Shown piece after piece: positions 1-64,000 of a stretch of DNA of 64,000 nt (position 1 is the stretch's first letter; each line of letters opens with the position of its first letter). Position numbers and translations under genes: made by a program. The notes under the pieces are model-generated. The model saw only the letters and a list, made by a program, of their open reading frames with translations, did no database searches and was not told the DNA's origin. The stretch comes from Bryobacterales bacterium (lineage in GTDB: Bacteria > Acidobacteriota > Terriglobia > Bryobacterales > Bryobacteraceae), in contig JAOAPR010000231.1 of the NCBI GenBank assembly GCA_025463005.1, forward strand, positions 1-64,000, read 5' to 3'.

Positions 1-431
1 TGGTTGACGAAGCCACCGAAGAAATCCTCGACCAGCTCGGTTTGCAGATCGCCAACCAGCCGCGTCTTCACCAGATCTTTGTAGACTAGTGCAGGGCGCC
101 CACCCAGATCGACTGCAACCACCGCCAGCGTTTCATCCATCGGCAGCACAAAATATCCCGCACGATTGATTCCGCGCCGGTCATCCAGCGCTTTGGCGAA
201 TAATTGTCCCAGTACGATTCCCACGTCCTCTACTGTGTGATGCTGGTCCACGTCGAGATCGCCTTTGGCGGTCAGCTTCAAGTCGAAGCCGCCGTGCTTG
301 GTGAATAACTCCAGCATGTGGTCGAAGAAGCGGATTCCTGTGGCGATCTGGTAGGCGCCGCGCCCTTCGAGCGTGAGGCTGCCGCGGATCTGTGTTTCTT
401 TTGTGTCTCGCTGGATGGAAGCCCGCCTCAC
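1..431 (-). CDS. hisB: Imidazoleglycerol-phosphate dehydratase, 3' end outside window
   Basis: Dehydrates imidazole-glycerol phosphate to imidazole-acetol phosphate (histidine pathway, cytosolic Mn enzyme). The visible 143 codons carry the family signatures: a FFDHMLEL segment, the [11 protein letters not shown] metal-binding segment, and later the DLGGRPALV block followed by [13 protein letters not shown]. The start is GTG at 431. Its GTGA overlaps the TGA of the upstream HAD gene by four bases, which indicates translational coupling. The C-terminal part, including the second HHxxE-type motif, lies beyond position 1. No histidinol-phosphatase domain is fused at the N-terminus, so this is the monofunctional form. 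Confidence 0.95.
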
Positions 432-1099
432 ACGATTCCCTCTATTTCATTCACGTTTTCGATGATTGCCACTGCCTTTTCTTCTTCAAAGAGGCGCAGA
501 ATCTCAGCTCGGCGCGAATGGCCGTGCGAAACGACTCCGATGAACGGTACACCGGCGGCGCGAGCAGCCCGGGCGTCGTCGACCGTATCGCCGACGTACC
601 AGATTTTTCGCTCGGGATTCATGCGCTGGATGGCGAGTAGGCCATCGGGAGCCGGTTTGGAGTTGGTGACGTGCTCTGCGCACAAGCGCGGATCGAATGA
701 GCAATCCGGCGCGAACCGCTTGAGCGTGATTTCGGCCTCGTATTGCAGGCGGCCGGTGAAGATCGCCAGGCCGAACCGTTGGCGCAGCCGCTCCAGCAAT
801 CCCTGCTTGGGGAACCACTGTTCGCGCTGGATAAGACCATCGCCGTTATTACCAATAAAGATCTGGTTGAAATAGTCGACGACGACGTCGTAGGGAACTT
901 CGACGCCCAGATCAGCGGCGATCTTCTGAGAAAGCGCCCAGTCGTTGTTCCAGCCGCCCTGATTCTTGTAGTCCTGGATCAGGTCCCGCTCGATGCGCCG
1001 GCCGGCGAAGTGTTCGACGGTCTGGACGATCGCTTCGCGATAGGATTCGGTCACCTCCGCGAGCACGCCATCCATGTCGAACACGATTAGCCCTTCCAC
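428..1099 (-). CDS. HAD-superfamily phosphatase, candidate histidinol-phosphate phosphatase
   Basis: A 223-residue HAD hydrolase. Motif I is FDMDGVLAE near the N-terminus, motif II is IFTGR, the motif III lysine is in NSKPAPDG, and motif IV is VGDTVDD, so all catalytic motifs are intact. I place the start at GTG 1099 ([11 protein letters not shown]), which has a GGAG ribosome-binding site about seven bases upstream and overlaps the end of hisC by 13 bases; longer versions would run further into hisC. The gene sits between hisC and hisB with overlaps on both sides. Histidinol-phosphate phosphatase is the step least conserved between organisms, and none is otherwise visible in the operon. I therefore infer that this protein does it. 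The function is from context, not from a diagnostic motif. Confidence 0.85.
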
Positions 1100-2145
1100 A
1101 AACTCTCCAGTTCGGCGAGGAAGCGCTCCACCTGGCCGCGCGTGCCGATGGTGACCCGTACACACCCGGGAATTTCATAACTCCGGTCGCGCACCAGAAC
1201 GCCGCGCTCGCGAAGTGCGTCGCGAATGGGAATCGCGCGGTCGCCTGCGTAGAACAGCACGAAGTTAGCCTGGCTCGGGAAGTAGCGGATACCCAGTCGC
1301 TCGAAGCCGACGTAGGCCAATTCGCGCGCGGCCAGCACCTCACCGACATATTGAGCGATATGCTCGCGATCCTGAACCCCTGCGCGGGCGGCAATCACTG
1401 CCAGCATATTCACGCTGTACGGCGATTGCGCCTTTCGTATCCATTGAGCGTTCTCGGCGCACGTGAACAGGCAGCCGCAGCGCATGGCGGCCATACCGTA
1501 GACCTTGGAAAACGTCCGGCTGACAAACAGGTTCTTGTATTTGCGGATCCAACGTAACGCCGTGACGCCGTAGAATTCGAAATATGCTTCGTCGATCAGT
1601 ACTGCTGCATCGGGCGCTGTCTCAAGAATTAGCTCGATTTGGTCCAGTCCGATCGCAGACCCGGTGGGGTTGTTGGGATTGGCGATCAGGATCGCGCGGG
1701 TTTCCGGCCGCATCGCCTCCAGAAAATCCGCCACCGGGAAACTAAGATCGCCGGCGTATTCGACTTCGCGGACGGAAGCTCCGGCCACTTCCGCATAGAA
1801 ACGGTACATCGCGTAGGAAGGCTTGAGGAGGAGCACGTCGTCGCCATCGTCGACAAAGGTGTTGATCAGAAGCTGGATCGCCTCGTCGGTACCGTTGGTG
1901 ATGGTGAACTCTTCGGGCGAGATACCGAAGAACGCGCCCAGGTCGCGGCGCGCATCCTGATACTCGGGATAGATGGTCAGGTGGTCGGCGGTCAGGTACT
2001 TCTGCACGCACTCGATCACTTTCGGAGAGCAGCCGACAGTGTTTTCGTTGAAGTCCAGGCGCAGTTTTCCGGCGCGTCCGCCCGAGGGCGGAGAATAAGG
2101 CGCCATGTCGCGTATCGCCTCGCGTGGTGTGAGGGCGTCAGACAC
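1087..2145 (-). CDS. hisC: Histidinol-phosphate aminotransferase
   Basis: PLP-dependent class I/II aminotransferase of 352 residues that converts imidazole-acetol phosphate plus glutamate to histidinol phosphate. Visible family features are LDFNENTVGCSP near the N-terminus, the ANPNNPTGS loop, DEAYFEFYG, and the PLP lysine in SRTFSKVYGMAAMRCG. The likely start is GTG 2145 (VSDALTPREAIR), just downstream of a GAGG sequence and overlapping the hisD stop by eight bases. An upstream ATG at 2196 would add 17 residues inside hisD and is less likely. It is overlapped at its 3' end by the HAD gene, consistent with one polycistronic mRNA. Confidence 0.95.
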   Translation of the reverse strand: MSDALTPREAIRDMAPYSPPSGGRAGKLRLDFNENTVGCSPKVIECVQKYLTADHLTIYPEYQDARRDLGAFFGISPEEFTITNGTDEAIQLLINTFVDDGDDVLLLKPSYAMYRFYAEVAGASVREVEYAGDLSFPVADFLEAMRPETRAILIANPNNPTGSAIGLDQIELILETAPDAAVLIDEAYFEFYGVTALRWIRKYKNLFVSRTFSKVYGMAAMRCGCLFTCAENAQWIRKAQSPYSVNMLAVIAARAGVQDREHIAQYVGEVLAARELAYVGFERLGIRYFPSQANFVLFYAGDRAIPIRDALRERGVLVRDRSYEIPGCVRVTIGTRGQVERFLAELESLWKG

Positions 2146-3361
2146 TCCGTACCTCGACTGATCGCGCATGTGCTTCCAGACCTTCGGCCCGAGCAAGCGT
2201 GGTCACTGCGGGCTCCAGCTTCTTTAGCGCGTCTGGACTCAACTCCTGCACGGAGATCACCTTGACGAAGTCCGCCGCGGACAATCCGCCGCGAAGGCGA
2301 GCCTGGCCCGACGTCGGCAGGACGTGATTGGGACCCGACGCGTAGTCTCCCGCAGCCTCGGGGCTGGACGGGCCTAGAAACACCGAGCCGGCGTTCTGGA
2401 TGGAACCCAGCAGTTCACGATCGTGCAACGCGAGATGCTCCGGCGCGAATGAATTCGAAAACTCGATCGCACGCTCTAGCGAATCGACGATGACGATCGC
2501 GCCGTTGTTGTCGATGGATGGGCGCGCTACGGCGGCGGTTGGCAGGGAAGCGAGCTGCCGCTCCAGAGCTTCGGCTACGGCCTCCGCAAACTCGCGCGAG
2601 GTTGTCAGCAGGATTGCCGACGCGTCGACATCGTGCTCGGCTTGGGCCAGCATGTCGGCGGCGATCCACTCTGGATTGCCTTGAGCGGCAATAATCACGA
2701 TCTCTGTCGGCCCGGCCACGAAGTCGATTCCGGTCTCCCCAGCGATCAGCTTTTTCGCCGCTGCGACATAGATGTTTCCCGGACCAACGATGCGATCGAC
2801 GCGGGGAACGGTGGCCGTTCCGTAAGCGAGTGCCGCGATGGCCTGCGCCCCGCCCATCTGAAAAAAATGCGTCACGCCGAGCCATTGGGCGATCCCCAGA
2901 ATCTCGGCGCTGGGGTGCGGGCAGGCGACGCACAGCGTTTTGACGCCTGCCACCTGCGCCGGGATGATGTTCATCAGCAGCGTGGAGGGCAGCGGATACC
3001 GGCCGGCGGGCGTGTAGGCGCCCATGGAATCGAGCGGCCGCACGATCTGGCCCAGCTTGCGGCCGTCCGGATATTCCACCATCTTCTCGATCGGGAGTTG
3101 CAGGCGCGCGTACTCGCGAATGTTGGCGTCCGCGATTCGCACGGCCCGCCCGAATTCCGGCTGGAGCGTTCCATGCACCGGGATGCGGACGCTCGGGCCT
3201 TCAAAACCGTCGAATTTGCGAGCGTATTCGAGCAGTGCGGCGTCGCCGTGGCGGCGAACATCTTCGAGGATCGGCGCGACAATGCGCTCGGCATCTTCCA
3301 GCCGTTGCGTTTTCCGCGCGATTAATGACTGCGCGGTCCGGTAATCGATGATCCGAATCAT
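2138..3361 (-). CDS. hisD: Histidinol dehydrogenase
   Basis: Zinc enzyme that oxidises L-histidinol to L-histidine in two NAD-dependent steps, the last of the pathway. At 407 residues it is slightly shorter than the usual 420-440. Recognisable blocks include YTPAGRYPLPSTLLMN, VGPGNIYVAAAKK, GPTEIVIIA, AQAEHDVDASAIL, SFAPEHLALHD and SGPNHVLPTSG, which contain the conserved Gln, Glu, His and Asp ligands and catalytic residues. It starts at ATG 3361, 15 bases after the hisG stop, and ends overlapping the hisC start. Confidence 0.97.
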   Translation of the reverse strand: MIRIIDYRTAQSLIARKTQRLEDAERIVAPILEDVRRHGDAALLEYARKFDGFEGPSVRIPVHGTLQPEFGRAVRIADANIREYARLQLPIEKMVEYPDGRKLGQIVRPLDSMGAYTPAGRYPLPSTLLMNIIPAQVAGVKTLCVACPHPSAEILGIAQWLGVTHFFQMGGAQAIAALAYGTATVPRVDRIVGPGNIYVAAAKKLIAGETGIDFVAGPTEIVIIAAQGNPEWIAADMLAQAEHDVDASAILLTTSREFAEAVAEALERQLASLPTAAVARPSIDNNGAIVIVDSLERAIEFSNSFAPEHLALHDRELLGSIQNAGSVFLGPSSPEAAGDYASGPNHVLPTSGQARLRGGLSAADFVKVISVQELSPDALKKLEPAVTTLARAEGLEAHARSVEVRSV

Positions 3362-3376
3362 ATGTGATGGTGCCAG

Positions 3377-4246
3377 CTACATTACGATTTTGTTCAACGG
3401 ATACTCGACGATGCCTTGTGCGCCGGCTTCCTTCAAGCGCGGAATGATCGAGCGCACGGTGGTTTCGTCCAGAATCGTGTTGAGCGCCAGCCAGTCGCCT
3501 TCGCTCAAGGGCGATATAGTCGGTTTTTTCAATGCCGGCAGGACACCCAGGACGGCCTCCAGGTTCTTCTTCTCCACATTCAGCATCAGCCCGACTTTTC
3601 CCAGCGCGTTGATGGCGCCTTCGAGCAGCATGCGGATGTCTTCCAGCTTGCGCCGCTTCCACGAATCCTTCCAGGAATCCAGATTGGCGATGAGCTGCGT
3701 ATTCGATTCGAGCACCGTCTCGACGATGCGCAGGTTGTTGGCGCGCAGGGAAGAGCCGGTTTCGGTGACTTCGACGATCGCATCGGCAAGCACCGGAGGC
3801 TTTACCTCGGTCGCGCCCCAACTGAACTCGACCTTGGCGCTGACGCCGTGGGATTTCAGATACCTCTCGGTGGCCGCCACCAGCTCAGTCGCGATGATTT
3901 TGCCCTGCAGATCCTTGACGGACTGCACTGGCGACGACTCGGGCACCGCCAGCACCCAGCGCACTTTGCCGAAGCTCTGCTTGGCGTAAATTAGATCGGC
4001 GACGGTGTGAACGTTTGCGTCATTTTCCTGGACCCAATCGCGGCCGGTGAGACCGGCGTCTAGCACCCCATCTTCGACGTAACGGGCCATTTCCTGAGCG
4101 CGAATCAGCATGCACTCGACCTCGGGATCGTCAATAGCCGGGAAATAAGAGCGGCTGCTGACGGTGATCTGAAATCCGGCGCGGCGGAACAGATCGACCG
4201 TCGCGTTTTCGAGACTGCCTTTGGGAATGCCGAGTTTCAGTTTCAT
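3377..4246 (-). CDS. hisG: ATP phosphoribosyltransferase, long form
   Basis: First enzyme of histidine synthesis (ATP + PRPP to phosphoribosyl-ATP). It begins [14 protein letters not shown] at ATG 4246; the frame remains open upstream into the repeat but has no homology there. The 289-residue length and the C-terminal block ending in [31 protein letters not shown] show that it is the long form, with the C-terminal ACT-like regulatory domain. It should be feedback-inhibited by histidine and needs no His[20 protein letters not shown] and the acidic [13 protein letters not shown] stretch (PRPP binding) are present. It is separated from hisI by a 117-base spacer filled with palindromic repeats. 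Confidence 0.96.
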
Positions 4247-4261
4247 GAGATGCTCCCGCTG

Positions 4262-4362
4262 GTGGCGCACGCACTCTTGCGTGCCGCCTCGACACTCGTG
4301 TCGAGGCAAGGGTCATGCGTCGAGAAAAGTCGCGACGCGGCACGCAGGAGTGCGTGCGCCAC
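4262..4362. repeat. Palindromic intergenic repeat B, two facing copies
   Basis: Two copies of one repeat unit facing each other fill the hisI-hisG spacer. 4262-4305 is the reverse-complement copy (GTGGCGCACGCACT, then CTTGCGTGCCG, then CCTCGACACTCGTGTCGAGG). 4316-4362 is the forward copy (GTCGAGAAAAGTCGCGAC, then GCACGCAGGAGTGCGTGC, then GCCAC). Each unit contains two small hairpins, and the pair can fold into one long hairpin. Single copies occur at 35117-35162 and 54970-55015. In this position the RNA structure could affect the hisI/hisG expression ratio or mRNA stability; that is inference. Confidence 0.9.
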
Positions 4363-4363
4363 G

Positions 4364-4738
4364 TTAGTTGCCATAGACCGCCTCCGGATCGTAAGCTCGC
4401 GCCTCGGTTATTTTCCATTCGTTCCCATCGAGCTTGCGGACGAAGCAGCTCTCATAGCCTTCATGACAGACGCCCGGGCCGAGCGCCTCACATTTGAGGA
4501 GCAGTGCGTCCTGATCGCAGTCGGTCGAGATTTCCTTGACCACCAGCTTGTGGCCGGAGGTCTCGCCCTTGAGCCAGAGCTTGTTGCGCGAGCGGCTATA
4601 GAACACCGCGTTGCCGGTTTCGACGGTCTTGCGGAAGGCTTCCTCGTTCATGAAACCAACCATCAGGACGCGTCCGCTTTTCCAATCCTGAATTACCGCG
4701 GCCACCAGGCCGTCCAGTTTGCTGAAATCCAGATCCAT
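4364..4738 (-). CDS. hisI: Phosphoribosyl-AMP cyclohydrolase
   Basis: Opens the adenine ring of phosphoribosyl-AMP (third step of histidine synthesis). It is a stand-alone enzyme of 124 residues without the HisE pyrophosphohydrolase domain. Characteristic sequence: QDWKSGRVLMVGFMNEEAF, FYSRSRNKLWLKGETSGH, and the metal-binding DCDQD plus the C-x6-C zinc motif in CHEGYESCF. The start chosen is ATG 4738 (MDLDFSKLDGLV), matching the usual N-terminus. ATG 4753 is possible, whereas ATG 4786 lies inside the attenuator terminator. It is the first structural gene of the operon, right behind the attenuator. Confidence 0.95.
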   Translation of the reverse strand: MDLDFSKLDGLVAAVIQDWKSGRVLMVGFMNEEAFRKTVETGNAVFYSRSRNKLWLKGETSGHKLVVKEISTDCDQDALLLKCEALGPGVCHEGYESCFVRKLDGNEWKITEARAYDPEAVYGN

Positions 4739-4756
4739 AAGATTTGCACCCATAAC

Positions 4757-4783
4757 AAAAAAGCCCACCGTTTCCGGCGGGCT
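4757..4783 (-). terminator. his attenuator terminator hairpin
   Basis: On the minus strand AGCCCGCCG, a GAAA tetraloop, and CGGTGGGCT form a nine-pair stem (one G-T pair). It runs directly into six T residues (4762-4757, the first being the last stem base). It lies between the leader peptide stop (4813) and the hisI start (4738), so it would stop transcription before the structural genes. The 5' arm is also the target of the antiterminator segment in the leader peptide. Confidence 0.92.
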
Positions 4784-4827
4784 CATTTAATCTCACTTCC
4801 AGTTAACTTGGTTTATGCGTGAGCCCG
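4778..4827 (-). promoter_or_regulatory. his antiterminator pairing
   Basis: CGGGCTCA at 4827-4820, inside the last codons of the leader peptide (Arg-Ala-His), is perfectly complementary over eight bases to TGAGCCCG at 4785-4778. The latter includes most of the 5' arm of the terminator. Pairing of the two is mutually exclusive with the terminator. A ribosome stalled on the His codons (down to 4840) would leave 4827-4820 free. A ribosome that reaches the stop at 4815-4813 would cover it. An additional six-base pairing, GCACCA (4858-4853) with TGGTGC (4837-4832), could form an upstream hairpin. Confidence 0.85.
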
Positions 4828-4881
4828 TATCGCACCAAAGTGGTGGTGGTGATGGTGCCGATGATGTCGGGCGACGAACAT
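4813..4881 (-). CDS. hisL: Histidine-rich his operon leader peptide
   Basis: A 22-codon reading frame beginning at ATG 4881 and ending at TAA 4815-4813. It begins MFVAR and has His at codons 6, 7, 9-14 and 21, nine in all, including six in a row. Its function is to be translated, not to act: ribosome stalling at His codons under histidine shortage should switch the downstream RNA from terminator to antiterminator. No clear Shine-Dalgarno sequence precedes it; a good extended -10 box ends ten bases upstream, so the transcript may be leaderless. The design parallels the enterobacterial hisL attenuator, but the sequence is unrelated outside the His run. Confidence 0.9.
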   Translation of the reverse strand: MFVARHHRHHHHHHFGAIRAHA

Positions 4882-4890
4882 AGAAACCGA

Positions 4891-4899
4891 AGTATACCA
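4891..4899 (-). promoter_or_regulatory. Extended -10 promoter of the his operon
   Basis: TGG TATACT reads on the minus strand from 4899 to 4891, matching an extended -10 (TGnTATAAT-type) element. I see no good -35 at the normal spacing (it would lie in the 3' end of the preceding gene), as is common with extended -10 promoters. Expected initiation is near 4884, three bases or so before the leader ATG. The position just upstream of the leader peptide supports an independent his promoter despite the same-strand gene ahead. Confidence 0.6.
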
Positions 4900-4904
4900 G
4901 ATTT

Positions 4905-6086
4905 TCAAGCGGAGAGCGCCTGGTCCAGATCGGCGACGATATCTTCCGGCGCCTCAATGCCGATCGACACCCGCACCAGGTTGTCGCGGATCCCCAGCCG
5001 CTCGCGATGCTTGGGCGAAAGGTCGCGATGGGAAGCCATGGCCGGATATAGGATCATCGTGTGCACGTCGCCGAGCGAAGTAGCGCGCACAACCATTTGC
5101 AACTTCTCCATGAAGCGGAAGACTTCGGGGCGTCCCGCCTCGCGTAATTCGAACGCCACCAGCCCACCAAACCGATTCGGCGGGAACAGGCGAGCTATAG
5201 ATTCGGCATCAGGATGCCTGGGATCGCCTGGGAAAAATGTTCGTTCCACGCGCGGATGTGTGGCCAGCCAGGACGCGACGTTGCAGGCGTTGGCACACTG
5301 CCGCTCCACGCGCAGCGCCAGCGTCTTGATCCCGCGCAAGGTCAGATAACTCTCGAACGGGCCCATTACAGGGCCGATCGTGCGCGACAGCGTGCGAAGC
5401 GCGTCATAGTTCGCCTGATCCGCCACAATTACGCCGCCGAGCACGTCTCCGTGGCCTGCCAGATATTTGGTGGCGCTGTGACATACCATATTCGCGCCGA
5501 GCTCAAGAGGCCTGACCAGCAGCGGTGTGGCGAAGGTATTGTCCACGATGAGCGGCACGCCCGCGGCACGGCACATCGCGGCGATCTTATCCATCGCCCC
5601 CACCCGCAGCAGTGGATTCGATATGGTTTCCATGATCATCGCGCCGACTTTGGATTCGGTCAGCGCCGCCTCGACCGCCTTCAGATCGCAGACGTCGACG
5701 TGCGTGGTCTCGACCCCCATGGGTCCTAGAACGTTCATCAGCAGCCCGGTAGTGGCTCCGTACATCATGTTCGCCGCGACCACGTGCTTGGGCCGGTCCA
5801 TCAAAGCCGCCAGCAGGGCCGTGTGTATCGCGATCATGCCCGAAGCGCAGGCGATCGCGCCGGCGCCGCTTTCGAGCTCCCGGACTAATTCCTCAAGCGC
5901 CGAGCGGGTGGGATTGTCGTAACGAGCGTATGACGGGCCGGATTCCTCCAGCCCAAACACGCGGTCGAGCTGGTCCATCGATTCATAGGCGTAGCTCGCG
6001 GCAGTGTAAATCGGCGTCGTGACCGGAATAAAGCTGCCGGATTTACGACGATCGCCCCAATGAACGGCCTTGGTTTCGATTTTCAT
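4905..6086 (-). CDS. Cys/Met metabolism PLP-dependent enzyme (cystathionine gamma-synthase/lyase type)
   Basis: Fold type I PLP enzyme of 393 residues. The PLP lysine is Lys207 in CHSATKYLAGHGDVLGG. YARYDNPTR (about 53-61) and the VDNTFATPLL aspartate block are typical of the trans-sulfuration family. C-terminal features are ATSLGDVHTMILYPA and VRVSIGIEAPEDIV. Members include cystathionine gamma-synthase, cystathionine gamma-lyase, methionine gamma-lyase and O-acylhomoserine sulfhydrylase; sequence reading alone does not separate them. Its ATGA start overlaps the cysS stop, so the two are translationally coupled. Pairing with cysteinyl-tRNA synthetase suggests a role in cysteine or homocysteine supply. 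Confidence 0.88.
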   Translation of the reverse strand: MKIETKAVHWGDRRKSGSFIPVTTPIYTAASYAYESMDQLDRVFGLEESGPSYARYDNPTRSALEELVRELESGAGAIACASGMIAIHTALLAALMDRPKHVVAANMMYGATTGLLMNVLGPMGVETTHVDVCDLKAVEAALTESKVGAMIMETISNPLLRVGAMDKIAAMCRAAGVPLIVDNTFATPLLVRPLELGANMVCHSATKYLAGHGDVLGGVIVADQANYDALRTLSRTIGPVMGPFESYLTLRGIKTLALRVERQCANACNVASWLATHPRVERTFFPGDPRHPDAESIARLFPPNRFGGLVAFELREAGRPEVFRFMEKLQMVVRATSLGDVHTMILYPAMASHRDLSPKHRERLGIRDNLVRVSIGIEAPEDIVADLDQALSA

Positions 6087-7483
6087 GACCGTTTCCAGCG
6101 TACTCCTTCCTTGGTGTCCTCCAGGATGACTCCCTGGGCGGCAAGTTGCGCCCGAATCTCATCGGAACGCGTGAAATCGCGCGATTTTTTGGCGGCGGCG
6201 CGTTCGGCGATGAGCGCGTCCACTTCGGCATCCGAGAGCCCGCCGGTGCGAGTGGAAGGCTTCAGAACATCGAAGACGGAATCGAACCGCGTCAGGAATT
6301 CTAGAGCCTCGGCAACGTTGCCCGCGGGAAACTCGCCCGCGTCCATGGCGGTGTTGGTGTCGCGGACGTATTCGAATACTGCTGCCAGCGCTTCGGCAGT
6401 GTTCAGATCCTCATCAAGGGCTGCATCGAATGCCGCCGACGCCGTGCGCGTGCGCTCGGCCAATGTTGAGTTCGTCCCCGCGGGAAATTTATCCGTCTCC
6501 AGGCGCAGCTTGTAGTTTCGCAGCCGGTCGATCGATGCCGCGGCGGCCTTCAATCCCTCAAAGGTGAAGTTGAGCTTTTTGCGATACGGCACGGAAGCCA
6601 GGAGGTAGCGGATCGCCTCGGGGGTGTAATCCATTCCCAGCAGATCGCGCAAAGTGAAGAAGTTGCCGGCCGACTTCGACATTTTCTGCGCGTCGATGCT
6701 CAGGTGCTCGGAGTGCAGCCAGTAGCGGACGAACGGCTTGCCGGTGATCGCTTCGGACTGCGCGATCTCGTTTTCGTGATGCGGGAACGTCAGGTCGACG
6801 CCGCCGGTGTGGATGTCGAGCGTCTCGCCCAGATACTTCATCGCCATCGCGGAGCACTCGATGTGCCAGCCGGGGCGGCCTTTGCCCAGGGCCGAGTCCC
6901 AGCCCGGCTCGCCGTTTTTCTGTGCCTTCCACAAGACGAAGTCGCGGGCGTCGGCCTTATCGTATTCGTCCACGTCGACCCGCGCGCCGGCGCGAATGCC
7001 GCTGAAGTCGTTGTGGGAAAGTTTTCCGTAGGAAGGAAAGTTGGCGATGCTGTAGTACACCGAGCCGTCGCTTACATAAGTGAAGCCGCGCTCTTCGAGC
7101 TTCTTGACAGCGTCCACCATCTCCGGGATATGCTCTGTGGCTTTGACGATGCGCTCCGGCCGCTCCAGGCGCAGTGTGGCAATGTCGTCAAGAAACGCCT
7201 GGGTGTAGGTGGCCGTGTACTCCTGAATCGACTTGTTCTCCGCCTTGGCGTTCCGGATGATCTTGTCCTCCACGTCGGTGATGTTCATGACGTGGTCTAG
7301 CTGGTATCCGCGCGCACGCAGCCAGCGGCGCAGGATGTCCTGGAAGGTGAAGGTCCTGAGGTTGCCGATATGGACGTAGTTGTAGACGGTCGGCCCGCAG
7401 GTGTACATCCGCACGACATTGTCGTGGAGTGGAGTGAACTCCTCCACCTGCTGGGTCAAGGTGTTATAGAACCGCAAGGACAT
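6083..7483 (-). CDS. cysS: Cysteinyl-tRNA synthetase
   Basis: Class I aminoacyl-tRNA synthetase of 466 residues charging tRNA-Cys. It shows the zinc-binding MYTCGPTVYNYVHIGNLRT N-terminus with the HIGN signature at about 38-41. Further on are WHIECSAMAMKYLG and HHENEIAQSEA with the remaining zinc ligands, and the KMSKSAGN catalytic loop. The C-terminal DALR/anticodon region ends WKRS. It starts at ATG 7483, divergent from tgt, with 73 bases between them for two promoters. The end overlaps the downstream PLP enzyme by four bases. Confidence 0.97.
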   Translation of the reverse strand: MSLRFYNTLTQQVEEFTPLHDNVVRMYTCGPTVYNYVHIGNLRTFTFQDILRRWLRARGYQLDHVMNITDVEDKIIRNAKAENKSIQEYTATYTQAFLDDIATLRLERPERIVKATEHIPEMVDAVKKLEERGFTYVSDGSVYYSIANFPSYGKLSHNDFSGIRAGARVDVDEYDKADARDFVLWKAQKNGEPGWDSALGKGRPGWHIECSAMAMKYLGETLDIHTGGVDLTFPHHENEIAQSEAITGKPFVRYWLHSEHLSIDAQKMSKSAGNFFTLRDLLGMDYTPEAIRYLLASVPYRKKLNFTFEGLKAAAASIDRLRNYKLRLETDKFPAGTNSTLAERTRTASAAFDAALDEDLNTAEALAAVFEYVRDTNTAMDAGEFPAGNVAEALEFLTRFDSVFDVLKPSTRTGGLSDAEVDALIAERAAAKKSRDFTRSDEIRAQLAAQGVILEDTKEGVRWKRS

Positions 7484-7556
7484 GCGAAGTGTCTTTCTAT
7501 CCTACCAAGGCGTGCCGCGGATTCGCGTTCATTTGCGGCCCATACAATAGGAGTCT

Positions 7557-8675
7557 GTGTTTCGATTCGAGCTACAAGCCGTCTGCCCGGAGACAGGCGC
7601 CCGCGCGGGCATCCTGCACACCGCCCACGGCGACGTCGAGACCCCCGTGTTCATGCCGGTCGGAACGCAGGGAACCGTCAAGGGCGTCCTCGCGCGCGAT
7701 CTGATGAACGATCTGGACGCCAAGATCATCCTGGGCAACACCTATCATCTGTTTCTCCGGCCCGGACACGAGACAGTTCAGAAACTCGGCGGTCTCCACC
7801 GTTTCATGAACTGGCCCCGCGCGCTCCTCACTGATTCAGGGGGATTCCAGGTTTTTAGTTTAGACACCCTGCGCAAGGTCACCGAAGAAGGTGTGCTTTT
7901 CCGCTCGCACCTGAACGGCGATCAGCACTTCTTCACTCCTGAATCGACCATCGATGTCCAGCTCGCTCTGGGCAGCGACATTATGATGGTCCTCGACGAA
8001 TGCCTGGCCTATCCCGCCAGCCACGAAGCCGCGCGAGTTTCCACCGAGCGGACGTTACGCTGGGCCAGGGCCGGCTACGACCACTATCGGAGGTCTGCCG
8101 ACGGCCAGCATGCCTGCTTCCCCATCGTCCAGGGCTCCATGTTCGGCGATCTGCGGCGTCACTGCGCCGAGGAGCTGCTCCAACTGGACGCCGATGGCTA
8201 CGCGATTGGCGGGTTGTCAGTCGGCGAACCGCGCGCTTTGAGCCTCGAAATGACGGAAATCACCACACCCCTCCTGCCCGCCGACCGGCCCCGCTACGTC
8301 ATGGGTGTAGGCATGCCCGAGGAGCTGCCGGAATACGTGGCCCGCGGCGTCGACATGATGGATTGCGTCCTGCCGTCCCGCAATGCCCGTAACGGATACT
8401 TGTTTACATCGCAGGGGCGCGTGATCATCAAGCAAGCGCAATATAAAGATGATCCCCGCCCGATAGACGAGTCTTGTTCCTGCTACGCCTGCCGCAACTT
8501 TTCGCGCGCTTATCTTCGCCATCTGTTCCTGGCGGGAGAGATGACGTTCTCCACACTCGCGACCCTGCATAATTTGCGCCGGTACCTTGACATCATGGGT
8601 CAGATCAGGCAGGCTATACTGGTTGGAGAGTTCCCCACATTTCTGCGCGCACAGCGCGGGGCAGTGGTAACCTAG
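7557..8675 (+). CDS. tgt: tRNA-guanine (queuine) transglycosylase
   Basis: Exchanges G34 of tRNAs with GUN anticodons for the queuosine precursor preQ1. It has 372 residues, with a GTG start at 7557 behind AGGAG. The LTDSGGFQVFSL block (catalytic Asp at about 93), the substrate-recognition segment IGGLSVGEP, the second aspartate in MMDCVLPSRNARNG, and the zinc site CSCYAC with a later TLHNLRRY histidine are all present. It is followed after 20 bases by yajC, the classic tgt-yajC-secD-secF order known across many phyla. Confidence 0.97.
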   Translation: MFRFELQAVCPETGARAGILHTAHGDVETPVFMPVGTQGTVKGVLARDLMNDLDAKIILGNTYHLFLRPGHETVQKLGGLHRFMNWPRALLTDSGGFQVFSLDTLRKVTEEGVLFRSHLNGDQHFFTPESTIDVQLALGSDIMMVLDECLAYPASHEAARVSTERTLRWARAGYDHYRRSADGQHACFPIVQGSMFGDLRRHCAEELLQLDADGYAIGGLSVGEPRALSLEMTEITTPLLPADRPRYVMGVGMPEELPEYVARGVDMMDCVLPSRNARNGYLFTSQGRVIIKQAQYKDDPRPIDESCSCYACRNFSRAYLRHLFLAGEMTFSTLATLHNLRRYLDIMGQIRQAILVGEFPTFLRAQRGAVVT

Positions 8676-8695
8676 TAACCCGTAAAGATCTTCCG

Positions 8696-9022
8696 ATGCA
8701 AGACCTCGCCTTTTGGCTACAACAGCAGCCCGCGGCTAATCCGATCATCGGCTTTCTGCCCCTGATCTTCATCGTTGCCATTTTCTATTTCCTGGTGTTC
8801 ATGCCGATGCAGAGGCAGAAAAAACAGCAGGCGTCGATGCTGGCGGGACTGCAGGCGGGAAACGAAGTGGTGACCACGGGTGGGATCGTCGGCACTGTCG
8901 TGAGCGTGGCTCAGGACACCTTGATTGTGCGGGTGAAGCCGGATAACATCAAGCTGCAGATCTCGCGCAGCGCCGTGGCCAGCTTGGTGAACCCGGAGAA
9001 AGCACTGGAAGAGAAGAAGTAA
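8696..9022 (+). CDS. yajC: Preprotein translocase accessory subunit YajC
   Basis: Small inner-membrane protein (108 residues) that associates with SecDF at the SecYEG channel. One transmembrane helix at about residues 17-37 ends in VFMPMQRQKKQQ. It is followed by the conserved GNEVVTTGGIVGTVVSV motif and a basic cytoplasmic tail. It starts at ATG 8696, and secD begins ten bases after its stop. Confidence 0.95.
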   Translation: MQDLAFWLQQQPAANPIIGFLPLIFIVAIFYFLVFMPMQRQKKQQASMLAGLQAGNEVVTTGGIVGTVVSVAQDTLIVRVKPDNIKLQISRSAVASLVNPEKALEEKK

Positions 9023-9031
9023 CCAATCACT

Positions 9032-10636
9032 ATGAGCAGCACCAGAATCAGGCTTCTGATCATCGTTGCCGTAACGCTCGTATGTATCTACGGCATCATC
9101 GGCATTCCCACTTCGAAGGCGGCGCTGGTCGATAACTGGAAGAAGAACATCCGGCTCGGCACCGATCTCCAGGGCGGCAGCAACCTGATATATCAGATCC
9201 AGATGCAGGACGCCTTCAAGGGCGAAGCCGATACGGTCATCCAGCGCCTTCGCGATGAGCTGGCCAAGGCATCCATTCCGTTCGCGGACATGAACCGCAA
9301 CGATCCCGATTTTGACCACGCCAACAACATCCAGATCAACATCACCGGCGTGCCCGCGACCAAAGCTGGCGATTTCCGGACGATCGTGAACGATAACTTC
9401 GGCGCGGTGTGGATTCTCACCACGGTGAACGAAACCGATTATCGTCTCACCATGAAGCCCAGCGAGGCCCTTAGAGTACGGACTGACACGCTCACGCAGA
9501 CCATCAACACCATCGAAAAGAAGATCAACGGTCTCGGGCTGGCCGAATCGAGCGTACAGCAGCGTGGGGAATCGCAGATTTTGGTGACGCTGCCGGGCGT
9601 GGACGATCCTGCGCGGATCAAGCAGATCCTCCAGACGGCCGCAATCCTCGAACTTTACGAAGTCCAGGGCGGTCCGTTCGCCTCCCGGGAAGAAGCCATG
9701 CAGAGCAAAAACGGCATTTTGCCGCTGAGCTCGCAGATCCTTTCGACGGGCGTTCGCGGCGGCACTCCCACCGAATACTACATCCTGGCGCGCACGCCCG
9801 TAGTTAGAGGGCAGGACTTGCGCGACGCCAAGCCGGTGCAGAACGGCCAGACCGGAGGCTGGGAGACGAACTTCGTGCTGACCCAGGACGCGGCCAAGCG
9901 TTTCGAGCGGTTCACCGGGGCGCATATTCGCGACCGGCTGGCGATCGTGCTGGACAAGAAGGTTTTGAGCGCGCCGACCATCGAGGCCAAAATCAGCGAC
10001 AACGGCGTGATCACCAACATGGGCGGCCATGACGCCGCGGCTGATCTGGCGCTGAATCTGCGCGCCGGATCGCTTCCGGCTAGCCTCGTGAATATGGAGG
10101 AGCGATCGGTGGGACCGTCGCTGGGAGCCGATTCCATCCGGCAGGGCGTGGCGAGCGGCATCGCAGGCGTGATCGCGGTGGTCACCATCATGTTGATCTA
10201 TTACAAGCGCAGCGGCATCAACGCGACTCTGGCTCTGATCCTGAACGCGCTGATTTTGATCGCCGCGTTGAGCTACTTCGAGGCTGTACTGACGCTGCCC
10301 GGTATCGCCGGCATCATCTTGACCATCGGTATGGCGGTAGACTCCAATGTGCTGATTTTTGAGCGCATACGGGAAGAGCTACGGGCCGGCAAGGCGGCCA
10401 TCGCGGCGGTCGATGCGGGTTTCGGCAAGGCTTTCCTGACCATCATCGACACGCACGTAACTACGATTGTTTCCTGCTGTTTCCTGTTCCTCTTCGGCAC
10501 CGGTCCGGTTAAAGGGTTTGCGGTGACTCTGGTCATCGGTTTGTTCGCCAACGTGTTCACCGCAGTGTTTGTTTCCCGTACCATCTTCAATTGGGAACTC
10601 AGTGGGCAGAAGCGGGCAGTAACGCTCAGTATTTGA
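9032..10636 (+). CDS. secD: Protein translocase subunit SecD
   Basis: RND-family membrane protein that uses the proton gradient to complete protein export with SecF. At 534 residues it has an N-terminal membrane segment (about 8-26), then RLGTDLQGGSNLIYQI (D1 motif) and the large periplasmic P1 region with the internal repeat ending in ARIKQILQTAAILELYEV. ALNLRAGSLPASL precedes the C-terminal block of five helices, which contains GIAGIILTIGMAVDSNVLIFERIREEL. It belongs to the operon with yajC and secF. Confidence 0.96.
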   Translation: MSSTRIRLLIIVAVTLVCIYGIIGIPTSKAALVDNWKKNIRLGTDLQGGSNLIYQIQMQDAFKGEADTVIQRLRDELAKASIPFADMNRNDPDFDHANNIQINITGVPATKAGDFRTIVNDNFGAVWILTTVNETDYRLTMKPSEALRVRTDTLTQTINTIEKKINGLGLAESSVQQRGESQILVTLPGVDDPARIKQILQTAAILELYEVQGGPFASREEAMQSKNGILPLSSQILSTGVRGGTPTEYYILARTPVVRGQDLRDAKPVQNGQTGGWETNFVLTQDAAKRFERFTGAHIRDRLAIVLDKKVLSAPTIEAKISDNGVITNMGGHDAAADLALNLRAGSLPASLVNMEERSVGPSLGADSIRQGVASGIAGVIAVVTIMLIYYKRSGINATLALILNALILIAALSYFEAVLTLPGIAGIILTIGMAVDSNVLIFERIREELRAGKAAIAAVDAGFGKAFLTIIDTHVTTIVSCCFLFLFGTGPVKGFAVTLVIGLFANVFTAVFVSRTIFNWELSGQKRAVTLSI

Positions 10637-10765
10637 ATGGTTTGCTCGACTCGTTTAAAGATGCAGGTTTGTGGTAGCCTGGATCGTTTTGAAAATATTA
10701 TGAAACGCGGGAACTATTTTGCGCGGGCCGGTGTCTGACACTCTAGGCCGGCAGTAACGGGCTCA
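10637..10765 (+). other. secD-secF spacer with hairpin and candidate -10
   Basis: This 129-base spacer is unusually long for a secD-secF pair. It holds an AT-rich stretch with a possible -10 box TATTAT at 10696-10701. It also holds a compound hairpin at 10726-10752: GCCGG with CCGGC outside, and GTGTC-T-GACAC inside. There is no T-run after the hairpin, so it is not a standard terminator. I see no gene here. The spacer may give secF its own promoter. Confidence 0.5.
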
Positions 10766-11962
10766 ATGGAATTATTCAAGAACACCAACTTCGATTTTCT
10801 CGGCAAGAAGTGGCCCTTCATCGGCTTATCTTTAGTGTTGACAGCGGCGGGTTTGATCAGTATCGGCATGAAAGGTATGCGCTACGGGATCGACTTTAAG
10901 GGGGGCGCCCAGATCTGGCTGCGCTTCGCCCAGGAGCCGCCCGTCCAGCAGATCCGCGCGGCGCTCGAAAGCAAGATGCCGGGCGAGATTTCAGTGCAGC
11001 AGATCACCGGAAAACCGGAGGTTTTGATCGGCACCGAGATCAAGGACGAGAAGCAGTTGAACGCCAACCGGCAGTTGATTGAGGAAGTCCTGCGGGGAAT
11101 GTACGGTGGTACCGACGGAAAGATCGATTTGAACAACGCCTCCGCCACGGAATTGGCCGATCGGCTGCGTGGGCCGTTGCAGCAAGCCGGGGTTCCACTC
11201 TCCGAGCAGGAATTGCAGGATCTGTGCGCCGAGATCAGCGCCTATCGCAGCAGTCATGGCGGCATCCTGCGCTCCATCGACGAACTTGCCGGCGTGAAGG
11301 GCGTAACGCCAAAGGTCATTGAGGCCCTGAAAGCCAACGTGACCCTGGGGCCGTTCACAATTTTGCAGACCGAAGTCGTCGGCCCTAAGATTGGCGACGA
11401 GTTGCGGCGGCAAGCCGTCCTGGCCACGCTCTACGCGCTGGCCGGAATGCTGGTATACATCGCATTCCGCTTCGAGTGGATTTATGGCGTAGCCGCGGTA
11501 GTGGCCGTATTTCACGACACCATCATCACCATTGGCCTTTTCTCGCTGTTCAACAAGCCGATTTCGCTGACCGTGGTGGCGGCCCTGCTGACCCTGGTTG
11601 GTTATTCGATGAATGACACGATCGTGGTGTTCGACCGGATTCGCGAAAATCTGAAGATGGTGCGCCGCGAGTCGCTGGAAAACGTGATCAACCTGAGTAT
11701 CAATCAAACCTTGAGCCGGACCGTGCTGACCAGCGGCCTCACGCTGCTGACTGCCTTGGCGCTCTGGCTGTTCGGGGGAGACGTGCTGAACGGGTTTTCA
11801 TTCGCCCTGGTGATGGGTATTATCGTGGGGACGTACTCTTCGGTTTTTATCGCCAGTCCAATTTTGGTATTCTGGCAGAACTTCCGCGGGAAGGGAAAAC
11901 CTGCCGCGGCTGCGCCGGCGCCTCGGGAGACAGCTGGCCAGCGAAAGGCAATGCGAGGGTAA
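10766..11962 (+). CDS. secF: Protein translocase subunit SecF with helix-hairpin-helix insertion
   Basis: Partner of SecD, 398 residues rather than the usual about 300-320. The first helix (about 15-35) is followed by YGIDFKGGAQIWLRF, and the later QTEVVGPKIGDELRRQAV and GYSMNDTIVVFDRIRENL segments are typical SecF. The extra length is a segment at about residues 119-191, in the first periplasmic domain, that begins KIDLNNASATEL and continues with ISAYRSSHGGILRSIDELAGVKG. This is the pattern of ComEA/GspK-type helix-hairpin-helix domains. The C-terminus is Ala/Pro/Lys-rich. Confidence 0.95.
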   Translation: MELFKNTNFDFLGKKWPFIGLSLVLTAAGLISIGMKGMRYGIDFKGGAQIWLRFAQEPPVQQIRAALESKMPGEISVQQITGKPEVLIGTEIKDEKQLNANRQLIEEVLRGMYGGTDGKIDLNNASATELADRLRGPLQQAGVPLSEQELQDLCAEISAYRSSHGGILRSIDELAGVKGVTPKVIEALKANVTLGPFTILQTEVVGPKIGDELRRQAVLATLYALAGMLVYIAFRFEWIYGVAAVVAVFHDTIITIGLFSLFNKPISLTVVAALLTLVGYSMNDTIVVFDRIRENLKMVRRESLENVINLSINQTLSRTVLTSGLTLLTALALWLFGGDVLNGFSFALVMGIIVGTYSSVFIASPILVFWQNFRGKGKPAAAAPAPRETAGQRKAMRG

Positions 11963-11995
11963 TGCAGCGCTGCTGGGGAAATAGGAGAACGGGAG

Positions 11996-12730
11996 ATGTT
12001 TAATCAAACCTTCGTAGACGGAGTTGGGAAAACAAACAAGAGCTGGACCGTAACGGTGTCCTTCCTTGTCCAGATCGGGATTATCGGGGTGTTGGTTATT
12101 CTCCCTCTGATCTTCACTGATGTGCTGCCAAAAGCCCAGTTGGTCAGTTTGCTGCAAGCGCCCGCGCCGCCGCCTCCGCCGCCTCCTCCGCCTCCTCCTA
12201 CGCCCGTTAAGGTCATCAAAGTTCCGCCGCGCCAGTTTGACGCCGGGAAGCTGATGGCCCCCAAGGCGATTCCGAAAGATATCGCGATTATCAAAGAGGA
12301 AGAGCTTCCGCCCTCGGTTTCGAGCGTTGCGGTGATCGGCGTCCCGGGCGGCGTTCCTGGTGGAACGCCCTCCATCGGAAATCTTGCAGGCATCGCGCCT
12401 CCGCCGCCACCCCCCCCGCCACCGCCCCCGAAGGAAAACAAGCCGGTGACGGTGGGTGGAAAGGTGTTCGAAGGGCGCATCGTGAAACGCGTCCCGCCGG
12501 ACTATCCGCGAGTCGCGAAACTCGCTCGCGTGCAGGGTGCGGTCCGTTATACCGCGGTGATCGGGAAAGATGGCAAGATCCGGGACCTGAAGTACGTCTC
12601 TGGTCCGGCCATGCTGGCAACCCCGGAAGTGATGAGGGCCGTATCGGAATGGGAATATCAGCCTTATCTGCTGAACAATGAGCCGGTGGATGTTATTACA
12701 GAGATTACGGTGAATTTTGTATTGAACTAG
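11996..12730 (+). CDS. tonB: TonB-family energy transducer
   Basis: A 244-residue inner-membrane anchored protein that passes ExbB/ExbD energy to outer-membrane receptors. It has one transmembrane helix at about 20-41 and a first polyproline tract (PAPPPPPPPPPPPTPVKV, about 56-72). A second tract follows at about 138-147, and the C-terminal TonB fold starts at GRIVKRVPPDYPRVAKLARVQGAV. It ends with EITVNFVLN. AGGAGAACGGGAG precedes the ATG. It is directly followed by exbB, so this is one energising complex. Confidence 0.93.
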   Translation: MFNQTFVDGVGKTNKSWTVTVSFLVQIGIIGVLVILPLIFTDVLPKAQLVSLLQAPAPPPPPPPPPPPTPVKVIKVPPRQFDAGKLMAPKAIPKDIAIIKEEELPPSVSSVAVIGVPGGVPGGTPSIGNLAGIAPPPPPPPPPPPKENKPVTVGGKVFEGRIVKRVPPDYPRVAKLARVQGAVRYTAVIGKDGKIRDLKYVSGPAMLATPEVMRAVSEWEYQPYLLNNEPVDVITEITVNFVLN

Positions 12731-12788
12731 TAGCGGCCGCGGCGTGCGAAGCGTCCGCGGTCCAAATCAACTCGCAGGAGACTAAATC

Positions 12789-13523
12789 ATGGTTTTACAG
12801 TTGCACAATTGGGCGTTCATGCTCCTTCAGGAACGGGCGGTAAGCTTCGACCTGATGACTATGTGGTCCAACATGCAGTGGCCCGCCCGCACAGTCGTTA
12901 TCGTGCTGTTCATTATGTCGGCGTGGTCCATTGGCGTGATGATCGATCGCTGGATCGCTTATAACGGAGCGCGCAAGCAGTCCCGCGCCTTCGCCCCGGC
13001 CGTGGCCGGAGCGTTGCGTGAGGGCAAGCTGGATGAAGCGATCAAGATTGCCGACCGTTACGGTAAGAGCCACCTGGCCAAGGTAGTGGTGGCTGGGCTA
13101 CAGGAATTTCGGGCGCACCAGTTGAGCTCGGAAATCTCGGGTGAAGAGATTGAGGCTTCCAAACGCGCCCTGGAACGCGCGCAAGCCATCGTGCACGCCG
13201 AACTGAAGCGCGGCGTCTCGACCCTGGCGACGATCGCCTCCTCGTCCCCCTTTGTGGGACTGCTCGGAACGGTGGTCGGCATCATCAACGCGTTCAAAGG
13301 AATTGCGACGGAGAAATCCAGCGGTCTGAGCGCGGTAGCCGGAGGTATTTCGGAAGCCCTGGTCACCACCGCCGTCGGTCTGTTGGTCGCCATCCCCGCG
13401 GTCTGGATGTACAACTATTTCAGCAACCGCGTGGAAGCGTTCGACGTCGAGATGGGTAACTCCAGCTCGGAACTGATCGACTACTTCCTCAAGCGGACCC
13501 AGCGGGCCAGCGCGACGAAGTAA
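12789..13523 (+). CDS. exbB: MotA/TolQ/ExbB proton-channel protein
   Basis: A 244-residue membrane protein, stator subunit of the TonB (or Tol) motor. There is a first helix after about residue 30 (WPARTVVIVLFIMSAWSIGVMID), then a cytoplasmic loop. Two further helices carry the family motif SSPFVGLLGTVVGIINAFKGIA and the ALVTTAVGLLVAIPAVWMYNYF block. The start at ATG 12789 follows CAGGAG. Immediate neighbours are tonB and two exbD genes; no pal or tolB is seen in this window. Confidence 0.93.
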   Translation: MVLQLHNWAFMLLQERAVSFDLMTMWSNMQWPARTVVIVLFIMSAWSIGVMIDRWIAYNGARKQSRAFAPAVAGALREGKLDEAIKIADRYGKSHLAKVVVAGLQEFRAHQLSSEISGEEIEASKRALERAQAIVHAELKRGVSTLATIASSSPFVGLLGTVVGIINAFKGIATEKSSGLSAVAGGISEALVTTAVGLLVAIPAVWMYNYFSNRVEAFDVEMGNSSSELIDYFLKRTQRASATK

Positions 13524-13628
13524 AGCGTCCGACGCATTTTGCGGCTGTAGGCCTTTTGCGAGTGGAAGGACGGGGCGTCGCCTCCTGCGGCGCCTCGTTC
13601 TGAAAGTTGAAATTACGGGAGTATTGAA

Positions 13629-14081
13629 ATGAAGAAGCCGGAAGCGCCACAGGTCGTCTCTGAGATCAACGTCACACCGATGGTGGACGTCATGCTCGTG
13701 CTGCTGATCATTTTCATCGTGATCACGCCCTTGCTCACCAAGGGTGTCACCGTGGAGTATGTAAAAGCCAAGAATCCGATCGCCATGCAGAACGCCGACA
13801 AGGAAGACGCGATTCTGATATCGGTTTCGCGCAACGGGCAGTCGTTCCTGAGCCCCGGCAATAAACAGGTCTCCCTGGATGAGCTACCCACGAAAGTCCA
13901 GGATCTGCTGACCAATAAGCTGGATAAGACCGTGTACATCAGGGCTGACGCTCGGGCCAAGTATCAGGCAGTGGAAGACGTGGTGGACAATTTGCGGGCC
14001 GCCGGCGTGGATCAGCTCGGGTTGATCACCGAGACTCCCCAGGGTGCGGGGCAGGCGACCACCGCAACTCCGGTTCGTTAG
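13629..14081 (+). CDS. exbD: ExbD/TolR-family protein, first copy
   Basis: 150 residues. A short cytoplasmic start, then INVTPMVDVMLVLLIIFIVITPL, where the membrane aspartate of the VDVML motif is the proton-carrying residue. A periplasmic domain follows with VYIRADARAKYQAVEDVVDNLRAAGV, typical of ExbD. The ATG follows ACGGGAG. This copy and the next are distinct paralogues: this one has a TKGVTVEYVKAKNPIAM linker, the other a basic QPPKKDQPQKQ linker. Confidence 0.93.
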   Translation: MKKPEAPQVVSEINVTPMVDVMLVLLIIFIVITPLLTKGVTVEYVKAKNPIAMQNADKEDAILISVSRNGQSFLSPGNKQVSLDELPTKVQDLLTNKLDKTVYIRADARAKYQAVEDVVDNLRAAGVDQLGLITETPQGAGQATTATPVR

Positions 14082-14112
14082 ATTTCGTTCGGGTTGGCAA
14101 GGAGAATTTTTT

Positions 14113-14535
14113 ATGGCAATGAACGTAGGCGGCGGAGGTCGGGTTCAGGCGAACATTAACGTCACGCCGCTCATCGACGTGCTTCTGGTGCTGCTGATCA
14201 TCTTCATGGTGATCACGCCCCTGACGCCTTACGGGCTGGAGGCCATCGCGCCGCAGCCGCCCAAAAAGGATCAACCCCAAAAACAGGACGAGCGCACCGT
14301 TGTCATCCAGATCGAAAAGGACCGGTCGATGAAGATCAACGAGGAGCCCACCGATTTCGACAGACTGGGTCCCCGGCTGGAGCAAGTGTTCAAAACCCGC
14401 GCCGAACGCGTGGTGTTCGTGAAAGGTGATCCGGATCTGGATTACCAAACAGTCGCGCGAGCGATCGATATCGCCCGCGGCGCCGGCATCGATAAGATCG
14501 GATTGATGACGCCCAAGATCGAAGCAGGCGAGTAA
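14113..14535 (+). CDS. exbD: ExbD/TolR-family protein, second copy
   Basis: 140 residues starting at ATG 14113 (MAMNVGGGGR) behind AAGGAG. A longer frame from 14044 overlaps the previous gene and lacks a ribosome-binding site. INVTPLIDVLLVLLIIFMVITPL holds the conserved membrane aspartate, and the periplasmic part ends with YQTVARAIDIARGAGIDKIGLMTPK. Two ExbD paralogues with one ExbB and one TonB suggest a heteromeric ExbD pair in the same motor. That is inferred from the arrangement. Confidence 0.92.
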   Translation: MAMNVGGGGRVQANINVTPLIDVLLVLLIIFMVITPLTPYGLEAIAPQPPKKDQPQKQDERTVVIQIEKDRSMKINEEPTDFDRLGPRLEQVFKTRAERVVFVKGDPDLDYQTVARAIDIARGAGIDKIGLMTPKIEAGE

Positions 14536-14559
14536 TTATCGACGAGGAGAAGAAGTGTT

Positions 14560-15402
14560 ATGCGCAGAATACCGACCCTGAGCGTGGCTCTGCTCGCCGC
14601 GGCCATCATCCTGGCGGGGACCGGCTGCAGTTATCTTAAGTCCCGCGATCACCTCAATCAGGGAATCGCGTCCTACCGAAACGCCAAGTACAACGACGCC
14701 GTGGATCATTTCGAGCAGGCCATCAAGCTCGATCCGCAATGGTCTACGCCGCGGCTGTATCTGGCGACCTCCTACATGGTCCAATGGATCCCCGGCGCGG
14801 AATCGCCGGAGAATCTCCAGTTCGCAAAGAAGGCCAAGGATGAGTTCCAGGCGGTCCTGGACAAGGACCCCAATGACAAGACCGCTCTCGCGTCTCTGGC
14901 AATGCTGGCCTTCAATCAGGCGCAATCCCTGCCGCTCGATCAGAAGCTGAAGATGTTCGACGAATCGGGCAAGTGGCAGCGCCGCCGCCTTGAAGTGGAC
15001 CCCAAGGAAAAGGAAGCCTACTACAGCCTGGGCGTGATCGCCTATCAGAAGTGGATCCCGGCGCTGATGACCGCCCGCTCCAATCTGCGGATGAGGCCCG
15101 AAGATCCGGGCCCCCTCAAAGACAAAAAGGTCAAGGAAGAACTGAAATCGCAGTACGGCGGCATCGTCGACGAAGGCATGCAGGACCTGAACAAGGCCCT
15201 GGAAATCGATCCGGAATACGACGACGCCATGGCGTACCTGAATCTTCTGACGCGTGAGCGCGCCGACCTCCTGGACAGCCAGGACGAGTATAAGAAACAG
15301 GTGGAGATCGCCGACGGCTGGCTCCAGAAGGCTTTGGATACCAAGAAGATCAAGGCTGCCCGCGCGGCCAAGGCTCCCACTGGCATCCATCAGGAAAATT
15401 AG
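14560..15402 (+). CDS. TPR-repeat lipoprotein
   Basis: 280 residues with a type II signal peptide: hydrophobic core then LAGTGC, Cys23 being the lipid-attachment site. Tetratricopeptide-like motifs follow, clearest at SYRNAKYNDAVDHFEQAIKLDP (about 43-64), at KKAKDEFQAVLDKDPNDKTALASLAMLAF, and near the C-terminus (LNKALEIDPEYDDAMAYLNLL). Specific function is unknown. Position right after the TonB-ExbB-ExbD set suggests a periplasmic scaffold associated with that complex. Confidence 0.85.
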   Translation: MRRIPTLSVALLAAAIILAGTGCSYLKSRDHLNQGIASYRNAKYNDAVDHFEQAIKLDPQWSTPRLYLATSYMVQWIPGAESPENLQFAKKAKDEFQAVLDKDPNDKTALASLAMLAFNQAQSLPLDQKLKMFDESGKWQRRRLEVDPKEKEAYYSLGVIAYQKWIPALMTARSNLRMRPEDPGPLKDKKVKEELKSQYGGIVDEGMQDLNKALEIDPEYDDAMAYLNLLTRERADLLDSQDEYKKQVEIADGWLQKALDTKKIKAARAAKAPTGIHQEN

Positions 15403-15483
15403 CCGATTGCACTCTATGAGAGGCGGCCTCCGGGCCCGTCTTTAGCTCGCTAGTTTACTGCTTCGCTACACTGGTATCACTGG

Positions 15484-17724
15484 ATGCTACCGGAATCCCC
15501 TGATGCCGTTCCGTCTCCGGCTCCGTTGCCCGTAGCTGCTCCGCCCGAGCCTCGTTCGTCGGTCGAAAGCCTATATCGCGGCCTGGAAACGCGCTTGCGG
15601 GAGACTCGCCCCAAAGAGGATCTTGCCCCTTTGGAGCGCGCCTATCGCTTCGCCTCCGAGCGCCATCGCGGCCAGACCCGCGTCTCCGGCGAACCGTACA
15701 TGACCCATCCCCTGCTGGTCACACGCCAGTTGGTCGACATGAACATGGACATGGTCTGCCTCCAGACCGGACTCCTGCACGACGTGGTCGAAGACACCTC
15801 GGCGACCCTCGAAGAGGTCCGCAAGGAGTTCGGCGACGAGGTGGCCCGCTGCGTCGACGGGGTCACCAAACTGAGCAAGCTGGACCTCGCCTCGCGCGAG
15901 GAGCGCCAGGCCGAAAGCGTCCGCAAGATGCTGCTGGCCATGGTCAACGATATCCGGGTCATCCTGGTCAAGCTGGCCGATCGCCTTCATAACATGCGCA
16001 CGCTGGGTTCGCTGCCGCAGGAAAAGCGGCTCCGGATCGCCCAGGAGACCATGGATATTTACGCGCCCATCGCGCACCGCCTGGGCATGGGAAAGGTCCG
16101 CAGCGAGCTGGAGGACCTGGCGTTTCGGTATCTGGAGCCCGAGGCCTCCGAAGGCCTGCTGCGAGAATTTGAAGCGGGCCGCCCCGCCAATGAAACGTTT
16201 CTCAACACGATCAAGCACATCGTCGAGGTCAACCTGGCCCGCGAAGGGATTCCTGCGCGCGTCGAAATCCGGGTGAAGCGCGCCTACTCCGTGTTCCAGA
16301 AGCTCAAGCGACAGAAAATCATCCTGGACCAGGTCTACGATCTGCTGGCCGTGCGCATCATCACTGACTCGGTCAAGAACTGCTACGCGGCCTTGGGCGT
16401 CATTCATAATGAGTGGCATCCCATCCCCGGCCGGATTAAGGATTTTATCGCCATCCCGCGGCCCAATCTTTACCAGTCCTTGCACACATCCGTAATGGGT
16501 CCTGAAGGCCGCCATTTCGAAGTTCAGATCCGCACTGATGAGATGCACCGTATCGCCGAGGAGGGCATCGCGGCGCACTGGAAGTACAAAGAGGGCCGCC
16601 GTGGTCCCGCCGATGATGATCGGCGCATCGCCTGGCTGCGCCAGTTGGTCGAATGGCAGCGCGATATGCGCGATTCCGGCGAATTCATGTCCACCCTGAA
16701 GGTGGATCTTTACCCGGAAGAGGTTTACTGCTTTACGCCTAAAGGCCGCGTGATCGCTTTGCCGCGGGGCGGTACCCCCATCGATTTCGCGTACGCCATT
16801 CACTCCGACGTAGGCAACACCTGCGTGGGCGCCAAGGTCAACGGGCGCATCGTGCAGCTCAAGCACGCTCTGCGCAACGGCGACGTAGTCGAGATCCTGA
16901 CCCAGACCGGCCACCTTCCCAGCAAGGATTGGCTGGGCGTGGTAAAAACCTCGCGCGCGCGCAACAAAATTAAGCACGTCATCAATACCACTGAGCGCGT
17001 CAAGGCCATCGAAATCGGCCAGAAGTACCTGGAGCGCGAAGCGCGCCGCCTCGGTGTCCAACTGGGACGCGTCACCAAGAGCCACCTGGAAGCCGTGGCT
17101 GCGGAATACGGCTGTTCGAAGATGGAGGATCTCCACGCCGCGCTGGGCTACGGAAAATATTCCGCGCGCCAGGTGTTGCAGAAACTGGCGCCGGAGATAG
17201 TGCCAGCGGAACTCCCGGAACCCGCTCCGGCCCCCGAACGTCCTGCCCCCCGTCCAGGCGATGACAAAGATCTGGTGGTCCAGGTCAAGGGCATCGACGA
17301 CCTGATGACCTATCGCGCCAAGTGCTGCAATCCCATCCGCGGCGAGCCTATCGTCGGCTACGTAACACGCGGGAAGGGAATCGCGGTGCATTCGGTCAAC
17401 TGCAGCAACGTTCAGAATCTGATGTACGACTCGGAGCGCAAGATTGAAGTCGAATGGGCGCGCGCCGCGAGCCACACCTTCCCGGTGAAGCTTCTGGTCC
17501 GCACCGAGGATCGGCCGGGCATGCTAAGCCAGATCACCACCGCGCTGTTCAACGAGCAGACCAATATCCTGAGCCTCGAAACGCACGGCGGCGAGACCGA
17601 CGGCGGCGCCATCATAGACATGACCCTGGAGGTCAAGGACAAACGGCAGCTCGAACGGGTGGTTTCGGCCATCCGCCGCATCTCCGGGGTCCGCGACATC
17701 GAACGAGTGAATGAACGCACCTGA
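15484..17724 (+). CDS. rel: Bifunctional (p)ppGpp synthetase/hydrolase
   Basis: Stringent-response enzyme of 746 residues. The HD hydrolase domain is intact: GLLHDVVEDT has the His-Asp pair at about 99-100, and LVKLADRLHNMRTL follows. The synthetase domain contains PGRIKDFIAIPRPNLYQSLHTSV and FEVQIRTDEMHRIAEEGIAAHWKYKEG. It continues with a TGS domain (VYCFTPKGRVIALPRGGTPIDFAYAIHSDVG), a zinc-finger/helical region with KCCNPIRGEPIVGYVTRGKGIAVH, and a C-terminal ACT domain. Both activities are predicted. It is the only Rel-family long protein in the window. Confidence 0.95.
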   Translation: MLPESPDAVPSPAPLPVAAPPEPRSSVESLYRGLETRLRETRPKEDLAPLERAYRFASERHRGQTRVSGEPYMTHPLLVTRQLVDMNMDMVCLQTGLLHDVVEDTSATLEEVRKEFGDEVARCVDGVTKLSKLDLASREERQAESVRKMLLAMVNDIRVILVKLADRLHNMRTLGSLPQEKRLRIAQETMDIYAPIAHRLGMGKVRSELEDLAFRYLEPEASEGLLREFEAGRPANETFLNTIKHIVEVNLAREGIPARVEIRVKRAYSVFQKLKRQKIILDQVYDLLAVRIITDSVKNCYAALGVIHNEWHPIPGRIKDFIAIPRPNLYQSLHTSVMGPEGRHFEVQIRTDEMHRIAEEGIAAHWKYKEGRRGPADDDRRIAWLRQLVEWQRDMRDSGEFMSTLKVDLYPEEVYCFTPKGRVIALPRGGTPIDFAYAIHSDVGNTCVGAKVNGRIVQLKHALRNGDVVEILTQTGHLPSKDWLGVVKTSRARNKIKHVINTTERVKAIEIGQKYLEREARRLGVQLGRVTKSHLEAVAAEYGCSKMEDLHAALGYGKYSARQVLQKLAPEIVPAELPEPAPAPERPAPRPGDDKDLVVQVKGIDDLMTYRAKCCNPIRGEPIVGYVTRGKGIAVHSVNCSNVQNLMYDSERKIEVEWARAASHTFPVKLLVRTEDRPGMLSQITTALFNEQTNILSLETHGGETDGGAIIDMTLEVKDKRQLERVVSAIRRISGVRDIERVNERT

Positions 17725-18055
17725 ACCCGAGCACATCGCCATTTCCAAATCGAAGGGCATCAAGATCGATTGGAAAGACGGCCACCACAGCGACTATGAG
17801 CTGGGATACCTGCGCGATGAGTGTCCCTGCGCCACCTGCACCGGCGCGCACGGCACGGCGCCGCAGAGGACCAACTATGCCGCGCCTAAGCAGGCCGACC
17901 CCTTCAAGATGTTCACGCCGACGCTCAAAATGCTGAATGTCGAGCCGGTTGGCGGCTACGCCATTCGCGTCGACTGGAGCGACGGCCACGGATCGGGGAT
18001 CTACTCGTTCGATTATCTGCGGTCGATCTGCTCCTGCGCTGCGTGTAAGGGGTAA
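17711..18055 (+). CDS. DUF971 (gamma-butyrobetaine hydroxylase-like N-terminal domain) protein
   Basis: 114 residues starting at ATG 17711, overlapping the end of rel by 14 bases. Two family hallmarks are visible: IDWKDGHHSDYELGYLRDECPCATC and, at the C-terminus, IRVDWSDGHGSGIYSFDYLRSICSCAACKG. Both have clustered cysteines that could bind a metal. Stand-alone DUF971 proteins are often found near iron-sulfur carrier genes, but no such gene is adjacent here. A role in metal or Fe-S handling is only a suggestion. Confidence 0.85.
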   Translation: MNAPEPEHIAISKSKGIKIDWKDGHHSDYELGYLRDECPCATCTGAHGTAPQRTNYAAPKQADPFKMFTPTLKMLNVEPVGGYAIRVDWSDGHGSGIYSFDYLRSICSCAACKG

Positions 18056-18069
18056 CGGCCAGCCGGTTT

Positions 18070-18112
18070 TGTGGGGCAGGCTTCAGCCTGCGCGGGGCTT
18101 CAGCCCCGCCCA
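18070..18112. repeat. Palindromic intergenic repeat A
   Basis: Two adjacent perfect hairpins: GCAGGCTTCAGCCTGC and GCGGGGCTTCAGCCCCGC, preceded by TGTGGG. It sits in the 61-base gap between the convergent DUF971 and pyrC genes. Related copies occur at 29081-29120, 32379-32421 and (half copy) 45933-45955. It could act as a bidirectional transcript end. Confidence 0.88.
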
Positions 18113-18116
18113 ATAT

Positions 18117-19397
18117 TCAAACCCGCCACACCACCTCACCGCCTACCACCGTCGCCACTGGACCACCCTTGAACGTCTTCCCGTCGAAGGGAGAATTGCG
18201 GCTCTTCGAGAACGACTTGTTCACGTCATAGGTCCATTCGCGGTCCGTCGAGAAAATCGTTACGTCCGCCGGTGCGCCCTTCGCCAGAGTCCCGCGATGG
18301 ATCCCCAGGATCCGCGCCGGACCCGTGGTGAACAGTTCCACCAGCCTCGCGACCCCGATCTTGCCGGGGTGCACCATCTGCTCCAGCGTCACGCCGATTG
18401 CTGTTTCGAGCCCTAGAATCCCGAATGGGCAGCTCTCGAACTCCTGCATTTTCTCAGAGCCAGGATGCGGTGCGTGATCGGTGGCGATCGCGTCGACCGC
18501 GCCGTTCACTACGCCTTCCAGCACCGCCGTCACGTCGCACGACCCTCGCAGCGGCGGCTTCATCTTGTAGTTACTGTCGTACGGCTTCATGTCGCGGTCG
18601 GCCAGCGCCAGATGATGCGGCGTTGCCTCCGCGGTCACCGCCAGCCCCCGCGTTTTCGCGAACTTCACCATCTCCACCGAGTGCCGCGACGAAATATGTG
18701 CCACGTGATAGCGCGCTCCGGTGACCTCCGCCAGCAAGATATCGCGCGCCACCATCACGTCTTCCGAACAACCCGGGATCCCGCGCAGACCCAGTCGAAC
18801 CGATTCCGCCCCCTCGTGCATATCCCCGCCCGCGCTCAGATGCAGGTCCTCGCAGTGATTGATCACCGGAATCGCCAGGCTGCGCGCGAACTCCATGGCG
18901 CGCCGCATCACACGCGCATTCATCACCGGACGGCCGTCATCGGAGATTGCCACCGCACCGGCCTCCTTCATGGACCCGATCGCGGCCAACTCTTCGCCCG
19001 CGCTGCCCTTAGTGATCGCGCCGATCGGAAATACGTTGACGATTGCGTACCGCCGCGCTTTCTCGATCATGTAGCTGGTCACCGTGGCGTTATCGTTCAC
19101 CGGCTTGGTGTTGGGCATAGGACAGACCGATGTGAACCCACCCGCGGCCGCGGCGCGCGATCCGCTCTCGATGGTCTCGGCATGCTCGAAGCCCGGCTCG
19201 CGCAGGTGCACGTGCATGTCGATGAACCCGGGCGCCACGATCAGCCCCGTCGCATCGATCACTTCCGCGCCCGCGGCAGCCGTGAGATTCGTCCCGACTC
19301 CCTTGATCACGCCGTCCTCGATCCACACGTCCGCCACGCCGTCGTGACGCGACGCGGGATCGATAACCCGGCCGTTTTTAATGAGCAGCCGCGCCAT
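18117..19397 (-). CDS. pyrC: Dihydroorotase
   Basis: Zinc amidohydrolase of 426 residues closing carbamoyl aspartate to dihydroorotate. The metal-binding DMHVHLREPGFEHAET is at about 60-75. FTSVCPMPNTKPVND follows, then CEDLHL, HVAHISSRHSVEMV and AIATDHAPHPGSEK, the complete type I (AllB/PyrC) metal ligand set. The C-terminal VTIFSTDREWTYD closes the beta-sandwich. It starts at ATG 19397, overlapping the end of pyrB by 20 bases. Confidence 0.96.
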   Translation of the reverse strand: MARLLIKNGRVIDPASRHDGVADVWIEDGVIKGVGTNLTAAAGAEVIDATGLIVAPGFIDMHVHLREPGFEHAETIESGSRAAAAGGFTSVCPMPNTKPVNDNATVTSYMIEKARRYAIVNVFPIGAITKGSAGEELAAIGSMKEAGAVAISDDGRPVMNARVMRRAMEFARSLAIPVINHCEDLHLSAGGDMHEGAESVRLGLRGIPGCSEDVMVARDILLAEVTGARYHVAHISSRHSVEMVKFAKTRGLAVTAEATPHHLALADRDMKPYDSNYKMKPPLRGSCDVTAVLEGVVNGAVDAIATDHAPHPGSEKMQEFESCPFGILGLETAIGVTLEQMVHPGKIGVARLVELFTTGPARILGIHRGTLAKGAPADVTIFSTDREWTYDVNKSFSKSRNSPFDGKTFKGGPVATVVGGEVVWRV

Positions 19398-20316
19398 TCG
19401 TTTCCCTGCCTGCCAATACGCGCTCCAGTACCGCCATCCGCACTGCTATGCCGTTCTCCACTTGATTCAGAATCACAGATCGCTGTGAATCCGCCGCTTC
19501 CGAGGAAATCTCGCGGCCGCGATTGATCGGGCCGGGATGCATCACAATCGCGTCCGGCCGGGCCAGCTTCAGATGCTCCAGCCGCAGCCCGTAAAACCGG
19601 AAATACTCGCTCGCCGAAAAACCCGGCTCGTGTTGCCGCTCCAACTGCACGCGGAGCATCATGATGACGTCGGCGTGCCGGATCGCCTCGTCCATATTGG
19701 TGGTCAGCGTCACGCCCGGAGCGATTTGCTTCAATGCTTCCGGCAGGAGCGACGCAGGCCCGCACAACACAATATTGGCCCCGAACTTGGAAAGCAGGTA
19801 TACGTTCGACCGTGCCACCCGGCTGTGTGCGATATCGCCGATAATCGCCACCCGCAAGCCTTCCAGCCTGGCGCCGCGATCCAGAATCGTGCGCGCGTCC
19901 AGCAGTGCCTGAGTGGGATGCTCATGCGTCCCATCACCGGCGTTGATGATCGGTATTTCGAGATGGCGCTGCAAAAAGTGCGGTGCACCCGACGCCGCGT
20001 GCCGCATGATAATCGCGTCCGGGCGCATCGCCGCCAGCGTGTTCAGCGTGTCCACCAGGGACTCGCCCTTGGAGACGCTGGATGCCTGTGCCGTGATCGA
20101 AACCGCGTCAGCACCCAGTCGCTTGGCCGCGATCTCGAAGCTGGTACGCGTGCGCGTGGACGCTTCGAAGAACAGGTTCACGACCATCCGCCCGCGCAGC
20201 AGATCGTACTTCCGGAAACTCTGCGCCTCACGCGGCTGAAAATCCCGGGCCCGATCCAGAATCGCCTGGATTTCTTCGCGCTCTAGTGCCTCGATGCCAA
20301 GCAGCCCGTGCGGCAC
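19378..20316 (-). CDS. pyrB: Aspartate carbamoyltransferase catalytic subunit
   Basis: 312 residues, condensing carbamoyl phosphate and aspartate. STRTRTSFEIAAKRLG is the carbamoyl-phosphate loop. IMRHAASGAPHF, NAGDGTHEHPTQALLD, GDIAHSRVARSN and MHPGPINRGREI are the other signature blocks. No pyrI regulatory subunit gene lies nearby. pyrR ends one base upstream and pyrC overlaps downstream, so pyrR-pyrB-pyrC is one operon. Confidence 0.97.
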   Translation of the reverse strand: MPHGLLGIEALEREEIQAILDRARDFQPREAQSFRKYDLLRGRMVVNLFFEASTRTRTSFEIAAKRLGADAVSITAQASSVSKGESLVDTLNTLAAMRPDAIIMRHAASGAPHFLQRHLEIPIINAGDGTHEHPTQALLDARTILDRGARLEGLRVAIIGDIAHSRVARSNVYLLSKFGANIVLCGPASLLPEALKQIAPGVTLTTNMDEAIRHADVIMMLRVQLERQHEPGFSASEYFRFYGLRLEHLKLARPDAIVMHPGPINRGREISSEAADSQRSVILNQVENGIAVRMAVLERVLAGRETNGAAAH

Positions 20317-20317
20317 G

Positions 20318-20869
20318 TCAGCCCGCCTTTTCCGTGAGCAGGACCTTTTCCATTCCGTCGATTTCCTGAAATTTCACCTCGACAATCTCGTTCGCCGCCG
20401 TTTGAATCGTCCGGCCGATGTAGCGCGCCTCGATCGGAAGCTCGCGGTGGCCGCGGTCGATAAGCACCAGCAACTGCACCCGCGCCGGCCGGCCATGATC
20501 GAACAGTGCATCGAGCGCCGAGCGTGTCGTGCGACCAGTGTACAGCACGTCGTCTGTCAGGATCACGTCTTTGCCGGCTACGGGAAACGGAATGTCAGTG
20601 GAACTCACCACCGGCTGGTTCCCTACAGTCGAAAGATCGTCCCGGTAGAGCTGGATGTCGAGAATCCCCACCGGTACTTTGCGCCCCTCTATCGCTTCAA
20701 TCTTGCGGGCCAGTCGCTGCGCCAGAGGCACACCTCGGCGACGGACACCGATGAACACCAGATCGTCCGGGTTCTTCGTTTTTTCCAGAATTTCGTGGGC
20801 CAATCGGACCAGCGTCCGGTCGATCTCCGACGCGCTCATCAACTGGCTCTTCTCGCGGGTAGGACTCAT
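20318..20869 (-). CDS. pyrR: PyrR bifunctional attenuator protein / uracil phosphoribosyltransferase
   Basis: 183 residues. The PRPP-binding loop VILTDDVLYTGRTTRSALDAL and the LVFIGVRRRGVPLAQRLARKI block are typical. Family members sense UMP/UTP, bind pyr mRNA and also have uracil phosphoribosyltransferase activity. The start at ATG 20869 follows GGAG with eight bases spacing; Met11 is an alternative. I looked in the 54 bases upstream and found no convincing PyrR-binding hairpin or terminator, so whether it regulates this operon is open. Confidence 0.95.
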   Translation of the reverse strand: MSPTREKSQLMSASEIDRTLVRLAHEILEKTKNPDDLVFIGVRRRGVPLAQRLARKIEAIEGRKVPVGILDIQLYRDDLSTVGNQPVVSSTDIPFPVAGKDVILTDDVLYTGRTTRSALDALFDHGRPARVQLLVLIDRGHRELPIEARYIGRTIQTAANEIVEVKFQEIDGMEKVLLTEKAG

Positions 20870-20923
20870 GGGTAAACGCTCCAGGATAACACGCGGACCG
20901 CCCCGCGGGTAAGATGGCGGCGG

Positions 20924-21219
20924 CTAATTCCTTCTCAACCGCTGCCGGATGTCCTTCGTCAGCTTCTCGGCATCATCCAGTTTTTCAAGGTTTTTAGAGA
21001 AACCAAATAACGATCGCCCTTTTCCAAATCGTCTTTGATCTCTTCGGCCAGGCGCGCCAGCTCGCCCGCGTCCTTCAAGTTCCGCTCGTAATCGGCGCGG
21101 ATAATTTCGTCTTTCTGCGATTTCCCGTTCGGCAGCTTCACTTCGAGAGGGTCCTTGACGGACGGAATCTGCGCCAACAGAATGCAGGCTGCGAACAGAA
21201 ATGCGCCAAAATACCTCAT
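20924..21219 (-). pseudogene. Small exported protein gene with a one-base frameshift
   Basis: Starts at ATG 21219 with a signal peptide (MRYFGAFLFAACILLAQ), then a charged helical domain (EIIRADYERNLKDAGELARLAEEIKDDL). The frame runs out soon after DRYLVSLK. In the next frame the sequence continues naturally as KNLEKLDDAEKLTKD and IRQRLRRN to a TAG at 20926-20924. The two frames join at a run of five A on the minus strand near 20992-20996; one more A would restore a single frame of about 98 codons. Either a homopolymer sequencing error, a real inactivating deletion, or transcript slippage. The intended product resembles no family I recognise. Confidence 0.75.
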
Positions 21220-21234
21220 ACTTATCAGTGTTAC

Positions 21235-21810
21235 ATGCTCGTGAGATTCGCACTGGTAATCGTGTTTGCCACCTCAGCGCTACCCGCCGACCTGGAGATC
21301 CGCTACTCCGCTCTGGAGCGCATGATAGCTGCTCAGATGTTCACTCAGGAAGGCCGCCGTTACGTTCGTGGCAACCACGCGACGAAGTGCCAGTACGCGT
21401 ATCTCGAAGCGCCGAAATTGAGCGCGACCGACTCTCGTCTGCGTGTGGCCGCCCGCTTTAGCGGTAGTTCCGCGCTTGACCTGTTCAGCCGCTGTGTCGG
21501 TATGGGCGACTCATTCGACCTCACCATCACCGCCGTTCCCGTGCCGCGCAAGGGCGCCATTGCGTTTCAGGACACCCAGGTCAGTACGACCAGGGATTCG
21601 TACTACATTCGCCACGTTCGTTCCGCCCTGATGCGTAGCTTCGACCAGGATTTTAAAATCGAAATCCGCGAGCAGGCTCGCCGCCTTCTGGAGCAGCCCG
21701 CTTCCGGCGCAGTCTACGAACAGGAGCTCAAGGATCTGGACCTGACTGCGATCCGTGTTACCCCGGATGCCCTGGTGCTGGTAGTCGATTTTAAACTCAT
21801 CGTGAAGTAG
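21235..21810 (+). CDS. Secreted protein of unknown function
   Basis: 191 residues starting at ATG 21235, with a signal peptide (MLVRFALVIVFATSALPADL). The mature part is mixed alpha/beta with two cysteines (KCQYAYLEAPKLSA and FSRCVGMG). It ends in AIRVTPDALVLVVDFKLIVK, which looks like a lipid-binding or LEA/DUF4403-like beta protein ending, but I cannot assign a family. It is divergent from the frameshifted gene with only 15 bases between starts. No ribosome-binding site is obvious. Confidence 0.75.
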   Translation: MLVRFALVIVFATSALPADLEIRYSALERMIAAQMFTQEGRRYVRGNHATKCQYAYLEAPKLSATDSRLRVAARFSGSSALDLFSRCVGMGDSFDLTITAVPVPRKGAIAFQDTQVSTTRDSYYIRHVRSALMRSFDQDFKIEIREQARRLLEQPASGAVYEQELKDLDLTAIRVTPDALVLVVDFKLIVK

Positions 21811-21858
21811 CGGCCCTGTATCTCGCGTTCTGCGCGATCATAGAGTTTTCAAGCCTCC

Positions 21859-23196
21859 ATGCAGCCTGTCAATATCGGCATCATCGGTCTCGGAAACGTC
21901 GGCCTCGGGACACTCGACGTCCTCGCGGAAAATAGCGAGCTGATCGCACAAAAGCTCGGCTTCCCGCTGTGTGTTGTGGCTCTCAGCAGCCGTCAAATCG
22001 CTCAACGGCACGTACCCGCAGCCTTCGCGTCCGCGCACCGCGCCAGCGATTGGCGCGAAGTGGTGAATCATCCCGACGTCCACATCGTCGCCGAGTTGGT
22101 CGGCGGAACCGGTGTCGCACGCGAAATCATCGAGGCTGCAATCGCGCAGAAAAAGTCGGTCGTCACCGCCAACAAGGAGCTGATGGCCCAAGCCGGGCCC
22201 GACCTTTGGGATAAAGCGATCGCCGCGGGCGTGAACATCGCCATGGAGGCCAGCGTCGCCGGCGGAATCCCCATTCACAACGTCTTGCGCGAGGGTATCT
22301 CTGCCGATCGGATCACCACCCTCTACGGAATCCTCAATGGAACCTGCAACTATATCCTCACCGCAATCGAACAGCACGGCTCCAGCTTTGAGCTAGCCTT
22401 AACGGAGGCTCAGCGTGCCGGGTATGCCGAAGCCGACCCTTCCGGCGATATCGACGGCTACGATGCCCGCTCCAAGCTCGCCATCCTCGCGGCCTTGGCA
22501 TTCGGCGAGCGCATTGTTCCTTCCGACATTTTCACCGAGGGCATTCGACGTATCACACCCGTCGATTTCGAATATGCCCACCAGTTGCACCACACCATCC
22601 GGCTGATCTGCGCCGCCCGCCAGACGCCCAACGGTGTGATCCTCTCCGTGCGGCCTTCGCTGATACCGCAATCCACGATTCTCGCCAGCGTTCGCGGCGC
22701 CTATAACGCCGTGTGGGTGCGCGGAAAATTCGGCGCCGACACATTCTACTACGGTCGCGGGGCCGGACCACATCCCACCGGCGTGGCAGTCGCCAGTGAC
22801 TTGATGCGAGTGGCGCGCGAAATCCGCTACGGCTGTCCGGAGCGCGTCTCGCCGTTCGCCCACGCGCGCCTGGGCGAATATAAACCGATTCCCGTCACCC
22901 TGCACGAATCGGCTTACTACCTGCGCTTCCGTGTGCATGATCGTCCCGGGATCATTGCCCAGCTCGCCGCCGCGCTGGCTGCTGAGAATATTTCGATCGA
23001 CGCCGTGCTCCAGCTGCCCCACTCTAACTGGCGCGACCTGCCGTTTGTGATCACGGTTCAGCCCACTACTGAGGCGTCCATCCGCGCTGCCATTGCGCGC
23101 ATGGCCCAGCTCAACTTCCTGGTCGAGCCGCCGCTCGCCATGCCCATGGAGCAAGCCCTTACTTCCGAAAAAACTCCACCGGCTCCAACCGCGTGA
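21859..23196 (+). CDS. hom: Homoserine dehydrogenase
   Basis: 445 residues. The NAD(P)-binding fold starts INIGIIGLGNVGLGTLDVL. VVTANKELMAQAGPDLW, EASVAGGIPIHNVLREG and ILNGTCNYILTAI cover the catalytic region, and the KLAILAALAFG block follows. A C-terminal ACT domain (YYLRFRVHDRPGIIAQLAAALAAENISIDAVLQ) makes allosteric inhibition by threonine likely. It supplies homoserine for threonine and methionine. The last 38 bases overlap the convergent gene at 23159. Confidence 0.96.
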   Translation: MQPVNIGIIGLGNVGLGTLDVLAENSELIAQKLGFPLCVVALSSRQIAQRHVPAAFASAHRASDWREVVNHPDVHIVAELVGGTGVAREIIEAAIAQKKSVVTANKELMAQAGPDLWDKAIAAGVNIAMEASVAGGIPIHNVLREGISADRITTLYGILNGTCNYILTAIEQHGSSFELALTEAQRAGYAEADPSGDIDGYDARSKLAILAALAFGERIVPSDIFTEGIRRITPVDFEYAHQLHHTIRLICAARQTPNGVILSVRPSLIPQSTILASVRGAYNAVWVRGKFGADTFYYGRGAGPHPTGVAVASDLMRVAREIRYGCPERVSPFAHARLGEYKPIPVTLHESAYYLRFRVHDRPGIIAQLAAALAAENISIDAVLQLPHSNWRDLPFVITVQPTTEASIRAAIARMAQLNFLVEPPLAMPMEQALTSEKTPPAPTA

Positions 23197-23665
23197 TTTT
23201 CCACTTCTTCCCCTGCTTCTCAACCTGGCATTTCACGATCTGCCGCCGCGGTTCGTCAGTGTCGATCTTCAGCAGCCAGTCCAGCTCCAGCGTCCGCTTC
23301 TGCTCGTCGCCCTCGTCGGTGATCACGTCGATGGTCGATCCGATCTCCTGGGCGACTCCCACCAGTTCGCGAATTTCGTCGCGCAGCTTTTCGTATTCCG
23401 GCATCTGCCGGTCGAACTGATCGAGAAACGCATCGGCATCGCGATTCGCCAGCGCCTCCGACACGCCGCGAAAAACTTCCATCACCGCTGCAGGCGGATC
23501 GGCCCATGCCAGCGACGCGCCGACCAGGAGAAGAATGGGGACAGCCTCCCATTTCGAAAAACGCGTGCCCGTCCGTCTCGAAAAATGGGGGACTGCCTCC
23601 GATTTCGATGAACGAGCCCCTCGCGGTCCCGAGTATCTCCCCGAAATCGGCTGGCTGTCCCCCAT
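23159..23665 (-). CDS. Secreted NTF2/SnoaL-like protein with uncertain, repeat-derived start
   Basis: The body, from about residue 47, is a hydrophobic signal-like core (PILLLVGASLAWADPPAAV). It is followed by a small alpha/beta domain (SEALANRDADAFLDQFDRQMPEYEKL, then LELDWLLKIDTDEPRRQIVKCQVEKQGKKWKI) that looks like an NTF2-like fold. The only ATG in frame is at 23665, 45 codons upstream, and that stretch is made of three copies of a short repeat. There is no GTG or TTG in frame between. The original start may have been replaced by the repeats. Expression and secretion are uncertain. Confidence 0.55.
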   Translation of the reverse strand: MGDSQPISGRYSGPRGARSSKSEAVPHFSRRTGTRFSKWEAVPILLLVGASLAWADPPAAVMEVFRGVSEALANRDADAFLDQFDRQMPEYEKLRDEIRELVGVAQEIGSTIDVITDEGDEQKRTLELDWLLKIDTDEPRRQIVKCQVEKQGKKWKITRLEPVEFFRK

Positions 23666-23671
23666 TTTCGG
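23533..23671. repeat. Cluster of three short GGGGAC-type repeats
   Basis: Three copies of an imperfect about 28-base unit. 23533-23560 is GAATGGGGACAGCCTCCC then ATTTCGAAAA. 23579-23608 is CGAAAAATGGGGGACTGCC then TCCGATTTCGA. 23642-23671 is the inverted copy CGAAATCGGCTGGCTGTCC then CCCATTTTCGG. They resemble the GGGGAC/GTCCCC intergenic repeats that are abundant in many Acidobacteriota. They occupy the 5' end of the neighbouring secreted gene. Confidence 0.8.
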
Positions 23672-23676
23672 CCTTT

Positions 23677-24834
23677 CTAACTCCTGTAACTCGCGTTAAT
23701 CCGGATATACTCTTCCGTTAAATCACACGTCCAGAACCGCGCCCGACCCGTGCCTGCTCCGCGAATCACGAACCGGATCGAACACTCGCTCTCGTCGAGC
23801 TTCCGCGTCAATTCCGATTCTGAAAAAGCCGCCGCCAGCCCGCCGCGGCACACTGCCATCCCCTGCATGAAGACGTCCGTCTTGCGCGGATCGAACTTCA
23901 CGCCCGAGTAGCCGGCCGCAGCCAGAATCCGTCCCCAGTTGGGATCCGAGCCCGCGATCGCGGTCTTCACCAGCGGTGAATTCGCGATCGACCGCGCAAT
24001 TGCTTCCGCCTCGCGCTCCGTCGCGGTTCCTTCCACGTCGATGGTGACCAGCTTCCGCGCGCCTTCGCCATCTCGTGCGATCTGTTTTGCCAGCGATTCC
24101 AGTACCTCGGTCAGTGCCGCTTCCAGCGCCCGCGCTCCCGGCTTGAAACCCGATGCGCCATTCGCCAGCACGGCTACCGTGTCGTTGGTCGAAGTGTCCC
24201 CATCTACCGACAAGCGGTTGAATGATACTGCGACGGCTTTCTTCAGCGCCGTCCGCAGCTCCGCCGGCGACGCGACCGCGTCCGTCATTACGAACCCGAG
24301 CGTCGTCGCCATGCGCGGATGAATCATGCCCGAGCCCTTCGCCATTCCGGCCACCGCCGCCCGCTTCATGGACGCTTGCGCCGTCTTGGCCCGGGTGTCC
24401 GTCGTCATAATCGCCGCCGCGACTGCGTCGAAGGAATCCGGCCGGAGCGCCGCCGCCAGCTCCGGCATCGTGTCCACGATCAGACGCGCGTTCATTTCCA
24501 CTCCGATCACGCCCGTCGATGCCGGCAAAACTTCCTGCTCCTCGACTCCCAACACCTTGGCGACCGACCGCACGCATTCAAGCGCCACCCGCTCTCCCGT
24601 TCGCGTCGCGCAGTTGGCGTTGCCCGCATTCACCAGCCATGCCCGCACCCGCCCGCGCGATTCACGCAGATTCCGCCTGGCGATTTCAACCGGCGCCGCT
24701 ACCACGCGATTCTGCGTGAACACCGCTGCCGCCGACGCCGGCGTGTCCGACACGATCAGCGCCAAATCGTCTTTGGCCACCTTGCGAATACCCGCATACG
24801 TCGCGGCATACCGAAATCCGAGCGGCAGACTCAT
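23677..24834 (-). CDS. argJ: Bifunctional glutamate N-acetyltransferase / amino-acid acetyltransferase
   Basis: 385 residues. It transfers acetyl from N-acetylornithine to glutamate in the cyclic arginine pathway. The NAGNANCATRTGERVA block, the self-cleavage site in KGSGMIHPRMATTLGFVMTDA (nucleophile threonine after MAT), and DGDTSTNDTVAVLANG are present. AGSDPNWGRILAAAGYSGV follows. The usual residue after the catalytic Thr is Met (ATML), here Thr (ATTL). The start ATG overlaps the fmt stop as ATGA. Arginine genes are not otherwise clustered here. Confidence 0.95.
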   Translation of the reverse strand: MSLPLGFRYAATYAGIRKVAKDDLALIVSDTPASAAAVFTQNRVVAAPVEIARRNLRESRGRVRAWLVNAGNANCATRTGERVALECVRSVAKVLGVEEQEVLPASTGVIGVEMNARLIVDTMPELAAALRPDSFDAVAAAIMTTDTRAKTAQASMKRAAVAGMAKGSGMIHPRMATTLGFVMTDAVASPAELRTALKKAVAVSFNRLSVDGDTSTNDTVAVLANGASGFKPGARALEAALTEVLESLAKQIARDGEGARKLVTIDVEGTATEREAEAIARSIANSPLVKTAIAGSDPNWGRILAAAGYSGVKFDPRKTDVFMQGMAVCRGGLAAAFSESELTRKLDESECSIRFVIRGAGTGRARFWTCDLTEEYIRINASYRS

Positions 24835-25745
24835 GCCAGTACCTCGCTCTCGCTCAGCGTGAATCCGTTCAGAAAGGCTGCCGCTGTCATCCTCTTCTTC
24901 CCCTCCAGCTGGACCTCCAGCAATTCAATCGCTCCTTCCTTGCACCCCGCGTATAGCTTTTTCCCAACCACGTACAGATGGCCCGCCCGAAACGAACCTT
25001 CCGCCTCTTGAGCCTGCCATATGTGAAACCGCTGTCCTCGCAGCGATCCATAGCATCCCGGCCACGGCACGAACCCCCGCACCCGGTTCACGATCTCTCT
25101 CGGGTTCAACGACCAATCGATCCGACCATCTTCTTTTTTCAATACGGGAGCATACGTCGCCTGCGCCTCGTCCTGCTTTTGAGGCACGATGGTCCCCAAC
25201 TCGGCCAACGTCTGCACCAATAAATCCGCCCCCGCTGTAGCCAGACGATCGCCCAATTCCAGAGCCGTCTCCTCCGGCCCGATCTCCGTCTCCCACCTCA
25301 GCAGCATGTCGCCGGTATCCAGACCCGCGTCGATCTTCATCGTCGTAACGCCCGTTCGAGTCTCCCCGCGCGCAATTGCCCACTGGATTGGCGCCGCCCC
25401 CCGATACTTCGGCAGCAGCGACGCATGGACGTTGATGATCCCTTTCGGCGGAATATCCAGAATCGCCTGTGGGATGATCTGCCCGTAACCGACCACTACC
25501 ATCGCTTCCGGAGCCAGCTCCTTTAGTTGCTCGACTACTTCCGGCCGCCGCACCCTTTCCGGCTGATGGACCGGCAATCCTAACCGCAGTGCTGCTTCCT
25601 TCACCGGCGGCATCGCGTCCTTCTGCCCCCGCCCCTTGGGCCGATCCGGCTGCGTGAACACCGCAAGTACTTCGTGCCCCGCTTCAACAACTTTTTCGAG
25701 TGTCGGAACAGCAAACTCAGGCGTCCCCATGAACACCAGTCTCAT
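24831..25745 (-). CDS. fmt: Methionyl-tRNA formyltransferase
   Basis: Formylates initiator Met-tRNA using 10-formyl-tetrahydrofolate. 304 residues, with MRLVFMGTPEFAVPTLEKV, VVVGYGQIIPQAILDIPPKGIINVHASLLPKYRGAAPIQ (catalytic Asn/His region) and the following GVTTMKIDAGLDTGDML. The C-terminal OB-like part contains NRVRGFVPWPGC. It lies 28 bases downstream of def, the usual pair. Confidence 0.97.
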   Translation of the reverse strand: MRLVFMGTPEFAVPTLEKVVEAGHEVLAVFTQPDRPKGRGQKDAMPPVKEAALRLGLPVHQPERVRRPEVVEQLKELAPEAMVVVGYGQIIPQAILDIPPKGIINVHASLLPKYRGAAPIQWAIARGETRTGVTTMKIDAGLDTGDMLLRWETEIGPEETALELGDRLATAGADLLVQTLAELGTIVPQKQDEAQATYAPVLKKEDGRIDWSLNPREIVNRVRGFVPWPGCYGSLRGQRFHIWQAQEAEGSFRAGHLYVVGKKLYAGCKEGAIELLEVQLEGKKRMTAAAFLNGFTLSESEVLA

Positions 25746-25773
25746 ACTGGCCCCTGGCCCCTGGCCGCTGTTT

Positions 25774-26289
25774 TCATCCCCACTCGTTGGCTTTTTGCAG
25801 CTTCCGGACTTTACGCCGGATCAAGTCCCGCTTCAGCGGGCTGATGTGGCTGATATACAGCCTTCCATTCAAGTGATCCGTCTCATGCAGGAACGCCCGC
25901 GCCAGCAGATCCTCGCCCGTCATCTCGAACGGCTTCCCCGTGGCGTCGAACGCGCGCACGGTCACTCTCTTGGCCCGCGTCACCGTCTCCCGAAACGTCG
26001 GCAGGCTCAGGCAGCCCTCTTCCCCGGTCTGCGATCCCTCCATGCCGATGATCTCCGGATTGATCAGCACCAGTTTCTGTCCCTGATCCTCCCCCGTCGT
26101 CGTGTCGATCACCGCGATCCGTTTGCCGATGCCGATCTGCGGCGCTGCCAGGCCCACCCCCTTGGCCGCATACATCGACTCGAACATATCCTCCACCAAT
26201 TGATGCAGATCCGGCGTGTCGAACTCCGTGATGTCCGCCGCCTTCTTCTCCAACACCGGCTGCCCGTATTTCACAATCGGATGCACCAT
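25774..26289 (-). CDS. def: Peptide deformylase
   Basis: 171 residues removing the N-formyl group from nascent proteins (Fe/Zn metalloenzyme). All three motifs are visible: GVGLAAPQIG, EGCLSLP (metal Cys) and LHETDHLNG (metal His pair and catalytic Glu). It starts at ATG 26289, one base after the aroC stop. Confidence 0.97.
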   Translation of the reverse strand: MVHPIVKYGQPVLEKKAADITEFDTPDLHQLVEDMFESMYAAKGVGLAAPQIGIGKRIAVIDTTTGEDQGQKLVLINPEIIGMEGSQTGEEGCLSLPTFRETVTRAKRVTVRAFDATGKPFEMTGEDLLARAFLHETDHLNGRLYISHISPLKRDLIRRKVRKLQKANEWG

Positions 26290-26290
26290 G

Positions 26291-27463
26291 TCAGAAATTC
26301 TTCACCTGTTCGAGATATCCTTCATAGTTCCGTTTCGTTTCTGCCATCGAATCCCCGCCGAACTTCTCCAGCGCCGCCTGCGCCAGCACCAGCGCCACCA
26401 TTGCCTCGCCCCCAACACCCGCCGCCGGCACGACACATACATCGCTCCGCTCGTAAGCCGCAGCCGCCGATTCCCGAGTCTCAAAATCCACGCTTTCCAG
26501 CGGTCTCCGCAACGTTGAAATTGGCTTCAGCAGGCCCCGCACCACCACGTCCTCTCCGTTGGTGATCCCGCCCTCCAGACCCCCGGCGCGATTCGCCCCG
26601 CGCGTGAACCTGTGTTCCTCACCGCTGTAATGAATCGTATCCTGCACCTTCGATCCGAACGACGCCGCGCCCTCCGTCGCGAACCCGATCTCCACTCCCT
26701 TTACCGCCTGCAACGAGACGATAGCTTGCGCGAGTTTCCCGTCCAGGCGGGTATCCCAGGCGATATGCGATCCCAGTCCCGGAGGAACGCCGTGCGCCAC
26801 CACCTCAAACACGCCGCCCACGGTGTCTCCGGTCTTGTAAATCTGATCCACCACGGCTTTCATCCGCTGCTCGGCGGCTGCGTCCACGCAGTTCAGCAGC
26901 ACCTCATCGCGTTGGCTGATCTCCACCAGTTCGTCCCAGGTCACAGGACGATCCAGCCGCTCCGGCCCTACCGCGATCACATGACTCAGTATTCCGATTC
27001 CCAATTCTCCAAGAAACGCCTTCGCCAGCGCCCCCAATGCCACCCGAGCTGTCGTTTCCCGGGCGCTCGCGCGCTCCAGCACGTAGCGTGCATCGTGAAA
27101 GTTGTACTTGAGCGCGCCCGCCAGATCCGCGTGTCCCGGCCGCGGTCGCGTCAGCCGCTTCTGCTTCGCCTCCGACCCCTCGAAATCCTCCACCGGCAGC
27201 GCTTCCGTCCAGTTCTTCCAGTCCGCGTTGTCGATCAGAACGGCCACCGGCGAACCGATGGTCTTCGAGTGCCGCACCCCGCTCACGATGTGCGCCCGGT
27301 CGGTCTCGATTTTCATCCGGCCGCCGCGCCCGTAGCCCTGCTGGCGCCGCCACAGGTCGCGATTGACCGCATCCAGCGACACGGGAACCCCCGCCGGGAG
27401 CCCCGTCAGCGTGGCCACCAGGCATTCGCCGTGCGACTCTCCTGCCGTTTCGAAACGCAACAT
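26291..27463 (-). CDS. aroC: Chorismate synthase
   Basis: 390 residues forming chorismate from EPSP with reduced FMN. MLRFETAGESHGECLV, RRQQGYGRGGRMKIETD, RPRPGHADLAGALKYN, ASARETTARVALGALAKAFL and the late block GGLEGGITNGEDVVVRG are signatures. It is first gene of an aroC-def-fmt-argJ run on the minus strand, with a divergent neighbour starting at 27518. Confidence 0.97.
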   Translation of the reverse strand: MLRFETAGESHGECLVATLTGLPAGVPVSLDAVNRDLWRRQQGYGRGGRMKIETDRAHIVSGVRHSKTIGSPVAVLIDNADWKNWTEALPVEDFEGSEAKQKRLTRPRPGHADLAGALKYNFHDARYVLERASARETTARVALGALAKAFLGELGIGILSHVIAVGPERLDRPVTWDELVEISQRDEVLLNCVDAAAEQRMKAVVDQIYKTGDTVGGVFEVVAHGVPPGLGSHIAWDTRLDGKLAQAIVSLQAVKGVEIGFATEGAASFGSKVQDTIHYSGEEHRFTRGANRAGGLEGGITNGEDVVVRGLLKPISTLRRPLESVDFETRESAAAAYERSDVCVVPAAGVGGEAMVALVLAQAALEKFGGDSMAETKRNYEGYLEQVKNF

Positions 27464-27501
27464 GAAGGGAAAGTTTTATGTTAGCAAGCTGACTTCCTAC
27501 T

Positions 27502-27510
27502 TGTTAAACT
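27502..27510 (+). promoter_or_regulatory. Extended -10 just before a start codon
   Basis: TGT TAAACT at 27502-27510 fits an extended -10 box. Transcription would start near 27517-27518, on or next to the ATG at 27518. This argues for ATG 27518 rather than ATG 27512 and for a leaderless transcript. Confidence 0.45.
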
Positions 27511-27517
27511 AATGTTC

Positions 27518-28054
27518 ATGGCGAAACTAACCACCAGTCTTCTCAGTCTTCTGGCCATGCTCGCGCTGGCCCTGACCATGTTTGCGCAGAGCAAGGCTGG
27601 CAAGTCCAAAATCCTTCAGCCCCAAATGACCCCCGCGGCTGACGGCGGCACCTACACGCAGCCGATGGGCAAACTCGGGGAAAAATCGGCAGAGCCCTGG
27701 AGCGCCACCACACTCGGCGCCTCCGTCGACGGTAAGCCGAATCCCGGCGCGACCAAAACCGTGGTCGGTGAAATCGTCGACTTCTCGTGCTATCTGCAAG
27801 TCGGCAAACATGGCGACAAGCACCGCGATTGCGCTCAGAAGTGCTTCCGCAACGGCCAGCCCATTGGTCTGCTGACGTCAGACGGCGGCCTCTATATGCT
27901 CATGGAAGAAGAGCACGATCCCCGCCGCGACGGCATGGGTGTTTTCCGCCAGGCCGCCATCGATCACGCCGGACACATCATGGAAGTCACCGGAACCACC
28001 AGTTCCGTGAACGGGTTCAGCGCCCTCTACGTCCGCGGATTCCTCAAGAAGTAG
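27518..28054 (+). CDS. Secreted protein of unknown function
   Basis: 178 residues from ATG 27518 (MAKLTTSLLSLLAMLALALTMFAQS, a signal peptide); ATG 27512 would add two residues. The mature domain has GEIVDFSCYLQVGKHGDKHRDCAQKCFRNGQPIGLLTSDGGLYML, with three cysteines near histidines, then VTGTTSSVNGFSALYVRGFLKK. It looks like an exported oligonucleotide-binding-like or metal-binding protein. I do not recognise the family. Twelve bases later comes the di-haem peroxidase gene, so the two probably form an operon and may share a redox role. Confidence 0.8.
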   Translation: MAKLTTSLLSLLAMLALALTMFAQSKAGKSKILQPQMTPAADGGTYTQPMGKLGEKSAEPWSATTLGASVDGKPNPGATKTVVGEIVDFSCYLQVGKHGDKHRDCAQKCFRNGQPIGLLTSDGGLYMLMEEEHDPRRDGMGVFRQAAIDHAGHIMEVTGTTSSVNGFSALYVRGFLKK

Positions 28055-28066
28055 GAGCCGGCAACA

Positions 28067-29071
28067 TTGCGAGCGACTGCGGCCATCGCCGCCATCTTGA
28101 TGACGGTCGTCGTGTCGGCCCAAGTCGCGAACAAGCCCGCCAAGGTGCCGTTGGGGTTGTTACCGATCCCGTGGCCCGCCGACAATCCTTACTCCGCCGA
28201 CAAAGTTGAGCTCGGCCGGCTACTCTATTTCGATAAGCGCCTCTCTGCTGATAACAGCGTTGCCTGCGCCACTTGTCACGCGCCCGACAAAGGTTTCACC
28301 GACGGTGCTCCTGTTTCCACCGGTATTCGAGGCCAGAAAGGCGGCCGCAGCGCCCCCACCGTGATCAATCGCGCCTACAGCCTGGCGCAATTCTGGGACG
28401 GCCGAGCCCCCACTCTGGAGGATCAGGCTAAGGGACCCATTGCGAATCCCCTCGAGATGGACAACACGCATGATGCCATGGCGGCGAAACTGAGCGGGAT
28501 TCAAGGTTATCGCCCGCTGTTCCAGAAAGCCTTCGGCTCTCCTGACATCACCATCGACACCGTCGCCAAGGCCATCGCCACCTTCGAGCGCACGCTGCTT
28601 TCAGGGAACTCCGCCTACGACCGCTACAAGGCCGGGAACAAAGCCGCGATGACCCGCGCGCAAATTCGCGGCATGGACGTCTACTTCAATAAAGCCAAGT
28701 GCGATCAATGCCATGAAGGCGTAAACTTCACTGCCAACGCGTACGCCAACCTCGGCATCGGCACAGACAAACCTGAACCCGATACCGGACGTTACGAAGT
28801 AACCAAGGATCCCATCGATTGGGGAAAATTCAAAACTCCCACGCTCCGCGATATCACCAGGACCGGCCCCTACATGCACGATGGCAGCCTGAAGACGCTG
28901 GAAGAGGTGGTCGATTTCTACGATAAGGGCGGCGCGCCCAACAAGAACCTGGACGAGAAGATCAAGAAACTGAACCTTACGGCAGAGCAAAAGAAGGACC
29001 TGGTTGAGTTCCTAAAGGCCCTCGAGGGAGCCCCCATCGCCCTCGCCATCCCGAGCTCGTTTCCTCAGTAA
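28067..29071 (+). CDS. Di-haem cytochrome c peroxidase (MauG/CcpA type)
   Basis: 334 residues with a TTG start at 28067 (behind TAGGAG) and a signal peptide. The first haem site is CATCH at 67-71, the second CDQCH at 212-216. Between them lies the peroxidase segment SAPTVINRAYSLAQFWDGRAPTLEDQA. The C-terminal part has FKTPTLRDITRTGPYMHDGSLKTLEEVVDFYDKGG. Likely a periplasmic hydrogen-peroxide reductase taking electrons from small cytochromes. MauG-like oxidases have the same layout, so the substrate is not certain. Confidence 0.92.
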   Translation: MRATAAIAAILMTVVVSAQVANKPAKVPLGLLPIPWPADNPYSADKVELGRLLYFDKRLSADNSVACATCHAPDKGFTDGAPVSTGIRGQKGGRSAPTVINRAYSLAQFWDGRAPTLEDQAKGPIANPLEMDNTHDAMAAKLSGIQGYRPLFQKAFGSPDITIDTVAKAIATFERTLLSGNSAYDRYKAGNKAAMTRAQIRGMDVYFNKAKCDQCHEGVNFTANAYANLGIGTDKPEPDTGRYEVTKDPIDWGKFKTPTLRDITRTGPYMHDGSLKTLEEVVDFYDKGGAPNKNLDEKIKKLNLTAEQKKDLVEFLKALEGAPIALAIPSSFPQ

Positions 29072-29080
29072 ATCGGATGG

Positions 29081-29120
29081 AGGGCAGGCTTTAGCCTGCG
29101 CCGGGCTTCAGCCCGGCCCT
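29081..29120. repeat. Palindromic intergenic repeat A
   Basis: Two hairpins, GCAGGCTTTAGCCTGC (29084-29099) and GCCGGGCTTCAGCCCGGC (29100-29117), ten bases after the peroxidase stop. Downstream is an A-run. It may act as a transcript end. Confidence 0.85.
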
Positions 29121-29134
29121 ACTTTTCAAAAAAA

Positions 29135-29292
29135 CAGGGCGCGCCGACGATCTGTTTGACAGAGAAACTCGCGCCCTGCTGCGTTGTGGGCGGCTAAAAA
29201 CGAGCGCACAGCGCAGGGCGCCCCGACGATCCGTTTGACAGAGAAACTCGCGCCCTGCTGCGTTGTGCGCGATCAAAAAATGAGCCGCGTTT
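29135..29292. repeat. Tandem duplication of a 79-base unit
   Basis: Copy 1 is 29135-29213 and copy 2 is 29214-29292. The first 54 bases of each are almost identical (CGACGATCTGTTTGACAGAG in copy 1, one base different in copy 2). The remaining 25 bases have diverged. There is no open reading frame across it. This accounts for the otherwise empty 29072-29373 stretch between the peroxidase and the pilin gene. Confidence 0.85.
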
Positions 29293-29373
29293 GTCAGGCG
29301 CGGCTCCGTTCGTTCGAATCGCCGATGGCTGGCGTTTCCGCCGCCGGCTGGCGTTATGGCAGCAAAGCGTTTA

Positions 29374-29568
29374 CTAGGAGGATGAATCCAATACCGAACC
29401 CACCTTCGAGAAAATCGTGCTGAGTGTCGGCCCCACCCAAGGCGCCAGTCCACTCACGACCGCGACCACGACAAGCGCGGCCACAAGGGCGTACTCGATC
29501 AAATCCTGCCCGCGCTGGTCAGCCCGGAACTGCCTCGCCCACCGGAATAGTGTCGCTATAGTCGTCAT
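29374..29568 (-). CDS. Flp/Fap-type (type IVb) pilin
   Basis: 64 residues. A short basic leader is followed by RGQDLIEYALVAALVVVAVVSGLAP, the class III prepilin cleavage/processing motif (Gly-Gln/Asp-Leu-Ile-Glu-Tyr) with the pilin hydrophobic helix. GTGAGG precedes the ATG. No TadA-, TadB- or prepilin-peptidase genes are in the window, so this is an orphan copy. The 3' end is close to the tandem repeat region. Confidence 0.88.
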   Translation of the reverse strand: MTTIATLFRWARQFRADQRGQDLIEYALVAALVVVAVVSGLAPWVGPTLSTIFSKVGSVLDSSS

Positions 29569-29709
29569 GTTGTCCTCACCGCGCCAGGCTCAATAGTGGA
29601 CCATTCTCGCCGCCAGGGCAAGAATGAATTGACCGTAACTCTCCCACGGCAAATCCCTTATGTATCCGTACTACGAGTTTCGACGTGCATCACGACTCCG
29701 CGATTCCCC

Positions 29710-31008
29710 TTAGGGATTCGCCTGCGCCGGATATCGGATCACCGTGAAATTACGTAGAAACACTGAATCGGAGGTCGTTCCCGCCATTTGACCCTGCAGG
29801 CTCACTCTGACAGCCACGGCCGTATTCTCGCCGGCCGTCCCGGCGCTCACGAGTAAACTTAGCCCGATTCCCCATGTCTGGGTGTCCCACGCTTGGCCGC
29901 CTCCGTAAATTCCGAAGCTGGTATGTCCGGCCAGCAAAGCCTCGGTCGCACCCCCGGGTCTTGATGCGACCGTGGTGCCGCCGATCTTCACTGCGCCCGT
30001 GAAACCACTCGTGGCTCCCGTGTGTCCATATTGGAATTGGATTTCCAGCCGGTCGCCCGCTCCCAGCAAAGCCGCGGGGATAGTGCAGCTACCCAGCTCG
30101 ATCAACACCGTGCCCGACGTAGCCGATCCGGTGCTGCTGCATATCACTTGCGGCGCTGCCAGCGAACTCAGGGGATCGTTCGGATTCGCGAACCGGTAGC
30201 TCGCCACCAGCAAATCTCCACTTTGCGGGATCGAAGCCAGAAAGAACGTGATCGCGTTCCCGCTGATCTGGTAATCCGCGCTCTGCCGCTGCAGAAGCCC
30301 GTTCCGATAGATCTGCAGGCTGCCCGCGGGCGAAGGCGTTGAGGCCAGCGTGAACGCCGCGTTCGATCCGTTCACCACCCCCGCGGGAATTTCCGCATCG
30401 GCGAAGCTCCCTCCTCCGCCGCCCCCTCCTCCGCCGCATGGCCCCGAACTACCGTCCACCCGCACGCAGTCGCCCAAATTTCCCGAAGCTGCGTCGATCT
30501 GACCGGCTTGATTGATTACTGCCGCGCGTCCGATCCCGAACCCCACGCCCTTCATCGTTCGCACCGCAAGCTCGTTCACCAGCCCCGTTACGTCGCCGAT
30601 CTGCACCGGTGCGAGCACCGGCGGAGGCCCAATGATCACCCCCGTCGAAACCCGCACGTCGCGAACTCGCAGCGGGATCGTGCTGGGCGGCACCGACCAG
30701 ATTTCCGTGAACTGATTAATACCCCGGCTGTTGTATGTCACCGTGTATTGCGCTCCGGCCGATGCAGTTGTGGTCGGAACCAGTTGCACCCGCAGTGTCC
30801 CGTTCACGATCGGCAGCGTAAGGTTCGCAGTGGCGATATTTGACAAGTCGCCCCCCTGGAAGCTGTTGTACCGGATGAACATTGTTCCGGTGAAGCGCGT
30901 GCCGTCCGCGCGGTACAGAATATCCTGGATCGTGGTCAGCGCCGGCTGTCCCACCGCCGTTCCAATCGCGCCTGCCGCCAGCAGCGCCAGCCTTCTCCAA
31001 CTGAGCAT
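29710..31008 (-). CDS. Secreted fibre-like protein with poly-Gly linker
   Basis: 432 residues starting MLSWRRLALLAAGAIGTAVG (signal peptide). The N-terminal domain (about 25-130) is beta-rich. It is followed by TGLVNELAVRTMKGVGFGIGRAAVINQAGQ and a glycine run of nine after CVRVDGSSGPC. Then comes a segment like phage tail-fibre modules (VNGSNAAFTLASTPSPAGSLQIYRNGLL, then LLVASYRF), and a beta-rich C-terminus. No enzyme motif is seen. Probably an exported or surface protein. It is in the same orientation as the pilin gene, 141 bases upstream of it. Confidence 0.7.
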   Translation of the reverse strand: MLSWRRLALLAAGAIGTAVGQPALTTIQDILYRADGTRFTGTMFIRYNSFQGGDLSNIATANLTLPIVNGTLRVQLVPTTTASAGAQYTVTYNSRGINQFTEIWSVPPSTIPLRVRDVRVSTGVIIGPPPVLAPVQIGDVTGLVNELAVRTMKGVGFGIGRAAVINQAGQIDAASGNLGDCVRVDGSSGPCGGGGGGGGGSFADAEIPAGVVNGSNAAFTLASTPSPAGSLQIYRNGLLQRQSADYQISGNAITFFLASIPQSGDLLVASYRFANPNDPLSSLAAPQVICSSTGSATSGTVLIELGSCTIPAALLGAGDRLEIQFQYGHTGATSGFTGAVKIGGTTVASRPGGATEALLAGHTSFGIYGGGQAWDTQTWGIGLSLLVSAGTAGENTAVAVRVSLQGQMAGTTSDSVFLRNFTVIRYPAQANP

Positions 31009-31101
31009 CCGACTCGCCTCCCGTCGAACTCAGTGTCGAAGCGGATCCGTGCACGAGCCGCGGATCGATACTCCAATGCGTAGAATCGCCGCCAGATATG
31101 T

Positions 31102-33535
<2,434 letters not shown>

Positions 33536-33560
33536 GCAGGCTCATTTTATCAAGTGCCGA

Positions 33561-33569
33561 TGGTATGCT
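33561..33569 (+). promoter_or_regulatory. Extended -10 just before a GTG start
   Basis: TGG TATGCT at 33561-33569, six bases before GTG 33576. The predicted initiation point coincides with the start codon. There is no ribosome-binding site, so a leaderless mRNA is suggested. Confidence 0.45.
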
Positions 33570-33575
33570 CGGGGT

Positions 33576-34409
33576 GTGAATTGGCCGAAAGCGCTTTTGG
33601 CGGCTGCGGGCTTCGCTATCTGCGTCAGTGCCGCGTTCGCCTTCCAGCGTGAGTTCCGCGAGTTCCCCGGTGAAGATCAATTGGCGCCCGTGTCGTCGGA
33701 CCAGCTTCTTCCTTCCGAGTTCGTTTGGGGACGCCTGATGTACCCTTCCGGAGGGGCCGGTGGGCGCCGTTTTGGAGGCTTCGGCCGCGACTGGCGCAAC
33801 GGCGGCACCAACTGGACCAATGACTATCCGGCCGGTGATCGTCACCTGATGACGGCTCTTCGCCGGCTTACTCGAATCAATGCGCGGCCCATTGAACAGC
33901 CTATCAATCTGGAAGACGAGGACGATGTCTTCAACTGGCCGATGTTATACGCTGTCCGCACCATCGACATCCAGCTCACCGACGCGATGACGGCCAAGCT
34001 GCGAGAGTACATCGATCGCGGAGGCTTCTTTATAGCCGACGACATGTGGGGGCCCGTCGAACAGCAGGCGATTTCCGAGACCGTGCGTGAGCTTTACCCC
34101 AAGCGCGAGCTGGTCGAACTTGGTAACGACGCGCAGGCGTTCCACATGCTGTTCGACCTCGACAATCGTTACCAGATCCTCGGCCAATGGGCCAGGAGAA
34201 ATGGGATGCGACCGCTCGACGGCGTCTCTTACGATCCCCACTGGAAGGGTGTTTTCGACGAAAAGGGTCGCATGGCCATCGCGGTTTGGTTCAACAACGA
34301 TACGGGCGATTCGTGGGAGTGGGCCGACGACCCTTCGTATCCCGAGAGGTTCTCAGCGCTGGGAATTCGCGTCGCACTAAACCACATCGTCTACGCGATG
34401 ACCCACTAG
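33576..34409 (+). CDS. DUF4159-domain exported protein
   Basis: 277 residues from GTG 33576 (MNWPKALLAAAGFAICVSAAFA, a signal peptide). ATG 33534 is open too but overlaps the divergent citrate synthase start. The domain has EFVWGRLMYPSGG, DYPAGDRHLMTALRRLTRINARPIE, then YIDRGGFFIADDMWGP and NPSYPER-like WADDPSYPERFSALGIRVALNHIVYAMTH. This matches the DUF4159 type, a glutamine-amidotransferase-like fold without a clear enzyme site. Its stop shares CTAG with the convergent alkD-like gene. Confidence 0.82.
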   Translation: MNWPKALLAAAGFAICVSAAFAFQREFREFPGEDQLAPVSSDQLLPSEFVWGRLMYPSGGAGGRRFGGFGRDWRNGGTNWTNDYPAGDRHLMTALRRLTRINARPIEQPINLEDEDDVFNWPMLYAVRTIDIQLTDAMTAKLREYIDRGGFFIADDMWGPVEQQAISETVRELYPKRELVELGNDAQAFHMLFDLDNRYQILGQWARRNGMRPLDGVSYDPHWKGVFDEKGRMAIAVWFNNDTGDSWEWADDPSYPERFSALGIRVALNHIVYAMTH

Positions 34410-35104
34410 TTGAAAATGCGGGCGAGCATTCTCTTTCGTCGCGCAGTCGGGAAGCGTTCGATGGCATAACGCAGCGTCGTCCGAGGCAGCGCGAGGTAAT
34501 TCTCCTTCAGAAAACTCAGGAGAGCGGGAGCGGATTGCTTTCCCGCTTCGCGCAGCATCCAGCCGACGGCTTTGTGAATCAGATCGTGGTCGTCTGCCAG
34601 CAGAAGTTTAGCGATAGCGAACGTGTCTTCGATCTCGCCAGCTCGAATGAAGGCCAGTGTTGAGATGATCGCAATCCGGCGTTCCCACAGATTACGGGAC
34701 TTCGCTAGACGGTAAAGAATTCTGCGCGGACGCGTTAAGAGATGCTGGCCGACGATGTAGGGAGCGGAGCCATCAACCAGGTCCCAGTTGTTCACGAAGT
34801 TCGTGTGTTTCAAGTAGAAGTCGAAAATGGCTGGCTGGTTTCCGCGTTCGTATTGGGCGACAAGAATCTCGAGCGCGGTGGATCGATGCTCGTGAATCGG
34901 CGATGCCAGCAGCTTTCCGACGTCCGACAGGGACAGGTGGATGTAGCGGTGGGCAATCCGCCGCATTGCGGGGACGGTGAGCCCGATGAAGCGGTCGCCA
35001 TGGCCGTACTGGCCTTTGCCGGTTTTGAGGAACCAGGCCATATTGCGCGCGCGTTCCGGATCGGCTGCGGCAGCGAGTTCTTTTTTTAGGTCCGAGAGTC
35101 GCAT
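34406..35104 (-). CDS. DNA alkylation repair (AlkD-like) glycosylase
   Basis: 232 residues of HEAT-like helices. The family signature NFVNNWDLVDGSAPYIVG (Trp-Asp-Leu-Val-Asp), then WERRIAIISTLAFIRAG and DLIHKAVGWMLREAGK, match AlkD, which removes positively charged N3/N7-alkylated bases. The start is ATG 35104 (MRLSDLKKELAAAA); an open frame upstream runs into repeat B. The stop codon overlaps the stop of the facing gene. Confidence 0.88.
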   Translation of the reverse strand: MRLSDLKKELAAAADPERARNMAWFLKTGKGQYGHGDRFIGLTVPAMRRIAHRYIHLSLSDVGKLLASPIHEHRSTALEILVAQYERGNQPAIFDFYLKHTNFVNNWDLVDGSAPYIVGQHLLTRPRRILYRLAKSRNLWERRIAIISTLAFIRAGEIEDTFAIAKLLLADDHDLIHKAVGWMLREAGKQSAPALLSFLKENYLALPRTTLRYAIERFPTARRKRMLARIFN

Positions 35105-35116
35105 GAACGTCAATCG

Positions 35117-35162
35117 GTGTCGAGAGGAGTCTCGACACGGCACGCAAAAGTGCGTGCGCCAC
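35117..35162. repeat. Palindromic intergenic repeat B
   Basis: GTGTCGAGA-GGAG-TCTCGACAC forms a nine-pair hairpin and GCACGCA-AAAG-TGCGTGC a second; GCCAC follows. It lies upstream of the AlkD-like gene and just after the 3' end of the 2-oxoacid oxidoreductase beta gene. Confidence 0.88.
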
Positions 35163-35171
35163 GGTGGCGCT

Positions 35172-36224
35172 CTATCGGAACTCTTCCTGCAACCGCTCCA
35201 ACTCCGCCGACCCCGGACAGAGCTTCTCGTACGCCAGATCACGCAGAGGCGTGGGCGAGGACTGGCTCAGCTCGTGCATATCCGGCGCGTTGGGGTCGAT
35301 GAACAGAAGTCCAGTGACCACTGCGTTAGCCGGCTGATCATCGAGATACGCCGCCACCTTCCGGCGATCGGTGGGATCGTAATCCTTCGGAACCGCGGTG
35401 AAGTTGACTACGCTGCCGTCGTGCATGGTCACCGCTGTCGTACCCGATTTGGTGATCTGAGCCAGAATCTCGCTCTGCGGCGGCACGAAATCGGCCTGGG
35501 TCGCGCGCAGCGTGTTCTTGCGCGTGTGTTTGTAACTCTTGGTCGAGCCCTCGTGATCGTTGAAGGTCACGCAGGGCGATACCACGTCCACCAGCGCGAA
35601 GCCGCGATGCGTAAACGCCGCCTTCAGAATCGGAACCAATTGTTCTTTGTCGCCCGAAAAACTGCGCGCGACAAAAGTCGCTCCCAGCGCGAGACCCAGT
35701 CGCACCGGATCGATGGGAGCCATCCGATTCGGCTCGCCGCGCTTGCTCTTCGATCCGATGTCCGAGGACGCCGAAAACTGACCCTTGGTCAATCCGTACA
35801 CTCCGTTGTTCTCGAGGATGTATGCCATGCGCAGATTGCGACGGATTGCATGGCACATCTGGCCCAGACCGATGGAAAGCGAATCGCCGTCGCCGGAAAC
35901 ACCGATGTACAACAGGTCGCGGTTGGCCGCGGCCGCTCCGGTGGCGATCGCGGGCATGCGCCCGTGAGCGGAGTTGAAACCGTGCGCTCCGCTGACAAAA
36001 TAAGTGGGAGTCTTGGAGGAGCAGCCGATGCCGCTCAGCTTGGCCACCATGTGCGGCTCGGTATCCAGCTCCCACAGCGCGCGAATCACCGCGGCAGTGA
36101 TGGAATCGTGCCCGCAGCCCGCGCACAACGTGGACATGGACCCTTCGTAATCGCGGATGGTCAGCCCCAGCGAATTCCGCTGCAACGTGGGGTGCGTGGC
36201 GATAGGTTTTGCGATCGACGGCAT
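35172..36224 (-). CDS. 2-oxoacid:ferredoxin-type oxidoreductase, beta subunit
   Basis: 350 residues. TPP-binding subunit: MSTLCAGCGHDSITAAV, LSGIGCSSKTPTYFVSGAHGFNSAHGRMPAIATG, then IGVSGDGDSLSIGLGQ and LENNGVYGLTKGQFSASSD hold the TPP/Mg binding and the cysteines for the [4Fe-4S] cluster. The family decarboxylates 2-oxoacids to acyl-CoA with ferredoxin-level electrons. 2-Oxoglutarate is the most likely substrate, given a citrate synthase gene 2 kb away, but pyruvate or a branched-chain acid is not excluded. It begins 17 bases after the alpha gene. Confidence 0.9.
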   Translation of the reverse strand: MPSIAKPIATHPTLQRNSLGLTIRDYEGSMSTLCAGCGHDSITAAVIRALWELDTEPHMVAKLSGIGCSSKTPTYFVSGAHGFNSAHGRMPAIATGAAAANRDLLYIGVSGDGDSLSIGLGQMCHAIRRNLRMAYILENNGVYGLTKGQFSASSDIGSKSKRGEPNRMAPIDPVRLGLALGATFVARSFSGDKEQLVPILKAAFTHRGFALVDVVSPCVTFNDHEGSTKSYKHTRKNTLRATQADFVPPQSEILAQITKSGTTAVTMHDGSVVNFTAVPKDYDPTDRRKVAAYLDDQPANAVVTGLLFIDPNAPDMHELSQSSPTPLRDLAYEKLCPGSAELERLQEEFR

Positions 36225-36241
36225 GGTCTAAAGTCGCTTTC

Positions 36242-38044
36242 TCAAAGTTGGCTCAAGATCCCCTGAACAACGTGGCGGCTGCTCAAGGGGAATCCTCCGT
36301 ATACTAGAACGCTTCGTAACTTGTCTTTTGCAACGGCAGTTTCAAGAGTGAGGAGCGAGCGAAGCTGCGCGTCGCGGCTCTGCTCCACCACGAAGCAGAA
36401 GTCGTGCTCGGCCAGAAACTTTTCCACCACTTCCCCGAACGGAAATCCGCGCACACGCAGATAATCGGCAGGAGTACCCTGCCGTTCCAGTTGGTCGAGC
36501 GCTTCGCGGACAGCCGGATCGCAGCCGCCCATGGCGATCACGCCAAACCGGGCGCCTTCGCGCCGCAACAACTCCGGTTCCGGGATGAATTTTGCCGCGG
36601 CCGCGTGCTTCTTCTTGAGCCGATCCATCACTTCCTGGTACTCGTCCGGCATTTCGGTGTAGCCGCCGAACTTATTGTGCCCGGATCCGCGGGTGAAGTA
36701 TGAGCCTTTTTCGCTGACGCCCGGCAACGTGCGTGCCGCTACGAAATTCTCGTCCTCGTTGTGATAGCGCTGGAATTTCCCGATTTTCTTTTCCAGATCC
36801 TCGGCGTCCAGTATCCGTCCCCTGTCCGGTCGATATGCGTCGTCCCATGAAAGGCGCGGCACCACCCAGTCATTCATGCCGATATCGAGATCGGACATCA
36901 TAATCACGGGTGTCTGGAAACGCTCGGCCAGATCGAACGCCTTGACCGCGAAATGGAAACACTCGTGCGGATTCGCCGGGAAAAGTAAAATGTGCCTCGT
37001 ATCTCCATGGGACGCGTAGGCGGCCAGGAGCAGATCGGACTGCTGGGTTCGCGTCGGCATCCCGGTGGACGGACCCACGCGCTGGACGTCGACCACCACC
37101 GCCGGAATCTCGGCGTAATAGCCGAAGCCCAGCAGTTCGTTCATCAGCGACAATCCCGGACCAGCCGTCGAAGTAAACGCGCGCGCGCCGTTCCAGGATG
37201 CCCCCAGCACCATGCCGATGGCCGCCAGCTCATCCTCGGCTTGCAGGATCAGGTAATTGTTCTTTCCGGTTTCGGGATCTTTGCGGTATTGCTCGCAGAA
37301 TGCTTTGAATCCGTCCATCACCGATGTGGCCGGCGTGATCGGATACCACGCAGCCACGGTGCATCCGGCGTAGATCGCGCCCAGCGCCGTCGCAGTATTT
37401 CCGTCGATCAGGATTTTGCCCTGATTGCTGTCCATCTTCTCCAGGCGAAAAGGCAGAGGACATTCGAAGTGGTCCTTGGCGTATTGATATCCGAGCTGCA
37501 GCGCCTTGCGGTTGGACTCGTGCAACGCCTTCTTGCCCGCGAATTTCTCCTCCAGCAGCGCGTTGACCACTTCCATGTCGATATCGAGCGTCGCTACCAT
37601 CGCGCCGGCGTAGGCGATGTTCTTCATCAAAATCCGCGCGCGGGGATCCTCGAAATGCTGGTTGCACATTTCGGCCAACGGTACGCCCAGGAAAGTGATG
37701 TCTTCGCGGTGCAGATCGGGATCGAGAGGCCAGGAGGAATCGTACAGCAGGTACCCGCCCGGCCGGACCTCCTTAATATCGCGATCGTAGGTCTGCGAGT
37801 TCATCGCGACCATCAGATCGTAATCCAACGCGCGTGCAGAGTAGCCGTCCTTATTGACGCGGATCTCATACCAGGTGGGCAGACCCTGGATGTTCGACGG
37901 AAACAGATTCTTGCCGCACACGGGAATGCCCATGCGGAAGATCGCCTGCATCAGTAGCCCGTTGGCACTGGCGGATCCGGTTCCGTTGACGTTGGCGAGC
38001 TTGACCGCGAAATCGTTTACGCGAGTACGGAGGACGTCGTGCAT
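36242..38044 (-). CDS. 2-oxoacid:ferredoxin-type oxidoreductase, fused gamma-alpha subunit
   Basis: 600 residues from ATG 38044 (MHDVLRTRVNDFAVKLANVNGTGSASANGLL). The first about 190 residues form the gamma domain (FPSNIQGLPTWYEIRV). The remainder is the alpha domain: GNTATALGAIYAGCTVAAWYPITPATSVMDGF, then ILQAEDELAAIGMVLGASWNGARAFTSTAGPGLSLM and VVVDVQRVGPSTGMPTRTQQSD. It overlaps the end of the flavoprotein gene by 28 bases, and beta follows after 17 bases. These two subunits make the catalytic core. Confidence 0.92.
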   Translation of the reverse strand: MHDVLRTRVNDFAVKLANVNGTGSASANGLLMQAIFRMGIPVCGKNLFPSNIQGLPTWYEIRVNKDGYSARALDYDLMVAMNSQTYDRDIKEVRPGGYLLYDSSWPLDPDLHREDITFLGVPLAEMCNQHFEDPRARILMKNIAYAGAMVATLDIDMEVVNALLEEKFAGKKALHESNRKALQLGYQYAKDHFECPLPFRLEKMDSNQGKILIDGNTATALGAIYAGCTVAAWYPITPATSVMDGFKAFCEQYRKDPETGKNNYLILQAEDELAAIGMVLGASWNGARAFTSTAGPGLSLMNELLGFGYYAEIPAVVVDVQRVGPSTGMPTRTQQSDLLLAAYASHGDTRHILLFPANPHECFHFAVKAFDLAERFQTPVIMMSDLDIGMNDWVVPRLSWDDAYRPDRGRILDAEDLEKKIGKFQRYHNEDENFVAARTLPGVSEKGSYFTRGSGHNKFGGYTEMPDEYQEVMDRLKKKHAAAAKFIPEPELLRREGARFGVIAMGGCDPAVREALDQLERQGTPADYLRVRGFPFGEVVEKFLAEHDFCFVVEQSRDAQLRSLLTLETAVAKDKLRSVLVYGGFPLSSRHVVQGILSQL

Positions 38045-39813
38045 GGGGCTCCTGCGTAAGGAATCATGAGATCGAATTTTTGCATGTCCCACGCCGCCGT
38101 CGGACAGCGCTCGGCGCACAGTCCGCAGTGAACGCAAACGTCTTCGTCCTTCACCATGGCGCGGCCGGTTTGCGGCAGCGGATTCGACGCGTAAATCGCC
38201 TGCGTGAGATTGATCGCCGGCGCCGAAAGTCGCGTTCGCAGATCCGCTTCATCTCCATCCCGGGTGATCGTGAGGCATTGCACCGGGCACACGTCCACGC
38301 AGGCATCGCATTCGATGCAGCGATTCTCGGTGAACGCGGTTTGGATATCGCAATTGAGACAGCGCTGCACTTCACGTGCGGTCTGCTCCGGATCGAACCC
38401 CAGCTCCACTTCAATGTTGAGCTGCTGGAAGCGCTTGGTCAGATCCACGTGCTGCATCTTCTGGCGCTTCGACGGATTGTAGTCGTTGTGGTAGCTCCAC
38501 TCGCTGATCCCCATCTTCTGGCTGATCAGGCTGGAACCTTGCCTGGGCCGGTCGGTAACTGGAACGCCCTGGCAGTGATTGTGAACCGAGATGGCCGCCT
38601 GGTGCCCATGCGCGACCGCCCAGATGATGTTCTTGGGTCCCCAGGCCGCGTCGCCGCCGAAGAAAACTCCGGGACGCGTGGATTGGAAGGTGGTCTCGTC
38701 CACGGCCGGCATGCCCCACTTGTCGAATTCGATCCCCAGATCGCGCTCTATCCAGGGGAAGGCGTTTTCCTGTCCGATCGCCAGGATCACATCGTCCGCG
38801 GGAAGGAATACTTCGTCGATCACGCGGGATTTTTTCGCGTCGGCATCCCATTCGAGCCGCTCGAACTGCATGCCCTTGAGCACACCGTTTTCGACCACGA
38901 AATGCTTCGGCGCGTGATTGATGACGATATTGATGCCTTCTTCCTCGGCGTCGTCCAGCTCCCAAGGCGAGGCTTTGAAGAATCCGCGCGGGCGGCGCGC
39001 CATGACCTTGATGTCTTTTCCACCCAGCCGACGCGAAGACCGGCAGCAGTCCATCGCAGTGTTGCCGACGCCAATGATCAGAACGCGCTCGCCGATCTTG
39101 TCGATGTGACCGAAGGCGACCGATTCCAGCCAGTCAATGCCGATATGGATGCGCGGTTTGTCCTCAGGTGTATCGTGGCGACCCGGTAGATCCAGTTCTT
39201 TGCCCCGCGGTGCCCCCGTGCCGACAAAAACAGCGTCGTAGCCGTCTTTCAGCAGCGCGTCGAGGCTGGTGACGGGCGAGTTGTAGCGAATCTCGACGCC
39301 CATATCGAGAATGACGCCGACCTCTTCGTCGAGCACTCTTTCCGGCAGCCGGAACGATGGAATATTCGACCGCATCAGCCCGCCGGGCTTGTTCTGTTTT
39401 TCGAAGATGGTGACTTCGTAGCCGAGCGGCCTCAAATCATTGGCTACCGTAAGAGATGCCGGACCCGCTCCAATGAGCGCCACCCGTTTGCCGTTCGATT
39501 CCTTGGGGATTTTCGGCAGCAGGTGCGAAATTTCGCCGCGCAGATCGGCTGCCACGCGCTTCAGGCGGCAGATTGCCACGGGGGCTCCATCCAGTCGCCC
39601 GCGGCGACAGGCGGGCTCGCACGGGCGATCGCAGGTGCGGCCCAGAATCGCCGGAAATACGTTGGACTCCCGGTTGACCATGTAGGCTTCCGTGTACTTG
39701 CCTTGTGCAATTAAACGGATGTACTGCGGCACGTTGGTGTGCGCAGGGCAAGCCCACTGGCAATCGACTACCTGGTGAAAGTAATCAGGGTTGCGAACGT
39801 CGCTAGTCTTCAG
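38017..39813 (-). CDS. GltD-like FAD/Fe-S oxidoreductase subunit with CTG start
   Basis: 598 residues if read from CTG 39813. An N-terminal Fe-S region (DCQWACPAHTNVPQYIR, later TCDRPCEPACRRGRLDG) precedes the FAD domain (VALIGAGPASLTVANDL) and an NAD(P) domain (LIIGVGNTAMDCCRSSRRLGG). The C-terminus carries two [4Fe-4S] sites: CIECDACVDVCP and CVHCGLCAERCP. The first ATG in frame (39732) would cut off the conserved Cys segment. CTG 39813 is behind AGGGGA with six bases spacing and follows an in-frame TAG. It likely connects NAD(P)H to the alpha/beta enzyme. Confidence 0.88.
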   Translation of the reverse strand: MKTSDVRNPDYFHQVVDCQWACPAHTNVPQYIRLIAQGKYTEAYMVNRESNVFPAILGRTCDRPCEPACRRGRLDGAPVAICRLKRVAADLRGEISHLLPKIPKESNGKRVALIGAGPASLTVANDLRPLGYEVTIFEKQNKPGGLMRSNIPSFRLPERVLDEEVGVILDMGVEIRYNSPVTSLDALLKDGYDAVFVGTGAPRGKELDLPGRHDTPEDKPRIHIGIDWLESVAFGHIDKIGERVLIIGVGNTAMDCCRSSRRLGGKDIKVMARRPRGFFKASPWELDDAEEEGINIVINHAPKHFVVENGVLKGMQFERLEWDADAKKSRVIDEVFLPADDVILAIGQENAFPWIERDLGIEFDKWGMPAVDETTFQSTRPGVFFGGDAAWGPKNIIWAVAHGHQAAISVHNHCQGVPVTDRPRQGSSLISQKMGISEWSYHNDYNPSKRQKMQHVDLTKRFQQLNIEVELGFDPEQTAREVQRCLNCDIQTAFTENRCIECDACVDVCPVQCLTITRDGDEADLRTRLSAPAINLTQAIYASNPLPQTGRAMVKDEDVCVHCGLCAERCPTAAWDMQKFDLMIPYAGAPCTTSSVLA

Positions 39814-39899
39814 AGTCTATCCCCTGAGATTTGATTTTACAACAACTTGTGGGTCGTGCCCGTGCTTCTGCATGTTAGAATCGGCAATTCGCGAAATTT

Positions 39900-40622
39900 G
39901 TGCAATCAAATAAACAATCCCTGGTACTGCTCCCCGGATTCCTCTGCGATGAAACCGTCTGGAAACAACAGATAGCGGCGCTAGCCGATCTCACCGAACC
40001 GGTCTGCATGGAGTGGGGTCCCGAGCACAATTCGATCCTCGCCATGGCCGAGGCGGTATTGCGCTGGGCGCCGCAGCAGTTCGCGCTTGCAGGCCACTCC
40101 ATGGGCGGCCGCGTAGCGTTCCAGATCCTGCGTATGGCTCCGGACCGAGTGACAAAGGTTGCGCTGTTTAACACAGGATCCGACGCTCGTCCGCCCGGAG
40201 CCGCTGGAGACGACGAAGAACGCCGCCGCCGCGAGTTGCTGGCGATGGCTCGATCCCACGGCATGCGTGCCATGGCCGTCGAATGGCTTAAGGGCATGCT
40301 CCCTTCTTACCGGCAAAGCGATACCACGCTGGTGGAAGAAATCATCGCGATGTTCGAACGCAAATCGCCGGATCTGTTCGAAATCCAGATGCTGGCGCTG
40401 CTCGGCCGCCCGAATGCGACGCCCTTTCTTGCGCAGATCGGCTGTCCCGCTCTGGTGCTGACCGGCTTCGACGACACCTGGAGCCCACCGGCGCGTCACC
40501 TCGAAATGGCGCGATTGATCCCGCTCGCGGAATTGGTTGCGATTCCGAAGTGCGGGCACATGTCGACCATGGAGCGTCCCGAAGCGGTGACCGAGGCCCT
40601 GCGGGTGTGGCTGGAGCGCTAG
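39900..40622 (+). CDS. Alpha/beta-hydrolase
   Basis: 240 residues with a GTG start at 39900. LVLLPGFLCDETVWKQQI is the oxyanion region and the nucleophile elbow is AGHSMGG. The acid is in LTGFDDTWSPP and the His in IPKCGHMSTMERPEAV. No signal peptide, so cytosolic. Substrate unknown (an esterase or thioester hydrolase are equally possible). A candidate -10 TAGAAT lies at 39876-39881, and no Shine-Dalgarno is seen. Its stop shares CTAG with the convergent receptor gene. Confidence 0.88.
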   Translation: MQSNKQSLVLLPGFLCDETVWKQQIAALADLTEPVCMEWGPEHNSILAMAEAVLRWAPQQFALAGHSMGGRVAFQILRMAPDRVTKVALFNTGSDARPPGAAGDDEERRRRELLAMARSHGMRAMAVEWLKGMLPSYRQSDTTLVEEIIAMFERKSPDLFEIQMLALLGRPNATPFLAQIGCPALVLTGFDDTWSPPARHLEMARLIPLAELVAIPKCGHMSTMERPEAVTEALRVWLER

Positions 40623-42958
40623 AATCCGACGTTAAGGCGGATGGCGAAATTGCGCCTCGGTTCAATGGCCGTGCCCGACAGGACTCCCGAAAAGTTGATC
40701 AGGTTCAGGCGGTCGGTCAGATTGAGCACGTCGGCTTGTACGCGTACGGTTTTGCGGTCGGCTTCGAACAGGTTCACGCCAACCGATGCGTCGAGCGACG
40801 CCGAAGGTCGCACGCGTCCGCGCTCGAAATCCACCTTGGCGAGGATTTCCGGACCGTACTGCTGCTGGATGAAACTCATGTTCGAGGGGCCTTCGATTTG
40901 GAATGGCAGCCCGCTGTTGTAGGAACCCGCAAATGCAAACCAAACGCGGGGATGAGGTTCGAATCGCACCCGCGAGCGAAACGTATTGCGCTGATCCTGC
41001 GTGATGGGGAAGGAACCTTGTCCGCTCACTGCGGCGGCGGCATCGTCGCCCAGAAACAGGCCGCCCGCCACCGGAAGAATGCCTGTGCCGGCCATGTTGG
41101 AGTAGCTCACGAAGCCTGAAAACATGCCCCACCGAGGGACCTCGATCTTGGCCTCGTATCCGTGGATTCTGGCTTCGCGGAACGCAATCGGGAAACTTAC
41201 GCCGGTGTTGAGCAGCACGCTGTCATCGGAGAAGTTATTGACCTGCCGGTAATACCAGGTGCCGTCGAACCGCAGCCGGCGCGACAAGCCCTTGCTGAAT
41301 CCGGCTTCGGTGAAATTCCCGCGGCTGGGCCGCAGAGGGATAAAAACGCCCGATCCCCCAAGTTGGTCCACCAGATTCGCGCTGGCGAGCAGGATGTTTT
41401 CGACCGCGGGTTCCTGGAAAATGCGATCGTACGAAGCGCGCAGGACGAGTCCCACTCCGGGAACGTTGTAGGCGATTCCAAGCCGCGGGCTCCACGCGCT
41501 CTCGTCCGCGACGAGCCGGTAATGGTCGAATCGCAGCCCGGCGCTGACGGTCAGGCCGCCGCGATGCCACGTGTCCTGCGCGAATAGTGCCTGATCCCGT
41601 CCGGTTCCGGTTTGCTGAAAGCGGAAACTCCTGGGGAGATCGCTGTCGAAGATACGTACGCCGTTGATCTGGCGCGTGATGATCCGATACCCAAAGTTCT
41701 CGTGAATCGATGTGAACAAGCCGTCCGCGCCGAATTTGAGATCGTGCGAGCCGTGGCTTACGGAGACACTGCCCCCGGCGTATCCTTCCCGAAAGCCCCG
41801 ATTCTGATCCGGCAGGATCGGTGTGGAGAGCGCGTTGCCCCACAGGCGCGCGGAGGTGTCGCGCACCATCCCACGAACCTGCAGCAGCACGTGCGGGCTG
41901 AACTGATGGGTGTGAGAAACCTGGCCCATGGTTTCCGCCGCGGTGCGATCCTGCCGTTGTCCCGCGGACTGCTGGAGCAGTTCGTTCGGCACCAGAAAGC
42001 CTGTGCGCCGCGAGTGCGCGTAGAACCGAGTGGAATCGGTCGACGACCAGTTGCGATCGAAACGGGCGGATCCGCCGCCGCCCGAGCCGTAATTGGTGTA
42101 GTTTTCGAGAACCGGCGGGTCGAGATACCGGTCGGTGGCCATTCCCTCGCTGCTCAAGGAAAAGCTGTTGCGATCGCGGGCGTACTGAACCGTGCCGAAT
42201 CCAGAAACTTGGGAGAAACTGCCGCCCTGCAAGCTCGCCTGGCCGTGCAGGCCGCTCCGTAGATCGTGCTGCGTGTTGATTTCGATCACGCCGCCGAGCT
42301 TGCGGCCAAACTCCGCCGGATAATTGGCGGTCCGCACCGTCATGGACTCGAATTCATCGGCCCCCAAACCTTGTGCGAAGGCCGGCGACCGGTTGTCGTA
42401 CAGGGGAATCCCGTCGATAACGTACTGCACAGCGTATTCCGAGCCGCGCGGGTGAAGGATGCCGTTGGCTTCGAGCAACCAGCCAGGTTGCTGATCGACC
42501 AGGTCTACCAGTGACCGCCCGGGAGCTGAACTTTTGCGCGTTTCCAGCGCATCCGGGCCCACATGCTGTGCGGCGCCAGTGCCCTGCGTGTCGAGCAGGG
42601 TTCCCTCCTCCCGAACCTCCACGGTGGTGTCGGATGCCGCCACCAGCAGCGTGAAGGAGTGCGTTATGGGAAGCGCGGAGCGCACTTCGATCATCAATTC
42701 CTGCGGGGCAAACCCGGGCCGCCCCACTTGTAGCCGGTAGCGGCCAAAAGGCAGCGCTCCGAAGGTATGGGTTCCCTGGGCATCGGTCTGGTAGTCTCGC
42801 CGGACGCCCGCCGAGAGGCTCTCGATCGAGCCCGAGGCTTCCATGGCCGAGCCAGCCTGATCCTTCACATCGATCCGGATTTCGCCGGTCTGAAGCTGGC
42901 CAAAAAGAGTAAGAGCGGATACCAGGAGGCCTGCCAGGCCGTTGCGAAATCGGTTCAT
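40619..42958 (-). CDS. TonB-dependent receptor with carboxypeptidase-regulatory domain
   Basis: 779 residues from ATG 42958 (MNRFRNGLAGLLVSALTLFGQ, a signal peptide). The first domain, about 25-110, is a CarboxypepD_reg/CNA-B-like sandwich (TGEIRIDVKDQAGSAMEASG). A TonB plug follows (VDLVDQQPGWLLEANGILHPRGSEYAVQYVIDG), then a beta-barrel rich in aromatic residues ending in ALRLNVGF-like AIRLNVGF. It would import a substrate across the outer membrane; the ligand is unknown. No partner transporter gene is adjacent. Confidence 0.9.
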   Translation of the reverse strand: MNRFRNGLAGLLVSALTLFGQLQTGEIRIDVKDQAGSAMEASGSIESLSAGVRRDYQTDAQGTHTFGALPFGRYRLQVGRPGFAPQELMIEVRSALPITHSFTLLVAASDTTVEVREEGTLLDTQGTGAAQHVGPDALETRKSSAPGRSLVDLVDQQPGWLLEANGILHPRGSEYAVQYVIDGIPLYDNRSPAFAQGLGADEFESMTVRTANYPAEFGRKLGGVIEINTQHDLRSGLHGQASLQGGSFSQVSGFGTVQYARDRNSFSLSSEGMATDRYLDPPVLENYTNYGSGGGGSARFDRNWSSTDSTRFYAHSRRTGFLVPNELLQQSAGQRQDRTAAETMGQVSHTHQFSPHVLLQVRGMVRDTSARLWGNALSTPILPDQNRGFREGYAGGSVSVSHGSHDLKFGADGLFTSIHENFGYRIITRQINGVRIFDSDLPRSFRFQQTGTGRDQALFAQDTWHRGGLTVSAGLRFDHYRLVADESAWSPRLGIAYNVPGVGLVLRASYDRIFQEPAVENILLASANLVDQLGGSGVFIPLRPSRGNFTEAGFSKGLSRRLRFDGTWYYRQVNNFSDDSVLLNTGVSFPIAFREARIHGYEAKIEVPRWGMFSGFVSYSNMAGTGILPVAGGLFLGDDAAAAVSGQGSFPITQDQRNTFRSRVRFEPHPRVWFAFAGSYNSGLPFQIEGPSNMSFIQQQYGPEILAKVDFERGRVRPSASLDASVGVNLFEADRKTVRVQADVLNLTDRLNLINFSGVLSGTAIEPRRNFAIRLNVGF

Positions 42959-43060
42959 AGGCTCTTTTATCTTAGACATTTTCCGGATTGCACTTGCGCC
43001 GACCCCCGATTGGGACGCTATCATTAATGTTTTCCATCGGAGTGGACGGAATATACATAA

Positions 43061-44260
43061 GTGGCAAGAACAGTTGGGGTCCTGAAAGAGACCTTCCCGG
43101 GTGAGCGGTGTGTGGCGATTGTCCCACGCTCAGTGGAAGCTCTCAAAAAATCAGAAATATCGGTGATGCTGGAACCTTCGGCCGGCGCCGAAGCCGGCTA
43201 TCTCGATGACCAGTACATCGCGAAGGGCGCGCGCACGGCCAGCCGCGAAGAGATTCTCGCCCAAGCCGACATCCTGATCCAGTTCCGTAGTCTGGGTGCG
43301 AATCCGGAAGCCGGCCGGGCCGATCTTCGCTCGATGCGTTCAGGCCAGATCGTGATGGGATTAGGAGAGCCGCTGACCGCAGTTCGCGAAGCAGCGGAGC
43401 TGGCGGCCGCGGGCGTGTCGTTTTTCGCGCTGGAGCTGATTCCGCGCACCACCAGGGCACAGAGCATGGACGTGTTGTCCTCGCTGGCGACCATCTCCGG
43501 CTACGAAGCTGTGCTGCTGGCCGCCCAGGCGCTGCCGAAAATCTTCCCGATGCTGATGACCGCTGCCGGAACGATTACCCCGGCGAAGGTGTTCGTCATT
43601 GGCGCAGGTGTGGCCGGCTTGCAAGCTATCGCCACGGCGCGACGACTGGGCTCGGTGGTCAGCGCCTATGACGTTCGTCCCGCGGTGAAAGATCAGATCG
43701 TCAGCGTGGGCGCGAAATTCATCAGCCTGGACGTACAGGCGACGGCCGCCGAGGACAAGGGCGGATATGCCAAAGCGATGGACGAATCGTTTTACCGCCG
43801 CCAGCGCGAGCTGATGATGGACGTGATCCGCGAACATGACGTCGTGATCACGACCGCTGCAGTGCCGGGCAAGAAGGCTCCCGTTCTGGTGACCAGGGAA
43901 ATGGTGGAAGCCATGGCGCCCGGGTCGGTGATCATGGATATCGCTGCGGTGCGCGGCGGTAACTGCGAGCTCACGCGTCCCGGCGAGACGGTGATCCACC
44001 ACGGCGTCACGATTCTGGGCCCTACCAATTTCGCCTCCATGGCTCCGTATCACGCCAGCCAGATGTTCTCGGCCAACGCAATCACGTTCCTAAAACATCT
44101 TATTGGTTTTCTGCCGCTCAGCAGCAGCGTGACCGATGATATCGTCACCGAGACCCTGGTGACCCACGGCGGCGAAGTGGTGAATCCTCGCGTACGCGAG
44201 GCTCTCGGCCTGCCTGCACCCGAACCGGTTCCGGCAGGGGCTCAGGGGAAGGTTTCCTAA
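43061..44260 (+). CDS. pntAA: Proton-translocating transhydrogenase, alpha subunit part 1
   Basis: 399 residues with a GTG start at 43061 (MARTVGVLKETFPGERCVAIVPRSV). It binds NAD(H) in the dI domain: VFVIGAGVAGLQAIATARRLGSVVSAYDVRP, YAKAMDESFYRRQRELMM, then PGSVIMDIAAVRGGNCE. Together with the next two genes it makes a complete three-polypeptide (Rhodospirillum-type) transhydrogenase that interconverts NADH and NADPH using the proton gradient. The gene is divergent from a TonB receptor. Confidence 0.95.
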   Translation: MARTVGVLKETFPGERCVAIVPRSVEALKKSEISVMLEPSAGAEAGYLDDQYIAKGARTASREEILAQADILIQFRSLGANPEAGRADLRSMRSGQIVMGLGEPLTAVREAAELAAAGVSFFALELIPRTTRAQSMDVLSSLATISGYEAVLLAAQALPKIFPMLMTAAGTITPAKVFVIGAGVAGLQAIATARRLGSVVSAYDVRPAVKDQIVSVGAKFISLDVQATAAEDKGGYAKAMDESFYRRQRELMMDVIREHDVVITTAAVPGKKAPVLVTREMVEAMAPGSVIMDIAAVRGGNCELTRPGETVIHHGVTILGPTNFASMAPYHASQMFSANAITFLKHLIGFLPLSSSVTDDIVTETLVTHGGEVVNPRVREALGLPAPEPVPAGAQGKVS

Positions 44261-44557
44261 ATGAAGTCCTACGAATTTGGTTTGTACGTCTTCATGCTCG
44301 CGGCGTTTCTCGGATTCGAGCTGGTGAAACGGGTTTCCCCGCTGCTGCACACGCCACTGATGTCGCTTTCAAACGCGATTTCCGCCATCGCCGTAGTCGG
44401 CGCGATACTGATCACCGGCCAGAAAGACGCCACCACGCTGACCCACGTTCTGGGATTCATCGCGGTGATCTGCGCCACGCTCAATGTGGTCGCGGGCTAC
44501 CTGATCACCGACCGCATGCTGAAAATGTTCCGCAAGCGGGAGCCTGACAAGAAATGA
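44261..44557 (+). CDS. pntAB: Proton-translocating transhydrogenase, alpha subunit part 2
   Basis: 98 residues, almost all membrane (three helices, including LSNAISAIAVVGAILITG and FIAVICATLNVVAGYLITDRMLKMF). It begins on the base following the pntAA stop and overlaps pntB by four bases (ATGA). Membrane component dII-alpha. Confidence 0.95.
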   Translation: MKSYEFGLYVFMLAAFLGFELVKRVSPLLHTPLMSLSNAISAIAVVGAILITGQKDATTLTHVLGFIAVICATLNVVAGYLITDRMLKMFRKREPDKK

Positions 44558-45930
44558 TCGAGAACGTTCTTCCTGGGATTTACCTGCTCGCCTCGGTCGG
44601 CTTCATTCTAGCGGTTAAATGGATGAACAACCCGGCCACCGCGCGCCGCGGCGTCATCATCGGCGAGATCGGGATGCTGCTGGCGGTGATCGGGACGCTG
44701 CTGCGCCCCGAGGTGGTCGAGTACCGCTGGATTTTGATCGGCCTCGCGATAGGCTCGGCGATTGGCGCGCCCCTGGCCTATCTGATGCCGATGACGGCGG
44801 TTCCGCAGCTTACCGCGCTATCGCACGCTTTCGGCGCGCTGGCATCGGCGCTGATCGGCACCGCGGCGTTTTATAAGAATGAGGTCCCACTGGGCTTCCC
44901 GATGGGCGCCCTGGTGCTCGAAACGCTCCTGGGCTTTCTGACCACTACGGCTAGCATCATCGCGTTTGCGAAGCTGCAGGAGCTGATGCCCACCCGCCCG
45001 ATGACATACAAGGGCCAGAACGTGGTCAGCCTCAGCATCCTGGCCGGGGCGATTGTGATCGGCGGCTGGATGGTCGTTTCGCCTGGGCCTGCGTGGGCCT
45101 TTCCGGCTTTCATCGCCCTTGCCATGCTGTTCGGCATCATGCTGGTGATTCCGATCGGCGGCGCGGACATGCCCACCGTGATCGCGCTGCTTAATTCCTA
45201 TGCCGGCGTCGCGGCGGCCGCGATGGGTTTCGTACTGAACAACCAGTTGCTGATCATCGCCGGCGCGCTCAACGGATCGGCCGGTTTGATCCTCTCGATC
45301 ATCATGTGCAAGGCGATGAACCGCTCGTTTACCAACGTGCTGTTCGGAGCTTTCGGACAATTGGCGACTGGCGCAGCGGCAACCGCGGCCCAGCGGCCGG
45401 TCCGGTCGGCGACGCCCGACGAAGCCGCGGCGATTCTGGACTCGGCTCGCAGCGTCATCGTGATTCCGGGCTATGGGATGGCCGTGGCGCAGGCGCAGCA
45501 CAAGATCCGCGAGCTGTACGATGCCTTGACCAAGCGCGGGATTGACGTGAAGTTCGCGATTCATCCCGTGGCGGGACGCATGCCCGGCCACATGAACGTG
45601 CTGCTAGCCGAAGCCGATATTCCCTACGACCGGCTGCTCGAGATGGACGAGATCAACGGCGATTTTCCGAACACCGACGTCGCGCTGGTGATCGGCGCGA
45701 ACGACGTGGTCAATCCGCTGGCCCGGACCGATAAGACCAGCCCGATCTACGGCACGCCGATTCTGGATGCCGATCGCGCCCACACTGTCATGGTGATCAA
45801 GCGCAGCATGAGTCCGGGATTCGCGGGCATCGACAACGAGCTGTACTACATGAACAACACCCTCATGCTGTTCGGCGACGCGAAGAATTTCGTGGCCGGG
45901 ATCGTGAAGGAACTGGCCGGCTCGCACTAG
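44554..45930 (+). CDS. pntB: Proton-translocating transhydrogenase, beta subunit
   Basis: 458 residues. The N-terminal membrane part (about nine helices) ends near residue 265. The NADP-binding dIII domain follows: SVIVIPGYGMAVAQAQHKIRELYDAL, IHPVAGRMPGHMNVLLAEA, ALVIGANDVVNPLA and VMVIKRSMSPGFAGIDNELYY, all typical. The N-terminal start MIENVLPGIYLLASVGFIL overlaps pntAB. Confidence 0.96.
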   Translation: MIENVLPGIYLLASVGFILAVKWMNNPATARRGVIIGEIGMLLAVIGTLLRPEVVEYRWILIGLAIGSAIGAPLAYLMPMTAVPQLTALSHAFGALASALIGTAAFYKNEVPLGFPMGALVLETLLGFLTTTASIIAFAKLQELMPTRPMTYKGQNVVSLSILAGAIVIGGWMVVSPGPAWAFPAFIALAMLFGIMLVIPIGGADMPTVIALLNSYAGVAAAAMGFVLNNQLLIIAGALNGSAGLILSIIMCKAMNRSFTNVLFGAFGQLATGAAATAAQRPVRSATPDEAAAILDSARSVIVIPGYGMAVAQAQHKIRELYDALTKRGIDVKFAIHPVAGRMPGHMNVLLAEADIPYDRLLEMDEINGDFPNTDVALVIGANDVVNPLARTDKTSPIYGTPILDADRAHTVMVIKRSMSPGFAGIDNELYYMNNTLMLFGDAKNFVAGIVKELAGSH

Positions 45931-45932
45931 CC

Positions 45933-45955
45933 TTGTGGGGCGGGCTTTTAGCCCG
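45933..45955. repeat. Palindromic intergenic repeat A, half copy
   Basis: TGTGGGGCGGGCTTTTAGCC with following CG, directly after the pntB stop. Only the first hairpin (CGGGCT-TT-AGCCCG) remains; the second half of the repeat is missing. It may end the pnt transcript. Confidence 0.8.
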
Positions 45956-46008
45956 ACGCAGGTCTGGAGAGCTGCCCCACTGTTCTGCCGAAGCGCTAGC
46001 ATTATCGT

Positions 46009-46416
46009 ATGGGCAGGCTGGCGCTGATGATCTGCTCGCTGACGGCGATCCTTGTCGCGCAGGGACCCTTCCGGGAGCGGCCGCCGTTCCCGCCCGATAT
46101 CGTGCCCCCGGAAGTCGTTAAGGGAAGAGACGCCCTGGCCGCGGACCCGCGGCATTACAAGCTGGAGCTTGAAAACGACAGCATGCGCGTGCTGCGCCTG
46201 ACGCTGAAAGCCGACGAGGTCGTGCCGGTACACGATGATCGGGACGCCCTATTCGTTTGCATTAAGGAGTGCCATATCCGGCTGACCAGGCCCGGCGGCC
46301 GCAGCCAGGACATTCATCTGCAAGCCGGTGAGTCGCGCTGGATCTATGGCGATACGCGCTCGGAGAAGAACCTCGGTACGCAGCCCCTCGAAATGTTGGT
46401 GATTGAACCCAAGTAA
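46009..46416 (+). CDS. Exported cupin-like protein
   Basis: 135 residues with a short signal peptide (MGRLALMICSLTAILVAQG). A small cupin/beta-barrel domain follows: NDSMRVLRLTLKADEVVPVHDDRDALFVCIKECHIRL, then IHLQAGESRWIYGDTRSEKNLG and a final PLEMLVIEPK. The single His in VPVHDD fits a metal ligand, but the rest of the cupin metal set is not obvious. Function unknown. 20 bases before the amidohydrolase gene. Confidence 0.75.
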   Translation: MGRLALMICSLTAILVAQGPFRERPPFPPDIVPPEVVKGRDALAADPRHYKLELENDSMRVLRLTLKADEVVPVHDDRDALFVCIKECHIRLTRPGGRSQDIHLQAGESRWIYGDTRSEKNLGTQPLEMLVIEPK

Positions 46417-46421
46417 CCCCG

Positions 46422-46427
46422 TATAAT
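46422..46427 (+). promoter_or_regulatory. Consensus -10 TATAAT before the amidohydrolase
   Basis: Perfect TATAAT at 46422-46427, nine bases before ATG 46437. A GGGGAG sequence (46428-46433) separates it from the start. If initiation is at the normal distance (about 46434), the Shine-Dalgarno-like sequence would be left out of the mRNA. Confidence 0.5.
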
Positions 46428-46436
46428 GGGGAGTTC

Positions 46437-47459
46437 ATGAAAATCGACATCTTCAATCACATCTTTCCCCAGAACTACTTCGACGAGTACATCGCCGGCC
46501 CTAAAGCGCTCCCCGATATCGGCAAACGCGTCCGCAACATGCCGACCATCGTGAACCTGGATGCACGGTTCAAGGTGATGGACGAGTTCGGCGAATACTG
46601 CCAGGTGATCTCGCTGCCGGCGCCGCCCATCGAGGCATTCGGCGGGCCGGATAAGACCCCCGATATCGCGCGATTCGCCAACGACGGCCTGGCCGAGCTC
46701 ACCCGGAAGCACCCCAAGCGGTTTCCGACATTCATCGCGTCGCTGGCTATGAACAATCCCGACGCCGCGACCAAAGAGGCGATCCGCGCAGTCACCGAGC
46801 TGGGCGCAGGCGGCGTCCAGATATTCACGAACGTGACCGGCAAGCCGCTCGATGAGCCCGAGTTTCAGCCCTTCTTCGACGAGATGGCCAAACGCGATAT
46901 CGGTATCTGGATGCATCCGGCGCGCGGTGCAAACGTTCCGGACTACATCACCGAGAAGAAATCGAAATACGAAATCTGGTGGACTCTGGGGTGGCCCTAT
47001 GAAACCAGCGCGGCGATGGCGCGGATGGTCTTTTCCGGCCTGCTGGACCGGAACCCTGGAATCCGGATCCTCACGCATCATCTTGGCGGCATGATCCCGT
47101 ATTTTGAAGGACGCGTCGGCTATGGCTGGGACCAGCTCGGCTCACGCACCTCCGACGAAGACTACGTCTCGCTGCTCAAGTCCATGAAGAAACGTCCCGT
47201 GGACTATTTCCGTATGTTCTATGCGGATACGGCGCTGTTCGGCGCGGACGCGGCCACCGAATGCGGCTTGAAGTTTTTCGGATTCGACAAAGTTCTATTC
47301 GCTTCCGACGTTCCGTTCGAGCCCGCTCCTGGGTTATATATCCGCGAGACCATCCGCATCATCGACGCTCTTGACATCACCAGCGCGCAGCGCGACCAGA
47401 TCTATCGGAGCAATGCGCTTAAGTTCCTGAAGCCCGCCAAGGCTATGCAGACGGCGTGA
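46437..47459 (+). CDS. Amidohydrolase family 2 protein (ACMSD-like)
   Basis: 340 residues, cytosolic TIM-barrel metal hydrolase/decarboxylase family that includes ACMSD. GIWMHPARGANVPDY (His), ILTHHLGGMIPYFEGR and LFASDVPFEP (Asp) are conserved. The N-terminal metal motif is MKIDIFNHIFP where ACMSD has a HxH; the first His is Phe here. Subfamilies of this kind without the first His are known. Substrate unknown. It precedes two secreted paralogues with overlapping starts, so they are one operon. Confidence 0.85.
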   Translation: MKIDIFNHIFPQNYFDEYIAGPKALPDIGKRVRNMPTIVNLDARFKVMDEFGEYCQVISLPAPPIEAFGGPDKTPDIARFANDGLAELTRKHPKRFPTFIASLAMNNPDAATKEAIRAVTELGAGGVQIFTNVTGKPLDEPEFQPFFDEMAKRDIGIWMHPARGANVPDYITEKKSKYEIWWTLGWPYETSAAMARMVFSGLLDRNPGIRILTHHLGGMIPYFEGRVGYGWDQLGSRTSDEDYVSLLKSMKKRPVDYFRMFYADTALFGADAATECGLKFFGFDKVLFASDVPFEPAPGLYIRETIRIIDALDITSAQRDQIYRSNALKFLKPAKAMQTA

Positions 47460-48211
47460 ATATGCGATACCACACAGCGGCGATATTCTCATTGATCGCT
47501 GTCGCGCCTCTTGCGGCTCAATCCTATAAGGCGCCGCGAACCGCCGAGGGCAAACCCGATCTGCAAGGCATCTGGCAGGTGATGAATACGGCCGCGGTCA
47601 ATCTTGAGGATCACATCGCAGTGCTGGACATGCCGGCGGGGCGCAGCGTCATCGTGGATCCGGCGGACGGCAAGATCCCGTATCAGCCGGCGGCCGCTCA
47701 AAAGCAGAAAGAGAATTTCAAGAACCGCGCCAAGGCCGATCTGCTCAACCAGTGTTACATTCCCGGCGTGCCTCGCGTGATGTATCTGCCGTTCCCGATG
47801 CAGATCGTGCAGACGCCCAAGTATGTGCTGATCGCGTCGGAATTCGCCCATACGCTTCGCACCATTTATATGGACGGGAGCAAGCATCCCGGTGACGTGG
47901 ATTTCTGGATCGGCGATTCGCGCGGGCGCTGGGAAGGAGAAACTCTGGTCGTCGACGTAGCCAATCTCAATCCCGAAACGTGGTTTGACCGGTCCGGGAA
48001 CTTCCACAGCGACGCGCTGCACATTGTCGAGCGAATCACGCGCACGGAGCCCGACATCCTCACCTACGAAGCAACTCTGGAGGACAGCAAAGTTTTCACC
48101 CGGCCCTGGACGATCCGGATGCTGCTCTACCGGCATCGGGAACCGAACTTCAAGCTGCTGGAATACGAGTGCAACGCGTATCTCGAGGATGCCGCCAAGG
48201 AGAGCCGATGA
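47456..48211 (+). CDS. Secreted 'GKPDLxGxW' family protein, copy 1
   Basis: 251 residues with a GTG start at 47456 overlapping the previous TGA (GTGA). A signal peptide (RYHTAAIFSLIAVAPLAAQ), then PRTAEGKPDLQGIWQV. The second half contains LIASEFAHTLRTIYMDGSKHPGDVDFWIGDSRGRWEGETLVVD, and after that VERITRTEPDILTYEATLED and FTRPWTIRMLLYR. This family is abundant in Acidobacteriota; no biochemical role is known to me. Its place after an amidohydrolase suggests degradation of an organic compound, but this is only a suggestion. Confidence 0.82.
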   Translation: MNMRYHTAAIFSLIAVAPLAAQSYKAPRTAEGKPDLQGIWQVMNTAAVNLEDHIAVLDMPAGRSVIVDPADGKIPYQPAAAQKQKENFKNRAKADLLNQCYIPGVPRVMYLPFPMQIVQTPKYVLIASEFAHTLRTIYMDGSKHPGDVDFWIGDSRGRWEGETLVVDVANLNPETWFDRSGNFHSDALHIVERITRTEPDILTYEATLEDSKVFTRPWTIRMLLYRHREPNFKLLEYECNAYLEDAAKESR

Positions 48212-49122
48212 AACGTGTAAATGCGTTGAACTTGGTAGTGGCATCGCTTACGGCTGCCGCGGTGATGACGTTCGCTCCGGTCCCCGGCGCCGGTCAGGAC
48301 AAACAAAAAGGCGGTAAAGGGAAAGGCGGGCCGCCGGGCGGCGAGCAGTACGGGCCATATTATGCGGCGCCCGCGACGGCCGGCGAGCCTGTCGGAAAAA
48401 CGCCGGATGGGCAGCCCGACATGCAGGGTTTTTGGACGCCTCGCTTCAACCAGGCGATTTTCGAAATCCAGGATCATCCCACGGCACAGCCCGGAATCGG
48501 CCCCGGCAAAGGCGCGATCGTCGATCCTTCCGATGGCCGGATTCCCTACAAACCCGAAGCTGCGGCCAAGGCCAAGGATCTATTCACGAAGCAGATCTAC
48601 CTGGAGCCGGAGGCGCACTGTTTCGTCTCAGGCGTTCCCCACGCGGCATACCAGCAGTTCGGCTATCAGATCGTCCAACCGGCCGGGTATGTTCTGTTTC
48701 TAACCGAGTACGCGCACACTTTCCGGGCGATTCCCACCGACGGCCGCCCGCACATCTCGCCCAACATCAAGCTGTTTCGCGGCGATTCGGTGGGCAAGTG
48801 GGAGGGCGGTACGCTGGTGATCGATACCACCAATCAGAACGGCAAAACCTGGTTCGATATGGCGGGCAATTTCACGACTCAGGCGATCCATGTGGTCGAA
48901 CGGATCACGCCCGTCGATTCAAACAACATCAGTTATGAGGCTGTTGTGGACGATTCCACCATCTACACGCAACCCTGGAAAATTGCCGGGCAACTCGGCC
49001 GGCATCCGGACAGGAATATGGAATTGATGGAGTTCGCCTGCATGGAAGGCAATCAGGACCTGATTCACTACACTGAAGGCGTGGGCGGCAAAGCTAAAGA
49101 AAAAGGCCCGCTAACCAAGTAG
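48208..49122 (+). CDS. Secreted 'GKPDLxGxW' family protein, copy 2
   Basis: 304 residues from ATG 48208, overlapping the previous stop (ATGA). A signal peptide (LNLVVASLTAAAVMTFAPVPGAG) and a Lys/Gly-rich stretch, then GQPDMQGFWTPRFN. The conserved body is FLTEYAHTFRAIPTDGRPHISPNIKLFRGDSVGKWEGGTLVID, followed by TWFDMAGNFTTQAIHVVERITPV and YTQPWKI. Paralogous to copy 1 (about the same motifs in the same order) and likely co-transcribed. Confidence 0.82.
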   Translation: MKRVNALNLVVASLTAAAVMTFAPVPGAGQDKQKGGKGKGGPPGGEQYGPYYAAPATAGEPVGKTPDGQPDMQGFWTPRFNQAIFEIQDHPTAQPGIGPGKGAIVDPSDGRIPYKPEAAAKAKDLFTKQIYLEPEAHCFVSGVPHAAYQQFGYQIVQPAGYVLFLTEYAHTFRAIPTDGRPHISPNIKLFRGDSVGKWEGGTLVIDTTNQNGKTWFDMAGNFTTQAIHVVERITPVDSNNISYEAVVDDSTIYTQPWKIAGQLGRHPDRNMELMEFACMEGNQDLIHYTEGVGGKAKEKGPLTK

Positions 49123-49126
49123 CGAG

Positions 49127-49747
49127 TTATTGCAGAATGCTTGCCCGCTTGATGTAATCGAGCTTCGGGAACCGCGGAATCAGGTACGCGTTGGCTCCTT
49201 CTTCCACGCCGCCCGGATCGATGAACTTGCCTTGCGGCCGCAGCTCGCCATAGCCCGCGTAGAACCGGTCTACCACATCCATCCCCTCCAGGACCTTTGC
49301 GAACGGCACGAATCCTTGTCCATCGAGGATCGCGTTATCGCCTAGGTTGATGAACATCTCCGTGGCGCGCGTGGTCGGACCGGATTGCGCGAAGGCCAGG
49401 GTGCCGCGAACATTCTTCTGATTCGGAGGATCGTCGACGATGAAGAGCTTTCGCCAGACGGTGTGGACGTCGTAATCGCGGTGCACGCCGAACTGCGCGA
49501 TGAAGCCGGGAACCACGCGGAAAAATCGCCCCTGGGTGAAATAACCCATGCGGACCAGCTCGTGAAACCGGTCCACACCGCGCGGCGCCCACGCACGGGT
49601 GGCTTCCACGACCACGTCCCCTTGTGAAGTTTCGAACTTCACGCGGAAGACTTCCGGCACCACGATCTTTTCCGCCTTGCGGCAGGCGGCCAAGGGAATC
49701 AAGAAAAGAGAAACCGCCAGGAGAATTGCAATCGTCCCGGCTCGCAT
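49127..49747 (-). CDS. Cyclophilin-type peptidyl-prolyl isomerase, lipoprotein
   Basis: 206 residues from ATG 49747. A lipoprotein signal (LLAVSLFLIPLAAC), then the cyclophilin domain: VKFETSQGDVVVEATRAWAPRGVDRFHELVRMGYFTQGRFFRVVPGFIAQFG, then GTLAFAQSGPTTRATEMFINLGDN and FVPFAKVLEGMDVV. The catalytic Arg (FFRVVPGFIAQFG) and the later hydrophobic pocket are preserved. A periplasmic folding enzyme. It sits at the end of a cluster with two FKBP-type genes. Confidence 0.9.
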   Translation of the reverse strand: MRAGTIAILLAVSLFLIPLAACRKAEKIVVPEVFRVKFETSQGDVVVEATRAWAPRGVDRFHELVRMGYFTQGRFFRVVPGFIAQFGVHRDYDVHTVWRKLFIVDDPPNQKNVRGTLAFAQSGPTTRATEMFINLGDNAILDGQGFVPFAKVLEGMDVVDRFYAGYGELRPQGKFIDPGGVEEGANAYLIPRFPKLDYIKRASILQ

Positions 49748-49755
49748 GGCGTGGT

Positions 49756-50184
49756 TTACTTCTTGACGTCCAGCAGCTCGATTTCGAAAATCAGTGTCGC
49801 GCCGCCGGGAATCTGGGGAGGAACGCCGCGCTCGCCGTAGGCTAGATTCGCAGGACAAACAAGCTGGGATTTCCCGCCCACCTTCATCTTCTGGACGCCT
49901 TCGGTCCAACAGGGAATCACCGCGTTCAGCGGAAACTCGGCGGGCTCATTCGTTTTGTAGGAGCTATCGAACTCCGTCCCATCAGTGAGAGTGCCGCGGT
50001 AGTGGACTTTTACGGTGTCAGTCGCCTTGGGTGAGGCACCGCTGCCGGGTCGGATCTCGCGATATACCAGGCCACTTGCAGTTTTTTGCGCCCCGGCTTC
50101 CGCCGCGGCTTTTTCGAGAGAGTTAGGTTGTTGTGAGCAGGACATGAGCATGACCGCCGGGAATAAAATCAGGAGACTGCGCAT
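49756..50184 (-). CDS. FKBP-type peptidyl-prolyl isomerase, lipoprotein
   Basis: 142 residues; signal with lipobox LMSC (Cys16). The FKBP domain is almost the whole protein: [41 protein letters not shown], then [38 protein letters not shown] and [18 protein letters not shown]. It is closely similar to the neighbouring FKBP gene, so the pair arose by duplication. Confidence 0.93.
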
Positions 50185-50196
50185 AAGGCTCGCCGC

Positions 50197-50964
50197 TTAC
50201 GGATTAATTGCCAGCAGCTCCACCTCAAAAATCAGCGTCGCGCCGCCGGGAATCGACGGGTTGCCGGTGTCTCCGTAAGCGATTTCAGAAGGGCACACCA
50301 GCCTCGACTTGCCGCCGACCTTCATCCGCTGCACGCCTTCGGTCCAGCACGGAATCACACCGTTTAGCGGGAATTCGGCCGGCGCGTTTCGCTTGTAGGA
50401 ACTGTCGAACTCGGTCCCGTTGACCAGCGTGCCGCGGTAGTGAACTTTCACTTTGTCGGTCGCTTTCGGAGAAGGACCCGTGCCGGCGGCCAGTTCGCTA
50501 TACACCAGACCGCTGGGAGTGCGCGTCGCTCCGGGCTCGGCCGCAGCCTTAACCAGGTAGGCCTTGGATTTTGTCTTTTCCTGCGCTGCCACGCGAGCCG
50601 ACCGAGCCGTCGCGAGGCCATTAATCTTCGGCGCCCATGTGCTCAGCTCGATGGCCGGCTTGCCAGCCGCGGCGTCGGTCATAGCCTGCTTAACGATCTC
50701 GAGCTCCGCACGCGAAAGGTCCAGTCGGGAAATCTGTTGCGCGATGGAGAGCCCGAGTGCGTAGACGGTTTTTTGGTCGTCGGTGGTCAATGCTCCTGGC
50801 GCGGCTGCGGGCGCCTTGGCCTTCGCCGCGGATTTCGCCGCTGTGGGCGCTTTGGTTTTAGCATCGGTCGCTGGGGTTGCGGCCTTGGGCGCCGGAGCTG
50901 GAGACTTAGGGGCTGGCGTCTGGGCCATCAGAATCGCCGAAAAAAGGAACAGGAATGCACGCAT
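50197..50964 (-). CDS. FKBP-type peptidyl-prolyl isomerase with N-terminal domain
   Basis: 255 residues from ATG 50964 (MRAFLFLFSAILMAQ, signal peptide). Then a low-complexity Ala/Pro/Lys-rich linker (about 17-57), an FKBP_N dimerisation-like helical domain (VYALGLSIAQQISRLDLSRAELEIVKQAM) and the FKBP domain (SGLVYSELAAGTGPSPKATDKVKVHYRG, then [28 protein letters not shown]). A Mip/FkpA-type periplasmic chaperone. 12 bases before the second FKBP. Confidence 0.93.
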   Translation of the reverse strand: MRAFLFLFSAILMAQTPAPKSPAPAPKAATPATDAKTKAPTAAKSAAKAKAPAAAPGALTTDDQKTVYALGLSIAQQISRLDLSRAELEIVKQAMTDAAAGKPAIELSTWAPKINGLATARSARVAAQEKTKSKAYLVKAAAEPGATRTPSGLVYSELAAGTGPSPKATDKVKVHYRGTLVNGTEFDSSYKRNAPAEFPLNGVIPCWTEGVQRMKVGGKSRLVCPSEIAYGDTGNPSIPGGATLIFEVELLAINP

Positions 50965-50998
50965 TTTTACAGGGTAACATTGGAGGACAATAAGACCG

Positions 50999-51337
50999 AT
51001 GCGTTGTCTCACACGGCTAGCTGTCGCTTGGGTTATGGGGTGCTGCACTCTGCTGCCAGGGCAGGATTCCGCCGCCAATGGCAAGAAGCTCTTCTCGAAA
51101 TACGGATGCTACGAATGCCACGGTACCCAGGGGCAGGGGACCACAGCGGGAGCGCGCCTCGCTCCCAAGCCGATCGCGCTGCCGGCGCTGATCGCCTACG
51201 TACGCCGTCCCTCGGGACAGATGCCGCCCTACACCGGCAAAGTCGTTTCGGACGCCGAACTGTCCGATATCCGCGCGTATCTCGCTTCCATTCCTGAACC
51301 GACGCCCGCCAAGAGTATCCCGCTCTTGAATCAGTAG
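50999..51337 (+). CDS. Small periplasmic cytochrome c
   Basis: 112 residues with a signal peptide (CLTRLAVAWVMGCCTLLPGQ). One haem site, CYECH at about 37-41, in NGKKLFSKYGCYECHGTQGQG. The likely axial Met is in SGQMPPYTGKVVSDAELSDIRAYLASIPE. A class I cytochrome c, an electron carrier in the periplasm. Divergent from the FKBP gene at 50964. Confidence 0.9.
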   Translation: MRCLTRLAVAWVMGCCTLLPGQDSAANGKKLFSKYGCYECHGTQGQGTTAGARLAPKPIALPALIAYVRRPSGQMPPYTGKVVSDAELSDIRAYLASIPEPTPAKSIPLLNQ

Positions 51338-51341
51338 GGCG

Positions 51342-51923
51342 CTACTTGTTATTGCGCGGGGGAATCGTCCACAGATACAGCTTCCGGCTGAAATAGCCTT
51401 CATCGCCGGTGTCCACTGTGAACTCCTTCTCGGGCTTCCAGTCACCCATATCGAAGGTGTTGGAAACCACGCGGGTTCCCGGCCGGAGCTCCGCCAACAG
51501 CTTGGGACGAAGGCGGGCGTTCACGCTCGATAAAAGAAACAGCGTCACCACGCTGGCCTCGCGGATATTGGCCTTGAACAGGTCGTTTTCCTCGAACCGG
51601 ACCAGTTGTTCCACACCCGCGTTCTTCGCGTTTTCGTTGGCTTCCCGGATACGCTGCGGATCGATGTCGATCCCCACCCCGTGCGCGCCGTAGAGTTTGG
51701 CGGCAGTGACCACGATGCGTCCATCTCCGCAACCCAGGTCGTATACCACGTCATCGGCCGTTACGCCCGCCAGCTTGAGCATGGCTTCGACCGCCACCTG
51801 GGTGGTGGGAACGTAAGGAACCTCGGGTGCTTGCCTGGCTTGCTGAGCTTGCTGGGCAAGAGCGCTCGAAATCAGCAGGAATGCGGAAGTCAGGATAGGC
51901 TGAGTTCGCATAGGGGATCGCAT
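51342..51923 (-). CDS. Class I SAM-dependent methyltransferase with a signal peptide
   Basis: 193 residues. GGAGGT six bases ahead supports ATG 51923. An N-terminal segment (QPILTSAFLLISSALAQQAQQ) looks like a cleavable signal peptide. The domain has VVYDLGCGDGRIVVTAAKLYGAHGVGIDIDPQRIREANENAKNAG, the SAM-binding motif I and the acidic ribose-binding residue. Motif IV and later blocks are plausible (ASVVTLFLLSSVN and LRPGTRVVSNTFDMGDW). Substrate unknown. Export would be strange for an enzyme needing SAM. Similar signal-bearing methyltransferases are known in databases but, as far as I know, not explained. Confidence 0.85.
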   Translation of the reverse strand: MRSPMRTQPILTSAFLLISSALAQQAQQARQAPEVPYVPTTQVAVEAMLKLAGVTADDVVYDLGCGDGRIVVTAAKLYGAHGVGIDIDPQRIREANENAKNAGVEQLVRFEENDLFKANIREASVVTLFLLSSVNARLRPKLLAELRPGTRVVSNTFDMGDWKPEKEFTVDTGDEGYFSRKLYLWTIPPRNNK

Positions 51924-52041
51924 AATTTACCTCCAGGTGACCCGAGTTGGTAACGGTCTACACAAAAACATACTTTCGTCCGATTAGATGCCCGTTCGAG
52001 AACAATTGTTTAGGTCACAATAGTAACGAGGGAGCACTACC

Positions 52042-53361
52042 GTGAATCTGGCGGGGTTTTTTGGCTGGCCAACCCGGCTGAACGGGTCGGGACCTCGCAA
52101 TCCCTCGCGTGCCGCGCGCAAGGCCATCTTGCTCTGCCGGAACCTGTTGTCGGAGCGCGGCGAAGTTTCCGGCACGCGTCTGGCCGGCGAAGCGCTGGCA
52201 GCCTATCAAGCGCTCGACGAGGCTTCCCGTTCAGGATTCTTCGACCTGCTGGTCCAGGAGTTCTCTCCCGATCCCGAGCGAGTCGGACGCGCCGGCGACG
52301 CCTATCGCGCCCACCCCACCCCTGAGAATTTGCTGCAGTTGCAGGCTTCGGTCGAATCGCCCCGCGAGGAGCTGTTCCGTCGCCTGAACCTGGCGCCCGG
52401 CGGCATGCGGGTGCTGGTGGAATTGCGCGGCCGGCTGCAGCGGAAGCTGGATCAGAATCCGCAGTGGGAACCGGTGGTGGCGGATCTGGAGCGCTTGCTG
52501 ATCGACTGGTTCAATCGTGGATTCCTGGAGCTGCGGCGGATCGACTGGCGCACCTCGGCGCTGGTGCTGGAGAAACTAATCCGCTACGAGGCGGTGCATG
52601 AGATCCAGGGCTGGAACGATTTGCGCCGCCGCCTGGAAGCCGATCGCCGTTGTTATGCGTTTTTTCATCCGGCGCTGCCGGACGAGCCCATTATCTTCAT
52701 CGAAGCGGCGCTCACCCGGGGGATCAGCGAAAAGGTGCAGCCGCTGCTCGATCCCGACTCGCCCGTTCTGTCGCTGGAATCGGCGGACTGCGCGATGTTC
52801 TATTCCATCACCAACTGTCAGGAAGGATTGCGCGGCGTACCGTTCGGCAGTTTCCTGATCAAGCAGGTGGTGGAGGACCTGGGCCGGGAACTCCCGCGCA
52901 TCCGGAAATTCGCGACGGTTTCGCCGGTTCCGGGTTTTCGAAATTGGCTGGCGGCGAATCCCGACCTGGCGGACCTGCGGACCAAACTGGATCGTCCCAA
53001 GTGGTGGGAGAACCACGCGCTCTCCGAAGAGCTCCGCGAGGAACTGGTTCCCTTGTGCGCGCGCTATCTCCTGCAAGCTAAGAATGGCCGCGAGCCGCTC
53101 GATCCGGTGGCGCGCTTTCATCTCCGCAATGGAGCGCGGCTGGAGCGAATCAACTGGCTGGGCGATACCTCGGCTGCGGGCATGCAGCGTTCCGCGGGTC
53201 TGATGGTGAACTATTTCTACAGGTTTAGTGATCTGGAAAAGAATCACGAAACCTACACCCGCGAGTACCGGATCGTGGCGGATTCTGAGATCGAATCGCT
53301 CGCCAGACGCAAGCCGGCGCGACCCGCCACCCCTGCGAGTGGCAAGCAGCTGCCCGCGTAG
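52042..53361 (+). CDS. Malonyl-CoA decarboxylase
   Basis: 439 residues with a GTG start at 52042. Converts malonyl-CoA to acetyl-CoA and CO2. Family segments are AVHEIQGWNDLRRRLEADRRCYAFFHPALPDEPIIFIEAAL, FYSITNCQEGLRGVPFGSFLIKQVVEDL, then FATVSPVPGFRNWL and PVARFHLRNGARLERINWLGD. It ends with SAGLMVNYFYRFSDLEKNHETY. The catalytic Ser in the SPVPGF region and His in RFHLRNGARLERINW are retained. Stand-alone here: no malonate transport or malonyl-CoA synthetase gene is adjacent. Confidence 0.92.
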   Translation: MNLAGFFGWPTRLNGSGPRNPSRAARKAILLCRNLLSERGEVSGTRLAGEALAAYQALDEASRSGFFDLLVQEFSPDPERVGRAGDAYRAHPTPENLLQLQASVESPREELFRRLNLAPGGMRVLVELRGRLQRKLDQNPQWEPVVADLERLLIDWFNRGFLELRRIDWRTSALVLEKLIRYEAVHEIQGWNDLRRRLEADRRCYAFFHPALPDEPIIFIEAALTRGISEKVQPLLDPDSPVLSLESADCAMFYSITNCQEGLRGVPFGSFLIKQVVEDLGRELPRIRKFATVSPVPGFRNWLAANPDLADLRTKLDRPKWWENHALSEELREELVPLCARYLLQAKNGREPLDPVARFHLRNGARLERINWLGDTSAAGMQRSAGLMVNYFYRFSDLEKNHETYTREYRIVADSEIESLARRKPARPATPASGKQLPA

Positions 53362-53412
53362 TGTCACAATCGTTTGACCTGTGATATCCTGCTAACCCCG
53401 AGGATCCAAAAC

Positions 53413-53916
53413 ATGAAAAACCTGGCTGTTCGGCTCGCCCCGCTTGCGCTCGCGATGTTGCAATTCGGCTGCACGCAGGCGCCGCCGCCCGCGCCGCCCG
53501 ACACCCGCGCCGCTGACGAGAAGACCATCCGCGACATGGAGACAGCATGGGTGAAGGAATTCAACGCAAAAGATATGGACAAGATCGTTGCCCATTATGC
53601 GGACGATGCCACTATCGTCCTGGCTAACGCCCCCACTATGGTCGGAAAGGATGCCTTTCGAGCCGGCATGAAAGATTTCCTGGCCGACCCCAAGTTCGCT
53701 CTGGATCTGCGAACCGTCAAAGTCGAGGTGTCGAAGGCCGGCGACTTAGCCTATTCGCAAGGTACCTACTCCGTCACGGCCACCGACCCGAAGACCAAGA
53801 AGATCATGAGCGAAAAGGGCGGGTACGTCGAGGTGTATAAGAAACAGCCCGACGGCTCCTGGAAAATCGTGGAAGACATCAACACCCCCGAGGCTCCCGC
53901 CGCCCCCACGAAGTAG
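53413..53916 (+). CDS. DUF4440/SnoaL-like lipoprotein
   Basis: 167 residues from ATG 53413, after GAGGA. Lipobox LQFGC (Cys20), then a Pro-rich stretch and the NTF2-like fold: IRDMETAWVKEFNAKDMDKIVAHYADDATIVLANAPTMVGKDAF, then GDLAYSQGTYSVTATDPKTKKIMSEKGGYVEVYKKQPDGSWKIVEDINTP. Typical of the DUF4440 type, ligand-binding or isomerase-like; function unknown. Confidence 0.85.
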   Translation: MKNLAVRLAPLALAMLQFGCTQAPPPAPPDTRAADEKTIRDMETAWVKEFNAKDMDKIVAHYADDATIVLANAPTMVGKDAFRAGMKDFLADPKFALDLRTVKVEVSKAGDLAYSQGTYSVTATDPKTKKIMSEKGGYVEVYKKQPDGSWKIVEDINTPEAPAAPTK

Positions 53917-53930
53917 TTTTTTCCGTGCGA

Positions 53931-53936
53931 TATGAT
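53931..53936 (+). promoter_or_regulatory. -10 box eight bases before a start codon
   Basis: TATGAT at 53931-53936; ATG of the next gene is at 53945. No ribosome-binding site is present between. Consistent with initiation on the start codon. Confidence 0.4.
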
Positions 53937-53944
53937 ACCACGCG

Positions 53945-54958
53945 ATGAGAGCGAAGCTGGTGGCGATGGGAGCCGTTCTGTTTCTGGGCGCGGCGGCGTT
54001 AACGATGCGCGCGGCCGAACCCGAATGGAGCCCCGCGAACCTCAACAAGGCGTGCGATCGGGCTTGCTTGGTCGCCATCATGGACCGTTACATGGACGCC
54101 CTCTACAAGCACGATCCCAAGGCAGTCCCCACGCTCGCGAAGGACTACCGGATGACCGAGAACACCGGGGTCATGGAAGTGGGCGAAGGCGTACTGTGGC
54201 GCAATCGCCTCCAGCCGACGCCGTTCAAGATTTACATCGTCGATCCGGTATCGGGGCAGGTGGCTCAGCAAGGACGCCTCCAGGTCACGGGCGGCCGGGG
54301 CGGACCGAGTGACCGGCTGTTCGTAGTTCGGCTCAAGGTAGATCGGGGCGAGATCCAGGAGATCGAGCAGCTCTGGGCTTCAGGAATCAATGCGGCGGCG
54401 CTTCCGCTCCTGACCACGCCCCCGCCGATTCTGACCACCGACGTCCCTCCGGCGGAGACGATTTCGCGCGATGCGATGCTGCGCGTCGCTAGCTCCTATT
54501 TCGACGCCCTCGAGGGTGATAACGGCAAGATCGCGGCCTTCGCTCCGGATTGCGTGCGGAACGAAAACGGATATCAAACGGTGGACAATCCGCCGCCTGG
54601 GGGCCGCAACATGCCGGGTCCGAACATGCCTACCGATCCCGAGGCTCTGCGGTTCAGTATGTTGAGCTGCGAGCAACAGATCAGCGAGAAGACCTTTGCC
54701 TACATGAAGCACATTCGTCCGCGGCGGGTGCTGATCCTCGACGAGCAGAAGCAGATCGTCGGTACCTTCCCGCTGTTCGTTCACGATGGGACGCGAAGGG
54801 GTGCTCCTCCGGATGCGCCTCCAGGGATGCTGCAAAATCTCGTAACAATGGAGACGTTCGGCGTTCGCGGCGGCCAGATCCACAACGTAACCGTAATGCC
54901 GTTCGTCACGATTCCCTACGGGCTGGGGAACGGCTGGACGCCGGGCTCCGGAAGATAA
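53945..54958 (+). CDS. Secreted double NTF2-like (DUF8021-type) protein
   Basis: 337 residues, signal peptide (MRAKLVAMGAVLFLGAAALTMRAAE). Domain 1 starts NKACDRACLVAIMDRYMDALYKHDPKAVPTLAKDYRMTENTGVMEVGEGVLW; domain 2 starts ISRDAMLRVASSYFDALEGDNGKIAAFAPDCVRNENGYQTV. The two resemble each other and the SnoaL-like family. Cysteines in the CDRAC and LSCEQQ segments may pair. No catalytic residues are known. Probably an exported binding or hydratase-like protein. Confidence 0.8.
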   Translation: MRAKLVAMGAVLFLGAAALTMRAAEPEWSPANLNKACDRACLVAIMDRYMDALYKHDPKAVPTLAKDYRMTENTGVMEVGEGVLWRNRLQPTPFKIYIVDPVSGQVAQQGRLQVTGGRGGPSDRLFVVRLKVDRGEIQEIEQLWASGINAAALPLLTTPPPILTTDVPPAETISRDAMLRVASSYFDALEGDNGKIAAFAPDCVRNENGYQTVDNPPPGGRNMPGPNMPTDPEALRFSMLSCEQQISEKTFAYMKHIRPRRVLILDEQKQIVGTFPLFVHDGTRRGAPPDAPPGMLQNLVTMETFGVRGGQIHNVTVMPFVTIPYGLGNGWTPGSGR

Positions 54959-54969
54959 ACCCTAACATA

Positions 54970-55015
54970 GTGTCGAGAGGAGTCTCGACACGGCACGCAA
55001 GAGTGCGTGCGCCAC
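54970..55015. repeat. Palindromic intergenic repeat B
   Basis: GTGTCGAGA-GGAG-TCTCGACAC plus GCACGCA-AGAG-TGCGTGC and GCCAC, in the 64-base gap between convergent genes. Nearly identical to 35117-35162. Confidence 0.9.
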
Positions 55016-55022
55016 GTTAGCC

Positions 55023-55538
55023 CTACTTCTTCGCGGTAGTCGCCACCGGACCCGCTGCGCCCTTGGTTGCGGAATCCCAGTGCTCGACGATCTTGCCATT
55101 CACGATCCGGAACATATCGAACCAGGTTGTTGTGTACTTCTTCCCCTTGGCTGAAGGATCATCGTACTCTCTAACAAACGATAGCGTCACGTAGTCGCCT
55201 TCGGCCTGAATCGCCACCAGACCCGGAAGCGTTTCAGGTATCGGCGGCAGCTCCTTGGGCATGATCGCGTTGAAGTAGGCTTTAAAGCCCGCCATGCCTG
55301 TTTCGGCATTGGGGTTGTGCTGCATGTAATCAGCCGTCATGTATTTGTCAGCCTGGTCCAGGCGGAATCCGCGCAGCACGACGCGAAAAAAGTCATACGC
55401 GACCTTCTTGTTCGCCGCGAGCTTCGGATCGCTGCTCTTGAGCATGGCGGCCTGATCCTTGCCCGGCACTACGGGCAGCGCCGCGAATATAGGCACGCTC
55501 AACGCGGCCAGCATCACTGTGTAACCAAATACGTTCAT
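55023..55538 (-). CDS. Secreted SnoaL-like protein
   Basis: 171 residues. A signal peptide (VFGYTVMLAALSVPIFAALPVVPG), then an NTF2-like domain: KVAYDFFRVVLRGFRLDQADKYMTADYMQHNPNAETGMAGFKAYFNAI, then AEGDYVTLSFVREYDDP and DMFRIVNGKIVEHWDSA. His in QHNP and the Asp/Glu-lined pocket are like polyketide-cyclase SnoaL proteins. TAAGGAG precedes the ATG. It is likely in an operon with the 'GKPDLxGxW' gene upstream, 25 bases away. Confidence 0.87.
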   Translation of the reverse strand: MNVFGYTVMLAALSVPIFAALPVVPGKDQAAMLKSSDPKLAANKKVAYDFFRVVLRGFRLDQADKYMTADYMQHNPNAETGMAGFKAYFNAIMPKELPPIPETLPGLVAIQAEGDYVTLSFVREYDDPSAKGKKYTTTWFDMFRIVNGKIVEHWDSATKGAAGPVATTAKK

Positions 55539-55563
55539 GTTTGTTTCTCCTTAAGAAATGGCG

Positions 55564-56358
55564 TTACTTACCCACCAGGTGCCGGACGTCTACGTTGTTC
55601 TCCTGGCAGATGTACTCGAACAGCTCCCCGCCGGGGACAAACGGGATCAGATAGCTGGTGGTCCACGGCTTGGCGTAGGCGCCGGGATCGTCGATCGTCA
55701 CCTCGTAGCGCATCGAAAGCTCATTGAGCCGCGTGAACTTCTCGATCACGTGCAGTTGTTCCGTATGCGTGTGGCCATCCTGGTCGAGCCAGGTCCGGTC
55801 ATTGAACCCAATCACATCCGTGACCAGGGTGTCGCCTTCCCAATGACCGATCGCATCTCCCAGATAAGTAGGATTGGGGTCCTTGGCATGCGGCCGGCCG
55901 TCAGTGTAAACGACTCGCCAAACGTGCGCGGCGCCTTCGAAGATGAAGATCACACGATCGGGCTGCTGAAAGATCTGGAACGGAAAAGGAGTCGCGTACA
56001 TGCGCGGGATGCCAGGAGGCAGACACAGCGCCTCCGGATCGTCCTTCGATAAGTTCGCCTGATGTGTATCGTAAAGCTTTTTCGTTTCAGGCTTAAACGG
56101 AATATCGATCAGCTTCTCCACCGGCGACCGGTTCGGCCCACCCGTGCCGGTTCCCGAAAGATTCACGATGGTTCTGGGATTCCACGCGCCCTTGCCGTTC
56201 CCAAGATCCGGTTTGCCGTCGGCAAGTCGCGGCGTGGGTTTCGGATTGGCTGCGGCCGCACGTGGAACGTCGTTCAGCCGTCCGCCGATTCCCCCTTGCG
56301 CGACCAATTGGATGGGGATAGAAGCACTCAGCAACGCTACCAGGATCCACGTGGGCAT
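55564..56358 (-). CDS. Secreted 'GKPDLxGxW' family protein, copy 3
   Basis: 264 residues, signal peptide (MPTWILVALLSASIPIQLVAQGG). The start of the domain is degenerate (LADGKPDLGNGKGAWNPRTI). The rest follows the family: FIFEGAAHVWRVVYTDGRPHAKDPNPTYLGDAIGHWEGDTLVTDVIGFNDRTWLDQDGHTHTEQLHVIEKF, then PGAYAKPWTTSYLI and EYICQENNVDVRHLVGK. It is more diverged from copies 1 and 2 than these are from each other. Function unknown. Confidence 0.8.
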   Translation of the reverse strand: MPTWILVALLSASIPIQLVAQGGIGGRLNDVPRAAAANPKPTPRLADGKPDLGNGKGAWNPRTIVNLSGTGTGGPNRSPVEKLIDIPFKPETKKLYDTHQANLSKDDPEALCLPPGIPRMYATPFPFQIFQQPDRVIFIFEGAAHVWRVVYTDGRPHAKDPNPTYLGDAIGHWEGDTLVTDVIGFNDRTWLDQDGHTHTEQLHVIEKFTRLNELSMRYEVTIDDPGAYAKPWTTSYLIPFVPGGELFEYICQENNVDVRHLVGK

Positions 56359-56405
56359 AGCGTTTCTGATGATAGCCTATGTGGGAGGCGATCGAACATT
56401 CGACG

Positions 56406-56873
56406 ATGGGAGTTCGGGCTGATTCCGCTGGCGTACGATGGCCGCCTCCGGCTGTCTTCGCGGCCGGCTTGCTCGCCGGTTGGTTGCTGACTACCTGGTT
56501 TCCGACTCCGTACCATGCGCCGGTAGTATCGCGCGCTGTAGGCGGGACTCTGATGGCCGTGGGTGGGCTGCTGGCGTTTTCAGCGGTCTACAATTTCGGC
56601 CGGAAAGGGACGAATCTGCGGCCCGATCGGCCCAGCTCTGCGCTGGTAGTCGCCGGTCCATATCGATTCACCCGCAATCCGATGTACCTGGCGCTCACGA
56701 TCTTCTATCTGGGAGTAGCTGTGCTGATGCAATCCGTGTGTGCGGTTCTCCTGCTGCCGTTTGTGCTATTCGTGATTCAACGCAAAGTTATCAGGCGAGA
56801 GGAAGCCTACCTGGAGCGCCGCTTCGGAGCCGCCTATACGCGCTACCAGAGCGAAGTTCGCCGTTGGCTTTGA
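56406..56873 (+). CDS. Isoprenylcysteine carboxyl methyltransferase-family membrane protein
   Basis: 155 residues from ATG 56406; ATG 56379 is also possible. Several membrane helices, the first at VFAAGLLAGWLLTTWF. The characteristic region is GPYRFTRNPMYLALTIFYLGVAVL, then RKVIRREEAYLERRFGAAYTRYQSEVRRWL, the ICMT/PEMT-like motif that binds SAM. Substrate unknown (phospholipid or isoprenyl compound). It ends one base before the tRNA-Val. Confidence 0.88.
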   Translation: MGVRADSAGVRWPPPAVFAAGLLAGWLLTTWFPTPYHAPVVSRAVGGTLMAVGGLLAFSAVYNFGRKGTNLRPDRPSSALVVAGPYRFTRNPMYLALTIFYLGVAVLMQSVCAVLLLPFVLFVIQRKVIRREEAYLERRFGAAYTRYQSEVRRWL

Positions 56874-56950
56874 TGGTGGGCGCGCAGGGATTCGAACCCC
56901 GGACCCCCTCGGTGTAAACGAGGTGCTCTAACCAACTGAGCTACGCGCCC
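56874..56950 (-). tRNA. tRNA-Val (anticodon TAC)
   Basis: 77 bases from 56950 to 56874. Acceptor GGGCGCG pairs with CGCGCCC; D arm GCTC-AGTTGGTTA-GAGC; anticodon stem CCTCG-TTTACAC-CGAGG, with TAC as anticodon; T arm CGGGG-TTCGAAT-CCCTG. The discriminator is A and the CCA end is encoded. Confidence 0.97.
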
Positions 56951-56968
56951 TCTTGGCTATTCTAGCGA

Positions 56969-58126
56969 TTACTTCAATTGGGCTGTTTTTACGCCGGCCT
57001 TGGAATCGCACCAGGCGATCCAGGTTTCGTTGCCCGATCGCACCAGCTTGGGATAACCAAGGCTCGCGCGGGAGCCTTCAGCGACCTTAATTACGGGTCC
57101 GGCTACACCGGCGGGCGATACGGCGCGGACCAGAGCGCTAGCTGAACCGGCGCTCTCTTCAATCCAGGAGACGAACGCGCCGCCGTCGCTGTTCAGGGCG
57201 GTGGAGGCATAACCGAGAGTATCTCCGGTGCTCACCTTCGTCGGTTTGGTGAATGTCGCGCCTGCATCCGAAGAGAAGACGAGTTGGATTCGGGGAGAAT
57301 CGTCCGCCTCCGTGTACCAGGCGATCGCAACGCGATTATCCTTTGCTGCCGCTGACGCGGCGTTGACCGGGCACGCATTGATTTCCCACTTGTCAGCGTT
57401 CAGGATCTTGGACGCCGACCAGCGCCCATTTTCAAACCGAAGGACGGCGATATCGCGGATGTCCTTGGGCGTGTGGTCGCGATAGGCCACCAGCAGCCCT
57501 TTCGCGGTTTTCACGACAGAGGTCGGGCAGCAGGAGCAGGTGTCGGAATCGAGCTCTTCCTCTTTGATCTCTTTTCCATCGGCGCCGACGATGGTCCGCA
57601 TCAGCGAGACCGGGCCATCTTCGCCCTTGAGCGCCTGCAGCCACAGAATGGACGCTTCGCGGGGGCCGCTATCGACCATGGAAGCTAATCCATGCTGAAC
57701 AGGGCTGTGGTCGTGATGAGCCATTACAGGCTCAGTCCAACGGATTCCGTCGCGCGAGCTCGAAACAAAGATGTCTTCGGCGTCGCTGGAATCTTTTCCC
57801 TTTTCAACCCAGTGGGCGAGCAAAGTGCCATCGCTCAGGCTGACCAGTTCGGGCACTTCCGCCGGATGACGCCAGAAGCGGCGACCAGCGGTTATCGTGC
57901 GCGCTTCCGACCACGCAGATCCGCGACGCACGGCGTATCGCAAGGTGTATGAGCCGCCTTTCGAGGGCTCTACCCAGCTCAGAAGGGCGCTTCCGTCCGC
58001 GGCCACGGCCCAGTTGGGCTGGATGCTGCCCGGAACGGCCGGGTTCGGGATCGCAACTGGCTTGAGCGCCTGCGCGAATCCGCATGCGGCCAATGCGAGG
58101 AGAAGCAGACAACAGGAACTCTTCAT
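56969..58126 (-). CDS. Exported sialidase-fold (BNR-like) protein
   Basis: 385 residues with a signal peptide (MKSSCCLLLLALAACGFAQ). Beta-propeller-like repeats follow: AVAADGSALLSWVEPSKGGSYTLRY, GTLLAHWVEKGKDSSDAEDIFVSSSRDGIRWTEPV, and later IAWYTEADDSPRIQLVFSSDAGATFTKPTKV. The last two have Asp-box-like SSRDGIRWT and SSDAGATFT. A DSDTCSCCPT motif in the middle has three close cysteines. The catalytic sialidase residues are not evident, so a binding or enzyme role cannot be decided. Confidence 0.75.
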   Translation of the reverse strand: MKSSCCLLLLALAACGFAQALKPVAIPNPAVPGSIQPNWAVAADGSALLSWVEPSKGGSYTLRYAVRRGSAWSEARTITAGRRFWRHPAEVPELVSLSDGTLLAHWVEKGKDSSDAEDIFVSSSRDGIRWTEPVMAHHDHSPVQHGLASMVDSGPREASILWLQALKGEDGPVSLMRTIVGADGKEIKEEELDSDTCSCCPTSVVKTAKGLLVAYRDHTPKDIRDIAVLRFENGRWSASKILNADKWEINACPVNAASAAAKDNRVAIAWYTEADDSPRIQLVFSSDAGATFTKPTKVSTGDTLGYASTALNSDGGAFVSWIEESAGSASALVRAVSPAGVAGPVIKVAEGSRASLGYPKLVRSGNETWIAWCDSKAGVKTAQLK

Positions 58127-58162
58127 GGGGTCCTGCGAACGATTCTACCAGTTGCCGCGAAT

Positions 58163-61100
58163 TCAGAAGATCAGCTTCAAAGCGAGCTGGAGGTTGCGGT
58201 TCTCGATCCTGCCGTTTTCGACGGAATCGGTGTACGCCGTAGTGTCGTTGCGAAGGCCGCGGATGGCGGTCACGATATGCGATCCGACCGGCATCGAGGA
58301 CACCTCGGTATTGCTATACACCAAATAGAGATTCGAATGATTGAACAGGTTGAACGCTTCGCCGCGCAACTGAAGCCGGATACGCTCGTTAATCGCGAAC
58401 GTCTTGTAAGCTCCGATCGAGAATTTCCAGACGCCGGGCGTGCGGAAAACATTACGGCCCGTCATACTGCCTGGGAACGGTCCGAAATCCGAACTGCCGG
58501 TCAACGGATTCACGTAGGTGCTGTCCGGCGTACCCAGATTCAGATAATTGAACTCGTTCGGATTGGCGGTAGGAATATCGGTGTAGCGGGTCTGAAAAGG
58601 AGTCGAGAACATTACACGAGGGCATAGAGCCTGGGTTTCATTCGTGCAATCCCAGACGGTGAAGGGCGTTCCCGTCCTGGCTGTGAAGATCGGAGCGAAC
58701 GACCAACCGCCGGCTACCAAATCCATGACGCGGGACGCTTTGATCGACGGCGATTCGTAAACCGCCGCCAGCGTGTAGCGGTGACGCACGTCAAAATCGG
58801 AGCTGCCTCGATCGAGGCCGGGATGAAGAGGATCCAGCAAACCCAGGTTCTGCTGCCCTTCCAGATCAGACGTGAACGTACTGCTGTTCTCGTCGATGGC
58901 GTGCGACAAGGTGTAGGTGGTCTGCAAGGTCAGGCCGTAACGCCGGAAGTTCCTCAGGGTCAGCCTCACCGTGCCACCGTTGTACAAAGACGAGCCGCCG
59001 TTGGTTCGGAAATTGACCAACGAGTACTGATTATTGATTCGCGTGGTTGGTCCACCGGTTCCGGCGTAGACGATCGCCGAACCGCCCATATTCAAGCGGT
59101 CGATGGTGTAGAGGTTCACGCCGTGGCTCCCGGAATACTCGACCGAGACAACCGCGTCAGGTGTCAGTTGCCGTTCGATGGCGACGCTCCACAGATGCGC
59201 ATAGGAGGTTGTGATATTCGGATCGATGGCTCGCAAGGATACCGGCGGCAACGCCTTGGTGCCGGTGGTTCCAGCCAGCGGACCGGCGTTGTCGGTAGTT
59301 AACGGGATTACAGGAAGGTCGGTGCCGGCCGTGAGCGCGATCACACCGTAGTTGGGCGGATTCTGAATCACGTTAAACGTGACGTTGTTGAAATTCCGCT
59401 CGTAGCCGATGCTGTAGCCGCCGCGAAGTGCGGTTTTGCCGTCGCCGAAAATATCCCAGGCGAAACCCGTGCGCGGAGCGAAGTTATCCCAGTCCTTCCT
59501 CCACAAGCCGCCAATCGGGCTGTTAGGAGATTGCAGAACCTGGCCAGTTCCCGACTGAAGCTCAATATTGGCGCCCGGCCCCGGAAAGAAGTTGGAATCG
59601 AGCCTGGGATCCTTGTTGGCCTGAGGACCGTAATAGTCCCAGCGAAGGCCCAAGTTCAGGGTCAAGTGCGGCGTCACCTTCCAACTGTCCTGCACATAGA
59701 GGCCTGCTTCGTGGAATCGATTGCTGCGGCTAAAGCTCGGGGGGCCGACGGGCAACGTAAGGGTGCAATCGGGAGTCACGACGCTACCATGGCAGGGGAA
59801 CTTTCCCTGCGGAAAGATCGCTGCCTGGAAGTCGTGCAATTGTCCCATGACCAGTCCGTTCACGGCCGTTGGAATGTTGGTTCCGAGTGCTTCTACGGCC
59901 TCCTGGTACGCTCCAAAGGTACGGTTGTCCTGAAAATACGTGTATTGGCCGCCCACGCTCAGGGTGTGATTCCCAAGCGTGTAGTGGAAATCCTCCAGCA
60001 CAGTCGCGAAGTTCTGCGGACCGCCGAAGGGTACGGCGTTGCCGGGCGTATTGGGAGAGTAGCCCGGATAGAGGATGTTGGAGTTTCCCAGTTGGAGGGT
60101 CGTGTTCAGATTCGTGTACAAGGTCGGAACGACGGGCCTTGCTCCTAGCGGCTGAACGTCGCTGATCCGGTTGAAGCTCAGCTTAGTTTGGCTGACGGCT
60201 TTGGGAGAAAGGATCCGCGTTATGGAAACCGCGTAGCCACGGTTCACTTGAAAATCGGCCGTGTCAAAGCCCACATAGGGGCTGTTGGTCTGTGTGCCGG
60301 GGAAAGTATCCAGCGTGAATCCTGCGAACCGGAAATAGATTTGCGTTTTGTCGCTGGGGTTGTAATCCACGCGGCCGACCACGAGCCAGGTGTTTTGAGG
60401 ATCGCCGCCGCCAGAATCCGCCGGAACGTTGTATGCGACTTTCTGATAGATCGGAGTGCTGGCGGGAATGGCTGTGCAAGGTCCCGTAGTGCAAACCTCA
60501 CCGCGAGAGAAGGTCTGAATCCCCACGGCATTCGGTTTCAGTTGGCCGAATTGCTGGAAAAACTGTTGCGTGTTCGGCGCCGATGCCGCGATCAACTGCG
60601 GCGTGGCGACGACTCCCGTTTGGGTGGCGGCGCTCCGGACCCGAATCCATTCCGTATTGTTGAACACGAACAGCTTATCTTTGAGAATCGGCCCGCCGAG
60701 CGAGTAGCCGAACTGGTTCCGCACGAATACCGGCTTTTTGATCCCTATCGAATTGTTCTCGAACGTGTTCGAAGCAAAGTCGGACACACGGTTGAATTCG
60801 TAGACGGTGCCGTGATAGTCGTTCGTTCCGCGCCTGGTGGCGACGTTGATCACGCCTCCGGCCGCCCGGCCATATTCCGCGGTGAAGTTGTTCGTCAGCA
60901 CGCTGAACTCGTCTACGGAGTCGAGCGGAATTTTGATGCCGATGTCGCCCGCGAATTCGTTGTTGTTCGGCACGCCATCCAGCAGCAGGTTGGTGGATGT
61001 CGCGCGGAGCCCATTGATGGCTACGCCTGCGCCGCGTCCGCCGGGGTCGCCGTCAGAGACGTTGCCGGCAGTCTGCACCAGGTCGTATGGATTCCTGGTC

Positions 61101-61540
61101 AGAGTCGGCAACTCCCGAATCTCCTGGCCCGAAAGTGTGTGGCTCAACGTCTGCGTCTCGGTATTGATCTGGACGATGTTGCCCACTACCTCGACGACGG
61201 TGCTGGTCTGTCCAAGCGTGAGCTTAATGTCCACGCCAATGGTCCCGCCTACGGGAACGACTACCCGCTCCTTCACCGTTTGAAATCCCGGAGCAGTCGC
61301 GGTCAGGTCGTATACGCCTGGAAGCAGATTGGAGATTACATAAGTGCCGTTGTTCGTGGAGGTCGTGGATCGACTGGTATTCGTCGTGGCCTCCGTAGCC
61401 GTAATCTTGGCAGCAGCGACCACCGCGCCGGCCGGATCGAGGACGGTACCGGTGATTTGTCCAGTTTCGGCTTGACCGAACAGTGGCGCCGTTGCGCACG
61501 CCAAAAGCATCCCTAGAAGCAAACGTTTTGGAACTGCCAT
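58163..61540 (-). CDS. Large Oar-like TonB-dependent receptor
   Basis: 1125 residues. Signal peptide ([20 protein letters not shown]), then a carboxypeptidase-regulatory domain ([36 protein letters not shown], then [15 protein letters not shown]). The plug has [46 protein letters not shown], and [34 protein letters not shown] leads into the barrel. It ends with [10 protein letters not shown]. Typical Acidobacteriota receptor, probably for large or complex substrates. It is divergent from the rimP operon. Confidence 0.9.
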   Translation of the reverse strand: [1125 protein letters not shown]

Positions 61541-61700
61541 ATCGAGACCTCCCCTTGTGCAGTCTTGCGAGGCTGCCTGTACAACAAATCAGATATTCGA
61601 TGTAAGGTTTTGTCCCATCTTTCTATGCGGGCATCGGCGGCCCGGCGAACACCAGGAGAAGCGGCTGATCGGCGTATGCGGAGGGGTGATTGGGAGGGTG
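61541..61700. other. Divergent promoter region without a gene
   Basis: 160 bases between the receptor start (61540, minus) and the rimP leader. Nothing coding seen. It holds GAGG upstream of the receptor ATG on the minus strand; promoters for both directions must lie here. Confidence 0.6.
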
Positions 61701-61751
61701 TATACTAGCAATAGGGACGAGCAGTGGAAGTGGGCGAAAGCCCACTTTTTT
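61701..61751 (+). promoter_or_regulatory. rimP leader: -10 box and terminator-like hairpin
   Basis: TATACT at 61701-61706 is a good -10. Downstream is AAGTGGGC-GAAA-GCCCACTT (61728-61747), a perfect eight-pair stem followed by TTTT to 61751. So a rho-independent terminator lies between promoter and rimP (ATG 61777). Leaders of this type ahead of rimP-nusA-infB are a known class in other bacteria (Rfam rimP leader) and are thought to be attenuators, possibly sensed by NusA. I cannot see an alternative antiterminator arm with certainty. Confidence 0.8.
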
Positions 61752-61776
61752 ATTGGTCGCCGCCGGGGAATGAAAC

Positions 61777-62247
61777 ATGGCGGATAGGACGGCCATCATA
61801 GAAAAAGTGCGGGAAATCACTGAGCGGGTGGGCGCCGACACGGGTCTGGAAGTCGTTGACGTCCAGATGCTGGGCGGCGGCGGAACCCGGGTCCTGCGCA
61901 TTTTCATCGACAAACCGGAGGGTGTCACGCACGCCGACTGCGAGCGGATCTCGCAACACGTGGGGACGATCCTGGATGTCGAGGATGTGATTCCGGGCGG
62001 ACGGTACACGCTCGAAGTCAGCTCACCCGGTGTGGAGCGGAAGCTGGCCAAGCCGCAGGAGTTTGAGCGGTTTGTCGGCCACAAAGTAAAGGTCATCCTG
62101 CGCCAGCCCGTGGAAAATCAGCGGCAGTGGATCGGAGCGCTGCGCAGTTTCACCGAAGGAATCATCACACTCGAACCTTCTCCTGGAAAGAGCATTCAGT
62201 TCCCCCTGGAACTGGTGGAGAGGGCCAATCTCAAGTTCGAGTGGTAA
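61777..62247 (+). CDS. rimP: Ribosome maturation factor RimP
   Basis: 156 residues, needed for 30S assembly. EIVERVGADTGLEVVDVQ-like start (ITERVGADTGLEVVDVQMLGG), LRIFIDKPEGVTHADCERISQHVGTILDVEDVIPGGRYTLEVSSPGVERKLAKPQEFERFVGHKVKV is the typical core. First gene of rimP-nusA-infB. Confidence 0.97.
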   Translation: MADRTAIIEKVREITERVGADTGLEVVDVQMLGGGGTRVLRIFIDKPEGVTHADCERISQHVGTILDVEDVIPGGRYTLEVSSPGVERKLAKPQEFERFVGHKVKVILRQPVENQRQWIGALRSFTEGIITLEPSPGKSIQFPLELVERANLKFEW

Positions 62248-62274
62248 TTCGCTGACATCGGAGTAATCACTGAC

Positions 62275-63681
62275 ATGACCAGCCTGGGAAATATTTATCA
62301 GTCCATCGAAATCCTGAGCAAGGAGAAAGGGATCGATCCGCAGATCATCCGGGATGCGGTGAAGGACGCCATGCTGGTGGCCGCTCGCAAACATTTTCAC
62401 GCGAACGAAGAACTGGTTGCGGAAATGGAAGAGGGCACGGGAGCGCTCCAGATTTTCGGGGTGAAGCGGGTGGTGGATCCGGTCACCGATCCGGATAAAG
62501 AGATATCGCTGGACGAAGCCAGGGGACACAATCCGGCTGTGGACATCGGTGGAGAAATCCGCTTCGCCAAACCCCTGGACGCGCTGGGGCGGATATCCGC
62601 CCAGACCTTCAAGCAGGTGATTCTGCAAAAGGTGCGCGAAGCCGAGCGCGAGAATATCTACTCGGAATTCTCGGGCCGCGTCGGCGAGCTGGTGACTTGC
62701 GTGGTCAAGCGCCTGGAGGGTCCGGATCTGGTGGCAGACCTGGGCAAAACGGAAGCCAGGATTCTCAAGAAAGAACAATCGCGTCTGGAAAGTTTCAGTG
62801 TAGGAGACCGCATCCGTTGCGTGATTCGCAGCGTCGAAAAAGCCGGCAAGAACGCAGGCGTAATCGTTTCCCGCGCGGCTCCCGAACTGGTGATGCGCCT
62901 GTTCGAGCAGGAAGTTCCCGAGATTTACGACAACACCGTGGTCATCAAAGGTTGCGCCCGGGAAGCCGGTGAGCGGACCAAGATCGCCGTGTCCAGCCGC
63001 GACCGCGACGTAGATAGCGTAGGCGCCTGCGTCGGCATGAAAGGCATGCGCGTGCAGTCGATCATCCGCGAATTGCGCGGGGAAAAAATCGACATCATCG
63101 AATACAACGACGATCCGGTGGTGTTCGCCACTCACGCGCTGAGCCCGGCCAAGATCTCGCGGGTCAGCATTCTGGACCCCGTCGACAAGCACATGGAAGT
63201 GATTGTCGATGACAGCCAGTTGTCGCTGGCCATCGGCAAGAAGGGCCAAAACGTGCGTCTGGCGGCCAAATTGCTTGGATGGCGTATCGATATCAAGAGC
63301 GAGGAAGAGAAACGCCAGGAAGTGGAGTCGCAGATGGCGGCCCTGGTGGTTCCGGGGGCCCCCGTTTCGGTGCTGATTGACCACGGGATCACCGATAAGC
63401 TGCTCGAAAAGCTGATGGAAGCGGGCGTAGGCACGGTCGAGAAGCTGGGCGGGATGACTCCGGAGCAACTGGAAGAAATTCCCGGCATCACCGATGAGAT
63501 GGTGGAAAAAATCCAGGACGCAGTGGTGAGCTACTACGGACAATTTGAATCGGGGGGTGAGGCAGATGGGGCGCCCGCCGAACCGGCTGCAGCCGTGGCG
63601 GAGCCCCGGGAGCAATCTGATACGATAGAAATTGTAGAGTCCCCGGCAGGCGCGGAGGCTCTGGATAAGGAGCAGGCTTAA
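62275..63681 (+). CDS. nusA: Transcription termination/antitermination factor NusA
   Basis: 468 residues. N-terminal RNA polymerase-binding domain (IDPQIIRDAVKDAMLVAARKHF), an S1 domain (ENIYSEFSGRVGELVTCVVKRLEGPDLVADLGKTEARI), and two KH domains (VGACVGMKGMRVQSIIRELRGEKIDIIEY; SLAIGKKGQNVRLAAKLLGWRIDI). The C-terminus has a helix-hairpin-helix pair (VEKLGGMTPEQLEEIPGITDEMVEKIQDAV) and an acidic tail. 27 bases after rimP. Confidence 0.97.
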   Translation: MTSLGNIYQSIEILSKEKGIDPQIIRDAVKDAMLVAARKHFHANEELVAEMEEGTGALQIFGVKRVVDPVTDPDKEISLDEARGHNPAVDIGGEIRFAKPLDALGRISAQTFKQVILQKVREAERENIYSEFSGRVGELVTCVVKRLEGPDLVADLGKTEARILKKEQSRLESFSVGDRIRCVIRSVEKAGKNAGVIVSRAAPELVMRLFEQEVPEIYDNTVVIKGCAREAGERTKIAVSSRDRDVDSVGACVGMKGMRVQSIIRELRGEKIDIIEYNDDPVVFATHALSPAKISRVSILDPVDKHMEVIVDDSQLSLAIGKKGQNVRLAAKLLGWRIDIKSEEEKRQEVESQMAALVVPGAPVSVLIDHGITDKLLEKLMEAGVGTVEKLGGMTPEQLEEIPGITDEMVEKIQDAVVSYYGQFESGGEADGAPAEPAAAVAEPREQSDTIEIVESPAGAEALDKEQA

Positions 63682-63725
63682 ATCTGACAACCCCGGTGTC
63701 GGAATTGGACGGCGGGGCACACAGT

Positions 63726-64000
63726 ATGACGAAAATCCGTATTAACGAGCTGGCACGCGAGCTCGAGGTCAAACCGAACGTGATCCTCGACATGCTGCCG
63801 GAGCTGGGCGTCGCCGAGAAGAAAACCCACTCCAGCTCGATCGATGAACCTGTTGCGATCGAGGTGAAGCGCCGGCTGACGTCAGAATCCAACGGATCGC
63901 CTCGCTCTGCGTCTCCTGAAGCGGAAACGGCGGAGCGCGTAGCCGAGACTGCGCCTTCGCCCGAGCCGTCCCGTGCGCCCGTGGCTCCCAAGCAGGAACC
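63726..64000 (+). CDS. infB: Translation initiation factor IF-2, 5' part
   Basis: Starts at ATG 63726 (MTKIRINELARELEVKPNVILDMLPELGV), the IF2_N domain that repeats in this protein. After that comes a Ser/Pro/Glu-rich linker typical of the long bacterial IF-2 forms. The GTPase part lies outside the window. 44 bases after nusA. Confidence 0.95.
   Translation, partial: MTKIRINELARELEVKPNVILDMLPELGVAEKKTHSSSIDEPVAIEVKRRLTSESNGSPRSASPEAETAERVAETAPSPEPSRAPVAPKQE

Follow-up and report, generated by a model that had tools for sequence, protein, structure and literature searches.

The 64,000-nucleotide stretch of DNA analyzed here (the window) carries histidine biosynthesis genes on its minus strand with a short reading frame rich in His codons directly upstream of hisI, and it raises the question of whether this frame senses histidine supply for the operon. 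The comparisons described below make it very probable that the element is a ribosome-mediated transcription attenuator of hisIGDC with a leaderless leader peptide. The genes concerned are as follows.

4364 to 4738, minus strand: hisI, phosphoribosyl-AMP cyclohydrolase, first operon gene (NCBIfam NF000768, above cut-off)
3377 to 4246, minus strand: hisG (TIGR00070, above cut-off)
2138 to 3361, minus strand: hisD (TIGR00069, above cut-off)
1087 to 2190, minus strand: hisC (TIGR01141, above cut-off)
1165 to 428, minus strand: HAD-type hydrolase gene (best model TIGR01548, below its cut-off)

The order on the minus strand is hisI, hisG, hisD, hisC, and the HAD-type hydrolase gene. The last of these overlaps the end of hisC and may encode the missing histidinol-phosphatase. 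The hisI start at 4738 was picked by conservation, with relatives matching from residue 5 or 6 of the longer frame; in-frame ATG codons also occur upstream of this conserved start, at 4753 and 4786. Because the longest hisI frame crosses the terminator, automated annotation may make hisI too long and miss the attenuator. The preceding gene, on the same strand, ends at 4905, is unrelated to the his genes, and resembles an enzyme of the cystathionine-synthase or methionine-lyase type, below the cut-offs shown. Among the matches listed, the closest named hisI sequences are from Bryobacteraceae and Bryobacterales metagenome-assembled genomes (MAGs), which places the window in the Acidobacteriota, as a preliminary description made from the sequence had supposed.

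The element upstream of hisI consists of the following parts.

4899 to 4898, minus strand: TG of an extended -10 element, next to the TATACT box
4891 to 4896, minus strand: putative -10 box TATACT, ending 9 nt 5′ of the leader ATG
4813 to 4881, minus strand: leader peptide gene, MFVARHHRHHHHHHFGAIRAHA and stop, 22 codons with nine His, six of them consecutive
4867 to 4875, minus strand: region 1, GTCGCCCGA, early leader codons able to pair with region 2
4820 to 4827, minus strand: region 2, CGGGCTCA, antiterminator octamer in leader codons 19 to 21 (2:3 partner-swap test)
4778 to 4785, minus strand: region 3, TGAGCCCG, common to the antiterminator and the 5′ arm of the terminator
4757 to 4784, minus strand: regions 3 and 4, intrinsic terminator with T-run (terminator scan; covariation in family f8)

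The 22-codon frame with nine His codons, six in a row, was found where the preliminary description had placed it, and the octamer at 4827 to 4820 is, as had been claimed, the exact reverse complement of 4785 to 4778. The terminator, GAGCCCGCCG-GAAA-CGGTGGGCTT, is also present at the place given for it, with a hairpin at 4784 to 4761, a GAAA loop, and six T residues at 4762 to 4757; its stem had been described as nine pairs, and the scan counts ten with G-U pairs allowed. The -10 box, which ends 9 nt short of the start codon and makes the leader probably leaderless, the protector pairing of regions 1 and 2, and the spread through the phylum go beyond that description. The 1:2 pairing GCCCG:CGGGC is present in the window's lowest-energy fold, and the fold of the 151-nt stretch is more stable than those of 199 of 200 dinucleotide shuffles (z = -3.66). 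A search of this stretch against Rfam gave eight matches up to an E value of 10, none at threshold and with no His_leader (RF00514) among them, and in 19 loci no family, His_leader included, reached threshold, which agrees with the earlier statement that the logic of hisL is built here from unrelated sequence. T-box covariance matches were absent both from the window's matches to E 10 and from the 19 loci. Frames with at least four His codons, a length of at most 35 amino acids, and a TANNNT box 13 to 17 nt upstream are rare by chance: the 64-kb window has one other, with no terminator, and 75 trpE, leuA, and ilvB loci (309,399 bases) have none. When the TANNNT condition is dropped, there are 4 such frames in the window and 11 in the 75 loci.

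From the leader, the spacing of its box, the terminator, the conserved alternative pairings, and the geometry of these parts, we infer a start site, stalling, termination, readthrough, and a response to histidine as follows. Transcription would begin at most a few bases from the leader ATG, and ribosomes would therefore load at the RNA's 5′ end with no Shine-Dalgarno site. If charged His-tRNA runs short, a ribosome would stall in the His run and cover region 1, and the free region 2 would pair with the emerging region 3, blocking the terminator and allowing the operon to be transcribed. When His-tRNA is plentiful, the ribosome would reach the stop codon and cover region 2, and regions 3 and 4 would form the terminator, ending transcription ahead of hisI. 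If no ribosome is present, region 1 may sequester region 2 and favor termination. The operon genes are thus probably turned up when histidine runs low. The coordinates suit this scheme, as the preliminary description had argued: region 2 comprises leader nt 55 to 62 and begins 15 nt past the start of His codon 14, so that by arithmetic a ribosome stalled in codons 6 to 14 leaves it free and one at the stop codon (nt 67 to 69) covers it, and the hairpin begins 28 nt past the leader stop.

Folding was modeled for 80 elements with the front edge of the ribosome assumed to lie 12 nt past the A-site base and with the RNA ending before the 3′ arm of the terminator. The average pairing of region 3 with upstream sequence was 0.79, 0.80, and 0.65 for stalls at the first, middle, and last His codons, respectively, and 0.16 with the ribosome at the stop codon, a clear modeled contrast. 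A clean switch (more than 0.4 stalled, less than 0.2 at the stop) was obtained for 52 of the 80 elements; the window's own element, with 0.66 stalled and 0.31 at the stop, falls outside this limit. Shuffling the 5′ part still gave 0.53, which indicates that part of the upstream pairing reflects plain G+C content, and the average with no ribosome was 0.65, contrary to a protector role of region 1. Folding of both alternatives, which had been proposed as a check, therefore bears out the difference between stalled and terminating ribosomes (0.80 versus 0.16) but not a full-length equilibrium switch, since a ribosome stalled in the His run does not stop the complete window RNA from forming the terminator at equilibrium. 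Antitermination must then be kinetic, won by timing, and equilibrium folding by itself does not prove the switch.

In an alignment of 16 of the 19 leader loci from the window's genus, the 2:3 core shows almost no variation and no covariation (73 of 500 shuffles scored as high), and the terminator varies on one side only; tests between families were run for this reason. Over 54 representatives of the 80 elements, the 2:3 duplex energy was -17.6 kcal/mol with the element's own partner versus -15.7 kcal/mol with swapped partners; none of 20,000 permutations was as good (z = -5.8), and in 40 of the 54 the own partner outdid the median of the swapped ones. With one random member drawn per group in 50 draws, z was -5.4 over 44 genus-level groups and -4.5 over 16 family-level groups, four of the latter being named loci placed by hand, with the named Bryobacterales group possibly overlapping family f1, that of the window. 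The 1:2 pairing behaved similarly, with z values of -5.8 (54 elements), -4.0 (genus level), and -3.2 (family level), and a control, the untranscribed stretch just upstream of the start, gave -0.5, -0.9, and -0.6. In single elements, the 2:3 pairing exceeded dinucleotide shuffles at p ≤0.05 in 50 of 82, the window's own reaching p = 0.08. Compensatory changes are seen directly in family f8 (18 sequences), where 91.9% of antiterminator cells are paired, with C-G/U-A changes, and 94.4% of terminator cells are paired, with none of 500 shuffles as high in either case. These comparisons indicate that an antiterminator mutually exclusive with the terminator is conserved by compensatory change, and the His run is retained in relatives together with the two alternative helices, which change together between families, so that the attenuator survives the refuting condition set in the preliminary description. 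They also indicate that the protector pairing of region 1 is selected for. In the genus alignment, four sequences have replaced U-A by C-G in the 1:2 register GTCGC:GCGAC, a score reached by 19 of 500 shuffles; the window's own pairing lies in the neighboring register GCCCG:CGGGC. The putative protector role of region 1 comes from comparison, folding not favoring the 1:2 pairing in most elements.

A His-rich leader with TANNNT 13 to 17 nt before its start was found in 82 of 136 regions upstream of hisI, and in 80 of these 82 a terminator lies 17 to 56 nt past the leader stop. The limit for this count was three His codons, and L021, L045, and L056 carry only three. The 136 regions comprise 58 from a search of relatives (57 of 61 genomes matched, with G052 giving a second, weak match), 10 named loci picked out of 80 listed, and 68 from a search of the phylum (128 of 198 genomes matched, of which 70 were examined, 30 as listed and 40 hand-picked, with two repeats); left out were L139 and L140 (repeats), L059 and L063 (peptides as in L019 and L032), and L103 (weak). 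Leaders were present in 41/58, 9/10, and 32/68 of these subsets, respectively, and the fair-sample part is 41/58 plus 32/68, as the named loci were picked for a visible His-rich frame. By family, the leader occurs in 31/33 regions of f1, 18/19 of f8 (L174 has its box at 12 nt), 6/6 of f29, 2/2 of f49, 2/3 of f51, 1/2 of f2 (the other has a TTG start and a box at 12 nt), 6/18 of f3, 0/1 of f5, and 1/1 in each of f4, f6, f7, f38, and f63. It also occurs in 2/2 regions of f20, there with no T-run terminator. The twentieth f8 genome, L331, which lies outside the 136-region set, has the leader too. The comparisons indicate that the His-attenuator design is spread over many families of Acidobacteriota. 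In L208 (f72), the His leader lies 5.2 kb before hisI and directly 5′ of a hisG-first operon with hisI late, so the leader goes with the operon's first gene.

Several genomes depart from this pattern. L144 and L153 (f20) keep the His leader followed by a hairpin with no T-run, and in these genomes translation or Rho may have taken over control. L023 retains the box and terminator with no leader in between, which looks like a natural, deletion-like loss of the sensor. In L016 a box was seen and no leader was found upstream of hisI, and L020 has no leader within the 254 nt examined. The element was found in none of 12 genomes of g17 and g20 within f3; six g17 genomes (L037, L038, L039, L043, L048, and L051) carry a motif like GAGCTTGATATTCTGAGATTCTGGC upstream of hisI. 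No element was seen in up to 9.5 kb around hisI in distant genomes, among them those of f26, f28, f37, and f52, each family being represented by one to six. A hisG search covered 19 genomes; the 15 from f3 have no hisG other than a distant one elsewhere. A MAG titled Armatimonadetes (L068) carries a leader and terminator before hisI-hisG at 2856 to 2986 and a HisG very like that of the window, which may reflect transfer, misbinning, or an older origin. When 41 genomes were searched with an RNA model built from the genus element, 23 gave a match at the hisI site and no second strong copy was found; of five weaker extra matches inspected, none has a His leader. The same design was also sought at other amino acid loci (25 each of trpE, leuA, and ilvB among those listed, the gene being found in 24, 23, and 25 of 25 genomes, respectively), and no locus combined a -10 box and a terminator with enough Trp, Leu, or Val/Ile/Leu codons.

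When the leader start was chosen by His codons alone and no box was required, TANNNT still lay at 13 to 17 nt in 78 of 82 elements, against a background of 3.3%; among 80 elements, the spacing is 14 nt in 36 and 15 nt in 32, 35 have the TG of an extended -10 element, and just one has a Shine-Dalgarno-like 5-mer. A -10 box about 12 nt before the start codon with no Shine-Dalgarno sequence is the signature of leaderless genes in a passage of PMC3160421, where such genes are predicted in all three Acidobacteria genomes tested. With the box ending 9 nt 5′ of the ATG, the window's RNA is expected to begin no more than a few bases from that codon, and the His leader is probably leaderless. The same attenuator could instead have an ordinary 5′ untranslated leader, with TANNNT unused and transcription starting further upstream. 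A simple sigma-70 scan of the window, which found no promoter and no -35 element at the leader, would suit such an arrangement, and the promoter reading there comes solely from the conserved -10 box; likewise, in 38 of the 80 elements no -35 candidate matches at more than 3 of 6 positions. The recurrent box spacing, the near absence of Shine-Dalgarno-like sequences, and the leaderless genes of the same signature in the phylum make this arrangement unlikely.

Two further readings would deny regulated termination altogether. If the leader acted on translation, feeding or blocking ribosomes for hisI while termination was unregulated, the two f20 genomes that keep the leader with no T-run terminator would be readily explained, and part of PMC4833913 proposes reinitiation at leader genes for a set of bacteria that includes Acidobacteria. 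That proposal involves distances of 10 to 11 bp, whereas the leader stop lies 42 to 144 nt before the hisI match; in addition, a hairpin with T-run occurs in 80 of 82 elements and the conserved alternative pairing involves a terminator arm, so that this explanation is very improbable. Slightly less probable still is that the hairpin ends transcription of the upstream gene and that the frame is a chance occurrence or a metal-binding His peptide. An unrelated gene does end nearby on the same strand, and the two best extra matches of the RNA model are gene-end terminators of like sequence. However, His leaders recur before the first his gene and those of the same form are absent from the trpE, leuA, and ilvB loci, the swap tests tie regions 1, 2, and 3 to one another, and the promoter box sits between the upstream gene and the leader. 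Attenuation of transcription, the interpretation of the preliminary description, is thus well supported by comparison.

Elements of this kind are known from other bacteria. In gammaproteobacterial hisL, a His-rich leader peptide and alternative antiterminator and terminator helices precede the his operon, as outlined in an excerpt of PMC9413887. The window element resembles hisL (RF00514) in its His-rich leader, alternative helices, and position, and differs from it in sequence, with no Rfam model matching at threshold, in the operon starting with hisI, and in a leader that appears leaderless. The hisL frame itself is preceded by a 5′ leader that contains a ribosome site. Published accounts of His attenuators cover Gammaproteobacteria as well as three lineages of Firmicutes, whose candidates have three to five consecutive His codons (portions of PMC9413887), and hisS leaders in bacilli (PMC2965389, in part). 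Like the element studied here, the Firmicutes candidates were predicted by comparison and combine a His-codon leader, a terminator, and an antiterminator; they belong to another phylum, leaderless starts are not mentioned for them in those portions, and the window has a run of six. In Sinorhizobium meliloti, the RNA 5′ end of the trpL attenuator was mapped by experiment to the ATG of the leader ORF (a section of PMC7298713); the RNA predicted here would likewise start at or close to the leader ATG, whereas trpL responds to tryptophan, belongs to Alphaproteobacteria, and has a mapped start. Leaderless Cys-rich short ORFs of mycobacteria (Canestrari 2020) are called an attenuator in parts of PMC9031893 and PMC9094748, the former wording them as control of downstream translation, and were foreseen in a passage of PMC4633059. 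These also combine a leaderless short ORF with a codon run for the amino acid, which is cysteine; in the present set, 80 of 82 elements have a T-run terminator after the leader. The kind of element is therefore already known. The lineage, sequence, and combination look new: literature searches, their long result lists covered in part, found no description of His attenuation in Acidobacteria, in line with the earlier claim that none was known, although the survey of attenuation across bacteria by Lopatovskaya (2010) may mention it.

A broader reading is offered tentatively, at a little below even likelihood: one leaderless His attenuator may predate the class split of Acidobacteriota and have been kept by descent, with the antiterminator sequence replaced wholesale between families and the logic of the switch intact. 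With the start codon at the very 5′ end, the first codons would double as the protector strand, and 70S loading on the 5′ AUG would be part of the sensor. The natural versions, including exchanged pairing sequences and the apparent leader loss in L023, would form a ready test set for the coupling of leaderless initiation to transcription. For annotation, a small frame 14 to 15 nt past a TANNNT box and followed by a terminator is likely to be a leader gene. In the relevant section of Naville and Gautheret (PMC2965389), almost no predicted attenuator of Acidobacteria has an assigned function. The His attenuator would be one with a function, in a major soil phylum, and would tell how Acidobacteriota control histidine synthesis.
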